DNA of 64,000 nt from Hysterangium stoloniferum (taxonomy: Eukaryota > Basidiomycota > Agaricomycetes > Hysterangiales > Hysterangiaceae). Of this stretch, positions 1-64,000 are shown one piece after another (the stretch's first letter is position 1; each line of letters begins with the position of its first letter). The translations under genes were made by a program, and so were the position numbers. The stretch lies in the NCBI GenBank assembly GCA_015178975.1, contig WHVD01000257.1, positions 1 through 64,000 of the forward strand, given 5' to 3'. Under the pieces are notes generated by a model. The model was not told the DNA's origin. It saw only the letters and a list, made by a program, of their open reading frames with translations, and did not search any database.

Positions 1-1370
1 TCTTCAGTAATCGATGTACATTCATGGTTAGGGCGACTTTCATTGGATATTATAGGAAAATGTGAGTTTGTTAGTAACGCTGTCAGCTCAAGCTCACCCT
101 GGTGATATTTAGCTATGGACTATGAATTCCACTCACTTTCCAATGACTCGGATAATGAGGTGCTCAAAGTATATAAAAGCCTACTGTAGGGAAATATTGG
201 ACTTCAGTCTTTTTCTCAAAGTTCACCACCTTGCTCGTTGTAGCGCCGACCTTCATCACAAACCTTCCGATTATCAACTTGCCTTCCAAGATTTCTGTGG
301 TTATCTGCCAACGTGGATGACTACCATCCTAAGATCTGCACCCGGGAAGCGCGCCAAGAGACTCCGGGACTACTACAAAACAGTTAATCGTGTCGGTCAG
401 ACCATAATTGACCGTCAGTTAAAGTCACTGGCTGCTGGTAATGAAGGAGGCAAAGATCTCATGGGTGTCTTGGGTCTGTGTCATTAACGTCTCCCTCTTT
501 CTGGATGAGTAACTCACCGGTTACCTCAGTGAAGAATAATTGTGCTCAACGTGAGGAAATCAGATTAGGCAACGCGGAGCTTCTTGCGCAACTGTCGTGA
601 GAACATACATAATAGGTGATAAAAAATGCTAATTTAGTTCAAGATCGCTCCTCCTCGCCGGCCACGAGACCGTCACTTCCGTGGTAAGCTGGATTCTTTG
701 GGAACTTTCCAAAAATCCCGCTTTGCAGGCCCAACTTCGCGAAGAAATAATAAACACCCGTACCCGGGCCATTCAAAAAGGTCAAGACGGGTTAACCAGT
801 GTCGACTTTGATTCAATGCCGTATTTGCTTGCGGTGATCAAGGTTAGTCATCCTTCAAGCTCGACGGTTATTAAATGTCAAACCATTTATACTACAGGAA
901 ACCTTGCGATTCCATGCGCCTTTGCCACAAACATTCAGGATTGCAGGTGGTAATGAGACTATTCCGTTTTCTACGCCGCTGAGAACCAAGGATGGCGGCC
1001 TCGTTAATGAGATATCTGTTAGTAAAGGTCAGAGAATTGTGATCGGCCTTGCAGCTTATAATAGGTGCGTCGGGGATCCAGCAACATTGTTTTCAGGACT
1101 AAATTTAAATTTCGCCTAGGCTTGAGACTGTTTGGGGCCCTGATGCAAATGAATGGAAACCTGAGCGGTTCTTGGATGGCAAATCCAAGATTGAGAAGAC
1201 TGGATTAGGTGTAATTGCAAATCTGTAAGTTGTGGTCCTATTGTGTATCTCATAAGTCCTAAGAACTGGCGTTAATTCACAATTATTGTAGTTCGACGTT
1301 CAGCAGTGGGGAAAGAAACTGTATTGGGTTACGCAAATTTATATTTTTATATACTAAGGAATCAATGTGA
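1..1370 (+). pseudogene. cytochrome P450, N-terminus outside window, C-terminus lost
   Basis: This is a heme-thiolate monooxygenase of the fungal microsomal type. Joining exons at good GT-AG sites (1-61, 113-about 167, a poorly resolved stretch to 473, 530-596, 654-842, 898-1064, 1120-1224, 1292-1370) keeps one frame across most of the conserved P450 core. It shows the I-helix motif AGHETV (about 675), the K-helix ExxR as ETLR (898-909), the PERF-like segment WKPERFLDG (about 1155) and the heme-binding loop FSSGERNCIG (FxxGxRxCxG, from about 1300). Directly after the heme loop the protein reads LRKFIF and stops at 1368-1370, where family members continue for roughly 40-60 residues. The C-terminal helix is therefore missing. 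The splice sites are otherwise intact, which suggests a fairly recent truncation. Substrate is unknown. Confidence 0.85.
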
Positions 1371-1717
1371 TAAATCACTTTTTTAGCTGGAGATTTGCGT
1401 GAGTTTTCATAATAGCCCCTTATAGTGACAGGAGTATGAAGATATACTACAGGATGCTCGAGACTCAAGTCATCGTGTCCGAACTCATAGAACACTTCAA
1501 CTTCTCCCCGCCGCCAGGTAATGTTGAAATGATACGGGCGCCGACTCTTACTATGAATCCAATGTGAGTGGCTTCCATTTACATCAAAGAATAAAGCATT
1601 CCAACTGTGCCTACTGATACATAGGGTGAAAGAGGCTGAAGGCCCTCGCATTGGATTGCCTCTGACGGTCTCACCCTTAAAGTGACACAGCCAAGCACCA
1701 TTGCGGGAACACTGCAA
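1283..1717 (-). CDS. unidentified protein, probable exon of a multi-exon gene
   Basis: This 144-codon open frame lies antisense to the last P450 exon and its flank. The protein has a balanced composition and stretches that look like real folded sequence (HSWNALFFDVNGSHSHWIH; HFNITWRRGEVEVFYEFG). I do not recognise the family. A plausible 3' splice site (attgcag after a ctgat branch-point-like motif) lies near codon 3, so the frame may be an internal exon whose 5' exon lies at 1720-2120, where only a weak minus ORF (1868-2119) is present. Its overlap with the truncated P450 end suggests the junction that cut the P450 brought this sequence in. It could also be a fortuitous ORF. Confidence 0.35.
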   Translation of the reverse strand: MQCSRNGAWLCHFKGETVRGNPMRGPSASFTLCISRHSWNALFFDVNGSHSHWIHSKSRRPYHFNITWRRGEVEVFYEFGHDDLSLEHPVVYLHTPVTIRGYYENSRKSPAKKVIYHIDSLVYKNINLRNPIQFLSPLLNVELQ

Positions 1718-1719
1718 TA

Positions 1720-2620
1720 TGAATCAGTCACAACCTGTATACTAGCTGTTATGTAACACGTCTCGTCGTCAGTTGAAAATGAAACACTTTTTATTCAAGT
1801 GTGTAACATAATGGCCGCTGTGACCAATTGCCAGTAGACATGGAGGCCACTTTATAAGTATCAGGTCCTACCGGTATAGCAAGGTCTTCACGAATCTGTC
1901 GAAGGGACCGTTACATAAACTTGCAAGGAAAGTGCTAAGAACTCCAAGACTAATCGCATAGCATCTGGGGACAATCCACAAACGGTGTGTGTATTGGTAT
2001 TTGGATAATGAAAGCACGACAAGGCGCCAAATGTCACCGCATTTTACATAAAGCAAATCTCGAAGAACTCTTTTAAATAAAATCCTGAATTTGACCCACA
2101 CATAAAATGAATATACCATGTAAATATTGGCGGTCTATACGTTGATAATATCGGATAAATATAATCTAAAAGAAATGCCTCGGTGTGATCATCTATCAAA
2201 CGATCACGATCCTATGATTTATTCTAAGTCTCTTCCCTGCTCAGTATTGCCCATGACACATGAAGCACGGTGCGAATCGACACGACTCAAATCGATCCAG
2301 AGTTGCTGAAAACGACTAGCTAACAAAAACCATACCATAACCGACCGCGCACGTAAATTCTCCGTATAGCAGTTTTTTCCGCTGACAAAAATGGCTCTCA
2401 GAGGCTGATTCCCAAAAATATCGTGTGCGGTATGCACTTGTATGCTACAACTTTCACTATTTCCTATTCCAGTAGAAAAAAATAATTATTTGCTATAAGT
2501 ATATTCTAAAAAAGCTTATCAATAAAGTTGAAAGGTGATCAAAAGGCCAAACCTGCTCAAATCACTGTAATGCAGAAATTAATTGGAAGGATACAATTTA
2601 GCTAGACCTCCTTAGCATTG
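1720..2620. other. no supportable gene
   Basis: Only short overlapping ORFs in several frames (83 codons or fewer) without recognisable motifs. No repeat structure was noticed. Confidence 0.5.
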
Positions 2621-2631
2621 CGGGCTCTTAC

Positions 2632-3174
2632 ACATCAGGAGTTACAACATTTAAGGTGGTACTAAAATATTATCTAAACCTTTTACAAAACTTTAAGTCC
2701 TAAAATGGATTTGAACTCAGTTATTACTTCAATTTTAGATGTTATCTGAACTTGTTGTTTAGGACACACTTTTACCAGAGTTTTTATTCTAAGCCCAGAC
2801 AAATGTTTACCCCTTATAAAAACCTCAAGTCTGAACAGGTTTAAAAATAAAATAAAACCCTAAGTTTTGTAATGACCTTAAACTAATTGCCTGCATGGGC
2901 AGGTGATGAGTGGACAATTAGTTTAAGGTCATTACAAAACTTAGGGTTTTATTTTATTTTTAAACCTATGTTCAGACTTGAGGTTTTTATAAGGGGTAAA
3001 CATTTGTCTGGCTTAGAATAAAAACTCCGGTAAAAGTGTGTCCTAAACAACAAGTTCAGATAACATCTAAAATTGAAGTAAAACTGAGTTCATATCCATT
3101 TTAAGACTTAAAGTTTTGTAAATAGGTTTAGATAATATTTTAGTGCCGCCTTAAATGTTGTAACTTCTGATGTG
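2632..3174. repeat. fold-back element with ~260-bp arms
   Basis: Left arm 2632-2889 and right arm 2915-3174 are near-identical reverse complements with a few substitutions and one or two small indels. The 25-nt spacer contains its own small palindrome, CCTGC-atgg-GCAGG. The inner arm includes a long A/T run (aaaataaaataaaaccc). No ORF lies in it. The transcript or single strand would form a very stable hairpin. It could be a fold-back or MITE-like DNA element; weaker similarity continues a few bases beyond the outer ends and I found no clear target duplication. Confidence 0.85.
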
Positions 3175-4248
3175 TTAGGTGAGAGTGCCGGGGTTGGGTA
3201 TTGTGACCATGGGCATTGGTGTTCTCTTGGCAGTTGAGTTGACGTTTGTACTGAGGAGATATATGAGGTTGATGCAAAGACGGTATTGAGAGCAGACAGG
3301 TCTAGAGTAAGGTTCAGGTTAGATGTAGCATTAATTAACCCGCTTTGTGCCCAGCAGCAGCCATGCAAACTTGTACAAGCCAACCATGTAAGGGGAAACT
3401 GAGGGCCAGTTCAATAACTGAATCATTATTGCAACACTCAATCAACAAACGTGATTTCACTGTTATACAATCATGCTCCATAAAAATCATGTTTTGAGTA
3501 CACAAAAGTTGCCGAACATGCCTAATTTACACTTAAGTGGGTAAAACATATTTTTGGCAAATGCCCCAGGAGAGCCAGTTGCATTTTCTGTTGGAAAACA
3601 CTGCAGAACCCTCATCACCATACATATATTGGATGTAACTGAGGAAACCCCTACTCAACCATTAGGGCTGATCAAATGTATATTAAAAATAGTATGAGTT
3701 GGCTTATTGTAATACACAATCTACAAGTGGGTAATAGACTTGTAATAATAGTACTTGTTTGTCAATCAATGTGTCAGTTAGTGAATCACCTTCTGGCATG
3801 ATAGGTAGGATGCTAGTTTAGATGTACACTGGTTCTGGCATGCATTAACCTCAGAAAACATGGTCCACAATTAGCATCCTCCTATGAAAAAGTGAAGAAA
3901 TGGGTGAACTTCCCCTAGGAAAAGGGCAGTTACATAAGCATTTGTACTCAGGCATTAACCCCGGTACTGTTGGTACCTGGTGACATTCGAACCTGACCAA
4001 TTTAATGGTATACATATATAAACCAGTAGATAACAGCAAAGTTACCTCAGTCCGTTATAGTATATACATGACTGAGGTAAGTAGAAATCCATGAATACTC
4101 AGTTATAAAATAGCTAACAACCTAATGTTAGATATGCTACTGGGTACATAAATATCAGTCTGTTATAGTACTGTATATATGTGACTGATATATGCTACTA
4201 TGTAGGTCTTACTTTCTAACAGGTTATGAGCCTATATTTTTTTTTGAG
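3175..4248. other. non-coding, two small hairpins
   Basis: No convincing gene. The 91-codon minus ORF at 3108-3383 begins outside and ends inside the fold-back arm and looks fortuitous. Two related short hairpins lie at 4042-4080 (11-bp arms TTACCTCAGTC) and 4152-4191 (9-bp arms ATATCAGTC), each with a loop containing gttatagta and tatata. Confidence 0.5.
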
Positions 4249-5590
4249 TAGGGAGGATATCTGAAAACTATTAAGTATACCAAATTCTAATATACTCTAA
4301 AGGTCATTTAAACATCTGGGATGTGATTCAAACATAATTTGGTTTTTAAAACTTTTTGAAAGTTTTAAACTCTCACATACATTACAAACTAAAGAATCTT
4401 TCTGGACACAAGTAGACAATAGAACAAATTAGTAGTTTGAAACACTAATACTCTTAAAAAATAGATACCTTTAGATAGTCCATTCCATGCATATGTATAT
4501 CATTGGCACCTCTAAATACATATGTATTACTTTGGAATGGATCTGTCTGTTAAGTTGCGTACACAGAGGGTTTCTGGAGAAACCCATGGGAAAGCCAGTA
4601 GGACTTGGCTTCAGCTTATAGGCTGTGCCCTCGTGAGATCATCTTGTCCAATTTCAAATGGGTGGACAGGAATACCAGGGAGTCTGGGCGGGGTTCATGG
4701 GTTGAGAGGTCGGGGAGTTGAGATAGATAAGTAAGAGGTCAAGTGATAGATAGGTCGGAGCCCGTGGGCTCCGACAAGTAAGAGCGGTGTGTTTCAAAGA
4801 GGAGATTAGAGTGGAAAATATACTAAGATTACTAGGGAGAATCTAAGCTAATTTTCTGACTGGATTGTATGTACAACATCTACCAGACTATATAGACTGT
4901 GGAATGAATAACATACCAAATCAAGTAATAATGAAAAAAACTAAACTAGAAAACATAAAACGACATAAATACACACCAAACTTGGTTTTAGGAATGGAAT
5001 GGAGCAGAGCAGAGTCCGAATTGTGACAGATCATAAAACCATAATGGGAATGGGGTGGGAGTGGAGTCTGAATCAAGCCAGGTCATTTGACCATAATAGG
5101 AATGGGGCTCAGTTAGAGATCTGACAGGTTTTCTGAGCAGGGTCTGGTGACTGGTGCGTGGGACAGGGTTTGAGATAGACAGGGATGGAGTCCAGTGGGT
5201 ATTCTGGTGACTGATACATGAAGTAATGAAGGTTGAGCGTGGACAGGTCTTATGTATGGAGTCCAGTGGGTTTTCCAGTAAATTAATAATTGGTGTGTAT
5301 AGGGTGCCAGTATGTATAAGTTAGTGCCCAGAGTCTGGTGGGAATTCCAGTCGTAACACTGTCAATCTGAACAGATTTCTACTTCATTCAACATACCCAG
5401 AATATATAGGTGATTTCACCCAACTAAGAAAGCCACAGGACAAAAAATTTCCAATTATATATCACATATTTTACTAGGAAATAACTACAGTTTAGCTTTT
5501 AAAAAACAAATTAACAACAAAAGTATTAGCAAGTATTTACATAACTTGGAAAACCATATACAATAGGTTCTATTAATTAAGTCTGAATTG
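4249..5590. repeat. AT-rich dispersed repeat, copy A, split by an LTR
   Basis: 4249-4547 and 5359-5590 are the two halves of a sequence found contiguous at 13184-13681 and, first half only, at 61782-62068. Shared landmarks include ctgaaaactattaagtatac, aacatctgggatgtgattca and, in the second half, tctgaacagatttctactt. The halves are separated by exactly one solo LTR plus a 5-bp duplication, so the repeat was present before the LTR inserted. No coding capacity is visible. The repeat class is unknown. Confidence 0.85.
4548..5358 (+). mobile_element. solo LTR (811 bp) with CTGTC target duplication
   Basis: Begins TGTTAAGTTGCG and ends GTCGTAACA (TG...CA ends with TGTTA/TAACA inverted tips). It is flanked by identical CTGTC at 4543-4547 and 5359-5363, and the uninterrupted repeat at 13.4 kb shows the empty site. 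The 70-codon ORF inside (4522-4734) is incidental. The LTR carries the shared core ttggcttcagcttat...gctgtgcc at about 4605-4630. A relative in the opposite orientation lies at 13910-14590. No internal domain remains, so it arose by LTR-LTR recombination. Confidence 0.9.
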
Positions 5591-5778
5591 TTTATTATGG
5601 TTGGTGATTAACAATATAATAGTCTCAGAGGATATATCACTATTTAAAGATGGAGTTTTGTAGAAATATAAATTTTACCAGTAAACATCTGATATTATAA
5701 TGATTGCAGACAACCTCCTAGGACCAAATTACACCACATCTTCCTTCCTTTAAATGACCACTCCAGCTTCTATGGATG

Positions 5779-6259
5779 TGTTATGACAGGAAAACCCACT
5801 GGGACCCAGACCTCATCATACATACACCTGACTCTCTACATCATACAAATGATGCACTGGACCCTGCCAGGACATTCTGGAGCCCCTTGTTCCCAATCTG
5901 TCTTTGCTCATTTGTCATCTGATTCAGTTTTGCCTTTGTTCCCATTTTAGTTTTGGCACTTGTTTTATTGTATTATTGTACTCCTGTTATGTCTTTTTGT
6001 ATGGCTGAAGTAGTAGTACAATAACCTACTAGTCTATATGTATAGCAAAGTGGTTATTTGTATGTACAATCTGATCGGAATATCAACTTAGTATCTACTT
6101 GTCTCTGGCACCTTGTGTATTTGCAGAACCCATGGGATTCCTGTCTGTTCCTGTTTGAAATTGGACAATGTGATCTGTGAAAGTGCAGCACATAAGCTGA
6201 AGCTGCATCCTTCCCAGAACTTCTGCCCAGACACCCATGCATGAGCCCCACACTTAACA
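5779..6259 (-). mobile_element. LTR (481 bp), same family as 60786-61231
   Basis: Reads TGTTATGACAGG...CACTTAACA on the plus strand. Its reverse complement aligns along its length with the LTR at 60786-61231, including the shared core GGCTTCAGCTTATGTGCTGC-like block (6184-6205), a 'gatcagattgta' block and an 'attgtactac' block. The flanking 5-mers (ggatg, gtatt) do not match, so this copy may have lost its partner by rearrangement, or it may be one end of a decayed element whose interior is 6260-6790. Confidence 0.75.
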
Positions 6260-6790
6260 GTATTTTCTGATCAAATCTTGCAGATTGTCACAACCATGTC
6301 TCCAAGAAAGAAACCATCTGAACAACTGGAGCCACTACACTCCAGTCACCACTTGTTTTGTATACCAGCCAGACATCCAGACACCATGGACAATCCCACT
6401 TTGAAGAAATACTGGAGAATCTGGATACTTCCAAGCATGAGGAAGAGTCTGCAGCCTCTGACAAGGGTAAAGGTGTCAAAAACCCCCCCAACTAGGAACA
6501 ACTGTGCACTAAGGACCCCACTTTGGAAGTGGTAGCAGGTACTATAGATAAATTTATGACTCAAGAATAGCCTCACTAACCTTTGCATGAAGGACAATCA
6601 GCACATCATGGACTACATTGTCCAATTTAATAACCTTGCAGTGCATTGTTAATGGGGCGATTTTGCTCTCTGCCATCAGTTTTACTCAGGTTTGCCTTCC
6701 CACCTCAAAGATAAAGTCTCAAAAGGCAATGACAGAAACCCAAGACTCTTTCCCAGATGCACCTCAAAGCTCAAAATGGAGATGGATGTT
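6260..6790 (+). pseudogene. decayed retroelement-like coding remnant
   Basis: Directly after the LTR is a stretch with coding character but broken frames. An ATG at 6298 opens MSPRKKPSEQLEP, and another frame gives FEEILENLDTSKHEEES followed by a Lys/Gly-rich stretch. No zinc knuckle, protease or RT motif is visible, so assignment to gag rests on position beside the LTR and general composition. Confidence 0.3.
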
Positions 6791-6872
6791 ATTGGGAATG
6801 TCGAGTGGAAGTTGCAACTTTCCGGTGACTTTCCAATAGTTCCGGAATATGTTCCTGACATGGCACTTAACA
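6790..6872 (-). mobile_element. fragment of the Gypsy LTR family
   Basis: The segment ending tgacatggcacttaaca matches the terminal ~80 bp of the Gypsy LTRs at 27475-28037 and 32216-32798 (ctttccggtgactttcc versus cttcccggtgacttccc; ttccggaatatgttcc versus ttccggaataagttcc). Several differences are loss of C or CpG. The rest of the LTR is absent. Confidence 0.7.
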
Positions 6873-6884
6873 CAGCCGGTGCAT

Positions 6885-7880
6885 GTACCATTTCCTTCTC
6901 TCTTCATCCTCCTCTGATCAGCCTCCTCTCTCATTCCTCCAGTGAGTGGGTGTACCCTTTCCTTCTCTCTTCGTGCGTGATGGGCCCTCCCATGCTGCCT
7001 CATTCACGTGTTCGTGCAGTGGCGCATGAGGGCCTATCATGCCTGCCAGCACCTACATGTGACGGACCCTCCTGTGCTGCCTCGCTTACATTGCGCGACC
7101 AGGTGCATTACCTCACAAACACACGTATAGGCATGATGGGCCCTCCCACACTGTTCTAAACCTGCCATCTATTTTAGTTTTTGGAACTATGGAAATCTTA
7201 GTGTCTCAGGGATCCAGCAGTGCCTTTTCTCTGTGGTTGTATGACCCCTCATTGCAACAAACATGGCTGGAAGTGTTAGGTATGTTTTCATGTGTCGATA
7301 ACCATCTCTCACAATTGAACATCATCCATTGCAGTCCGCACAGCCCCTTTACGCTTCATATTGCTCCATACAACTGAATCTCACCCTGCTGCGCTGCTAC
7401 TTTAGCACTCATGATCAAAACTACACTGATTCTCTTTCAACTCTCATGACAATGCCAGGAATACAACCAGCATCATGGACTGTCTCCCACACGTCTCTAC
7501 AGCCTTTCATCCCGCCGCCCACCACCCTGCCACCCTTAAGTCTCAGTGTAATACTGGCCTCACTTGTGTCGCGCAACTGGGCATGTTATGCCACGAACAC
7601 ATGTGTGTTCCGTGAGGGTGCTGGCAGGTGTGACAGCCCCTCACCCCCTGCCTCCCGACCCAGCATATTATGTGTGTGTGTGGGGGGGGGGGGGTCCACC
7701 ACTGTGCCGGTTCAGGCACGGGTTCAGGCATTGGGTTCACAAACACAATGTGCGCGTGGGTGCTGGCAGGCCAGATGGGCCCTCATGCCGCCTCACTTGC
7801 ATTGCACGACCGGGCACATGTCACAAACACACGCATATGGGTGTGTGCAACGGGCCCTCCCATGCCACTTCTGTTATGTA
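6885..7880. repeat. GGGCCCTCC-rich minisatellite region
   Basis: Divergent direct repeats built around gatgggccctcccatgctgcctca, a gcgcgacc block and a cacaaacacacgtat block recur at about 6970-7160, 7560-7640 and 7740-7870. The first ~75 bp (6885-6960) match the polypyrimidine minisatellite in the KDZ element at 51.5-52.2 kb. A GT/poly-G tract lies at 7670-7694. The long open frame across the region (7329-8165) is low-complexity and shifts meaning over the repeats, so it is not called as a gene. Confidence 0.6.
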
Positions 7881-9010
7881 TTTTTAAAGGTTTTTTTATT
7901 TTTTGCAATTTCCCCAAACGAGATTCTTAACAAGGCTCTAAAAATGTACTTATATCACTATGGTAAAATTGTACAGTATTCCTTTGAATTATCTCGAAAT
8001 TATGCAAATTATTTTGTATTTTTATCTAAAAAAACTGAGTACACTACGAAATTTCTACTTTTAGTCTTTTTTAAACTATATATCTTCAAACCGGCCACCT
8101 GGCGCTTATTACACAACGCGCGGGAATATTCGTCACAACAAGTGACTGGTCGTCACAATAAGTGACCGTCGTCACAAGGGCGTGCGACAGTCACAAAAGG
8201 CATGTGATGGGTGTCACACGCACACTAGCACGGGAATATTATGTCATATATTATGTCATCATATATGCTACAATAGAGAATGGCGGAAATGTCTAAAACA
8301 TTCCAAGTAAAATAGCTAAAATAGGATAGAAGTAAAGTTCAATATGTCTCTAAATGTCTCAGATCTCAGTGTATAAGGAGCTCTGCTCCAGCCATGAAAT
8401 ATAACCAATTTTATCAACCCATTTACACCACATCTGTAGCAAGCAGTCTACTCCACCCCAATCTGGGCAGTTGGACATCTAATTCCACCTCTATCAGAGC
8501 TGTTGGAAACCCTTGCCACCTCCATCAGAGTTGTTGGCCCAATCAGATCCCTTGTCACCTCAATCTGAGTTGTTGACTGATCTGTTGTTCTCCCTGTCAC
8601 CTCAATCTGAGTTGTTGACTTTTGTTCCCCCTTGCCACTTCTTAATTGAATAGTTGGCTTTTATATATCTGTTGCCACCTCAGTTAGAGTTGTTGGCTAT
8701 CAACCTATAATATATAAATAATCTTATACTATAGTCACCTCTTAATTGAGTATTGATTATTAGTTTCTTTACATTGTTATTTGTAGTTTGATTATTAGTT
8801 TCTTTACATTGTTATTTGTAGTTTAAGATTTCAGTCACATCTTGTTGAGTAATTTGACTGATTATTACATTACAAATAATCCCTGTTCCCTTGCTCATTT
8901 ATTGTGAATCAGTAAAGCATATTCACAAAAACATTTTAAAGTGTTTTGAGCATAAATAAATACTGAGAATATCCTTGCGAGATCCTAAGATTACATTAAG
9001 ATCCTGATAA
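7880..9010. repeat. degenerate CACCTC...GAGTTGTTG repeats and a 35-bp exact duplication
   Basis: 8440-8700 contains at least five imperfect units with the core cacctcaatctgagttgttg, spaced 50-60 bp. Two exact 35-bp copies beginning gattattagtttctttac lie at 8755-8789 and 8790-8824. 8110-8215 has a short run of gtcacaa/agtgac motifs. No gene is supported. Confidence 0.6.
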
Positions 9011-9240
9011 GTTAGTATCACAGTAGACCCTGTAGGTTAGTGTAAATAAGAAGGCTGAGTACTTCATACCACATCATTAATGATAGGTTACCTTTGGAGG
9101 CTGTAGGGTAATGAATCGCTGCCAGAAGATCTGGAAGATTGTCAGGAATGTCATGTTCATGTGCGATATAAGATTCGCTGACCGCCGTGAAAGGAGCGGA
9201 GAATTCTAGAAATACGTAATCAGTGAGGATATCTCTTGCT

Positions 9241-9409
9241 ACAAGGGACGCATCGAGAGGGTCGGTATATGCGTCGATTAGATAAAATACGTACATAAGA
9301 TCGGAACCCACGAGGAGGACGTCTATGAAGGCCTCCTCGTGGGTTCCGATCTTATGTACGTATTTTATCTAATCGACGCATATACCGACCCTCTCGATGC
9401 GTCCCTTGT
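9241..9409. repeat. perfect palindrome, 78-bp arms, 13-bp spacer
   Basis: 9241-9318 and 9332-9409 are exact reverse complements. Both arms encode the same terpene-synthase peptide (SDLMYVFYLIDAYTD), outward from the centre. Beyond the arms the sequences diverge abruptly: the plus-strand copy continues as terpene synthase, while the minus copy continues into an unrelated open frame (minus ORF 9018-9311). The perfect arms indicate a recent or gene-converted inverted duplication. Confidence 0.92.
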
Positions 9410-9475
9410 TCGAGAGGTTGCCGACATTATGATGGACGCCTTACGAAACCCGAACAAGGCGGTCTCCTTCCCAAA
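9332..9475 (+). pseudogene. sesquiterpene synthase, N-terminal fragment (Asp-rich region)
   Basis: Encodes SDLMYVFYLIDAYTD followed by REVADIMMDALRNPNK, which matches the region of basidiomycete class I terpene cyclases holding the metal-binding D(D/E)xxD motif. Here the motif reads DAYTD. The upstream ~80 residues expected in the family are missing because the sequence turns into the palindrome. The end of this piece and the start of the piece at 10962 abut in the family with only about ten residues missing, so they are probably halves of one gene. Confidence 0.75.
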
Positions 9476-9799
9476 TAATGACATCCGTATCTGCCGTAGA
9501 TATATTAACAGCCGATCAAGGAACAACATAGATAATAGAAATATATACCGATGTTACAATGTACGAACCAATTGTCTGTTGATCGGCGGACTGTTCCTCG
9601 GATACCCATCAAGCAATGCTGCTTTGTCCTTGTAAAAAGGGAAGAGGTAGGGGGGTCTGTCTAAAGGAGCAACAGCGTCATGTGGATGTACTACAGTGTC
9701 ATGTCCAACCTCAACCTCCCGTATCGTAAACAGAACGAAAATGGATCGAGAGGTACACAACAGACAGATGCAAATATAAACTAAGAAAAAAGTACGAAC

Positions 9800-10612
9800 C
9801 CCTGGACCTTTGTTGCACTTCTTATTAGTTTTAACCCAGACAACATCCTCGCATCTGCGATAACCCCAACGAGTGAGAACCTCCCGTCCGCGTTCGAGGC
9901 CGTCGCCAGCACCGCTTCCGACCCACATAAATATGAAGCTTGGATTACCAGCGAGTTGGGTGACCGGAAATTCGGAAAGTGCTTCCCATGAAAATGATGG
10001 AGAATGGTATGGAGGGTCCATAAGGATAACATCGAATTTAGAAGGCGCCATTTTGCGTAAACGGGTAAGAGGGAGATAGTGGGGTGGTAACGAGGAAGCT
10101 TCTACGGCAGCTTTCTTAAGGTGAAGCAGTCGTTGTTGCTTCGGAAATCTGCGCATTCATTAGCTATGAATGTAGGTGAGGACACGGACTCACTCTTCAA
10201 ACCGTTTGTCCAATTCTGCTCCTAAAACCCAGTTTTGAGGCCATTCTCCGCCATCAACGTAACGTTGTGAATAGTCGTTTCGAAAAGTTTCCTCCTCTGG
10301 AACATAATGGGCATACCTTGCCATTCGTACACGCTTCTCAGGCGGGAGGTCCGTTCGTAGCTGGGGGTCTCTGTCATCCTCTCGTTCGTGCCACAGCTCT
10401 TGAGCGCAACTTTTTGGCGAAGTTGGAGATGGCGGTGGTGAAGGAGATGGAGTCCTCAGCAATGGAAGCTGGAGGATTTCATCTGGTGGACTCGGTAGAG
10501 AGCGGAGAGTATCCCGGTGAGACTTCTGGGATGCACGAGCGTGTGAGACGAGCGCGGTATGGGCGGCGAGAAGGTGGTTGATATCAGCCAGTGTTTCCGT
10601 TGTGGTAGACAT
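9800..10612 (-). pseudogene. METTL14/KAR4-like MT-A70 family protein, C-terminus missing
   Basis: Exon 1 (10612-10194) begins with ATG after a TTTTATA box, runs through a Ser/Pro-rich stretch and ends WPQNWVLGAELDKRFEE. A 45-nt intron follows (10149-10193). Exon 2 (10148-9800) continues FPKQQRLLHLKKA, then FDVILMDPPYHS and PSFIFMWVGSGAG, and ends CEDVVWVKTNK. Order and spacing follow METTL14, the partner of the METTL3 mRNA N6-adenosine methyltransferase. The catalytic position reads DPPY, between METTL3 DPPW and the inactive EPPL of human METTL14. The expected next block (HCLMGIKG-like) was not found; 9630-9790 minus is open but unrelated. The fragment sits between the two halves of a terpene synthase on the other strand. 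Confidence 0.75.
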
Positions 10613-10961
10613 CTTTGAGTATAAAAGCAGAGTTAGATTGGGATATTATAGCATAGACGACGACGAACTGAGGATAACCCTGCTGTTTGGTCGAGAGGCG
10701 GCCAACCTGGAGTTGGGACTTCTGAACCAATTTTGCCACCGTCCCGGTGCCTGCTGCCCCAAATGCACAAATCCCCAAGTTCACAAACTCCAATGCACGA
10801 CAAAATGGCTCTCCTAACGGTAACAACAAAAACACAAACGAACTTCAGAAGTTAAGAACTGTCACGTTCAGCTTTCAGTCTCAGCCGGACGCGTCCTACT
10901 GGAGAGTTGTTCGTCGGTGCTGTAGCACAACAGTGAGTCTTCAAAAGTTTGTTCAATGCAG

Positions 10962-12014
10962 TCACTAACGACAACCATCGAAGATTTTGGGCACGAGCTG
11001 TTAAGATCGCAAGTGTCACTGCCCAACACCATTTTGTGTTCGGATCTGCAAGCCTGGGGGATCACAGCGCGATGACTCTCAACACTTGGAGCGAATGCCA
11101 CTAAGAGCTGAGCGGGTAGAAGTAAACCGGTGAGATAGCTAGGTTTCCAGATGAGGTCCTACTCTCATCTGGATGTAACTATATACTAAGATATATGGTC
11201 TGTGCACTTGGTGTGTGCTGTGAACACACGGAACTAAGGGAACACTAAACTAAATATAGCTAATCACATGTGTGAACCGGACCGGAAACATACATTCACA
11301 ATACGAGGTATGATGTAATACTAATCGTAATCATCATACTCTAACATTTTGTGGACTACTTTTCTCTCTATTTAGACGGCGTAGCAGAAGAAGCCCATGA
11401 TCGACAAACTCAGAATGTCCGACTTTTTCACTGTCCGCCGTCGGACTGTTCGTGCCGAGCCTTGCTTCCCGATCGCCGAATTTACTTTCGACTTGCCAGA
11501 TGAGGTGCACTGTCACCCAGTCACTCTCGAACTTTCTCGTCTCGCTTGCGACATGATCATACTCGACAATGTTCGTTGCTCACTTCTCTGGGTACATCCA
11601 TAGAAACCTGACATAACGTTTTTATATCCGTAGGATATGATTTCCTACAATAAAGAACAATCGGAAGTGGAATTCCCTCATAACATTATAACTGTTCTCA
11701 TGCATCGCGATCGCGACTATTCTGTCCAACAAGCGATGGACAAGGCGGCAGAGATGCATAAGGGATGTAGTACGCGATTTGTTGAGTTATGGAATGAGCT
11801 GCCTTCGTGGGGTCCGACAATCGACCCCATCGCAAGGAAATATGTTCAAGGAATCGTAGATGTAATCATGGGAAACTACTATTGGAGCTTCGAAATTGAT
11901 CGCTACTTCGGATCAGCGGTTGAAGGGAAACAAGCACTCGAGACTGGGATGGTGACTTGTTGGCCAAAGTATAATCCTACCACTGTCCAAGGGTTGAAAG
12001 ATATGGCTACATAG
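10962..12014 (+). pseudogene. sesquiterpene synthase, C-terminal half, split by a solo LTR and frameshifted
   Basis: Exon segment 10962-11036 plus 11352-11570 encodes NHRRFWARAVKIASVTAQ, then VDYFSLYLDGVAEEAHDRQ and FPIAEFTFDLPDEV. A 63-nt intron (11571-11633) follows, and the second exon (11634-12014) completes the metal-binding NSE triad NDMISYNKE exactly across the splice. Then come HNIITVLM, LPSWGP and YYWSFEIDRYFG, all typical of basidiomycete sesquiterpene cyclases. A 310-bp LTR with TTTTG duplications interrupts the first exon in the middle of a codon run. Near 11412 the frame shifts by +1 (after EAHDRQTQN, before SDFFTVRRR). The end (MVTCWPKYNPTT) is unlike the usual C-terminus. The gene is not functional as it stands. 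Confidence 0.85.
11037..11346 (-). mobile_element. solo LTR (310 bp), TTTTG target duplication, inside terpene synthase
   Basis: Plus-strand ends are TGTTCGGATCTG...ACTCTAACA, flanked by TTTTG at 11032-11036 and 11347-11351. Removing the insert and one TTTTG restores a continuous terpene-synthase reading frame (...AQHHF-VDYF...). A second member of the family lies at 60171-60493, also with its own 5-bp duplication. Orientation is tentative because no internal domain exists. Confidence 0.92.
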
Positions 12015-13183
12015 CTTGGGTTCATCTTTGCTTTTACTCAAGAGCGTGTTGGGAACGAATATTAAAGGCAGATTTCAGTTTGACAGCGGTTTTATGTAAA
12101 ATAACAGGACGTCCAGCAATACTATCTTGTTTCGACCCGCTCCTCAGTCTTGGGCTTTAAAATATATTATGAAATGTGGCATATGTCCTTTTATATGTGT
12201 GGAAATAGATGACAACAAACTACATACTATTTTAAGACCTAATTGGGTGGTTCGAGCCTGTTAACTTCTTTAAAATTACCGTAAACCTACACTTGACTGG
12301 CTTGGTTTCATGTTTTATCAGGGGATCTCACAGAAAATCTTTTGCAAGAGAGTAGTATGCAACTGTCACAGCCCACATCCACATGTGCAGAGTCATCTCA
12401 TCACACTCACCATCACTATCAGGAAAGTCCAGCCGAAGTGTCGACGAGCTCGTCTTTACAATGTACTATTTGTGCTGTTCTATTTGATGTTTAGCTCTCA
12501 TCGTTGAACTCTATCACTAGACGGAGTTACACCCGTGTCCCTGTTGTCATCTTCCGAGTCCCCTCTATCCTCCCATTCCCGTCAAAGCCCCCATAATCAC
12601 ACAGCTGTCTGCACTCCCACCCCAATTCACAGGGTGCATTTTACGCTGCTTATTAGTTTCATTCTCTATATTGACCTGCAAACTAGGTCACAATCCTCCT
12701 ACTTCTACACCATCCCCAATCCCGGTGTTCCAGACACAGCCCAATCTATCTCAGTGGTGCTCTACATTCCTTCACAATCCCAACACAATGGTACATATCG
12801 CCACTCCCACTTTGGGCCCACACAATGTGTGTTTGTGCTCGAAAGGCAAGATATTCCACACTCACTATACTCTACCTGTCACTGCTAATCCCCCATTAGA
12901 CTACAAGTTGTCTCCTGAATTGCCCATGTAGCCATTGTCACCCCATCCTCCTCAAGTGTCCACCAAGCTCAGTCTGACCAGTCAGACCGTTGATGACACC
13001 AGTGGAGATAAGTCAACACCATCAAGTCCTACCAAACTAGACTTCGACTTGTCTCTATATCAGGCATGTCACATACGTACTTGAACATAGCTCCATTCTT
13101 CTGATTCCTTGTGACACAGTTACAATAAGAGCTTTTAGCCACACAACATGAAATAGATTCTCAACACATATTTTTGTCCTTTA
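12015..13183. other. no supportable gene
   Basis: Ser/Thr/Pro/His-rich short ORFs (12310-12507, 12535-12888, 12671-12931) overlap in different frames over a C-rich tract. A stretch around 12960-13070 reads as a low-complexity Ser/Thr peptide. I recognise no domain. It may be decayed element sequence. Confidence 0.4.
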
Positions 13184-13681
13184 GTGGATGTCTGAAAACT
13201 ATTAAGTATACCAAATTCTAATATATTCTAAAGGTCATTTAAACATCTGGGATGTGATTCAAACATAATTTGGGTTTTCAAACTTTAAGAATGTTTAAAA
13301 CTTATTGGTATATTATGAAACAAATCATCTTTCAAGAGCTGAATAGATTATGAAAGAGTTTAGTAGTTTGAAACATCAAAATTTTTAAAAAGCATACCCT
13401 TTTAAATGGTCCATTTCATGCATATGTATTACATTGAAATGGGTCTGTCAATCTGAACAGATTTCTACTTGATTCAACATACCCAGAATATATTGGTGGT
13501 TTCATTTAATGAAGAGAGCCATAAGATGAAAAATCTCCAATGATATTTCACATATTTTGCTGTGAAATAACTACAGTTTAGCTTTTAAAAAACAAATTAC
13601 TAATAAAAGTCTTAGCAAGTATTTACATAACTTGGAAAACTATATACAATAGGTTCTATTAATTGACTCTGAATTGTTTAG
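13184..13681. repeat. AT-rich dispersed repeat, copy B, uninterrupted
   Basis: Contiguous counterpart of the two halves at 4249-4547 and 5359-5590, including the junction gggtctgtcaatctg that serves as the empty site for the LTR at 4548. It is more diverged in the middle (13290-13400) than the other copies are from each other. Confidence 0.85.
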
Positions 13682-13689
13682 GATAGAAT

Positions 13690-13909
13690 TGTTAGATCTG
13701 ATATGGACTTAGTTTCTTATTTCTCTTCTCTTTCTGTAAACTCAATATTTAGAATTCTTCAGAACTCTGAATATCTGTAGCCTTCTGGTGTAAATCCCAT
13801 CTTTGAAATTAAGGACTTTCCCAGCATTTGCATAGGGGCACAGCATATAAGCTGAAGCCAATGTCCTGACCCTATCTGGAAGTTCCCCATGCTCAATATC
13901 TGTCACTTC
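13690..13909 (-). mobile_element. degraded Gypsy LTR fragment with CpG loss
   Basis: Aligns with 27785-27980 of the intact LTR: gatctgatatggacttag versus gatctgatatcgacttag, and aactcaatatttagaattc versus acgctcgatattcggaactc. Most differences are at CpG sites, changed to TpG or CpA. The shared core block lies at 13837-13860. The fragment ends abruptly at 13909 where another LTR begins. Confidence 0.8.
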
Positions 13910-14590
13910 ATGTATCAGTCATTGGAATACCTGCTGGACCCCGCTCCTGACTATCTCTGACCCTGTCCCACGTACTAGTCACCAGACTTTGCTTGGAATA
14001 CCCGTCAGCTCTCTAATTGAGCCCCATTCCCATTACGGACAATGACCTGTCACAATTTGGACTCTGCTTCCACTCCATTTCCCATTATGGTTTATGACCT
14101 GTCACAATTTGGACTCCGCTCCATCCCGTTCCATTCCTAACACCAAATCTGGTGTTTACGTATCTTGTTTTATGTTTGCTAGTTCTGTTTTCATTATTAC
14201 TGGATTTGGATGTTATTCATTCCACAGTCTATATAGTCTGGCAGATGTTGTACATACAATCCAGTCAGAAAATCAGCTTAGATTCCCCCCAGCAATCTAG
14301 TTATCTTTTCCACTCTAAACTCCTCTTTGAACTACACCACGCTTGCTAGTTGGAGCCCATGGGCTCCGACGCATCTATCACTCAACCTCTGACTTAGTTA
14401 CCTTGACCTTCACGACCTTATGACTCATGACCTCTCGACCCACGACCTCCACCTGGACTCCCCAGGATTCCCATCTGCCCATCTGAAATAGGACAACACG
14501 ATCTTGCAAGGGTGCAGCCAATAGCTGAAGCCAAGTCCTACTGGACTATCCGCGGGTTCCTGGAACCCTCTATGTACACACATCTTAACA
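13910..14590 (-). mobile_element. LTR relic of the 4548-5358 family
   Basis: The reverse complement matches the solo LTR at 4548-5358 from its start (plus end acacatcttaaca, corresponding to TGTTAAGTTGCG...) to about 100 bp short of its 3' end. Recognisable blocks are tgacctgtcacaatttgga (twice), the core at 14512-14534, and tcatgtatcagtca. It was truncated when joined to the fragment at 13690-13909. Confidence 0.75.
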
Positions 14591-15770
14591 GACCCCCGCA
14601 ACTTGTTTCTTACTAGAAAACCCTCATTGTCTTGTTATCAGAGCCTCTACCCATATCATTACCCCTTGCAGCACCCCCAATACTTGTTTATAGTACATAC
14701 ATACACTCCTGCCTCACTCCATCTCCACTCCACCCACTCCTCCATTTTCATCTTCATGTATACTCTTATTTGCCACCTAGTATTGTTCCTTAGAACCATA
14801 CATTAGTTTCTATCTCTCTCCACCTCATCATCACGTCCCTGTGATCCATCCTATAGTTCACTTCTCTGATTGGCCTTCTGATCACCTGTCTCGATGTAGT
14901 ATAAAGCTCCTTACATGTATACTACAGCTCTTCAGTTTGAATCTCAACTTACATAGATTAGCCTCTCTTAGTTTTTTCACCTTTTCCCTCACCACTACAT
15001 ATATCCCTAAAAAGTGGTCTTCAGCAAGCTGTGACCCTCTACTCCTCAACTCTTAGTAATTTGGCCCTCCAGTCAATGAAGCTAAATGTTGACTCTTGCT
15101 CATATCATACTATCTGCTTTGTTTGAAATACTGGAGCACCCTGACAGTTCATGCAAGGTGCAACACATAAGTTGAAGCCAAGCTCCACTAGGGTTATATG
15201 TAGAGTCAGACCTCCCAACTAGTATGATCTCTATTGTCAACCCCCTGATTAACTTGTTTTTCTTCATTGGCCTTCTGACTTAGAGCATTTCCCCTCTTCC
15301 CAGCTTATATCTTCACAGTCTCAGATTCATGGAATTGATTGGTAATTGACAACATTTTATATGGATAATCTCAGATTTATGCAATTGACAACCCTTTCCT
15401 CTTGATTTTATTGATATTTTTCTCAGATGGTCTTGGAATTTGTTTGAATTTTTAAAATGTTATTTTGATTGATTTGATTTGATTTTGTGAAATTTTATTT
15501 TGATCCATTATATTTCTTTGAATTATTTGCAGATTTTATTGGCATTTCCCTGAAATTTTTGTAGTCAGCTGGTTATGGGATCAAACGGACGCCATTCCCC
15601 CGCTTGTAAATTAGCCATAGTCCATGTAATTTAGGCGGATAGTGGATACGTGGTAAATATTATATAATATTATGTTTATTATCCTATCTCCTCTATATGC
15701 AAGTTGTACGGTAGTGGGAGCTAAAAGGCGCTGAGCTTAACGCTGCGTTGGGCGCTCACCGCCTTTCAAA
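14591..15770. other. repeat debris without a gene
   Basis: One more copy of the LTR core (gcaacacataagttgaagcca, 15158-15180) shows that part is LTR-derived. 15340-15560 is AT-rich with repeated tttgattgatttgattt motifs. Short plus ORFs (14603-14806, 14841-15056) have no recognisable content. Confidence 0.45.
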
Positions 15771-15907
15771 ACGTGTTATTCGTCACCGCTTCCCCCGACG
15801 GAAGCAATTTAAGCAGGGCAGCTGCAGATTTTGCCGAGAAATTTGGCCAGCATGGGAATATTGTTGCCGGAAATTACAACAGGTTGCGTGAGAAAGATCG
15901 TGACCCG

Positions 15908-16024
15908 CATGAACACGTCATGCCGATCGCCCCGCATGAGCACGTCATGCTAATCGCCTGTGTGCATGAACACGTCATGCTGATCGCCTGTGTGCATGAA
16001 CACGTCATACTGATCGCCTGTGTG
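15908..16024 (+). repeat. 30-bp minisatellite, four units
   Basis: One 27-bp unit followed by three 30-bp units with the core catgaacacgtcatgctgatcg. In the plus frame they read as (P/V)HEHVMLIAC repeats inside an ORF spanning 15773-16357. That ORF has no recognisable domain and both strands are open across the repeats, so I do not call it a gene. Confidence 0.85.
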
Positions 16025-17098
16025 TGCACTATTTTTTCTGGTCGCTCGTTACACTGCATATGCCCGATAACAAGTAAAATAGGGGCAGAGAGTTTATACA
16101 TAATTGATGTTTTCCTGACACGTTTATTTATAACTGGAAGGGTCACGGGGTTCTGGAATGCCTTGATATACTTTTGCTTACTTCGGAAATCATTTTCTGT
16201 GAAATTGACCTTTAGCAATTCCACTGAAGAATCACATGCTTATGGTCTGAGTATTTTACTGTCTGTCTTTGGCTTGAGGTCGGACGAAGCCATTCTGATG
16301 AGGATTGTAAAAACTAATTTTTCAAAAACATTGGTGAAAGGAATTTGTTTAGACTAAAAGGGCAGCAGAGAAGGCAAGCAACACACGTGGGACTCGACGG
16401 ACACACTGTCAACAAAATGGTGCGTCCAGTCACGTAATAGCCTTCATGATGTTCGTAACTCTATGGCGAATTTCTCGTGCGCGTGTGAACAAATTTGGAT
16501 TATAGGTCCGCATTTGGAGGGAGCGCACGGTACGCCGCGGCAATGAAGTTCACCCAACTCCATGGGAATTTCTAGGAGTTGCGGTAGTCAGCCAAGCGGG
16601 TGAAAGGACTCGAGCCACTTCATGACGTTAAGGGGACTCGGATGACACTAGTATAAAACTTTCCCTGAAAATAAATATTTTATCGCATCAAATACCTTTT
16701 TATATAGGGGACCTCAAATATGTAATGGACTTCTGCCGTAATTAACTGTCCAATAATGCAACGTGTATAAAGAATAATACCAAAAAGTAATAGACAAGGC
16801 TTGAGTCAAACACACGAGCTAGCGAAAACCCAACTATTTTTTATCGATTGAACAACGAAAACCTTGGACAAAATTGCTAGAATTAGTTTATATGACATTT
16901 CTGGAACGTCGCCTTATATCGTATTCCAACGTCGGGTGGGGATAGGGATATAATGACATCAAAATACTAACCCACCATTGTCGTCCAGTATTTTCCCCAC
17001 ATTCAGTGCATCTATGTTATTTACATTTTTTTTAACATTTATTAAAAGGACGCCACTGTTGAATTTCAACGGGCAGAAAAAACCCTTCATATCAGAAG
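16025..17098. other. no supportable gene
   Basis: Apart from the tail of the 15773-16357 frame, nothing coding or repetitive was recognised up to the TCG target site of the large palindromic element. Confidence 0.5.
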
Positions 17099-17101
17099 TC
17101 G

Positions 17102-17800
17102 CACTGGAGGCACCCCAAGATTTTTGGATTTGCAAAACCTTCAGAAAATCTTGCTATTTGGCCAAATTTGCTAAGCATTCTTTGAACTGGAAAAACTGTT
17201 CGAAAATCTTGGGTTTTAGTAGGTTTTTCTGAGGACAAAAATTGTATCTGAAAACCCTAAAAATGGTGATCAGGAAATTCTAAGGAAACATTGTTGGAAA
17301 TAGCCTATTTTCTGTGGATTTTCTAAATAGGAAAATTCTTAAAAAACCCTGGATTTTGTTAGGGTTTTTCCATCCAACAGAATTCTATGAAAAATGTAAT
17401 AATTTGCCTAGAGAAAGTCAATTGAAAACCACATATTTCTACTCAATTTTTCTGCTCAGGGAATTGGGTGAAAACTGTAATTTTTTGCCAGGAAAATCGT
17501 GTGCCAAGACAATGTTTTGTTAATGTTTTGTCAAGGGGAAAACCATAATAAAATTGACAATTTGATTATATGGGAAATCATTGAATAATTATAGATTTCA
17601 ATAAGATTTTCCTTGACCACAAACACTATGGAAATTCAAAAAATGTGTTGGTGAAATCTTGAAGAAATTAACAATTTCACATGAGTTTCTTAAAGGTTTT
17701 TCAAGATGAGAAACCTTGAACTGATTTGTCCTGATTGAGCATGATTCACAATTGTTTGGAATGGTACAGTGGGATTCACAAATATTTAAGAGGATTGTTT
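17102..17800 (+). repeat. left terminal inverted repeat
   Basis: Mirrors 23295-23994 with scattered substitutions and small indels. Landmarks are aaccttcagaaaatcttgct near the tip, ccctggattttgttagggtt at about 17350, and aatatttaagaggattgttt at the border with the satellite. The ORFs 16978-17232 and 17314-17523 are accidental. Confidence 0.9.
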
Positions 17801-20099
17801 TAGATTCAAATAGATTCAAATAGATTCTTTCAGATTCAGATAGATTCTTTGAGATTCAGATAGATTCTTTTAGATTCACATAGATTCTTTTAGATTCACA
17901 TAGATTCACATAGATTCATTTAGATTCAGATAGATTCAGATAGATTCAGATAGATTCACATAGATTCACATAGATTCACATAGATTCACATAGATTCACA
18001 TAGATTCACATAGATTCACATAGATTCAGATAGATTCTTTTAGATTCAGATAAATTCTGTTAGATTCAGATAGATTCTTTTAGATTCACATAGATTCAGA
18101 TAGATTCTTTTAGATTCTTTTAGATTCACATAGATTGAGATAGATTCTTTTAGATTCAGATTGATTCTTTTAGATTCAGATTGATTCTTTTAGATTCAGA
18201 TTGATTCTTTTAGATTCAGATTGATTCTTTTAGATTCAGATTGATTCTTTTAGATTCAGATTGATTCTTTTAGATTCAGATTGATTCTTTTAGATTCAGA
18301 TTGATTCTTTTAGATTCAGATTGATTCTTTTAGATTCACATAGATTCATTTAGATTCAGATAGATTCTTTTATATTCAGATAGATTCTTTTAAATTCACA
18401 TAGATTCAGATAGATTCTTTTAGATTCAGATAGATTCAGATAGATTCAGATAGATTCAGATAGATTCAAATAGATTCAAATAGATTCACATAGTTTCTCT
18501 TAGATTCACATAGACTCTTTTAGATTCACATAGATTCTTTTAGATTCACATAGATTCTTTTAGATTCACATAAATTCAGATAGATTCTTTTAGATTCAGA
18601 TAGATTCACATAGATTCACATAGATTCTTTTAGATTCACATAGATTCACATAGATTCAGATAGATTCAGATAGATTCAAATAGATTCAAATAGATTCACA
18701 TAGTTTCTCTTAGATTCACATAGACTCTTTTAGATTCACATAGATTCTTTTAGATTCACATAGATTCTTTTAGATTCACATAAATTCAGATAGATTCTTT
18801 TAGATTCAGATAGATTCAGATAGATTCACATAGATTCTTTTAGATTCACATAGATTCAGATAGATTATTTTAGATTCAGGTAGATTCTTGTAGATTCAGA
18901 TAGATTCTTTTAGATTCTTTTAGATTCTTTTAGATTCTTTTAGATTCAGATAGATTCAGATAGATTCAGATAAATTCTTTTAGATTCAGATAGATTCTTT
19001 TAGATTCAGATAGATTCTCTTAGATTCACATAGACTCTTGTAGATTCACATAGATTCTTTTAGATTCACATAGATTCACATAGATTCAGATAGATTATTT
19101 TAGATTCAGGTAGATTCTTGTAGATTCAGATAGATTCTTTTAGATTCAAATAGATTCTTTTAGATTCAGATAGATTCTCTTAAATTCACATAGACTCTTT
19201 TAGATTCACATAGATTCTTTTAGATTCACATAGATTCAGATAGATTCTTTTAGATGCAGATAGATTCTGTTAGATTAAGATAGATTCACATAGATTCAGA
19301 TAGACTCTTTTAGATTCACATAGATTCAAATAGATTCTTTTCGATTCAGATAGATTCTTTTAGATTCTTTTAGATTCACATAGATTCAGATAGATTCTTT
19401 TAGATTCAGATTGATTCTTTTAGATTCACATAGATTCAGGTAGATTCTTTTAGATTCACATAGATTCAGATAGATTCATTTAGATTCAGATAAATTCATT
19501 TAGATTCAGATAAATTCATTTAGATTCAGATAAATTCATTTAGATTCAAATAGATTCAGATAGATTCAAATAGATTCAGATAGATTCAAATAGATTCAGA
19601 TTGATTCAAATAGATTCAAATAGATTCAGATAGATTCTCTTAGATTCACAAAGACTCTTTTAGATTCACATAGATTCTTTTAGATTCACATAGATTCAGA
19701 TAGATTATTTTAGATTCAGGTAGATTCTTGTAGATTCAGATTGATTCTTTTAGATTCACATAGATTCAGATAGATTCTTTTAGATTCAGATAGATTCACA
19801 TAGATTCAGATAGATTCTTTTAGATTCAGATTGATTCTTTTAGATTCACATAGATTCAGGTAGATTCTTTTAGATTCTTTTAGATTCAGATAGATTCAGA
19901 TAGATTCAGATAGATTCTCTTAGATTCACATAGACTCTTTTAGATTCACATAGACTCTTTTAGATTCACATAGACTCTTTTAGATTCACATAGATTCTTT
20001 TAGATTCACATAGATTCAGATAGATTCTTTTAGATTCAGATAGATTCAGATAGATTCTTTTTGATTCAGATAGATTCTTGTAGATTCTTTTAGATTCAC
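17800..20099 (+). repeat. decanucleotide satellite, TAGATTCNNN orientation
   Basis: Roughly 230 head-to-tail 10-bp units, TAGATTC followed by mostly AGA, ACA, TTT or AAA. Higher-order blocks recur: a TTT/AGA alternation with TTGATTC variants at 18150-18330, and a six-unit block with tagattatttt, tagattcagg and tagattcttg at about 18860, 19085 and 19700. Every unit holds TAG, so all plus frames are closed. Confidence 0.95.
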
Positions 20100-20115
20100 C
20101 CTAAACCATAAAGAA
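20100..20115. other. centre of the palindromic element
   Basis: The satellite switches from TAGATTCNNN to its reverse complement here through the only non-decamer sequence between the arms, ccctaaaccataaag. It is the symmetry point of a palindrome nearly 7 kb long. Confidence 0.85.
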
Positions 20116-23100
20116 ATCTAAGAGAATCTATATATCTGAATCTATGTGAATCTAAAAGGATATGTGTGAATCTATCTGAATCTATCTGAATCTATCTGAA
20201 TCTAAAAGGATGTATGTGAATCTAAAAGAATCTATCTGAATCTATGTGAATCTAAAAGAGTCTATGTGAATCTAAGAGAATCTATCCGAATCTATCTGAA
20301 TCTATGTGAATCTAAAAGAATCTAAAAGAATCTACCTGAATCTATGTGAATCTAAAAGAATCAATCTGAATCTAAAAGAATCTATCTGAATCTATGTGAA
20401 TCTATCTGAATTTAAAAGAATCTATCTGAATCTTCAAGAATCTACCTGAATCTAAAATAATCTATCTGAATCTATGTGAATCTAAAAGAATCTATGTGAA
20501 TCTAAAAGAGTCTTTGTGAATCTAAGAGAATCTATCTGAATCTATTTGAATCTATTTGAATCTATCTGAATCTATTTGAATCTAAATGAATTTATCTGAA
20601 TCTAAATGAATCTATCTGAATCTATGTGAATCTAAAAGAATCTACCTGAATCTATGTGAATCTAAAAGAATCAATCTGAATCTAAAAGAATCAATCTGAA
20701 TCTAAAAGAATCAATCTGAATCTAAAAGAATCTATCTGAATCTATGTGAATCTAAAAGAATACAAAAGAATCTATCTGAATCGAAAAGAATCTATCTGAA
20801 TCGAAAAGAATCTATCTGAATCGAAAAGAATCTATCTGAATCGAAAAGAATCTATTTGAATCTATGTGAATCTAAAAGAGTCTATCTGAATCTATCTGAA
20901 TCTATCTGAATCTAACAGAATCTATCTGAATCTAAAAGAATCTATCTGAATCTATGTGAATCTAAAAGAATCTATGTGAATCTAAAAGAGTCTATGTGAA
21001 TTTAAGAGAATCTATCTGAATCTAAAAGAATCTATTTGAATCTAAAAGAATCTATCTGAATCTACAAGAATATACCTGAATCTAAAATAATCTATCTGAA
21101 TCTATGTGAATCTAAAAGAATCTATCTGAATCTATGTGAATCTAAGAGAATCTATCTGAATCTATTTGAATCTATCTGGATCTAAAAGAATCTAAAAGAA
21201 TCTATCTGAATCTATCTGAATCTATCTGAATCTAAAAGAATCTAAAAGAATCTAAAAGAATCTAAAAGAATCTATCTGAATCTACAAGAATCTACCTGAA
21301 TCTAAAATAATCTATCTGAATCTATGTGAATCTAAAAGAATCTATGTGAATCTATGTGAATCTAAAAGAGTCTATGTGAATTTAAGAGAATCTATCTGAA
21401 TCTATTTGAATCTATTTGAATCTATTTGAATCTATCTGAATCTACAAGAATCTACCTGAATCTAAAATAATCTATCTGAATCTATGTGAATCTAAAAGAA
21501 TCTATCTGAATCTATGTGAATCTAAGAGAATCTATCTGAATCTATTTGAATCTATCTGGATCTAAAAGAATCTAAAAGAATCTATCTGAATCTATCTGAA
21601 TCTAAAAGAATCTAAAAGAATCTAAAAGAATCTAAAAGAATCTATCTGAATCTACAAGAATCTACCTGAATCTAAAATAATCTATCTGAATCTATGTGAA
21701 TCTAAAAGAATCTATGTGAATCTATGTGAATCTATCTGAATCTAAAAGAATCTATCTGAATCTATGTGAATCTAAAATAATCTATGTGAATCTAAATGAA
21801 TCTATGTGAATCTAAAAGAATCTATGTGAATCTAAAAGAGTCTATGTGAATCTAAGAGAAACTATCTGAATCTATTTGAATCTATTTGAATCTATTTGAA
21901 TCTATCTGAATCTATCTGAATCTATCTGAATCTAAAAGAATCTATCTGAATCTATGTGAATTTAAAAGAATCTATCTGAATATAAAAGAATCTATCTGAA
22001 TCTAAATGAATCTATGTGAATCTAAAAGAATCTAAAAGAATCTATCTGAATCTATGTGAATCTAAAAGAATCAATCTGAATCTAAAAGAATCAATCTGAA
22101 TCTAAAAGAATCTATCTGAATCTATGTGAATCTAAAAGAATCTAAAAGAATCTAAAAGAATCTACCTCAATCTACGTGAATCTAAAAGAGTCTATCTGAA
22201 TCTTTCTGAATCTATCTGAATCTAAAAGAATATATCTGAATCTAACTGAATCTATCTGAATCTATCTGAATCTATCTGAATCTATCTGAATCTATCTGAA
22301 TCTATCTGAATCTACGTGAATCTAAAAGAATCTATCTGAATCTATCTGAATCTAAAAGAATCTAAAAGAATCTATCTGAATCTATGTGAATCTCAAAGAA
22401 TCTATCTGAATCTAAAAGAATCTATCTGAATCTACATGAATCTACCTGAATCTAAAAGAATCTACCTGAATCTAAAAGAATCTATCTGAATCTATGTGAA
22501 TCTAAAAGAATCTATGTGAATCTAAAAGAGTCTATGTGAATTTAAGAGAATCTATCTGAATCTAAAAGAATCTAAAAGAATCTATGTGAATCTATGTGAA
22601 TCTAAAAGAATCTATCTGAATCAATGTGAATCTAAAAGAATCTACCTGAATCTAAAAGAATGTATGTGAATCTATCTGAATCTATCTGAATCTATCTGAA
22701 TCTATCTGAATCTATCTGAATCTATCTGAATCTATCTGAATCTATCTGAATCTAAAAGAATCTATCTGAATCTAAAAGAATCTATCTGAATCTATCTGAA
22801 TCTAAAAGAATCTATCTGAATCTACAAGAATCTACCTGAATCTAAAATAATCTATCTGAATCTATGTGAATCTAACTGAATCTATCTGAATCTAAAAGAA
22901 TCTTTCTGAATCTAAAAGAATCAATCTGAATCTAAAAGAATCTATCTGAATCTAACAGAATCTATCTGAATCTAAAAGAATCTATCTGAATCTATGTGAA
23001 TCTAAAAGAATCTATCTGAATCTACGTGAATCTAAAAGAATCTATCTGAATCAATGTGAATCTACAAGAATCTACCTGAATCTAAAAGAATCTATCTGAA

Positions 23101-23290
23101 TCTATGTGAATCTAAAAGAATCTATCTGAATCTAAAAGAATCTATCTGAATCTAAAAGAATCTATCTGAATCTATGTGAATGTAAAAGAATCTATCTGAA
23201 TCAATGTGAATCTAAAAGAATCTACCTGAATCTAAAAGAATCTATCTGAATCTATCTGAATCTATCTGAATCTAAAAGAATCTACCTGAA
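20116..23290 (-). repeat. decanucleotide satellite, inverted (NNNGAATCTA) orientation
   Basis: Roughly 320 units reading TCTATCTGAA, TCTATGTGAA or TCTAAAAGAA on the plus strand, i.e. the same decamer inverted. The higher-order block with ctacaagaa, ctacctgaa and ctaaaataa (reverse complement of the left-arm block) recurs at about 20430, 21070, 21280, 21450, 21650 and 22830. This arm is about 0.9 kb longer than the left one, so the arms have expanded independently. Confidence 0.95.
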
Positions 23291-23294
23291 TCTA

Positions 23295-23994
23295 AAACAA
23301 TCCTCTTAAATATTTGTGAATCCCACTGTACCATTCCAAACAATTGTGAATCATGCTCAATCAGGAAAAATCAGTTCAAGGTTTCTCATCTTGAAAAACC
23401 TTTAAGAAACTCATGTGAAATTGTTAATTTCTTCAAGATTTCACCAACACATTTTTTGAATTTCCATAGTGTTTATGGCCAAGGAAAATCTTATTGAAAT
23501 CTATAATTATTCAATGATTTCCCATATAATTAAATTGTCAATTTAATTACGGTTTTCCCCTCTTGACAAAACATTAACAAAACTTTGTCTTGGCACAAGA
23601 TTTTCCTCGCAAAAAACTACAGTTTTCACCCAATTCCCTGAGCAGAAAAATTGAGTAGAAATATGTGGTTTTCAATTGATTTCTCTTGGCAAATTATTAC
23701 AGTTTTGATAGAATTCTGTTGGGTGGAAAAACCCTAACAAAACCCAGGGTTTTTTAAGAATTTTCCTATTTAGAAAATCCACAGAAAATAGGCTATTTCC
23801 AACAATGTTTCCTTAGAATGTCCTGATTAACATTTTTAGGGTTTTCAGATACAATTTTTGTCCTCAGAAAAACCTACTAAAACCCACAATTTTTGACCAG
23901 TTTTTCCAGTTCAAAGAATGCTTAGCAAATTTGGCCAAATAGCAAGATTTTCTGAAGGTTTTGCAACTCCAAAAATCTTGGGGTGCCTCCAGTG
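23295..23994 (-). repeat. right terminal inverted repeat
   Basis: Reverse complement of 17102-17800, starting at the satellite border with aaacaatcctcttaaatatt and ending GGGGTGCCTCCAGTG. The outermost ~25 bp are the best conserved part. Confidence 0.9.
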
Positions 23995-23997
23995 TCG

Positions 23998-25877
23998 GCC
24001 TTTTGGTTGGGCCTCCGGGATCAAAACACGGAGGCACACCGTGCTTGCAAGCCACACTCGAGGCAGTATAGACACCTGAATAGGCGTGCCATCGCGTTCA
24101 TAACTACACGATGCGGATGAATTAAGTGAGAAATAAGTGGGGTTTTCTGCTTAATTTCGTTCTTATTTCACTTAATGGGCAATAAGCATGACAAGGAGAC
24201 ATTAAGTCGGTTTAAGTGAAATTCGGATTGCCTGAAGCGTTCTGGCACTGCTTTTAATTTTATAATGCATGCCACCTTGGTGCCTTGTCCTGGGGTCCTG
24301 CATACTTATTTTGGAAATCTAATATCTTGTGTCTGCCTAACATGCATTACTAGGGAATATTATACTTGGATACCTATCTCCACTCCCACGTATCTAATAT
24401 ATACCAACACATTTTATTTGGAAGAGAGTCATAACTCCTTGACGATACGAGCTCTGTAAGGCGCCATCAACTGCTCTGATCGAGAGCCGTACACCAGCCC
24501 CTTACGCTGGATTTTTCTCAGCGCTCTCCAGCTGTTGTCATTAGGTAATAAAATTGTGCTATTGACAATTTTATAGATACATGCCACACCGCATATTCTA
24601 CTGAATATAGCTTTGCAAATGCAATAAACAATCTTTCTACAGGGAAAACGTCCTTGAGTTTTGATCCGACTAAAGACAACATATATCTAAGAATTGCTAG
24701 GCAGTATTAGCTCCGAGGGCTTAAGGTTTAAAGGTTTCAAGATCGTACGGTAGTTCGACTCGCGGGTACATTATTTCCTTTTTCTCTTTTTACCCGGAGA
24801 AAGCGGGGGGCCTGCAGTGCCTGAACCCTGTTGTGGGTGCTCTAACTCGCGAAGAGCTTATATCTCAACCCCGGGGTTACGGTACTACCAACTAGGCTAC
24901 TGTACTTGTGGTATCACTGTTACATCTTCGACCGGTTGTTGGCATGATAGGCCTGGGTGTACAGGGGAAAACTCACCGAATCTGATGTTCCTTTCAACTA
25001 TATTTTTCACCTGTCGTTCCTTCAAAAAGAACTTTCTCATCATTGTGCTGTTGTTTTTGGCATTGTCAGATGTGATCCAACCAGTCCGTTAAATCCAATT
25101 AAATAATTCCTTTCTTGTCACGTTGTGTTGTAATTGTGGTAATTTGGCACGAAAGGGCAGCGCGATGGCGCGTATGGAGCACGACCGTAATAGATATAGT
25201 TAACGTGATGTCCAATGGTTATTTAGCTCATTAACAGACATTTTTGACCATTAAGAAGTCTCTCACATCCCGACGTCCGATCCATCGAATCTGAGTCCCA
25301 CGTCTATTGTCACCTGTAAATAGCGCAACGCACGCTTCGCAGCCTCTCAATGGTAATTTTTTGGGTTTACGCTATAGCGTCCGAGTAACTGGATTATATG
25401 AGATTCCCACACCCCCTACTCAACTTGCGGATAACCCCCGTAGAAACTTTGCCTGGGTAGGCGCTGCGTGCGCATCTTACGATTTGGTATACTCAATATT
25501 TCTCAGTACCGTGTGTTTCCAATATATAAATTTCCAAAGATAAATATGCAGGACCCGCGGTATGATCTCGGTAAACGTCAAGCACCTCAGCTCAATGGGC
25601 CTCGGCCGAAGATATATTAGCCTGTTGGAGACTTACTACAAAAAACAACGCGTGGGAAAGTTACTTAGTGCAGTGTGGCTGTCGAGATAGTTGTGATGGC
25701 GTCTTACCGAGATCGTCTCTCTAGGGATTTAAGATTACTCGTGATGGCGCGATGAGACGCATGCTCGGTTGTCTATACTGCTCCGAGTGCAACTGTATAT
25801 ATACGTAGTAATTTATGTTGTTTGTCGAGTCCTTTCACTTGCTTGGCTGACCACCGTGAGTCAAATTCCCATGGGTG
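23998..25877. other. intergenic, two small hairpins, no supportable gene
   Basis: An inverted repeat of attaagtga-aataag type lies at about 24120-24184, and a compact hairpin ATAAAATTGT...ACAATTTTAT at about 24548-24575. ORFs here (24265-24459, 24817-25092, 25307-25543) are short and without motifs. Confidence 0.45.
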
Positions 25878-25882
25878 GACTC

Positions 25883-26059
25883 TGTTAAAAAGTAGCCCCT
25901 ATTATCATTGTTACTGTGGTCTGTTTACACATTGTTAGTTCCTATAACTCCGCCCTAACCGAACTACATATTGTATATACATGAAATAAATAATCACTAA
26001 GTATGTGTCATGTGATAAAAGAACAAAGGGAATATGTGCGGTGTCTTTGTTCCTCAACA
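25883..26059 (-). repeat. Copia 3' LTR
   Basis: TGTTAAAAAG...CCTCAACA. It differs from the other LTR at about eight positions, all transitions as far as I can align by eye, several of them at CpG, e.g. atgtgcggtg versus atgtgtggtg. Confidence 0.92.
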
Positions 26060-26071
26060 CTCCTCCTCACC
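26060..26071 (-). promoter_or_regulatory. Copia polypurine tract
   Basis: Minus strand GGTGAGGAGGAG lies directly before the 3' LTR, the place and composition of a plus-strand primer site. Confidence 0.7.
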
Positions 26072-26099
26072 GCAGTACTCCTCCTGTCATTTGCACCTA

Positions 26100-27083
26100 T
26101 TTTAAACCTAAGAAGCCTCAGAGATGTATAAATTGTGGGCTTTCCAATGCTTTAGTGAATATGTCTGCTAGATTATCTTTAGTATGAATGTATTTGAGCT
26201 TTAGCTCCTTAGACTCTGAGCGTTCTTGTATAAAATAATATTTGATATCAATGTGCTTGACTCGATCGTGTAGTAGTGGATCCTCTGAGAGACAAATGGC
26301 AGCATTGTTGTCACAATGGATTGTTGTTGGATTCTTGAAAGGTAGGTTGATGCCCTGGAAGACAGATCATAGGCAGGAATTTTCTTTGGCTGCAGAAAAG
26401 GCAGCAATATATTCAGCTTCACAAGATGAGGCAGCAACAGTCTTTTGTTTGCGAGCATTCCAGGATATGACACCAGAGCCAAGAGAGAATGCAAACCCCC
26501 CCACACTTCTACGCGTGTCGAGACAGTTAGCCCAATCAGAGTCACTGTAGCCCACCAGTTTTAAATCATCAGCGCCCCCAAGGTGAAGTTGCAGGGCACA
26601 AGTCCCCTTAAGATACCAGACAACACAGATGGCAGCATTCCAGTGTTCATAGGAATAACAATCAAGGAACTGTGATAATTGTTGGACAGTATAGGAGATA
26701 TCAGGGCGAGTTGAGATGGCAAGGTATAGGAGGGAGCCAACAAGGGAGCAGTATGGAAGCCTGGAAAGGTTGTCCTGGTCATCTGCAGGAAGGGAAGACC
26801 TATTGACACACCTTAGTTTGAGGCCAGGAACCATAGGGATAGAAAGTGGAGTGGCATCAGTTTGGCCAAATTGAGAAACAAGACGATCAATGAGAGCAGT
26901 AGGTGAGGTAGTTTTATCATAATCACGCCCATAGACTTGTTCAAAACCCTTGAAAACAAGCCTGGTTTTTTTACAGTTCACCTCCCCCATGGCATCCCAT
27001 TTGACATGGAATACTGGTTTTCCTTTATGGATTTTAGTACCAGTGGGGACTTCAGAACTTGGTACTAATTCATACACCCCCAT
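26100..27083 (-). pseudogene. Copia reverse transcriptase remnant and RNase H
   Basis: The first part reads VYELVPSSEVPTGTKIHKGK and TRLVFKGFEQVYGRDY, the N-terminus of RVT_2. At TTSPTA it jumps straight to LIDRLVSQFGQTDATP, which in the family lies about 180 residues later. The polymerase core with the YVDD catalytic box is therefore deleted in frame. What follows is intact-looking: GSLLYLAISTRPDISY, then the RNase H start SDSDWANCLDTRRSVGG and SSCEAEYIAA. After a break near 26370 it continues HCDNNAAICLSEDPLL and VKHIDIKYYF with stops. Confidence 0.88.
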
Positions 27084-27474
27084 GTACCGTAAGGACTGAA
27101 GTTCTTCCTGGTAACTAATACGCCAGGCTTCTCCATGGGGAGAACTACGAGCCTCTTACCATGTGAGGGGGTCTGCCTCATATGGTACAGATCCATCACA
27201 TGTAGGAATATTTGAGATTGCAGCCAGGATATCAGCATCAACAGTATCAACTGGTGGGAGGGGATTGTTATGCAGCTGTAGAAGATCAAGACGGCGTTGC
27301 TCCCATTGTGCATGAACATATGCTGCACTTGCAATTGAGCCTTGAACAGCTGTTTCAAGCTGAGTGGGAGGTCAGGAATGCATGTGGCAAGGTGAGAAGA
27401 ATGGTGAGTGTCATCCCCAGTTGGGAGAAGAACTGGGTCCAGCAACAATAGGCTCAGTGGTTATAGGAGTAGCA

Positions 27475-28037
27475 TGTTACGACCCGTTCCCGGATGTTTC
27501 AATATCCGACTTCCGATCTCCCACTTTCGATATCCGATATCCGACTACGGAACATCATAGTTACCGTATCATCCGCATTCTTCGTTTGTTCCGCATTTGG
27601 TAATTTGTCCGTTGACAAGTATTCACTTGTTTGTTGTTGTATTCCCGTCTCGGAATATTGTCTTCCTAATATGTCTTATTGTATTTCTGTTTTAAGAATA
27701 CTTCCGTTTCCGTCTTATTATGGTCTCAGTTTGTAGTACAATAACGAGTAGACTTATATTAGTTTCCGTGAATTTGTACTTTACTTGAGATCTGATATCG
27801 ACTTAGTTTCTTATTCCTCCTCCCGTCTTTCTGTACGCTCGATATTCGGAACTCTTCGGAACTCTGAATATCCATATCTTCCGTCGTTAGTTCACTTCCG
27901 AAATTAAGGACATTGAGCGTTTGCGTAGAGGCGCAGCACATAAGCTGAAGCCGACGTCCTGACCCTATCCACGAGTTTCCGACTTCCCGGTGACTTCCCG
28001 ATAGTTCCGGAATAAGTTCCTGACACGGCACTTAACA
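27475..28037 (-). mobile_element. solo Gypsy LTR (563 bp) nested in Copia pol, TAGCA duplication
   Basis: TGTTACGACCCG...GGCACTTAACA, flanked by TAGCA (27470-27474 and 28038-28042). It is nearly identical to the LTR of the Gypsy element at 32216-32798 read on the other strand, so it inserted recently, after the Copia element. It carries the shared core block at 27931-27953. Confidence 0.95.
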
Positions 28038-28266
28038 TAGCATCAGGCTGTGTTGGTGCAAGAGGCAAAATTGGTTGAGGTGTAGTGATAATGGGATCAG
28101 GATCATCAATAGGGGATGGTAAAGTGGTCACAGGCAAAGTGGGATTAGGTGCAGGTAGTGGATGCTTGTGGGTGTTGGAGGGAGGCAAGTGAGGATGGCC
28201 TTCATGACTTTCAAGGAATTTAACATGGTAGGAGACATAGATCTGGTTAGATTTGCAGTCATAACA

Positions 28267-28905
28267 TCAATAAGCTTTCATATTGGGCTCATATCCAAGA
28301 AGGATGCATTCTATAGAGCGCTCATAAATTTTGGGATTATGTTTACTAAGAATGAGGACAAAGGCACGGCATCCAGCCTCCCGCAAGTAAGAGAGATCTG
28401 GAGTGCAGCCATGCCAGAGTTCCCAAGGAGTCTTACCATGCAGTTGGTGTGTTGTAGTTTTTGCATGTACATGTGCAGCAGTTAGGTAGAACTCCTCCCA
28501 AAACTGGGGGAGGCAGTCCTGCATATATCCGCATAGTACAGGCCTTGCCCATCAGTGTCCAGTGCAGACGTTCAACACAACCTATATGTGCAGAGGTATA
28601 AGGTGCAGTAAATTGGTGCATAGTACCTCGAGATTCCAACCACTGCCTCATTTGATTAGTTTTCAACTCCCCATTGTCTGTCCTATAAGTACCAATTTTC
28701 AGACCAGTCTCTACTTCACGGGCAAGCTCCCAAGTCTGCAATGCAGAGAAAGCATCACTCTTGCTTTTGAGAGGAATGGACCAGGGGTGGCTTGAGTAAT
28801 CATCAACAATGTTCATTATATACAATGATCCTGTGTGGGATGCCACATCATTAGGGCCGGCCAGATCCACCCAGACTTTCTCTAAATGCCTTGTGGCTTT
28901 ATGCC
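28267..28905 (-). pseudogene. Copia integrase core (rve)
   Basis: The catalytic triad is visible: MDLAGP (D), YRTDNGE (D) and GCVERLHWTLM (E). The frame shifts at about 28500 and continues KTPWELWHGCTPDLSYLREA and ILLGYEPNMKAY, then a TGA at 28267-28269 where relatives read on (AY-x-CYDCKS follows in the same frame, suggesting CGA to TGA). A further Pro-rich linker runs to the nested LTR. Confidence 0.88.
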
Positions 28906-29900
28906 CATCCCCTGTGCTCGGACTTTTGGTACAGAATTTTTGGTCTGTTTTCCAAGAATGAAAAAGTCACATTTTGGAGGATGCCGGAGAATGGATGTTG
29001 GCATCCCTTTGATAATACCATTGTTGATCATATCTGTGATAGACTGGTAATTGGTATGACCTAGGCGTCGATGCCAAGTAGCTAGGTCTGGAGCCCCATA
29101 GGTGAAAAGAGCATGTACCACCATGGCAGATTGGATTGATAGTGAGTACAGGTTCTTGTGTGACAATAGGGATCCAGATGCAATGGTTGCACCAGATGAG
29201 TTTGTGAGCCAGCATGAAGACTCACTAAAGTGTGCAATAACCTTTAAGTCTCTAGTGATGCACCGGATGGAGACAAGCCGAACAGATGCAGTGGGAATAT
29301 AGAGAACATCATGAAGAACTATATGGGCCCCCCTGCCAATGCGGAGGTGGACATCCCCTATGCCAATGGCTGTGACTGACGATCCCCCAAGGCCCTTAAC
29401 AGAATGTGGGTGGATAGACTGCAAGGACTTGAAATCATTGCGGTCGGGTGTGATATGAACACTTGCACCCATGTCCAACCAAAAAGGATGTGTGTCACAG
29501 GAGAGGGGTGTGGCAGTGGTCTGAGATAGAGGGTGAATGGTAGATGCAGTAAGAGCGGTCATGTCCACTGGTTGTCTTTGTGTTGTCCAATCGACCATCA
29601 CATGTAGGTCATCTTCCAGGGCGATGCCAGCATATTCTATTGTATCAGATAGGGAGATAGGGGTAGAGGGGTTCACGATGGCCACACCGGTGAATGCTGG
29701 GTTGGATGGAAGGGGTGTGTCCATGTATGCAGTGAAGACCTGTCCATCCGCTCCTTTAATACTGACGGGGAATTTCCCTGCAGGTGAGGAGGTGGTACCC
29801 CCAGACTTCTTACTGTCTTGGTCCTTGCGCCTGGCTGCCTTGGATTCCTCAATCATTTTGCCAGCCATCCTCCCCAGGTGAGACACAGTAAGTGACAATG
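28882..29900 (-). pseudogene. Copia protease and GAG-pre-integrase
   Basis: FWLDMGASVHITPD is the aspartic-protease site (usually DSGAS; here DMGAS). The zinc-binding pre-integrase domain follows: WHRRLGHTNYQSI, then PPKCDFFILGKQTK, where one Cys of the usual CxxC is Phe. Frame breaks lie on both sides: near 29880 (joining to gag) and near 28905 (joining to integrase). Confidence 0.88.
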
Positions 29901-30634
29901 TGGCCTGGTTTCTTGCAGTTGCTGCAGGAGACCACATTGCGCTTTGATGGGAGAGCCTGAGAGGCAAGGGCAATGGCATCAGAGGAAGCAGCAGGCTTGG
30001 TGTCTGACTCAAGGATACACTGTTGGTTTTCGAGAAGGGTGAGAATGCGGGAGGATGGATATGGGGTGGAGGTGGAGGACTCCGATAAGTCTCGAGTGAT
30101 GATAGAATGCAGGTGAGGAAAGTCGGTGAGCGAGTTGAGTAGTGCAATACACTTGAATAAATCCTCAGTAAGCTGTCCCATCTCGAATGCACGAGAGATA
30201 GCTTTACAGATTTGAGACACAGTGGTGGATAAAGAGGTGGATTTGGAGCATTGGAGTGTAAGAGCCTCCTGGATCAGTTGGACCTGATGAATCAGGTCTT
30301 CATTATGATGACAAATCAAGAGTGCATCCCAGCAGGACTGAGCACCTTGTAAAGGCTCAGCAAAGTCCCACTCAGTCCTGGAAAGAGTTGAGAGGATCAG
30401 TGCATGAGCAAGAGTGTCGTTGGAATGCCAATTGTGGATGGTGATAGGGTCAGAAGGATCGGGGGAAAGGGCGGTACCAAGGGTGTAAGAAAGGAGACCA
30501 GTAATTGTGAGATAATGTTTCGCATTACGATACCACTCGGTGTAATTGCCCTCGGCTTTGTCGAGCTTGGTTTCTGTGTAAGTGATAGACATTCGCAGGA
30601 GAGGGACTGATGGGACATAACACGTCGATGACAT
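29849..30634 (-). pseudogene. Copia Gag (UBN2-type) with zinc knuckle
   Basis: A 261-codon open frame. It has the gag/UBN2 signature KLDKAEGNYTEWYRNAKHYL and ends with a CCHC knuckle, CSNCKKPGHIVTYC. Right after the knuckle the frame ends (PGEDGWQND), while the -1/+1 neighbour frame continues with MAGKMIEESKAARRKDQ. Gag and Pol were thus probably one ORF and a single-base indel in the G-rich run near 29880 separated them. Confidence 0.85.
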
Positions 30635-30721
30635 TGCGGGCAGTGATTAGGTGGGGATGCCAGGAAGAAAAGTGGCGAAATGGAAAAAAAATGGATGTAG
30701 TAGAGGGACTTTAATGCAATA

Positions 30722-30732
30722 GGCCCATAACC
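30722..30732 (-). promoter_or_regulatory. Copia primer-binding site
   Basis: GGTTATGGGCC on the minus strand directly follows the 5' LTR. Its complement contains CCCATAACC, resembling the initiator tRNA-Met anticodon arm used by Copia-type half-tRNA primers. Confidence 0.6.
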
Positions 30733-30909
30733 TGCTAAAAAGTAGCCCCTACTATCATTGTTACTGTGGTCTGTTTACATGTTGTTAGTTCCTATAACTC
30801 TGCCCTAACCAAACTACATATTGTATATACATGAAATAAATAATCACTAAGTATGTGTCACGTGATAAAAGAACAAAGGGAATATGTGTGGTGTCTTTGT
30901 TCCTCAACA
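30733..30909 (-). repeat. Copia 5' LTR
   Basis: TGCTAAAAAG...CTCAACA. Equal in length to the 3' LTR and about 95% identical by eye. The tip is TGCTA rather than TGTTA. Confidence 0.92.
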
Positions 30910-30914
30910 GACTC

Positions 30915-32215
30915 CTGTGTTGCCCTTCGGTCCTTCGGTTCTCAAGTCAAGGTACATACATGTGGATATGTATTTCAAACTATGGGAATTGTGTGGAATA
31001 TAGATACACTACAAAAGACAAACAGACTGACATTGTTATGGTTTTTGATCAATTTTACTCTACAACTGGCCAAGCCTAAGGTGAAGAATGTCAGTTTAGA
31101 GCGCTGACGGACCGTGCGTCCCGGTGAAAACCATGCAGTGCTGGTAAATCAGGATGTCCCAGTCATTGGTGCCCCTGAAGATGATAAGGACTAGTTGAGG
31201 ACTTCGGTCAGCATATTGGTAATCAATATTTGGATTGCAAGGCAGAAATGAAATGGGAGGATATACCGATTGATGGCTCAATATGGAAAAATCAATGTCA
31301 GACAATGTATTCAATCTGTCGGCAGCCTATGACACCGAAACCATATTGGGAAGATGGAGATAAGCAAGCACTCGGGTATAGTAGATGGTGTCAAGGGAAC
31401 AAGTACTCTGGTCTTACTCAATTTTTAGGTGGAATCATTCATAAGTCTCGACTCCCTCCACCCTGGCCCAGATCAGTAGCAACCCCATATCCCATTGCTG
31501 TCACCACATGTCTAAATGTTGAAACAGTTGAATAACTCTTGACAAACACCCTGTGAGAGGAAAGTAAACACTAAATATATTCAACTGTGAAATAACTACA
31601 TACCTGTGAGTGTGAGGAAAGTAAACACTAAGGAGACTTTCCCACACCCACAGCGGAGTATGCTACAGGGTGCTTACCTAAGCACCTACACATCAGTTAC
31701 CTTACTAGGTAACTCACTCAATACTGCACCTACAGTGCTGGGAAAAATACTACAAATATCAGAAAAATATAGGGAACATCATAGACTATGTGAGAGCTGT
31801 AATATCATACTCTAACACTAAATGGTATTTATAGGCACTCTGGAACTTTCATCTTCTGACACTAGGCTTCATCAAACCCAATGGCGGCAATACGCAATTA
31901 CAAAAAAAAAACCAAAAAAGATTTTAGAGCTCAGATAACTTATTACCTTTTTTGGAAAGGCTCCGGCCGGACAACAGATAATGAATGGATGTTAGTAATG
32001 TTCCTACGCATCAAACGAGAAAATTGTGTTGGTGACGACTTTTGATATATAATACAACACGTGTATATCTTTGTAAATCCATAACAATTTTTTTGATGAA
32101 GCAATGTTCTAGAAAGGTAATCTAAACAAGTAAATTTCCAACTGACGGAAGACAACATATTATAAAATGTGATCACAAATGGAAGGTTCTGTGGGCCTAA
32201 TGGGTAAATTGAGTC
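30915..32215. other. unassigned interval between the two retroelements
   Basis: A 101-codon plus ORF (31230-31535; begins MDCKAEMKWEDIPIDGSIW) has a natural-looking composition but no domain I recognise. It could be a remnant of a gene disrupted by the retroelements. A 20-bp direct repeat (gaggaaagtaaacactaa core) occurs at about 31556 and 31613. Nothing else was supported. Confidence 0.35.
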
Positions 32216-32798
32216 TGTTAAGTGCCATGTCGGGAACTTATTCCGGAACTATCGGGAAGTCACCGGGAAGTCGGAAACTCGTGGATAGGGTCAGGACGTC
32301 GGCTTCAGCTTATGTGCTGCGCCTCTACGCAAACGCTCAATGTCCTTAATTTCGGAAGTGAACTAACGACGGAAGATATGGATATTCAGAGTTCCGAAGA
32401 GTTCCGAATATCGAGCGTACAGAAAGACGGGAGGAGGAATAAGAAACTAAGTCGATATCAGATCTAAAGTAAAGTACAAATTCACGGAAACTAATATAAG
32501 TCTACTCGTTATTGTACTACAAACTGAGACCATAATAAGATGGAAACGGAAGTATTCTTAAAACGGAAATACAATAAGACATATTAGGAAGACAATATTC
32601 CGAGACGGGAATACAACAACAAACAAGTGAATACTTGTCAACGGACAAATTACCAAATGCGGAACAAACGAAGAATGCGGATGATACGGTAACTATGATG
32701 TTCCATAGTCGGAGGTCAAAGTCGGAAGTCGGGGATCGGAAGTCGGGAGTGGGAGACCAGAAGTCGGATATTGAAACATCCGGGAATGGGTCGTAACA
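32216..32798 (-). repeat. Gypsy 3' LTR (583 bp)
   Basis: TGTTAAGTGCC...GGTCGTAACA on plus. The shared core block is at 32300-32323. Rich in CpG, unlike the older copies at 6790 and 13690. Confidence 0.93.
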
Positions 32799-32810
32799 GT
32801 ACCCCCCTGT
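32799..32810 (-). promoter_or_regulatory. Gypsy polypurine tract
   Basis: Minus strand CAGGGGGGTAC directly precedes the 3' LTR. Confidence 0.6.
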
Positions 32811-32982
32811 TAGGCCGAAATCCCATAGAGGCGATTAGGTACTGAGTGTTTGAAGCGACGGCTGACTGTTATGTGTCGTGAAATTTACGCAATTATGGAG
32901 GTGAGAGTTTCGGTTATTATTCTGAGTATAAAAACCTCCAAATATTCGAATTAACGTTTTTGTTTCTTTAACCACAACTTGT

Positions 32983-34125
32983 ATGTCGATTCGTCGGCCG
33001 TTATTCATCACTACCCCGGAAAACTCAGATACCGAAATATCCGTACTTCAAAAGATGTCGAAGGTCGCAGAACTTCAACAAAAACGCCAGAAAATGGAGG
33101 AGTTGAAGCGACGACAGGAGGAGGAGGAAAAAGCGTTGATAAAAGAGTTGAGGGATGCGGAAGAGGCGGAAAAATGGGAATTGGAGTGGGTGAAGGCGGA
33201 AAAAGAAAAAGAGTTGGCGAGGTTGCGGAAAGTGATGGAGGATCGGAGGTTGAAGGAAGAAGAAGTGAAGAAACAACAAGAAGCTGAGGCGGCGGAAAAA
33301 CGTAAGGAGGTAAGGGAAGGAAAGGTGAGTCCAATTCCATAGATTTCCGTGGTTACAACCGATAACTGTTGCGTACAGCGAAAAGCCGTGGAGGTGGAAG
33401 TAGAGGGAGAAGCTGGGCCTTCGAGTCCTAAAGTAAGTGCATCTACAAAAGGTCGGTAATTGACTAATCTTTCGAAACAGAAACAAAAGGTCAAGGCTCC
33501 GGAACGGATGGAAATTGTCCATGACACTCCATGTGTTCGATGTTCCGTATGGGATATAACTTGTTGGAAACAGAAGGTAAAATGGGGTGGAACTTGTTAT
33601 CCTTGCGCGGTCCTCAAACTTCCGTGCACTCTTGCTGCGAAAAGGGTTCCGAAAAGCGAAAAGGCTCAAAAACCTACCATCGCGGAAGGTTCAGGAGCGA
33701 CCAAAACTGCGGAAACTAAGGTGCCGAGTACGGATGGTATGGGCGTTGAGCTCCTTAAGGAATTGGTCGATACAATGGTCTTCATCGGGGTTGAGATGCG
33801 GGAAATGCGGGAAACACTGGATCGCCATAATAAGATCCAGGAGAAGGGTTTCCGTTCGCTGGTCCGGAATTTCCGGAGGCAAAACGATTTCCTGGAGAAG
33901 ATGATGGTTAGTATCGGTGTAATCGCGGTATCTGAACGATTTGCCGATAAGGCGAAAAACCAGCCGAACGATCCATTGGCGGAGTGTGTGGAGTGGAGAT
34001 GGGGGTCGGGAAAAGAGGAGAGTGAAGATGAGGAGGTACAGGATATGGTGGAAAGTGCGGAAATTGCTGAAGAGCTGGAGGTTGGGACGGAAGGTGGATT
34101 TGGGGTGTCAGAGACTTTAAGATAG
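32983..34125 (+). CDS. antisense accessory gene with coiled coil and Zn2Cys6-like cluster
   Basis: Three exons (32983-33324, 33379-33432, 33481-34125) join in phase 0 at GT-AG sites to about 346 residues ending at TAG/TAA near 34125. The first exon is an almost pure Glu/Lys/Arg coiled coil (MEELKRRQEEEEKALIKEL). Exon 3 opens with six cysteines spaced C-x2-C-x6-C-x10-C-x2-C-x6-C (CVRC, then C, C, CYPC region, C), the Gal4-type Zn(II)2Cys6 spacing. A second helical region (VEMREMRETLDRHNK) and an acidic C-terminus (KEESEDEEVQDMVE) follow. It runs against pol, ending about 80 bp from pol's stop, and its start is about 185 bp inside the LTR border. It could bind DNA or the element's own promoter, or act as an RNA/gag-binding accessory; that is inference. 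Confidence 0.75.
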
Positions 34126-34203
34126 ATTTAATAATATTTTTTTTGACTTGCAAAACCTAAAATGAGTGTGAAAACAAAAGTGTCGGAAACTTGAACAGAA
34201 AGA

Positions 34204-35832
34204 TTAGAGTGATGATAAAGGTCCGGGTTTGCCTGGATAAGCCGTGTGGAAGTCAGTAACAATTTCCATAGCATGTCCAAGTTCCGTGGCCAATATCCAT
34301 GAAGTTTCCTCGTCGGTACCTTCATAACCTGCGCATTTGACTAAATAGAGCAATTTACAAGTACGTCGGCGATTGTCAATTTTAGAATCCAAAATTTCGG
34401 AAACTTCGAATTCAGGTTCTCCATCAATGATGACCGGAGGGGACGGAGGTTGAATACGTTCCGGGAATGAGTTAGGAACACAAGGTTCTAGCATGGAAAC
34501 GTGGAAAATGGGGTGGACTGCTCGCATACTGTCGGGAAGACGGAGAGTCCATGAAAGTGAACCGGCTTGTGCTATAATTTCGAAAGGTCCTAAGAATTTC
34601 TCAGCGAGTTTTTTAGAAGGTCGGGTAGTACGGAAGAATTGAGCTTTTACAAAAACCTGATCACCAACTTTAAAATTAGGAGGCGGGATCCTGTTTTTGT
34701 CCGCGGAACGTTGATAATGTTCCTGTGCGGAAGAAATAGCTTTCCGAAGTTCTTGATGTAATTCGTCGAGGTCGGTAATAAATTCTTGAGCACGGACAGA
34801 AGCCAAATCTCGTTCGGAATGTACTGTGAGATTCGGATTATAGCCTTTATTGGCGAAGAAGGGAGATATGCCGGTGGTTGCATTCGGAGAGTTATTGTAG
34901 GCAAATTCCACGATCAGAAGAAGGGATTTCCAGTTGTCCTGTTGATAATTACAATAGATGCAGAGATATTGTTCCAGTGTTTGATTAACGCGTTCCGTTT
35001 GTCCATCACCTTCTGGGTGATATCCCGAGGTGAAGTGTAGTTTCATGTCGAGGGCTTTTCCGAGGGCCTGGAAGAAATGGGAGATGAACTTGGAGCCTCG
35101 ATCGGAAGTTACGTGAGATGGAACTCCGTGTTTGGAAAATATGTGAATAATGAAAAGTTCCGCTAATTGTAAGGACGTGATTGTATCATGAGTGGGTATG
35201 AAAATGCCTTGTTTCGAGAATCGGTCCACAACGACTAGAATGGATGTAAAGCCTTTGGAAGTCGGGAGTTGTTTGATAAAATCCATGGAAATTGAATTCC
35301 AAGGTTTCTCTGGTATCGGGAGTTGCTTGAGAAGGCCGTACGGCTTATGCCTCTGGGTTTTAGAGCGTAAGCAGGTGGTGCATGACTTACAGAACTGAGT
35401 TACAAAATCTCGGGGGTTGGGCCAAGTGTATTCTCTACGGATTAAACCAAGAGTGTTGTTGATGCCGTAATGTCCGGAGATTGGATGATCATGTTTATAC
35501 TGAAGTACGCGGAGTCGGAGATTGTTGGAATCTGGAATGTAGATACGTCCATCGAGACGGATAAAACCTTGAGAGTCTTGTGACCATCGGGGTTGGTCGG
35601 GATTGTCGGGAACTTCTAAATGTGGCTTGAGGGCCGGGTCGGAAGTGAGTGCGGAAAGGATATCTTGATGTAATCGCTCAATGTCCATAATCATGACGCT
35701 ACGCATAATTGGATAGTAAAGGGAAGTTGCTCGGATAGATGCGGAAAGTTGTTGCGTTGTAAAAACCGGTTTCGGGTTATGTGGATTAACAACAGCATAG
35801 TTACTTTCCCCCTCTTTAGGATAGATGTCCCA
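34204..35832 (-). CDS. Gypsy integrase with C-terminal chromodomain
   Basis: In the same frame as the RT part, after one TGA at 35833-35835. The zinc finger (HDHPISGHYGINNTLGLI then CKSCTTCLRSK, HHCC) precedes the rve core with D (SMDFIKQLP), D (VTSDRGSKF) and E (GQTERVNQTLEQYL). The C-terminal GPFEI/HPIFHVSMLEP block is followed by a chromodomain (FEVSEILDSKI, then YLVKCAGYEG, then ETSWI). Chromodomains direct integration to marked chromatin. The frame is otherwise uninterrupted for 500 codons, so inactivation is slight and recent. Confidence 0.93.
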   Translation of the reverse strand, partial: WDIYPKEGESNYAVVNPHNPKPVFTTQQLSASIRATSLYYPIMRSVMIMDIERLHQDILSALTSDPALKPHLEVPDNPDQPRWSQDSQGFIRLDGRIYIPDSNNLRLRVLQYKHDHPISGHYGINNTLGLIRREYTWPNPRDFVTQFCKSCTTCLRSKTQRHKPYGLLKQLPIPEKPWNSISMDFIKQLPTSKGFTSILVVVDRFSKQGIFIPTHDTITSLQLAELFIIHIFSKHGVPSHVTSDRGSKFISHFFQALGKALDMKLHFTSGYHPEGDGQTERVNQTLEQYLCIYCNYQQDNWKSLLLIVEFAYNNSPNATTGISPFFANKGYNPNLTVHSERDLASVRAQEFITDLDELHQELRKAISSAQEHYQRSADKNRIPPPNFKVGDQVFVKAQFFRTTRPSKKLAEKFLGPFEIIAQAGSLSWTLRLPDSMRAVHPIFHVSMLEPCVPNSFPERIQPPSPPVIIDGEPEFEVSEILDSKIDNRRRTCKLLYLVKCAGYEGTDEETSWILATELGHAMEIVTDFHTAYPGKPGPLSSL

Positions 35833-37895
35833 TCATCGAGTCATGGCATCTGGTTTTCCACCAAGACGTCCGGGTCGGAAACGGATAATCATGTTGAAAG
35901 CGGAAAGAAATTCAGACCAACGGGCCTGCCGGCGGGTTAAAAGTTTAGTGGTAGAAAAATATTCGAGATTTTTGTGATCAGTAACGACGTCAATGGGAGT
36001 TGCGGAACCTTCGAGATAATGGCGCCAATGTTTGAAAGCTTCAAAAATTGCCAAAAGTTCCTTATCATGAACGTCGTAATTGAGTTCGGATACTGAAAGT
36101 GTCCGAGAAAGGAATGCGACCGGATGAATTTCACCGTCGGAATCTTGAATGGAAAGGATCGCGGCAATTGCATAATCGGAAGCATCGGTTTCCACAATAA
36201 TCAGGACATCAGGTTTCCAATGGGAAAGAATCGGGGCAGAAGTGAAAGCATTTTTTAAAGTCTGGAAGGCGGAGCGGCATTTGTCATCAAAAACCCATGG
36301 TTGAGTTTTACGGGTAAGACGAGTGAGCGGTACTGTAATATCCGAGTAGTTCCGAATAAAACGATGGTAAAAGTTGGCAAAACCTAAAAATGATTGAATG
36401 TCCTTGACCTTCCGTGGTTCGGGCCAGTCACGGACAACTTGAACCTTGGTTTCATCCATACGGAGACCACCAGGGCCGATGATGAAACCTAAGTATTCAA
36501 TAGAATCCATGTCAAAATAACATTTTTTACCGTTGGCGAAAAGACCGTTTTTACGGAGTCTTCGGAAGACTTCACGGACCTGTTCATCGTGAAGAGCGGG
36601 ATCCTCGGAAAATACCAAAATGTCGTCCAAATAGACTATAACACATACGTCAAGCATGTCGGAAAATATATCATTAACAAAACGTTGAAAAGCGGAAGGG
36701 GCGTTGGTAAGGCCGAACGGCATAACCAACCATTCAAAGGATCCATAGCGAGTCCGAAAAGCAGTTTTCCATTCATCGCCCTCGGCAATTCGGACCAAAT
36801 CATAGGCGTGTTTGAGGTCTATTTTGGTGTAGATCCGAGCTTTCCATGGGGTGTCGAGTAAATCGGTAACGAGTGGAAGTGGATACTTGTCTTTCCGTGT
36901 AATGGAATTTAACCCTCTGAAATCGACACAGAGTCGAAGAGAGCCGTCCTTCTTTCGGACAAAAAGGACGGGTGCTCCATACGGAGACTTTGAGGGACGG
37001 ATAAAACCTATCGACAGATGTTCATCCAGGAACTCCTGAATAGATGAAAGTTCCGATTGGGATAATGGGTAAATAGGTCCTAATGGAGGGTTTGAACCGG
37101 GCTCAATATCGATTTTTAAGTCATAGGGCCTATGTGGTGCAAGCCTGTCAGCTTTTTTCTTACTGAAAATGTCCGCGAAATCATGGTATTTTTCGGGAAC
37201 TCCTTCCAGATCAGCTTTTAGCTCGGATAATTCTGGAGTCGCAAAACGTCCAGATGCTTCATCAACTTTTAGGCTGATCGAAAAACATTGCGAGCCATCC
37301 AGTTTACTCGCCCTAACAAATGCCGAAGCATTGATGAGAGAGATTTTTGGGGGCTCGGAAGTTTTGGTAGAAGCCGGAGGTGCCGTTGATGCCGAAAAGG
37401 CATTGGCTGGAAAAGATGCTGCAGGAGGAACGGAAGTGTGGGGAGTCCGGAAAGTAATACTGCCCAATACCCAGTCAATCAACGGATTATATCGGGTGAG
37501 CCAGTTGTATCCAAGAACTGCCGAACAGCTAGAGTCCAACTGTGTTACAAAAAATGTAACCATCTGGGATGTTCCACAAGGGAACCGGATAGACATGTCG
37601 CAGGCTTGAGTAATTGCCGTATTGCTAGTGCCGTCAAACAAACGCAAGGAAATTGCGGGAACAGAATGGAGTTTCAGATTATGTTTCGTGGCAAAGGTGG
37701 TATGTACAAAACAGTGTGTGGAGCCGGAATCTATTAGAGCTCGGAACACTAAATTTCCAAGAAAGTCAGAGACGAGTTTTACAAATAATGAATTGGGATT
37801 AGAGAGAGCGGACACGTTGAGACGGACAACCTCGGAAACATGGAGAGAGTCAACGCAACCCTCTGTCCGTGCAGATTCCAGAGGGTTGCTTACTC
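35833..37895 (-). CDS. Gypsy protease, reverse transcriptase and RNase H
   Basis: The open frame extends upstream without an ATG right to the gag frameshift site at 37896. Protease: FRALIDSGSTHCFVH. RT: LCVDFRGLNSITRKDKYPLP, then YGSFEWLVMPFGLTNAPS and the catalytic VYLDDILVFS. RNase H: IVETDASDYAIAAIL and VVTDHKNLEYF. It ends GKPDAMTR-TGA (35833-35835); the next in-frame residues WDIYPK fit the family continuation, so the TGA most simply replaces an Arg CGA codon. Expression would be as a Gag-Pol fusion through -1 frameshifting. Confidence 0.93.
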
Positions 37896-37902
37896 TTTTT
37901 TT
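37855..37902 (-). promoter_or_regulatory. -1 ribosomal frameshift signal between gag and pol
   Basis: On the minus strand the end of gag reads TCA AAA AAA GAG TAA. A_AAA_AAA (37902-37896) is an X_XXY_YYZ slippery site in the gag frame. After 6 nt (GAGTAA) comes a perfect 11-bp stem, GCAACCCTCTG (37889-37879) with CAGAGGGTTGC (37865-37855), and a 13-nt loop. The pol frame is exactly -1 relative to gag, is open from the slip site onward and has no early ATG. All parts of a programmed -1 signal are present at standard spacing. Confidence 0.88.
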
Positions 37903-39116
37903 GACTCCGTGGCGGGTTTTTCCTTAGACGTCGTAGTCGTAGTGGAAGTTGCCGCGCGAGCCTTGGAAGAGCTGGATTTAACGGTACAGTCGGAAACCTT
38001 GTGTCCGCCTTTCCCGCAGAAAAGGCAGAGGTCGTTGTCCATACGTCGTTGTTTCTCCTTCGGGGTGAGTTTACCGTCGGTACCCAACAAATGGGAAATG
38101 TCGGGTTTGTCGGAAGTTGACTGTTTTTCCTTGTTGGATTTCTTGTCTTTCTTCCGGTCGGAATTTGATTTGCCAGTATTAGTGCCAGAGCCGGTATTAT
38201 TGCCTGAGTTGTTGCCGGAAGACTTGCTAGTCGACACCTTGTTGTTCTGAGAATGTTCCGTCGGGTTCTCTCGAGAAACCTCGGCTTTTCGTTCCCAATA
38301 ACGGGCATTGGATGTTTGAGCTTTCATCCGCATGAGTTGGAGAGTTTTTGGCTTTCCATCTTTGCAGATTTCGTCTTTAAGGCGTGACGGAAGTCCCATA
38401 TAGAAATGGTGCCTGAGGGCGGAATCGTCCCATCCACATCGTGCGGCGAGGGTATTGAACTTGATGAGATAATCGGAAACTCGTTGATTGTCCTTCATCT
38501 TGAGCGTCATTAGTTCGTTTTCTGCTTCGCCGGATTGATCGTAAGGTCCGAAATTAGTGTCCAGTTCTTCCACGAAAGCATCCCAGTCGTTGAGCCATAC
38601 AGGTGTCTCGTCGGATATTCCGGATAGTCCGGGTTCAAACCAATCCTGAGCGGTATCCTTGAGATATGAGAGCGCAAAATTGACTTTTCGACTGTCGGAT
38701 TTAAAAGCATTGGGTCGATCACGGAAACTGAAACGGCATTGAAGAAGGAAATTCTTCAATTTTTTCGGATCCTTGCCGGTAAATGGTTCGGGTTCTTTGA
38801 CTCTGGTGCGGGATGATTCTTTGCTATCCTCAGCGGATTTCAAATAGTCAGCGAATTTCACAATGGAGTTGATAAACCACATTTCAGTCGGTTCGTCGGG
38901 AGATTTCTTTTTCAATGTCTCCGGCTGATCTTCTGCTTCGTTGTCGGAAGTATGGGGATCATTGGGATCCTTTGTTACCTCGGTAACCTCCTCGGTAACT
39001 TCTTCAATTGAAGCTGATGTTGTCGGCTGAATTGGGGTTTCGGGTTGGGTGGTGTAAAGTTGCAATGGGGATTGAAGTTGGGATGGTCCTTCGGCAGCTT
39101 TGCGTTTGGGACCCAT
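37890..39116 (-). CDS. Gypsy Gag with CCHC zinc knuckle
   Basis: A 408-codon intact frame starting MGPKRKAAEGPS. After an acidic Thr/Glu-rich N-terminus comes the Retrotrans_gag capsid region (KVNFALSYLKDTAQDWFEP, then NFGPYDQSGEAENEL and MKDNQRVSDYLIKF). An Asn/Ser/Gly-rich linker is followed by the knuckle CLFCGKGGHKVSDC that binds element RNA. It ends in a Ser/Thr/Lys tail at the frameshift site. No disabling mutation seen. Confidence 0.93.
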   Translation of the reverse strand: MGPKRKAAEGPSQLQSPLQLYTTQPETPIQPTTSASIEEVTEEVTEVTKDPNDPHTSDNEAEDQPETLKKKSPDEPTEMWFINSIVKFADYLKSAEDSKESSRTRVKEPEPFTGKDPKKLKNFLLQCRFSFRDRPNAFKSDSRKVNFALSYLKDTAQDWFEPGLSGISDETPVWLNDWDAFVEELDTNFGPYDQSGEAENELMTLKMKDNQRVSDYLIKFNTLAARCGWDDSALRHHFYMGLPSRLKDEICKDGKPKTLQLMRMKAQTSNARYWERKAEVSRENPTEHSQNNKVSTSKSSGNNSGNNTGSGTNTGKSNSDRKKDKKSNKEKQSTSDKPDISHLLGTDGKLTPKEKQRRMDNDLCLFCGKGGHKVSDCTVKSSSSKARAATSTTTTTSKEKPATESKKE

Positions 39117-39152
39117 GATGAGCGAGTCGCAGAGTTGAGATCTGATATACTG

Positions 39153-39175
39153 TTAAGTGCCGTGTCGGGAACTGA
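39153..39175 (-). repeat. residual 23 bp of the Gypsy 5' LTR
   Basis: TGTTAAGTGCCGTGTCGGGA plus ACT matches the LTR tip at 32216, then similarity stops. The sequence inside it (minus GTATATCAGATCTCAAC) is where the primer site should be. Confidence 0.8.
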
Positions 39176-40274
39176 GAAATTCACAATCACCAAGAATTTC
39201 CGACTCACAGTAATGCTCCAGGTACTTGGACGATCATGCGCACTAGTAATTGGACAATATTTAAAGTATGGGTCACGCTTTCTACTCAAATCTGCCTTTT
39301 GTAGCTCATGAATTCACTGTATCTCTTCTCTCTATCTGGCCTCATCACAGCTCTATTGCAGCTCTATGTCAGAAAAATAAAGAATCTCTGCTCAGACCTG
39401 CGCAGGTTGATCAGACGCTCAGATTGGCTGAACAGCCGATCAGGCCTGATTTGGGAGACCAGTTAGAGCAGGCCTGACCAGGGAGCAGGCTCCTGAGCCA
39501 TGCTGATTGCCTGCACATGCTGTTTTGCCTGCACATGCTGTTTTGCCTGCATGTGCTGTTTTGCCTGTGCAGGCAATCAGCATGACATACTTCTGCCCAG
39601 GTTTGGACAGCACCTCATCTAACCAAAAAAGGTAATGGACCACTGGGTCTCGACCTAGCCAAGCCAATACTTGAATCCAGACCCCATGCCCAGCCAGCTC
39701 TCTGGGTCTTGATTAGTTATCATGTCATTTAGGCGCCCAATTTGAATGCAAGGTAAAGAATATATTTGTTAAGCATGAGAATCAAACACAGGACTAAGAA
39801 AAGCTTACTAATAGGGAAACACTTACAAGGTAGATTACAACTGAGCTACAACAACTTTATATTTACTTCCATCATCCAACTCATATGTACACTTAGTAAA
39901 TGCTTACTAATATTGACATTTTGGTTCACACTTCTTGCAGCTTGTATACCAGATTTCCAGAATCCAACACAACCTGCCACTTTGTCCTATCCTAACCATT
40001 TCATGGTATTTGTGAGGACTAAAAAAATGTACAATCAACTTCCTTCAAACACAATTTGGCTCCATTCTGCAGAATGCTTTCGCTCATGGTCATGCTCCCA
40101 GCTCACAGTTCTCTCTAGGAGCCCATTTCCCAACAAACTTCAATCATCATCAACCACAGCAGCAACTGCGATCTGGAATGGGGTGACTGAGAAATTTTTC
40201 AAAGTCACAATTGTCACACAAGAAACTTTGATATAATCCTAGGGAGTATACAAGGAAAATGGTTGTTCAGTAGG
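39176..40274. other. non-coding with a 19-bp-arm palindrome
   Basis: 39499-39517 and 39566-39584 are perfect inverted repeats (CATGCTGATTGCCTGCACA). The loop holds three 18-bp direct repeats with the core ttgcctgcacatgctgtt. The plus ORF at 39766-40236 has 156 codons but a biased, motif-free sequence and I do not support it as a gene. Confidence 0.6.
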
Positions 40275-42083
40275 TCACTTTCGGTCTCTCTTCCTCCCCT
40301 TCCCACCTGCACCCACCACTGCTTCTTCAGGACTTATGAACTGCTCCGGGCCTGGTCCTTTTGACATGCAACGATTTGAATGGTGAGTGGGGGGATTGTT
40401 AATGGTGTTAGGCACACTGTCAGTAATGGAGGTTTTTGATCTTGGGGCATGATGGCGATGGGGTTTGGAGGGAGCTGGTGGACTCGGAGCTGGTAGACTC
40501 AGAGCTGGTGGACTCAGAGCTGGTGGACTCAGAGCTGGTGGATTCGGAGCTGGTGGACTTGGAGCTGGTGGACTTGGAGATGGTGGACTTGGAGATGGTG
40601 GACTTGGAGCTGGTGGACTTGGAGATGGTGGACTTGGAGCTGGTGGACTTGGAGCTGGTGGATTCGGAGCTGGGTTTGCTTCAGGAAGAAGTGGCATGCC
40701 AAAAGGGTCCGTGTTGGCATTTGACAGGGGCAATGATGAGTGGCCAGGGTCAGTATTGTTATTATCTGGATTTTTGTTGTTGTGTAGTGTAGTTTCTAAT
40801 CCAACATTTCTGCACTGAATGAGACCATCTGAACCATCTTCTGATTCAGAGCATGAGCCCATAGCTTTAAGTGCAGCCAGAACAGTCTTCACAGAGCTCC
40901 GTTGCCCTTCTGAGGTGGCTGTGGTGCTTGCACTTGTTGCCGCATAAAGCTCTTGATTCCACAGGCTAAATATTTTCTTGACAATGCTATTGTTGACTGA
41001 AAGGAATTCCAGGTATGTATAAAAATCTACCTCATAATCAATATGTGTGGCTGAACCTTGACACTGAAAGTGTCCATCACATGATAAGGCAAAATGGGCC
41101 TGAAAACAAACAAATAGTTAATAAATTATGTAGATATAATTGAATTTCATCCACTTACACAAATTGCTGTTGTGGCAATAGCTCCTGGGGTAATTTCAGA
41201 TACATCCCATTTGCACTCCTTGAACCCCTTGAGACTATTCGGTTGGTCCAGTGAGCTTGGGCCACACACAATTGACTTGTAAACCTGTAGATAGTATTAG
41301 CAAGTTGAAAATAAAAATATCTGAATCCAAACTACTCACCTGAATGAGGACCAGGTTGAGGAACAATTTATTGATATCAACTTCACCACAGTAATCATGG
41401 TGAAGGATAGGTGCAAAGGGCTCATAATAAACATTACCATTACCAGTGTGCACCCACCCAATTAGTTCCCGAAAGTTAGTTTCATGCCATTCAGGTTTCA
41501 CGAAATCAGCCACATTGGATATATTGAAGAGACGTGGGCCACATGTGTGACGGACACGGGCAACTGCATCAGAACGGGCCTGGCTCATCCCTCCACCGAA
41601 CTAGCTAAAATTAATGGAAATAAAATAATAATAAATAATAATAAACATACATGAGTTTGGAAGTACAAGTTCGCAATCTTACTAGGGTCACAGTAGGCAC
41701 ATGGGAGAGCCTTCAGTAGGTCAAAGTATTCCCCTTGTTGCCTGCCCTCTGCATCCATGAATCGGTGGTCTGGCTGATAATTAGGATCCGGAGCAATGTT
41801 AAATGTTTCTTCAATATTGCCAATCCAGAGGAGGTACATCATGGTGTACTTGCCAGCGAGCTGACGGATCCTCTCAGCGACCTTGTCCTTGCTCAAGCTT
41901 GCAATACCATCAAGAGGTGTGGTTGTGGTAGCATCAGTATTGATGGCCTTGCCATTCTTGTGACTGTTCCTGGGAACTGCGACTGCATGGGTCATTGCAG
42001 CTAACTGCCTCTTTAACTCATTGTTTTTGCATTCAAGATCATTGATATGGGCTTGGGCCTGTCGGTACTCATGAGAAGAAAGC
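40275..42083 (-). CDS. DUF6698-like protein with Pro-rich C-terminal tail
   Basis: Four exons on the minus strand (42083-41652, 41599-41340, 41284-41160, 41099-40275) join at good GT-AG sites. A further 5' exon probably exists, since 42083 follows an acceptor. The order is: a short coiled coil (YRQAQAHINDLECKNNELK), a helical region (YTMMYLLWIGNIEETF), then ARSDAVARVRHTCGPRLF, WVHTGNGNVYYEPFAPIL, VYKSIVCGPSSLDQPN and WDVSEITPGAIATTAICAHF. These resemble the agaricomycete-expanded DUF6698 family, which is mostly found near transposons; function unknown. The tail holds about 18 repeats of SPPAP/SPPSP type encoded by a 15-bp tandem repeat (40475-40670) and ends in a basic GGKGRKRDRK. No disabling mutation was seen. 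Confidence 0.7.
40475..40670 (-). repeat. 15-bp coding minisatellite (SPPAP repeats)
   Basis: About 13 units of ggagctggtggactt with g/a and t/c variants. Being a multiple of three they leave the minus frame open; the plus strand is open too, giving spurious Gly- or Glu/Leu/Val-repeat ORFs. Confidence 0.9.
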
Positions 42084-42204
42084 TGTAGATAGACACCCAG
42101 GGATGAAAATAGGTGAGCAAAGATATGAAAATAAGACTACAAACCAACAATGCACCTGATTGCCAACACCCCTTCCTAATTGATTTCCACTGTGCTTTGC
42201 ATTA

Positions 42205-43133
42205 TTGTTGCGATGTTCAGAACAACCTTGCATTCTGAACCTTGTAGATCATCTCACTTATTTATCTTATCCAATTATACAATTTCACACTATTCCAGCT
42301 GCCTTCAGTGCTGCTATGTCATTTGAGTCTGAAGAACTGGATGGCTTTGCATCCAAGTCACCTTCTATACCTGAACATGAATCCCACCATCCTGACAGTA
42401 CAGAACAGCCTACTCCCTTGGGACCATACATTAGAGTTGTGCATCATCCTCACTCTGGTCTTCCTGATGAATTCATTTACCATGATGCCACCATCCCTAC
42501 CCCTTCCACTGGTGAAGCTTCACCACATGTACGCCGACATCAAACAGGAGAGCCCTGGGCCCCATTCCGAACTTGAGCAGATTTTGAGTTTGCACAACTC
42601 AATGTTCAGGCTGGGCTCTCTGCTGAGTTCAAAAAAAGGATGCTGAAGGGAGTCACTGAGTCTTGGGTTGATCCATGACATGGAAAAGTAACTTTTATTA
42701 ACCTAGATGATTACAAAGCTGGCTTGGAAGCTGCAAGAAACTGGGTTCCTGAAGTAAGTGCACTGATCCTTTCCCTACTGTGGCCTTTCTATTCATTGTT
42801 ATCTCAGTTTAAGAGATCCAGTGTTTCAGAGATGTATGATGGCAAGAAATACACTCTTAATTTTTATTAGCATGATCCATGGCAGTGGATCCTCAGCCTT
42901 GTCACAGATGCAACATTGGCCAAGCACCTGATCTGGTATCCAGTCAAAAAATACTTGCATGACAGTAATATAGTCACTCAGCTATATGATGACATTGATT
43001 CAGGAAAGAGCTGGTGGGATATTCAGGTAGGTCAATATTAGAATTTCTTTGGTGGGGATCAAGCTCATTTTTCTTCTCCAGACTGCACTGCCATCTGATC
43101 TAGATCTTCCTCACTGTTTCCTTCCTCTACACG
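42205..43133 (+). pseudogene. Plavaka-type (CACTA superfamily) transposase relic, 5' part
   Basis: Plus-strand sequence reads FESEELDGFASKSPS, then GPYIRVVHHPHSGLPDEF, then (after a stop) ADFEFAQLNVQAGLS, FINLDDYKAGLEAARNWVP and, after an intron at 42753-42828, KRSSVSEMYDGKKYT and DPWQWILSLVTDATLAKHLI. Another intron precedes LPSDLDLPHCFLPLH. This is the conserved N-terminal half of agaricomycete Plavaka transposases. In-frame stops lie at 42574-42576 and 42676-42678 (both TGA) and near 42868 (TAG). The sequence breaks off at about 43130, so the catalytic half is absent. Confidence 0.75.
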
Positions 43134-43651
43134 TATAACCTGCAACTTAAAAAACGCGACTTGAAGGTGTGTCTGAACGGGCGATGTAGCTTGAAGCATT
43201 TAGCTTTTGCCAGTAGTATGCTCACTGATCTGGGACACAGGCCTATAGCCTGAATAAAATGATACAAATCACAGGATAAAATCTCGCTAACATTCAAAAA
43301 CTCGCACAAATCTTTCATGGCCGTTTTGTCTCCAGGTTTAAAAGTTCATGTTACGGAGTCTCTTTCGTGGAGCTGTGCTTCCAGGCTATTGCGATATCTG
43401 CACACTCTCGTGTACGCCGCCATGATGGTCCTTAGGAAGGTAATATCTAAATCAATGCCTATGCTGGTATATAAATGACACGTAGCTCGTCACCTTGATC
43501 TTATTGAATTCGGGACGCCGTCCACTCAAAGCCTCTATCGTTGACCATGAGCTTCTTTAACATCCCTTGCACTGCATATATATTCATTATTATAAATGGG
43601 GGGGAGCTCCACTGTCCTCTCACCCTTTGACATCATCGAAGTCCAGACCAA
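43134..43651 (+). promoter_or_regulatory. upstream region of secreted-protein gene 1, duplicated at 46.0-46.6 kb
   Basis: Blocks such as cttgaccatgagcttcttta / attgacataagcttcttcaa, and the leader catcgaagtccagaccaa versus cattgtcgaagtccagtcca, recur before gene 2. The duplicated unit thus includes about 600 bp upstream. A TATAAA-like box (attataaatgggggg) lies about 60 bp before the ATG; gene 2 has cttataaaaggg in the same place. Confidence 0.6.
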
Positions 43652-44389
43652 ATGCACTTTTCACTCCTTACCTTGCTATCCTGCGCTGCCACTCTCGTGC
43701 AGTCTACACCATCCGCCAATGCAGTTGCTACCAAATGTAAGCCCCATCTTGCCACACCCTCAGCAGTAATGTGGCCTAATGAATTCCTCTCTAGTTTCTA
43801 GGAGGTTCGTTGACCACTTTGTCACCCATCTATGTTGCTCAATCCTGATAATATGATAGCTCATTGCACAACGAAGCACGAGGTAAGCAACCGAATGCCA
43901 TGTTTTTTAAATTATCCTAACGCATACTCAAAAGCTTCCAACCACGTTGTCCGTTTCGCCGGGCCTGCTTCCAACCCAGTGACGATGCAAATTCCAAAAG
44001 AAGCGGGGGTCATCTACAGCGCCAAATCATTCTCCAGCTTTAATCAAAGTGTTGTGGTGACTGCGTCCTACGGAAAGGACGGATCCGCGGTCTTCTTTGG
44101 AACAGGCGAAAATAAGTCTATGACGGTGACCCCCAACGATGGTGATGACGATGATGAGGCGTATACGTTGACCCTAGAGGCAACGGGCAAGGCGTACAAC
44201 TTGACCCTCCTCTTCCAGTTCGACGGTGGATCTGGAGCCGGATTTCAAAATTCGGTCGTCACCCAGGGGCCAACTGTAGTCCATAGTGACGATGAAGGGC
44301 AGGACATAGAGACCACCGCTGGAAATTCTGCAGGTGGCGATGGCAAAGACGTGGTTTTCAAGCTCACGACGTACTTTGACGATGAGTGA
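43652..44389 (+). CDS. small secreted protein 1 (190 aa), four exons with 10-nt micro-exon
   Basis: Exons 43652-43736, 43795-43804, 43860-43882 and 43935-44389 (85, 10, 23 and 455 nt) join to exactly 191 codons. A signal peptide is clear: MHFSLLTLLSCAATLVQS, cleavage likely near TPSANA. The mature part has NHVVRFAGPASNPVTMQI, a Ser/Phe-rich centre, FFGTGENKSMTVTP and FDGGSGAGFQNSVV, and an acidic C-terminal third (SDDEGQDIETT). No Cys pairs of a classical effector are seen. It is predicted secreted; the family is unknown to me. Splicing through the 10-nt exon is required to keep the frame, and the same architecture in gene 2 supports it. Confidence 0.8.
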
Positions 44390-46601
44390 TGATTGGTAGA
44401 GATGGACTAGGATTTCTTGTGGAGTTGTATACTTGATTTTGCAATCAATGTCACGCCTTGTAACAAAAAACAGAATCATTGGCGCATTTATCTACCTGAG
44501 TCGACATGCTTCGGATCAGGTAGTTATCGATGCTGCCGTTAATCCCCAACTTGGAGTAAATACATACCTGGTAACATCAGGGAATGGAATTCCAACCCCT
44601 GGCACCTCTAGGCGTGATAGCCAGCCCAGCTAATTTGTCTAAAGATGTTGGATTAATTAGTTCACTAGCGCGGTTCGAGTATCCTAGACAGATTGTAATT
44701 ATATGATCTAGGCGGTCTAGGTAGTCTATGTAGCTGAGCGACGTGCCATAGATTTTTTCCAAATCCTTGATCAATCTCCGGTGCCAGCGTTCACTTCAAG
44801 TTCGAGTGTTGTGCGTAGCAGTTGTTCCTGTGCACTGGTGGGGTATCGTCCTATTTCAAAGACACTCTTTTACTTTCCTTTTTGAGTGTAGTCAAACAGG
44901 CCTACTGGATGAGCTTTTCTTTAAATTTTCAAATGCATCTAGTTAAAATTCATGAATACTGTTGAGCTCATTCGATTCCACAATGAATCACCTCATTACT
45001 ATTTATCATAAAGCTTCAAAAATTATACTCGTTAGGTATTGGGATACAGTGCCCAGTTGACAGACTGTCCCGAAATTGACAACAAATATGAATATCCAGA
45101 AAGCTGTAATACTATGATCACAATTGCGAGAAATTCGTCAACAAAACCGCATGAGATCGCACACATACGCAACCAGTTATGTACTTGTAGTACAAAGCAC
45201 TCTTGAGATTTCATATCTATTGTCAACTTCGGGACAGTTCCTCAGCTGGGCTAGTCATGAATTTAACCAGATGGATTTGAGGCAGCAGTGAAGAATCAAG
45301 AATCACTGGTGACCCCGGCTACCAAGTCCATGGACATAGGAGCTTGATGACGGAACGGCTTCTGTCGTCCGTAAATACGCCTGCTCGCGTCGCCAACGAT
45401 GAACAAGAGCACAGCACCAAACAAATCATTAATTTTGAAACTAGCCGGATTTATCAACACTTCCATGGACAGGGAAGGCGGGTTAATGCGCGCTTGCCAC
45501 GAGCATAGTGCCCAAATGAAACCTGTTATTTAATAGTTATTAGAGTTTTTATCTTCTTCCCGCTCAAAGGCTGTGCAACTGACCAAAAGTTGCGCTCGTC
45601 GTCGTCGATGAGCAAGGACTTGAGGCAGCGTTCTACAAGTCGGACAGTTTGGGCGCGCATGGTGGTAGCCTGTCATTCGGTTACTAGATCGCGAAGGGAG
45701 CGGCGGTGTATATGGAAATGGGGGGTGTTAAAAAAATGAGATGCCGGGGGGCGGATCCAGCCGTGCGTGGTATTCATCGCAACTTGAAAAATCAGGCGGA
45801 ATTTAAACGGAGCTGCCCATAAAAACGAGTACCTGATGAAAGGTTAAAAACTGTGAGGGATAGTGTATGTACAAATGTCATATGGGGAGGTGACCCCAGT
45901 ATATTCACTTCATTTTTCCAGCGTGTGAGGGTAATAATACTATTTCTGTTGCTAGAGACAGAAACGTCTAGCCAAATAATTTGATGGTATCATGTTAACA
46001 TTCAAAGTCTTGCACCTCTTTCGTAACGATTTTGTCTACAATTCATGTCACGGAATTTCTTTTGCCGTACCTACCGCCCACTTGATATGATTATATTCAA
46101 GGTTGCGCCGTATTCAGTAGACTCTCGCGCCCTCATGATGATGATCAGCATAGTAAGTAATTATAAATTAACGATATTTGACATGTATTTGTCGCATCAA
46201 CTGCAGCTTACTTCCGAGTACTGTTTTCTCAATTGGGTATTTAGACTTCAGTTTCATGTTTGGAGCCAAGTCTATCGCTCAATGTATGCTTCAAATTCGC
46301 CGCCATTTCCTGTCGGTGGTTACTATCATTAAGAATGGGGGTGAACTGTCCCGTTAATACTCAGATTACTAGTATAGCTGCACTCATTCGCTGATATTGC
46401 TAAATTCAAGACACCTCCCACTTGGGCGGTCTGTTATTGACATAAGCTTCTTCAACTCATGCTGTACTGCATACTATTTTGCGGTATTTCCACTGCGACC
46501 CCTTGTGCCTCTCCGGGTAGGAATAGAGGTCTCTTATAAAAGGGAGAGTTCTACACCCTCACCCTCACTCCACTCCTAAACATTGTCGAAGTCCAGTCCA
46601 G
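44390..46601. other. spacer between the duplicated secreted-protein genes
   Basis: No supported gene. About the last 600 bp are the counterpart of the promoter region of gene 1. Short ORFs (44433-44633, 46045-46332, 46397-46579) lie in this non-coding part. Confidence 0.5.
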
Positions 46602-47318
46602 ATGCATTTCTCACTCCTTGCCTTGTTAGTCTCCGCTGCCACTCTCGTTCAGTCTGCACCATCCGTCGATGGTGCTGCTAGCAAATGTAAGCCCCATCTC
46701 TCTGCACACTTAGCAAGGTTGTGACCTAATAAACTCTTTTCTAGTCTCTAGAATGTTGGATCACTTTGTTCTTATCTATGTTGCTCATCGCTGACAAAAT
46801 GATATATAGTTCATCGCGTGGCAACGCGCCAGGTGAGCACCTTGTAGATGTTACGTTTTCCGAAGTATTCTAATTATATTTTGAAAGCTCGCAACCACGT
46901 TATCCATCTCGCCGACACTGGTGTCAATCCGGTGACAATTCCAATTTTTAAAGGAGAACAGGTTATTTGCAATGGATCATCAGCCACGGCATTCACCCAG
47001 CGAGTTTTGGTTATGCCATCGTTTGGAGGGGAATCTGCTGTCTTCCTAGGATCAGGCGAAAATGTCCCATTGTCGGTGTCACCCTCCGATCCGAATGACG
47101 AGTTCACCATCCCAGCACAGGACGAGGATTACGACCTACTCGTCGTGTTCCAGTTCAAGGATAACTCCGGCGCCGGATTTCAGAATGCAGTTGTCAACAA
47201 CGAGCCTACTGTCACGGGCAGTGACCAGACTGGGGATGACATAAAGACCACCTCTGAAGATTCTCCAGATAATGATGACAACGATACAATTTTCCAAGTC
47301 TCAACATTCCTGCATTAG
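46602..47318 (+). CDS. small secreted protein 2 (182 aa), paralogue with same micro-exon
   Basis: Exons 46602-46686, 46745-46754, 46810-46832 and 46888-47318 (85, 10, 23 and 431 nt) give exactly 183 codons. Signal peptide MHFSLLALLVSAATLVQS. The mature protein aligns with gene 1: NHVIHLADTGVNPVTIPI, VFLGSGENVPLSVSP, VVFQFKDNSGAGFQNAVV and DQTGDDIKTTSEDS. It lacks the poly-Asp insertion of gene 1. Intron lengths are nearly the same (58, 55, 55 versus 58, 55, 52). Proteins differ at about half the positions in places, so the duplication is not recent and both copies were kept. Likely extracellular; role unknown. Confidence 0.8.
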
Positions 47319-49990
47319 GGACGCGGTGTTACTCGATAGGGATGGATTAACTTTTCTAACGGTCTTGCAAATATTGCTTTAGAATTGATGTAATGCATTC
47401 CGAGGTGGGGGGTCGAATCATTGGCGCAAATATTTTGGTGACTTCACATACATCTCATCACTAGTTAATAGTGGCGACTCCGCTCATTTTAGAATAATAT
47501 ACTAGCATACATACCTGTTAGTAATTGAACTTTAATTACCAACGCATTCACTTCGAGTTCCAGTTATTAACAGTTGTTCCCTTGTCAATGGATTTTCGTT
47601 TTGTTTCGCAGGCGCTCCTTTCTTTTCGGCATTTTCGAGGTTGCTTGGAGATAGTCTTACCCAGCACTGACGGCATACATACAATGTCGTGCCCGTTAAT
47701 GAAAGCCCTTTTCAGGTTGAGATGATAATGAGTGTGGACTCCAGCCTAGCAGGTGGGTGTTCCATGTGTACATGACCCCAAGAAATTGTGAAGTGAACTT
47801 CAATGTAACCCTACGGGATATCACGATTCATTCCTAATACCAACTAGTGGTTACTATTTGAGTAGCTGAGGGTTGACAACCCTAAAGCACTGGGATATTG
47901 ACAATTGTGTCAGCCTTACCTTTGTCTACCGAATCATCAGAGGAGATCCATTGTGGGAGACTGGGATGAACTTCGAACTCGTTTGTCCACTAGCTCACGG
48001 CATTTTGTGGGACATTGGTCGTAGTTCGAGTGATCATCATGAATATTCAATATAAGCCTAGCTAGTCTATAGTCCGAGCACCCAAGTGGGTTGGCCCCCC
48101 GACTTCAAGGGTTCAAATGGTGTAATCTGCAGGTAAGTGTCATCGTGTCAAGTCTCCACAGGTCCAACTATCGAGTGTAGTATTGAATGGGCAAGGTATC
48201 AGCTAGGCATTATCCCCTGTCGTTATCTTGAGTAATCGGACGTTTTAATACCAATACTCACCCGCGTTATTCCGTGTGGTGTCCGTAGCCTTACAAGTGA
48301 TGGCCGAGACCCCTATATCATAGCCTTTACCAAGGATCCACAAATGTTGGGGATTCGGGTTTTTTTGGAATATTCTCATCTGCGTGATATGTTTGGGTTG
48401 AATCAGTTGAAATATATCTGATTAATTAAAAGTTCCATTGTTATTTTAAAGCAGGACTAGGGTTCGGGGTCAAAAAGTCCCGCAAAAGGCCTTCGGACAA
48501 AGCAAAAAAGTGCTAGCAGGAAAACAAGTACTTTGTTTATTCCACTCCCAGCAAACATGGGCAATAACTGGAGAGAACAGTTTTCGAGAACCTGAGGAGA
48601 TGGTGACCACAACTAGTGAGCAAGAGGAAGCCTTGGAAAACACCAGTCGAACATCCGTCAAAACAATGATTCGCACCAGAGACTTGCCCCGCAATAAATG
48701 GGTGGAAGACATAGATTTTTTCAGAAAATTCTCCTTGGTTAATTTTAACGTGCGTGCATGACTTGATGAAATTATGGATAGGACTTTGTATTACAGAAAC
48801 AAATGGTCGAAGATCCATCCTGGACCACACAATGTCTCGAGTCTTACGAGTTTCGAGTTTAACTTGAATCATCTAACGGGGATTGTGGAGATGCCAGGGA
48901 CCAATTAGCCGCATGTATGCGAGAGCCATTTGGGTGCCAGGTTAATCACTGCTATGGGACAACCAGTCATAGGCCACAAATATCTGATGGGAGCGACCAC
49001 TGAGCAAAAATTAAATAAATAAAAACAAGCTATGAATAACTTTCACGTTACAAGCAACGAGACAACCAGTATAGTTGGGTGTCAGGAAGACATGTAGAGC
49101 TTGTTGTTATAACAAATATAGCCCAGTGAGAAAGACAACAGCAACAATACTGTGACTTCTATCACAGCAGGGACAGTGGTGTGACAAGGAAAACGCTACA
49201 CTCCAGGCAGAAGTAAGAACAAGTGTAGGTGAGGGCCAATGCGGATACAAGGTGTGGAGGTGAAGGCAGGGATGTGTAGAGGCAAAGGCGGAGAACGAGT
49301 GTGTAGAGGCGAAGGTCCTGGATACAAGTGTAGATAGTGGTGGATGCGAAGGCAGGGAAGGGATAAGGTCACGAAGAGGATGATGAGAGCATGGCCACAC
49401 TGCTATAAGTACTCTGTGTTGAATGTTTGAGCCTTGGGTATGTACCGATGTTTGTCACAATATGTCACAATATTCCCCAGCGATATAGTGGCATGGGGTT
49501 CTAGCTGGCTGTATCTAAATCTATGCATGCGAATGTATGTATGTACTCTAGCTAGGCCTCTATCCCAGATACTCTCTCCCATTGGCAGAGATAATTTAGA
49601 TGCGGTGTTCCATTTTCCTGTTCCGAAAAGAATAGACTTGCTCAAATTGATGGCTTCCTGTAATCCCGTCATCAATTGGGATCACTGGCGGTCACACGAG
49701 TTGACAGGACCACGGTGTATTGTCCAGAACAAGACAGGATACAGGCAAGTGCAGCGTATGGTAAGGTAAGAGAAAGAAAACTACCTAGGCTTTATATGGG
49801 GTGATCACGTGGTAGAACAAAAGGAGTGGAACAAAAGGACAATGAGTAAGACTGGGGTGCCAGGCTTACAGTAAATAACTATAGAGAACCTTAGTAGAAA
49901 CAGTGAGAGGCCTAGTAGTGAAAGTTTAGTGACAATATAGAAATACATAAGGTAACAAGAAAGATGATACATATGTTGTTAGGACATATT
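47319..49990. other. no supportable gene
   Basis: A pair of overlapping frames at 48470-48870 (plus 48510-48761, minus 48537-48872) has natural-looking composition but no recognisable motif. 49190-49400 holds short degenerate direct repeats of gtgtagaggcgaagg and tggatacaagtgtaga type. Confidence 0.4.
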
Positions 49991-51127
49991 GTTAGGACAA
50001 CTGAATAGTTAGTTCATAAGGGTGCAGCACATAAGCTGAAGCCAAGTCCTATTCCTTTAACCTACATATGTATCCTTGTCACCAATCACTGTTTTTCCAA
50101 GTTGCACTTGCTACCTGCAGCACTCAAATAATCTTGATTTTGCTCACCACATTCCATTTCAAATCAATACACAGTCTCAGATCAATCTTCAGAACCCAAG
50201 AATCTTTCCCAATTTGGCTTACTGTTCTCATTGCTCACTCATTTCAGAGTTCTGCCTGGTTGTGTCCCTTGTTCACCTGTTGTGTGTATGACTGGATTGG
50301 TAGTTTAATAACTTCTAAGCTTATATAGCCTAGGTGCATTTACAATCTAAATGTTGATTGAGAATAGCTATCAACTAAGAATCACCCATAGGCACTAATT
50401 TGAATTATATATACATTTTCTTAAGTAGGCACTTAATCTTGCAGCTTACGGTTAAAATATATTATTTATTCCACCTCCCCCTCAAGCTAATGCTTCCAGG
50501 TAATTTTTGAGAATAAATATCTTACCTTGAAAACCATATTATAATATAAATAATGGTCAATTTGTTATAAGGGCTAGATATCTTCCAAAACAGTTGGCTG
50601 CACTAGATTCCTGAAATGTGGTTGCCCTAGCTTGTAGCACCTTGATATATCTATCAGCCTACTGTAGCTATGATAAGTAAGAGGTGATTCCACATAGGAA
50701 TAACCTTTGTACAATGCAAACAATTTTGGACACTAACATCTCTCACAGTCCTCCAAACACCCTCTGGTCCAATTCCTTGCTCCCATTCTATTATTCATCG
50801 AGGCATATCGCGCCTTCACCTTCAAGGCCACATCTCAACACAACAACCAATATTTGCTCTCCAAAAACACACCAGCTCACCGCTAACCATACAGTCGAAG
50901 CAACCTTCTAATTTCCAAAAGCGGTCAAGCATCTGCACAGACCCTGGCTACCTGGCGTCTGCGCAAACTTTGATCAGGCTGTGTGACCATGCGGCAGGCA
51001 CCATCACCTTTCGGTAGGCTGCCGGGTTCTGGGGAGAGTGCCGCCAGCCTGCCATCTTGGTGCACCAGGCACAATCAGTCTGCTGGATGCCGCTTCAGGA
51101 CCTGAGCAGTTGGGATCAGGTAAGCCG
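49991..51127. mobile_element. retroelement debris left of the KDZ element
   Basis: 50021-50044 carries the LTR core gtgcagcacataagctgaag followed by ccaagtcctat, as in other LTRs here (minus orientation), so the start of this interval is an LTR remnant. The remainder to 51127 has only short motif-free ORFs. Confidence 0.45.
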
Positions 51128-51525
51128 CACCTGTAGTACCCACACACCCATATCTAGTTAGGCGCAGAACACTAGCGCTGCTCGCCTTATAGTTAGATAG
51201 GATAGCCGTTGTCTCCCTCTCCCGGAAATAATACCGTTTTATAATTCTGTCTTGAATAAAAAAATTTTTTTTTCCCTCGCGTATTCCTATGGACTCACAA
51301 AGCTATTATCAGACATGACAGCTGCCCCCACAACATGTCCACAAACACCCTGTACTTTCGGCAACACTCCAGCACTTAGCACGTGCGTTCTGTTTGAGCT
51401 CATCGTCGGCGACATTGTCAAAATCACTTCACCAACTCTTCTTTGTCTAACCCTTTCTTTTGTGCTATATAGATTTCTATGGCTAAATCACGATTGCATA
51501 TCTCTCGGAAGGTAGGGTTCTATGG
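51128..51525 (+). repeat. left TIR of KDZ element
   Basis: Reverse complement of 58118-58515 with few differences, apart from the length of an A/T homopolymer run at about 51258. It contains the ATG and first codons of the transposase (ATGGCTAAATCACGATTGCA, 51479) in inward orientation, just as the right TIR does. Confidence 0.9.
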
Positions 51526-52225
51526 TCTCCCTCCAGTTGGTCCGTCTACCTTTCCTTCTTTCTTCCTCCTCTTCTGATCGACCTCCTCTCTTTCCTCCAG
51601 ACTGTGCATGTATCTATTCCATCTCTCTTCGTCCTCTTCTCATTGATCTCCTCTCCCTTTCCTCCAGTTGGTCTGTCTACTCCGTCCTTTCTTCATCATC
51701 CTCTCATCGCCTCACTCCTTTCCTCCAGGCTGTGCGTGTAGCCTTTCCTCTCTTTCCCCCCCTCTGATCGGCCTCCTTTCTCCTTCCAGCGAGTGTGTCT
51801 ACCCTCTCCTTCTCTCATGGTCCTTTTCTAATTGGTCTCTGCTCTCTTTCCTCCAGCGAGTGCGTGTACCCTGTCCTTTCTCTTTGTGCTTTTCTGATCG
51901 TCCTCTTGTCTCTTTCCTCCAGTTGGTGTGTCTACACTTTCCTTCCCTCTCCCTCCTCCTTTGATTGGCCACCTCTTTCTTTCCTCCAGGCTGTGCGTGT
52001 ATCCTTTCCTCTCTTTCTCCCCCTCTGATCGGCCTCCTCTCTCCTTCCAGCGAGTGTGTCTACCCTCTCCTCATGGTCCTTTTCTAATCGGACTCCGCTC
52101 TCTTTCCTCCAGCGAGTGCGTGTACCCTGTCCTTTCTCTTTGTGCTTTTCTGATCGTCCTCTTGTCTCTTTCCTCCAGTTGGTGCGTCTTACACTTTCCT
52201 TCCCTCTCCCTCCTCCTTTGAGGAC
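51526..52225 (+). repeat. polypyrimidine minisatellite (~63-bp units ending in TTTCCTCCAG)
   Basis: About ten units with the core tctctttcctccag followed by ttggtgtgtctac or gcgagtgcgtgtacc. The units resemble 3' splice sites (pyrimidine tract plus CAG). One and a half related units occur at 6885-6960, outside this element. Confidence 0.85.
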
Positions 52226-52230
52226 CTCCA

Positions 52231-52585
52231 ACAGAATACGTCACATTGCAGCATGCACCAATAATGGTGCATGATGTTTTCTGTACGTCATCTGCTACTC
52301 TTTCATTATTATCTAGGTTTTAATATATTCTTAGCAGCGCAGTTCAGAATATTCCTTATCGATCCTAATCATGGTATAATGTTCACAAAGATGCAACACA
52401 GCTACATAGGCAATGCACCTCTTCATCCATCCCACACATTTTCCATCCAGCTCCTTCGACTATATCGCACATTAGCCAACTGTACTCCTCAATTGAGTAT
52501 AATCAAGTTTGCACGCAGTCTTTGTGACCTTCAGTTGGTATACGCACCTAAGCCAATCAAGAAACATGAATGCTAATAGATATTT
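52231..52585 (+). pseudogene. inverted partial copy of a KDZ transposase exon
   Basis: The plus strand encodes HHPLLFHYYLGF-like sequence and APLHPSHTFSIQLLRLYR with SIIKFARSLCDLQLVYA, nearly the same as the minus-strand transposase exon at 57225-57530. Differences are few. It faces away from the real gene and has no continuation. Confidence 0.85.
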
Positions 52586-52654
52586 TCTCTAGGTTTTCTG
52601 CCTACGGTTTTCTGCCTACGGTTTTCTGCCTACTCCTATGTAATCACTAAAAGC

Positions 52655-52810
52655 TATTTTCAGACATGACAGCTGCCCCCACAACACATCCACAAACACT
52701 CTATACGTTTGGCAACACTCCAGCACTTGGCGCTCATGTTCTGTTTGAGCTCATCATTGGTGACATCATCAAAAGCATTTCGCCAATTCTATTCCATTTG
52801 ACACCATTCT
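52655..52810 (+). repeat. third, internal copy of the inner TIR segment
   Basis: Matches 51310-51460 (acatgacagctgcccccaca, then ggcaacactccagcactt), more diverged than the two TIRs are from each other. It looks like the end of an older element copy onto which the present left end was joined. Confidence 0.75.
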
Positions 52811-53018
52811 TTCAAAATACCATATTACGAATATTTGTATTAGTTAAAGAATATATGTAGACTTTTAATCTACTTTAGTGTTTGTGCGAATAAAGCCATG
52901 TAAGGGCCCAGTGACCAGTGCCACTTGCAACCTGTGTTCGTCTATGTCGATTTTACCCCTCCTGCACCTCTGTGTTCTTGTTTAGCTTTGGATTTTACTG
53001 TATCTTGCTTCAGCTGGT

Positions 53019-54414
53019 TTACTGACCTGACACAGCCAACTTCCCATCGTCATCTGACTCTTCCTCAGGTCTCACATCTGAGACACACCTGGCCTCTCCC
53101 CTTTGACGTTTGTATGGTCCACGTTTCTGTCCAGCATCACTGCGCCTCTTACATTTTGGTATGTGGACCTCTCCTGCCTGTATCTTCCTTTCACGTTCTT
53201 GAACATACTTGATATAGCTCTCCTCGGTCAATTTCTTCCAATTACATGTTCCGTCTTCAAGTGCAGCTATAACCACGGCCAAAGACTTTGTTCCCAGATC
53301 AGCTGGGTTGAATACAATGTCCTTTGGCCAACCATCTAAAATCACATGATACTTGTCAATGATTAGATCTTCGTATGCAGTCCATTCCATATTCAGCCCA
53401 TCTTCACCGGTAATCTTACCTGTATAAAGGTCAGTCCATAGCCAAGAATAGTGAAATCAAAGCATACGTAGCCTGTCTCGCACTGTACTTCGAATTTGAG
53501 ACTTTTGCAGAGATCTACGATCATTGTCATTCTTTACAAACTCTGTTGGAAAGTGAGTTTTTTAATTTTGGTTTGCGTGTATTACACTTACTTTGAAGTC
53601 CTAGGATTGCAAATGACTCAAACTTCAGACAAAAGGTGTCAACATCCATCCCCAGTACAATTTCCACAAACTGGCGAGCTGCAGGATCCATATAGTAGAG
53701 TGGTGAGCTTCCTTCCCCAGATGTTTGCACCGTGATTGCCATAGATGATGTCCTGCAACGGCTTCCTAATGTCATGAGCTAAAGGTTACTCAATAATTAA
53801 CCATGCATACTGTAACTCCAACTCACCTCTTTGTGGACATGCTTTGATGTTTGATATACATCCTGCCGTATGGCCTTTGGCTGTGAGCGGCTCCCAGTTG
53901 CATCTCGTTGACGTGCCTCCTGCAAACATGCCATCATAGCATCGATTTTGTCTTTTGGTAGACTTTCATACTCATTTGTGCTATTTGCCAGCTTCACTAG
54001 CTCTGTAAGTCGCAGTTTTTCACCCACTGGCAGATCTGACCCCTCTGATCAGATATAAGTTGAAATAAAGTGAATACATTCCATACCTTGATTGAGATCC
54101 ATTGATCTAACATGTATAAATGCATTCCATGTGTTGATCTTACGTGTTTTTCCATACTCAGGCAATCTCTGAAGTCGAATGCGCATCCACTCCACTTTTT
54201 GTCCATGCTTCTGAGCCAGGGTCACAGCAGCATCCTCTTGCCTCTCCCATTCAGCTTTAATATCGTGCCACATGGCCTTCTGTTTGTTGGCATTGCGCTG
54301 GGCTACTGTATTTCGCTGGTGCTTGGCGAGATTGTCTATGCGAGAATGGGAGGGCTGAGATATGTCCAAAACAGTGTTTACATGGTGAGAGGTGTTTTCA
54401 CTCAGGGCAGACAT
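53019..54414 (-). pseudogene. KDZ-associated accessory protein, one in-frame TGA
   Basis: Exons on the minus strand (about 54414-54088, 54045-53826, 53787-53590, 53560-53019) encode a basic helical N-terminus (KQKAMWHDIKAEWERQED), a Glu/Leu helical middle (LTELVKLANSTNEYESLP), GLQ-ended central exon (YYMDPAARQFVEIVLG), then WTAYEDLIIDKYHVILDGWP and LGTKSLAVVIAALEDGTCNW, and a basic C-terminus (PKCKRRSDAGQKRGPYKRQ). The GWP...NPxxLxT...LxDGTCxW block recurs in unannotated proteins linked to agaricomycete transposons. A TGA at 53457-53459 interrupts the last coding block. Function unknown; possibly DNA-binding given the basic tail. Confidence 0.65.
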
Positions 54415-54790
54415 GGTGTGGATGTTGATGCAGGGGAGGAGTTGGGTATATCCTAGTGTATGATAGATGTGAACGGAGTGTTAAGATTACTAAGCAACTG
54501 TAATACTGTAATGTACAACGTGTAAAATATACTGGGAACCCATAAATCTCCATTGAATGAAGACTGTGGATGAGATATGTAGATATCATACCTTAGGTTG
54601 TGAAAAAGGAGACAGAAAGGCTGGTCGCAAATTTAAAGGATTGTGAGGTTGCAAGTGGTGGTTATTCATGACAGTGTCCCCACTAGGATCATTCAAAGAT
54701 TTAACAAGAGATAACTTGTATCCCATATAACTATAACATGCTATTAACTTTAATTGTTTTGTATTTTGAAATCTCTGAGATATGTATTAT

Positions 54791-57700
54791 TTAATCATCT
54801 AATGAGATGACATGAATCGTAGCATCCACAGCATTACATGATGGTTCATTATCACTTGAATCTCCAAAGTCACTTTCAGAATATGAATACCACTGCTTTT
54901 CTTCCTCTATTCTATCTTCTGGAATCTTCCCTTTCCTGACACCAATACCCTTCCCACCTGAATATCCTTTTAATGACTGCAGATCCCGAAGATGTCGGTA
55001 GTGAATGGTATTGATTGCCTTCTGATGTAAAAGTATTTTGTGGAGCTGATAGGCTAGTGCTGGGTTTTCCATATTCAGGTTTGGAACATGCACACCTAAT
55101 TAATGTTCCTCATCACATATAAATGTCTTAAGACGTGAGATTTCAATATTGAGCCTTTGGATTTCCTCATGGGCCCGCTGGATTTTAAAATATGCTATGC
55201 TTTCTTCACGTTCAGCTGCTTTGATCCAGGGCTTGTGGAAGATATCTTGAGATCCATCTCGTAGAAGGTCAAACTGAGCAATAAAAACATAGTCGAGTAC
55301 CTGTGTTATGTCCAATGGATCACGAGGGGGTGAGATACAGGCAGCAGCAGTATTATAATTATTGACTGCTGTTCGAATTGCTTGTGAACGAGCCTTCAAT
55401 CCTTTTGCAATCTGAGTGCGTAATTTTACACCTGTTGAAGAATAATAATGAATCATGAGATGCAAAGAAATAAAAATACTCACCAATCCCAGACTGATTC
55501 AACTTAGTAAGCTCAAATAGTCGTGAAACAACCAATCCCTCAAGCTTATTTAGTGCAAGCTGATACTCCCTCATTGCCAGCTTTTCTTCAGTGAGTTTCC
55601 ATTCTGCAGATTCTGGTGTCCACCGTCTCCCAATCCCTAATTTTCCTTCAAGATCCTCCACAGCACCCTGGAGAGTCAATACCAAGTCTAGGCCCTTGAC
55701 CCGTGAGGTTTCAATACCTCATGTATGTAAGTTGTCCATTGAATAAAAGTTGTCACATTCGAGATCTGAGAGAGAGGTTATATGCCACTGTTGTGTAACA
55801 GCTGCATATCTGTCACTACATGGTAATATTAGTAAAAGCATGCAATCAAAGTTTGTTACTCACATGGCTTCATGCAACTTACAAAGTGTGCTCAAGTACT
55901 CATACCTAAGTTTGTTTGTTTCCGGTTCCTGCTTGATTCCTCTCAGATATTCCTTTTCTTCATTATGCCACTCTATGAATGTTGTGTCTGATGGTATGTT
56001 CAAGGCAATCTTCATAGCCTCTAGTTTTGGTGGCAATTCAGCAAGCAATTTAAGTGCCTGTCAATAGTTATTGCAGATAAATTTACCTTTTAATAAAAGA
56101 TTCAGAAATTAGATAAAATACTAGATAAAATAATGATAGGACTTACTGAGTTCTGCATACTTATCAGCATTCCATCGTTCAAAATGCAATAATATGGCCT
56201 GCTTTCTGTGGAATTTTGAAGCATGGCGAGTAGGCCCTGCCACAGCATTTGACTCAGCAAATGCCCGCTCACAACCCTCAAAGTCTTCTAGACCACACCC
56301 TTCCACATATAATGGATGCCAGTCAAGTTGGCATAAATGGCAATGTGCATGGCCATGGAAAGATCCCACACAGAACTGACAGCCCGAAGACCTTACCTTG
56401 GGACCAACAAGTGCACTTTTGTTTGCTGTGACTGAAAACCCACAGCCGATGTCATACCCTAGTAGCAGGTTTACACCAAAAACATCAATTAACTTGTTAA
56501 CAATAGCAAGGGGGTACTTTGCTCTGTTTTGGAATGGTAACATCATGAATCAAATATAACATGTGGACTCACAATTCCCCACTCTTGATCATGTCACACA
56601 TGAGTAGTGCAGTACCATGACGACAGACTGCCAAGAATATCCCAGTCTCATCAAAGATTCCCCACATCTTTTTGACAGCATCATCAGCGAGATTTTTCCA
56701 GTGTTCAACACACGGATTGGACTTGTCAACACCATCAGTTGGTTGGCCACCTTCAGTAAGTATTTCAGGCTAAGACGAGTCAAAACCAAGTATCACATGA
56801 GTGGAACACACTTACTGTAATATTTACCTTGGGTAATCTGCGTTTTACCTCTGAACTGAACTTATCAACTTCTCCTGGTGTCAGGTAGAAACCATTGATA
56901 TGCTGGCATCCATCAGGCCGCTCAAGTGATTCAATAGAGACGACTTTGCCTGTGCTATCCTTTTCACACAGAGATTTTGGGATACGCTTGAGAGAATTAT
57001 TCCCATCAAATGTGGCTTGGATGGAGTACTTGAGTGGTGGTTCATCTTCAAGAACATATGTACATGGTGGACATGCATTCCGAAGCTGCCAATTGTCCTC
57101 ATGCCCCAATTGATTTTGAATATCACATGATATGCGTGTCTGGATTTCAACATACACATCATGACTTGCAAAGAGTTGTGCACGCATAGAAGGAGGGAAG
57201 GAAACCTAGAGAAAATATCTGTTAGCATTCATGATGTTTCTTCATTGGCTTAGATGCATATACCAACTGAAGGTCACAAAGACTGCGTGCAAACTTGATT
57301 ATACTCAATTGAGGTGTACAGTTGGCTAATGTGTGATATAATCGAAGGAGCTGGATGGAAAATGTGCGGGATGGATGAAGAGGTGCATTGCCTATGTAGC
57401 CATGTCGCATCATTGTGACCGTTATACCATGATTAGGATCGATAGGGAATGTTCTGAACTGTGATGCTAAGAATATATTAAAACCAAGATAATAATGAAA
57501 GAGTAGTGGATGACGTACAGAAAACATCATGCACCATTATCGGTGCATGCTGCAATGTGTCATGTTCTGTTGGAGGTCCTTTGAAGTCCCATTCTAGAAA
57601 TGCCCTGGTGAGATCAGGGTACAGAACTTCCCATTCCTTGTTTGCCTTTTCGATACGGTCACGTCGTGTACGATGATCAACATGAGACCTGTATATAAAT

Positions 57701-58163
57701 GCATAAGCAAAGTTGAGAAATATTTTATACAACTTACGAAGGGTGATTCAAATTGGCATAATTCTCATAAACGTCCTGTGTGATTGCATTAAACTCCTGA
57801 GTATGGATTGAGTTCCAGCTGGCATCATCTTGCTCTTCAGGCCACAGATCTCGCCAACTATACTGGTCCTCAGATACTTCCCAATGATCGTTCTGAGAGT
57901 TTCCGGGTATGGAATTCGCCATGTCCTGTATAGCCTTACGATCTGTGGATGTAGAATCTACGGCAGTTAATTGAAATGCAATAAAAAAGAACAGAGAACT
58001 TACTTGAAAGTAATGCAGCTCTTCTGGCAAGTCTCTCCCGGCGTGCTTGCATAATTTTATTTGGACCATGGACGACAGTGGCAGCAACAGACATGTTACG
58101 CTGATTTCTATTGACCATAGTACCCTTTACCTTCCGAGAGATATGCAATCGTGATTTAGCCAT
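54791..58163 (-). pseudogene. KDZ transposase, about 11 exons, one in-frame TGA
   Basis: Exon 1 starts in the right TIR (58163, MAKSRLHISRK). Later exons carry the N-terminal region (HDVFC; GNAPLHPSRTFSIQLLRLY), the Cys motif before the catalytic part (NACPPCTYVLEDEPPLKYS), MWGIFDETGIFLAVCRHG (first catalytic Asp), LLLGYDIGCGFSV, FHGHAHCHLCQLDWHPLYVEG and DFEGCERAFAESNAVAG. After these come C-terminal helices (WTPESAEWKLTEEKLAMRE; LDYVFIAQFDLLRDGSQDI) and a Ser/Asp-rich end. This order is diagnostic for KDZ. At 55719-55721 a TGA interrupts NLHT-x-GIETSRVKG, where relatives carry Arg. Otherwise the frame and splice sites look good, so inactivation is recent. Confidence 0.85.
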
Positions 58164-58515
58164 AGAAATCTATTTAGCACAAAAGAAAGGGTTAGACAAA
58201 GAAGAGTTGGTGAAGTGATTTTGACAATGTCGCCGACGATGAGCTCAAACAGAACGCGCGCGCTAAGTGCTGGAGTGTTGCCGAAAGTACAGGGTGTTTG
58301 TGGACGTGTTGTGGGGGCAGCTGTCATGTCTGATAATAGCTTTGTGAGTCCATAGGAATACGCGAGGGAAAAAAAAAAAAATTTTATTCAAGACAGAATT
58401 ATAAAACGGTATTATTTCCGGGAGAGGGAGACAACGGCTATCCTATCTAACTATAAGGCGAGCAGCGCTAGTGTTCTGCGCCTAACTAGATATGGGTGCG
58501 TGGGTACTACAGGTG
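58118..58515 (-). repeat. right TIR of KDZ element, containing the transposase start
   Basis: Mirror of 51128-51525. The transposase initiator ATG is at 58163, so the promoter must lie within the TIR. Confidence 0.9.
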
Positions 58516-60640
58516 AGCTTCGCCAGGGCCGACGCTGCGTTTGAACGAACAAAGCCCTCAGTGTCCTTCAAAAGTGCAACAATGTCGGGAATGGCATTCG
58601 AAATAGCAGGCTGAAATTCGGCTGTGAGCAAATGTCAATGACGTTCCCATCCCATTATGAGGCACCTCACCTTGTCCTGAAAGCTTTGCCAGGGCCGATA
58701 CTCCATTTAATCGCAAGATGACCTAGAGTCCTTCAAACGTACACCAATGTCGGGAATGTAACCCAATATGGCAGCGTGAAATTGGGCTATGTCAAACGTT
58801 AGCAAGCTTCCCATCCCATTTAGAGGTACTGGACCATGCTCTGAAAGCTTTGCTAGGGCCGATACTCCGTTAAGTCCATCCGACTGGGGCCAGTCCTTTA
58901 AAAGTGCAACAATGTCGGGAATGGCACTCGCAATGGCGGGGAGAAATTGGGCTGTGGGTAAATGTGAACTGGATTCCCAACCCATTATGATGCCCCGTAC
59001 CTTGCTCTATAAGCTTGGCCAGAGCTGAAACTCCGTTTGATCCAACGAGGTCGTCCGAGTCCTTCAGAATTCCAACAATGTCGGGAATAGCATCCGAAAT
59101 GGCAGCTCGGAATTCGGCTGTGATCGATTGTCAGCTGGATTTGTATCCCATTGAGAGACGCCTCACCCCGTTCTGAAAGCTTGCCCAGTACCGATACTGC
59201 ATTGGACCGAACGGTGTTATCAGTGTCTTTCAAAAACATGACAATATCAGGAATGGCACGGGCAATGGCGGCTCTAAATTTATCTGGAAAACCATCAATT
59301 ATAGCAGCTTACAAGGAGTCAGCGCCATACCAAACACATGGAGAGTAATCACCGCCTGTACCAGAGCCAATTTTCCTTCACGCACTCTGAGATTGAAGCT
59401 GGGTAACGTGAGGCCAAAATTTTGTGCTTTTAAGTAGTTTGAAAATTGGGCAATGAATAATATATGAATATATGAGGTCTCTTCACGTACATGGCATCGT
59501 TAATTGTTGAAAGATCTTGATGCCTTCATGACGCCGAATACTGTGAGTACTCTGTAAGAGATCCATAGTTGACCAGAGACGGCGCGTCGCGAATTGGGAG
59601 ATGTGGTGTATGTCGGGCTTATTGACTAGATCACTGTTATATGTATGAGTATGGGGCGGGGCAGAAGGGGGATTGCCAAGCTTCGGAGTGAAGTTGAAGG
59701 TGGATTGTGCGGCGGATGGCTGCATGCTGTCAGACAAACCTACAGCATCAAGTATGTGACCCCTGATAAGAGGAAGGAGCTTCGCTACGGAGACTTAAGG
59801 AAAATGCTTCATAAAGAATTATTGGACTACCCTTCTCAGATAGCTTGGCCAGGAGAAATGCTGCGCTTGATCGAACGGGGGCATGAGAGTACTTCAAAAA
59901 GTGCAACAATGTCAGGAATAGCACCCTCTATGGCAACTTGACATAGCGCCATGTTCAGATCTCAGCTGGACTCACATCCCAGTATTGAGGAACCGCACCT
60001 TGCTCTGAGAGCTTTTCCAGGGCCCATACTGCGTTTGATCGAACGGAGGGGAAAAAGTGCTTCAAAAGTGCAACAATTGCGGGAATGGCATCCAAAATGG
60101 CAGGTCGGAATTCGTCTGTGGTGAAATATCAGCTAGATTCTCATCCCACTTGTGACGCATCCCACCTTGCTGTTCGATGTCGGGATACCTGGGGGATCAC
60201 AGTGCGAGGACTCTCAACACTAGGAGCGAAAGCCACTTAGGATTGAGCGGGTAGAACTAAAGACCGGTGATATAACTAGGTATCCAGATGAGGTCCTACT
60301 CTCATCTGGCTGTAACTATATACTAGAATACATGGTCTGTGCACTGGTCTGTGCAGCGAACGTGTGTGTGCAGCACGGAACTAAGTGAACACTAAACTAT
60401 ATATAACAATCACATGTGAACCGGTTCACGGAAATAGGCAGTCACAAGACGAGGTATGGTGTAATACTAATCGTACGTCACCATACTCTAACACTTGCTC
60501 TGACAGTCTGGCTAGGGCCGATACTCCATCTGACCCAGTGGATTCGACCCATTCTCCTAAAAGTGCAACGATGTCAGGAATGGCATACACAATGGCAGCT
60601 CGAAATTCGGCCGTCGTTGAGAGGGTAGTCCAGAATTCGA
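58516..60640 (-). pseudogene. HEAT-repeat protein gene remnant, one repeat per exon
   Basis: About eight exon-sized units on the minus strand (near 58516-58620, 58690-58790, 58820-58945, 59000-59125, 59165-59275, 59835-59950, 60000-60115, 60495-60620) each encode one HEAT repeat: IPDIVALLKD, then ALAKLSEHG, with introns at the same place between repeats. A possible gene start lies at 59737 (MSDSMQPSAAQSTF, then TRRLWSTMDLLQSTHSIRRH), so this may be two adjacent genes. Frameshifts are visible: an extra T in the T-run near 59905 and a lost base near 58723. A solo LTR (60171-60493) and the KDZ element interrupt it. Similar proteins act as helical scaffolds, in fungi often with NLR-like architecture; the role here is unknown. 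Confidence 0.7.
60171..60493 (-). mobile_element. solo LTR (323 bp), CTTGC duplication, in HEAT gene
   Basis: Plus-strand ends TGTTCGATGTCG...ACTCTAACA; target copies CTTGC at 60166-60170 and 60494-60498. Neighbouring HEAT units show the uninterrupted caccttgctctga. Same family as the LTR in the terpene synthase at 11037-11346 (shared ctgggggatcacag, atgaggtcctactctcatct, gtgtaatactaatcgta). Confidence 0.93.
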
Positions 60641-60785
60641 CTGGTGGTCTGAAATGATGGGGATCCTAACAACTCACGACACTCCAAGATCCAGAACCCT
60701 GCAGATCCATTGACAGTGAAAACTTCCACTCATGGTAGTTATCATCCAAGAGTTTCAGAATGCTTGCAAGTAAGGTGTTGATATT

Positions 60786-61231
60786 TGTTAAGCATGGGGC
60801 CCACAGGTGGGTCTCTGGGGGAAACCCATGGAAGTTCTGGGGAAGGACTTGGCTTTAGCTTATATGCTGTGCCCTCACAAGATTGCATTGGCCAACTTCA
60901 GACAGTAGTGGACGGAAAACCCACAGGTTCTGAGAATATGCTGAGGCAGATACTAAGTCAAAGTTAAGTTGATTTTCTGATCAGATTGTAAGTACAGATA
61001 GTAGTTAGACTATATAGACTAGTAGATTATTGTACTACATATCCAGAGAGAGAGAAAAGACATAACAGGTATAAAACAAGACAATAAACCAGATGTCAAA
61101 TGGGCAAAGACAGATTAGGAACAAGGGGTCTGGAATGTCCAGGTGGAGTCTGGTGGCTGGTTCATATGATATAGAGAGTCAAATACCTATAGGATGGGTT
61201 CCAGGTCCCAGCAGGTTTCCCAGTCCTAACA
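60786..61231 (+). mobile_element. solo LTR (446 bp), ATATT duplication
   Basis: TGTTAAGCATGG...AGTCCTAACA, flanked by ATATT (60781-60785, 61232-61236). The shared core ttggctttagcttat is at 60849-60873. Same family as 5779-6259. Confidence 0.93.
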
Positions 61232-61236
61232 ATATT

Positions 61237-61781
61237 GGACATAAGATGATGAGATAGTATTAATGCAACTCTTTAAAGTAATGGGGGAGAGCCCATGAAA
61301 TTGACAGTATATAGAAAAAGAGACAAGATTTAGTTCATATAACTAAGCTACTGTAAAGTACTACTTAGCCAACCATATTTGAATAAACTATGAAAGTGCA
61401 TATTGTAAAAACATGTTGTGATCTCTTCACAATTAACCTGTCCACCCTCCATCTGACCACATGCAACATCCCTACAATCAGACCATCTGTCCTTTGGTCT
61501 CAATTGACAATGTCAAGGCCAAACAATCTCCAACATGAAGCATGACAGCTGCACTCCAAGTGGTGCAAGTGTGGGTCGGTATGGGGTGCCTGAACAGTTC
61601 AATACTGTGCATTTCGTAAAAAATGTCTTCACATAACAGTGAGAAGCCTGCTTTGTCTCCTGGTATATTTTGTAATGTCCATCCTTATTACTTTTTTCAA
61701 CTTTATTCATGATGTCTCCCATGCATCTCTATCCTTATCTCGACCTGCATCCCTGGTTTCTGTTATGTTTTTATTGCTTGA
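61237..61781. other. no supportable gene
   Basis: Only short ORFs such as minus 61513-61722, without motifs. Confidence 0.45.
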
Positions 61782-62068
61782 GGAGGATATCTGAAAATTA
61801 TTAAGTATACCAAATTCTAATATACTCAAAAAGTCATTTAAACATCTGGGATGTGATTCAAACATAATTTGGTTTTTAAAACTTTTTGAAAGTTTTAAAC
61901 TCTCTCGTACATTACAAACTAAAGAATCTTTCTGGACATGAGTAAACAATAAAAAAAATTAGTAGTTTGAAACACTAATACTTTTAAAAAATAGCTACTT
62001 TTAGATAGTCCATTCCATGCATATGTATATCATTGGCACCTCTAAATACATATGTATTACTTTGGAAC
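61782..62068. repeat. AT-rich dispersed repeat, copy C (first half)
   Basis: Very similar to 4249-4547, ending atacatatgtattactttgga. The second half present in the other copies is missing. Copy C and copy A are closer to each other than to copy B. Confidence 0.85.
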
Positions 62069-62279
62069 ATGTGGTACTGGGGTGAGGTAGGTACTATGAT
62101 ATAGAGGAGCTGTAAGGAATATAATTGTCAGGAAAACGATTGAAGAACCAAGTGTTGGTATGAAAAAGGTCAGACAGAATGTCTCGAGAAGATGCGATAA
62201 GGTCATAAATGTTCAATCTCCTCTTGAATATACTATTATATATGTGTAGTATAGTTAGTGAATCTTGTGCTCGAGTTGT

Positions 62280-63105
62280 TGGACCAATGGAAAGTCATAA
62301 CTGGAGAACTGGTGGATCCTGTACATGCAGATTCGAAGGTTCCTATGAAGGAGGAGCATGAGATTGAGGAGGCCTGGGAACTTTGTAAGAGGGGCTATAG
62401 TGAAATAATGCTGTGTTGAAGACAAGCCCAGGGTGGCTATAATGGTGGATAGTAATCCAGTTAATGCATGGGAAACTTTGAAGATGACCTACAGGACATG
62501 ATTGGCCAATAGTCGAGTGATGCTACTTTCAGAGCTTGTTGGCATGCTTTACGATGGGATGTGTATCATCAAATACAAGGCCCAGATGGATTCCATTAGG
62601 TTCAAACTGTTGGGAGCCAGACATGCTATCACAAATGCTGATTATCTCAGTTTATTCATGAGTATGCTGCCTGAGGATTTTGATATAATGTTAACAACAA
62701 TCAATTATGATGTTCACACTGTTGAAGAAGTCATCAATAAGTTGTGACAAGTTGAAATTTGAAAAGAAATATGTACATCCCAGTTATGCTGAAGGTTCCA
62801 CATTTCATGCCCAGAGGTGTATTAGTCCACAAAGAGGAATGTACTGTGCTGCCATTCCATGTGGAATGCTGATCAGGAGCAGCAATCCTCAATCGGGTTG
62901 TTTCAAATGTGGAGATTCATCACACTGGGCAAGGGATTGTCCTGAAAGAAGACAGAGGTTTGCTCAGCAGTCTGAAAATCAGAAGAACCTAAATAAGAAA
63001 ATGGACAACTCATCTGGGAGTACATCTTCCCCTTCTGTTGCTAGCAGGGGTATGTTTACTGCCATCGAATCCACGTTCTTCTTGAGTAAGGAGTGTGCAA
63101 CATAA
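62280..63105 (+). pseudogene. Copia Gag (UBN2) with zinc knuckle
   Basis: Broken frames encode MKEEHEIEEAWELCKRGY, VDSNPVNAWETLKMTY, then the frame at 62502 (SELVGMLYDGMCIIKYKAQM, NADYLSLFMSMLPEDF). A stop and shift near 62746 precede the frame with the knuckle CFKCGDSSHWARDC (62899-62940). No LTR was found upstream; the AT-rich repeat lies about 200 bp before. Confidence 0.75.
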
Positions 63106-64000
63106 ATATTTCTTGGATTCTGCATCATCAGGGCATTATGTGCTGAGTATGTGTAATTTTATGGCATATAAAACCATGAAGAAAATACAAACGGTGAATG
63201 GCACTTATATCCATGCCAAAGGTATTGGGACCTTGTGATTTAAAGTTATGAAATTCAGACTGGAATTTATAGGTGAAATTCCCAATGTCGAATGGACCCC
63301 CAAAGTTAAGGTGTGACTCCTTAATCCCACACAGTTTATCAAGGATGGATATCATGTTATATTGAGCAAAAGTGGTTCAACAATTGTTGATTTGTTGGGT
63401 CACACACTCATTGAGGTGAATAAGAGGGGTAATGTATACCCCTTCCAGCTGGATACAATTCCTGCATTGCCGACAGAACACGAATATACAAATTTATCAG
63501 ATGATGAACTACAAAATAGGTTGGAAGGCATATCTATAGTCTTTTCTGTGAATTCAACATACAACATTATGCAAGGGCATCAGTGTTTGGGGGCATTTGA
63601 ATACGAATGCTATTAAAAATCTTGCATGTCATTTTGCGACTGGGATGGAAATTGAAGGTTTCGAAGCCAATTGTATTGTGTGTATTGAAAGTAAACAACA
63701 CAGAAACCCATTTAAAACTGGACGTACCAGAGCAATGAATTGGGAGAATTGCTTCATATGGATCTTGCAGGGCCTATGGAAACAAACAGTTTTGACAAAA
63801 AGCATTATTTGGTTATCATTGCTGATGATTTTTCCCATGCTATATGGATCGAAACATTAGGAAGAAAATTGGAAGTGGTGTGCAAAATAAAGGAATATGT
63901 AACCCAGTTGGAGACATTATTTAATACAAGAGTCCAGGGCACTATGATGTATAATGGAACTGAGCTAATAAATTCAGAATTGAGAAGTTATCTGTTATCA
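63096..64000 (+). pseudogene. Copia protease, pre-integrase and integrase start, runs off window
   Basis: YFLDSASSGHYVLS is the protease site (DSAS). Stops follow at about 63237 and 63313. The pre-integrase zinc domain reads GHLNTNAIKNLACHF and NCIVCIESKQHRNP. The integrase begins LLHMDLAGPMETNSFDKKHY and reaches TMMYNGTELIN, where the second catalytic Asp expected (DNGTE) is Tyr (TAT at 63950-63952). The element is dead; its 3' half lies beyond 64000. Confidence 0.8.

Follow-up and report, generated by a model that had tools for sequence, protein, structure and literature searches.

A Gypsy retrotransposon of the fungus Hysterangium stoloniferum carries, between the end of pol and its 3' LTR, a reading frame that runs against gag and pol. 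This locus raises the question of whether a mobile element can encode its own regulator on the opposite strand: is there a genuine spliced gene, what kind of protein does it specify, and what might that protein do to the element? The window that we analysed is a stretch of 64,000 nucleotides (contig WHVD01000257.1, positions 1 to 64,000 of the forward strand) and lies on contig C176 of the 111-Mb host genome. Hydrophobin matches in this genome exceeded the Pfam cut-off and, like the named relatives of the gene described below, suggest an agaricomycete that may stand close to Hysterangium. A first-pass annotation had described here a three-exon gene whose product would join a long charged coiled coil to a Gal4-type cluster of six cysteines. 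The element around the gene consists of the following parts:

32216..32798, minus strand: 3' LTR, 583 bp, with the ends TGTTA..TAACA; its plus strand is rich in CGG[AG]A
32799..32811, minus strand: polypurine tract adjoining the 3' LTR, an identical string in 64 of the 70 copies described below
34204..35706, minus strand: C-terminal half of pol, with integrase (H2C2, rve), a Tf2-type SH3 domain and a chromodomain-like end below the cut-off
35833..37815, minus strand: N-terminal half of pol, with protease, RT and RNase H
37890..39116, minus strand: gag (Retrotrans_gag), with a CCHC knuckle below the cut-off
39151..39173, minus strand: 5' LTR stub of 23 bp; the remainder is missing from the window copy

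RT, RNase H and integrase exceeded their Pfam cut-offs. The chromodomain family PF00385 matched the pol of the window at E 0.0027 and 18 bits, against a cut-off of 25.1, and is present in the precomputed annotation of many close relatives. The window copy is damaged, with pol split into two open reading frames and the 5' LTR reduced to its stub. Among 40 LTR matches scored in the host genome, at least eight same-orientation pairs lay 6.92–6.96 kb apart, which indicates that a complete copy of the element measures about 7.5 kb; the antisense gene was intact in 5 of the 8 copies with paired LTRs. A solo LTR of the same family (27475–28037, plus strand), with a 5-bp duplication TAGCA, sits between the reading frames of what appears by eye to be a Copia element. 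Elsewhere in the window, a minisatellite with units of about 10 bp (TAGATTCAGA type) occupies 18000–23302 of the scanned interval 18000–25000 and may begin earlier; its orientation flips near 20100, giving two large inverted arms.

The gene itself was resolved into these features:

32927..32932, plus strand: TATA box (TATAAA), putative promoter element of the antisense gene
32983..34125, plus strand: antisense gene, three exons, running against gag-pol in the interval that separates pol from the 3' LTR
32983..33324, plus strand: exon 1, 342 nt; the N-terminal 40 residues are conserved, followed by a variable, highly charged stretch
33325..33378, plus strand: intron 1, 54 nt, GTGAGT..CAG
33379..33432, plus strand: exon 2, 54 nt, 18 conserved codons, ending in SSPK
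33424..33495, plus strand: predicted nuclear localization signal (NLS) PKK(Q/P)KVK, created by the joining of exons 2 and 3
33433..33480, plus strand: intron 2, 48 nt, GTAAGT..CAG; no other block differs as much from copy to copy
33481..34125, plus strand: exon 3, 645 nt, with six-cysteine module, variable linker, long predicted helix, acidic tail and stop
33532..33627, plus strand: six-cysteine module C-x2-C-x6-C-x10-C-x2-C-x6-C

These coordinates confirmed the plus-strand gene between the pol stop and the 3' LTR as it had been proposed: all exons are in phase 0, both introns are of the GT..AG type, and the product has 346 amino acids. The first base of the TATA box lies 56 bp before the ATG, and the stop of the gene (34125) and that of pol (34204, minus strand) face each other.

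Exon 3 has at least 150 strong matches in the host genome (of 845 candidates), the weakest at E 4.3e-93, with identities of 67–100%; 116 of the 150 listed contain no in-frame stop. We examined 70 of these 150 in their context, namely the 30 best (the window's own included) and the next 40 listed, and 6 further gene pieces beside them. A 12-base string around the TATA box was exact in 65 of the 70 copies, the ATG was kept in 69, and all four splice dinucleotides were kept in 66. The starts of both introns were present in 69 copies, the exception being L072, which is truncated through the introns; the splice donors vary between GTGAGT and GTAAGT. An LTR match lay beside the gene in 68 copies. 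A pol match on the opposite strand, convergent with the gene, was found in 70/70 copies of this sample, which was located through the antisense gene and which element copies devoid of it would escape. The large number of strong matches and the recurring TATA string, ATG, splice dinucleotides and convergence with pol indicate that this is no chance reading frame, and the same place beside pol in every copy upholds the earlier proposal of a conserved, predicted-spliced and oppositely oriented gene in a Gypsy element. The spliced frame was fully open in 39 copies and not intact in the other 31. Decay is not peculiar to the gene, as the aligned pol piece contained a stop in 29 of the 70 copies. 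Most of the in-frame stops listed genome-wide, whether in gag, in pol or in the antisense gene, are TGA, the codon that CpG decay would make out of CGA. The persistence of the introns would fit replication through an RNA of gag-pol sense, in which antisense introns go unrecognised.

Read without splicing, the gene ran into a stop in 39/39 intact copies. Differences among these copies at codon positions 1, 2 and 3 of exon 3 amounted to 0.100, 0.065 and 0.184, and those in introns 1 and 2 to 0.11 and 0.30. Between types (31 intact copies of five types), dN/dS was 0.16–0.28 in six of seven blocks, indicating purifying selection, and 0.68 in the linker (residues 184–220), remaining below 1 in every block. 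Pooled pN/pS was 0.32 for the antisense gene versus 0.20 for the pol end in the 32 of 39 intact copies with at least 440 aligned pol codons, so the gene is less constrained than pol. Given the codon-position pattern, the dN/dS values and the stops in the unspliced reading, we regard it as close to certain that this is a protein-coding, spliced antisense gene.

What does the gene encode? The putative NLS at the exon 2–3 junction occurred in 38 of the 39 intact copies, and the Cys module, the variable linker, the predicted helix and the acidic tail follow it in that order. The helix spans 87–160 of exon 3, with block pLDDT values of 65–83 over residues 91–150 in a single-sequence model that was poor overall; the single-sequence AlphaFold models were of low confidence (mean pLDDT 53.6 and 54.4). 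The long charged coiled coil assigned to exon 1 survived as to its charge, with 60% charged residues over residues 24–114, and found no support as to its coil. Shuffles gave a heptad periodicity as strong as the observed one in 79 of 500 cases for this charged stretch and in 73 of 500 for the C-terminal helix; neither signal was significant, and coiled coils in the antisense protein were set aside on this ground.

A single-sequence protein search with the window protein yielded no relative among 5406 candidates, and a search with a profile of 61 copies yielded three. Two of these are Hysterangium stoloniferum proteins (E 8.3e-45 and 4.5e-24), whose matches lie beyond the Cys module and leave the module itself uncovered. 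The metagenomic protein P0002 (42% identity, E 8.2e-40) contains all six cysteines in identical spacing and retains WGGxCYPCAVxKxPC. A PDB profile search with the antisense protein gave 0 matches, and in viral contigs none of 106 stretches with a pattern match was confirmed. At E<=10, TRP28 (PF04195) was not among the Pfam matches of the window protein and the exon-3 copies, nor were bZIP families among the Pfam matches of this set; those of the antisense protein included no gag family.

We then considered whether the module is of the Gal4 type. Fungal Zn2Cys6 domains (PF00172) have the spacing C-x2-C-x6-C-x5,12-C-x2-C-x6,8-C. In the window protein the cysteines stand at residues 150, 153, 160, 171, 174 and 181, in the spacing that the first-pass annotation had read; this spacing falls within that of PF00172 in P0002 and in 39/39 intact copies, all of which keep the six-Cys pattern. 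Other copies thus have the gene, and the intact ones have unbroken spacing. One Cys was lost in each of two additional decayed copies (L080 and L081), and among 61 open exon-3 frames, decayed ones included, four cysteines were invariant and two were kept in at least 90%. The pattern arose in 0 of 200,000 trials in which the residues of the window protein were shuffled. The two halves of the module are alike (CYRCSIRNMTC and CYPCAVLKLPC in many copies), a likeness that may be that of a binuclear cluster.

Tests of similarity beyond the cysteines gave a different answer. PF00172 did not match the whole 346-aa window protein at E<=10, nor did it match P0002. It was the family matched by most members of the exon-3 set (31 of 61 copies), with a best E of 0.69, and two copies scored in detail reached 8.7–8.8 bits against a cut-off of 21; the HMM comparison thus ended below the cut-off or without a match. 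When the tables were compared, none of the 150 antisense matches was among the 83 PF00172 matches listed in the host genome. PROSITE PS00463 describes a basic signature between Cys2 and Cys3 of Zn2Cys6 domains, and this signature occurred in 0 of the 39 intact copies. An hhalign comparison with five yeast Zn2Cys6 domains aligned all six cysteines at a score of 18.2; Cys-fixed shuffles gave a mean of 17.2 and a maximum of 33.7, and full shuffles 10.8 and 21.5 (100 each). Because Cys-fixed shuffles score alike, we rejected the profile-profile score as evidence of Zn2Cys6 homology. The first-pass interpretation is thus partly supported: the Cys spacing holds, and the Gal4-type assignment does not extend to the Pfam score, the basic signature or any similarity beyond the cysteines. 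Since the spacing fits and the other tests do not show the Gal4 type, we call this a six-cysteine module of Zn2Cys6 spacing, which likely binds zinc. As a separate observation, PF00172 matches in the host genome cluster on contigs C56, C115, C308, C209, C309, C37 and C85, some within one open frame, as if the fungus encoded proteins with tandem zinc clusters.

The copies differ from one another mainly within the gene, and the region of greatest difference was delimited as follows:

33103..34010, plus strand: block highly divergent between types, with approximate borders; 60–89% identity in 150-bp windows, flanks mostly 90–99%

This block emerged from a comparison, in 150-bp windows, of the window copy with seven others, of which two share its type and five belong to other types. 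Identity in the windows of the LTR, the leader and pol was mostly 90–99% among the compared copies, with exceptions in L042 (75% at the LTR end and 84% in pol) and in L029, a copy of the window's own type (79% at the LTR end, the site of an indel). For the five other types, identity fell to 60–89% within the antisense gene; their divergence covered exon 3 only in two types and began at about residue 40 in three, ending near residue 308.

Median pairwise divergence among the 70 copies (2211–2415 of 2415 pairs used, depending on the block) was 0.067 in the LTR, 0.049 in the leader, 0.056 in exon 2 and 0.030–0.035 in the pol blocks. Within the rest of the gene it was 0.178 in the variable part of exon 1, 0.157 in intron 1, 0.234 in intron 2, 0.111 in the Cys part, 0.200 in the linker, 0.144 in the helix and 0.109 in the tail. 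The pol block 35001–35500 had a median of 0.030, a mean of 0.107 and a maximum of 0.67, the mean having been inflated by some copies that are broken or poorly aligned. The 18 codons of exon 2 are conserved about like the LTR, and both introns that flank them are among the most divergent blocks.

Clustering by average linkage at 10% (65 of the 70 copies) placed 63 copies in one LTR cluster, with two singles, and all 65 in one cluster for pol 34204–35000. The antisense gene fell into 11 clusters in its exon-1 part, 7 in the first part of exon 3 and 8 in the helix, and these segments occurred in 14 mosaic combinations, four of which hold 52 copies. Synonymous divergence between types was 0.26–0.49 in the variable blocks versus 0.09 in the pol end, up to about fivefold higher, which suggests old gene lineages on a homogenised backbone. 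Most simply, the backbone would have been made uniform by recombination between copies during reverse transcription. Sampling does not explain this pattern, because the choice of copies by exon-3 similarity works against exon-3 diversity. Genome-wide identities were 88–100% for gag (at least 102 matches), 90–100% for an RT piece (at least 90), 90–100% for the pol end (at least 87) and 67–100% for exon 3 (at least 150), sets of unequal depth in which the direction alone counts and for which gag and RT were compared by match tables. Distances in the LTR correlated with those in the exon-3 parts at r 0.23–0.32, with exon 1 at 0.61 and with pol at 0.60.

A candidate target of a Zn2Cys6-like protein would be rich in CGG. 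CGG[AG]A occurred 17 times on one strand of the LTR, compared with 3.4 ± 1.6 in shuffles and at most 5 in the 2731 LTR-sized windows outside the element. The excess extended to gag, pol and the antisense gene, the density in gag and pol being roughly one third of that in the LTR. The motif is strand-biased in the LTR (17 versus 4), and its density there is 29 per kb on one strand versus 1–2 per kb in two other 5-kb stretches. Column conservation in 57 full-length LTRs, of 68 matched, did not support CGG as a conserved target: the third G of CGG scored 0.942, other G residues that are not part of a CpG scored 0.926, and the positions that belong to neither CGG nor CpG together scored 0.947. A CGG-N4-CGG tandem at the LTR end, present three times in the window copy, was dropped as a candidate, an indel leaving several of the other copies without it.

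What the protein does can be approached from these features. We lean, with somewhat less than even confidence, toward a nuclear, zinc-binding regulator of transcription from the LTR of its own element. The gene would be transcribed from the TATA box toward pol, and splicing of both introns would create the reading frame and the PKKxKVK signal. The protein would then enter the nucleus, bind zinc as a binuclear cluster and pair through its C-terminal helix, bind CGG-type half sites, which are abundant in the LTR, and dampen gag-pol transcription of like copies, a form of copy-number control; variants of helix and linker would change which copies or which host partner the protein pairs with. The steps from nuclear entry, zinc binding and pairing onward are the least certain, and pairing is a guess given the non-significant heptad periodicity in exon 1 and the C-terminal helix. 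The predicted NLS, the Cys module, the gene's own TATA box, its place beside U3 and the CGG[AG]A-rich LTR all favour an LTR regulator, as do the precedents of HBZ (PMC10186651), Grande (PMC7264820) and the Ty1 types (PMC7055915), as these sources describe them. Against it stand a PF00172 score that is below cut-off or absent, a likeness to Zn2Cys6 domains confined to the Cys positions, a CGG[AG]A excess that reaches beyond the LTR, CGG positions in the LTR that are not specially conserved, a gene less constrained than pol, and structure models of low confidence. Moreover, variants in DNA specificity predict covariation of the LTR, which hardly varies with exon 3. For this reason, and given that variation in the Cys part is lower than in exon 1, the linker and the helix, specificity, if the variation carries it, more likely sits in protein pairing than in the choice of DNA.

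The uniform LTR beside a variable helix and linker could point to action after transcription, with the protein restricting or helping the element, for instance through an interaction with Gag, with RNA or with the integration complex, and the Cys module serving as a zinc-stabilised protein or RNA contact. The module has no DNA-binding signature beyond its Cys spacing, and Ty1, as described in PMC7055915, offers a Gag-derived factor with recombined gag variants; we nevertheless consider post-transcriptional action rather unlikely, given the predicted NLS in 38 of 39 copies and Pfam matches devoid of a gag family. If the product instead counters a host silencing or restriction factor, its variation would reflect an arms race. 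The Cys module indeed varies less than the exon-1 stretch, the linker and the helix, where variation peaks; the linker has a dN/dS of 0.68; and CpG methylation of the element would be expected to leave TGA stops such as many copies contain. However, dN/dS is below 1 in every block and the high synonymous divergence speaks of old lineages, not just of fast amino-acid change, which leaves an arms race improbable.

Two further explanations would make the protein minor or irrelevant to the element. The gene and pol run toward each other, the antisense mRNA would be the complement of the genomic RNA, and roles of convergent transcription or double-stranded RNA are discussed for antisense ORFs (PMC7264820, in the accessible text), so the transcript could act as RNA; but the codon-position pattern, dN/dS below 1, the kept cysteines and a frame maintained across two introns in 39 intact copies point to the protein and render this very improbable. 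That the gene is captured host cargo without a function for the element, or a decaying passenger, is barely credible and already disfavoured: 31 of the 70 copies are not intact, but the pol piece decays as well (29 of 70 with a stop), the place and orientation beside pol are identical in 70/70 copies, there are at least 150 matches, and relatives exist in other sources.

Returning to the LTR regulator, one unlikely elaboration is that the gene is a self-recognition locus, in which a spliced nuclear zinc-cluster protein exists in old variants of its pairing domain, recombination has shuffled these onto a shared gag-pol-LTR backbone, each variant holds back copies of like type and newly arisen variants escape. 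If true, this would be the retrotransposon counterpart of phage immunity groups, placed on the opposite strand. The locus offers a good handle on the problem: a single genome contains at least 150 matches, the frame is opened by splicing, the cysteines are kept in every intact copy examined, an NLS is predicted at the junction, and natural variants sit on a common backbone. The many matches and natural variants on that backbone make it testable whether the gene controls its own element, and does so variant-specifically; the gene would open to experiment the question of how mobile DNA keeps its copies in check.

In plants, the Gypsy elements Grande (gene23), RIRE2 and Retand are known to carry accessory ORFs in antisense orientation between pol and the 3' LTR (PMC7264820, PMC11963269); as described there, these ORFs resemble the Hysterangium gene in position, orientation, presence in most copies and a proposed regulatory role. 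The gene23 protein of Grande is nuclear and has its own promoter, for which the TATA string and the predicted NLS are the counterparts here; the same source proposes a regulatory role for antisense ORFs and describes the function of antisense accessory genes in LTR retrotransposons as unknown (PMC7264820). Retand-type ORFs differ in carrying TRP28 (PF04195), which the Hysterangium gene did not match. The latter is set apart from the plant ORFs by two small introns, the Cys6 module and a predicted NLS formed at a splice junction; the word "intron" is absent from the accessible text of the Retand paper (PMC11963269), and the accessible text of PMC7264820 and PMC11963269 does not describe block-wise variability on a uniform backbone for the plant ORFs. 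Among fungi, brtn is the antisense gene of Boty in Botrytis cinerea (Zhao 2011, as reported in PMC7264820 and PMC8365987); it likewise lies between pol and the 3' LTR of a fungal LTR element, but that element is from an ascomycete, and the two are compared by description only.

Precedents for regulation come from further afield. According to PMC10186651, HBZ of HTLV-1 is a nuclear protein, encoded by a spliced antisense gene, that reduces the output of the 5' LTR. Both genes are antisense genes of an LTR element and spliced (here by prediction), a likeness that is functional only, with no homology; HBZ belongs to the bZIP proteins and is expressed from inside the 3' LTR, whereas the Hysterangium gene has no bZIP match and its TATA box lies outside the LTR. 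Copy-number control in Ty1 (canonical Ty1 and Ty1') is subtype-specific and involves recombined gag, as PMC7055915 describes; these are likewise subfamilies with recombined, divergent versions of a self-acting gene, although the Ty1 factor is part of Gag and acts on particles. With fungal Zn2Cys6 factors the antisense protein shares the Cys spacing, the order of zinc module, linker and helix, and a CGG-rich candidate target, but it falls below the Pfam cut-off, has no basic signature and carries its Cys module in a central position. A search of titles and abstract openings, with subscription papers outside its scope, returned no basidiomycete Gypsy antisense gene with introns and such a Cys module. 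Antisense genes of this class are known; the spliced, many-variant form with a predicted NLS at the junction is new.
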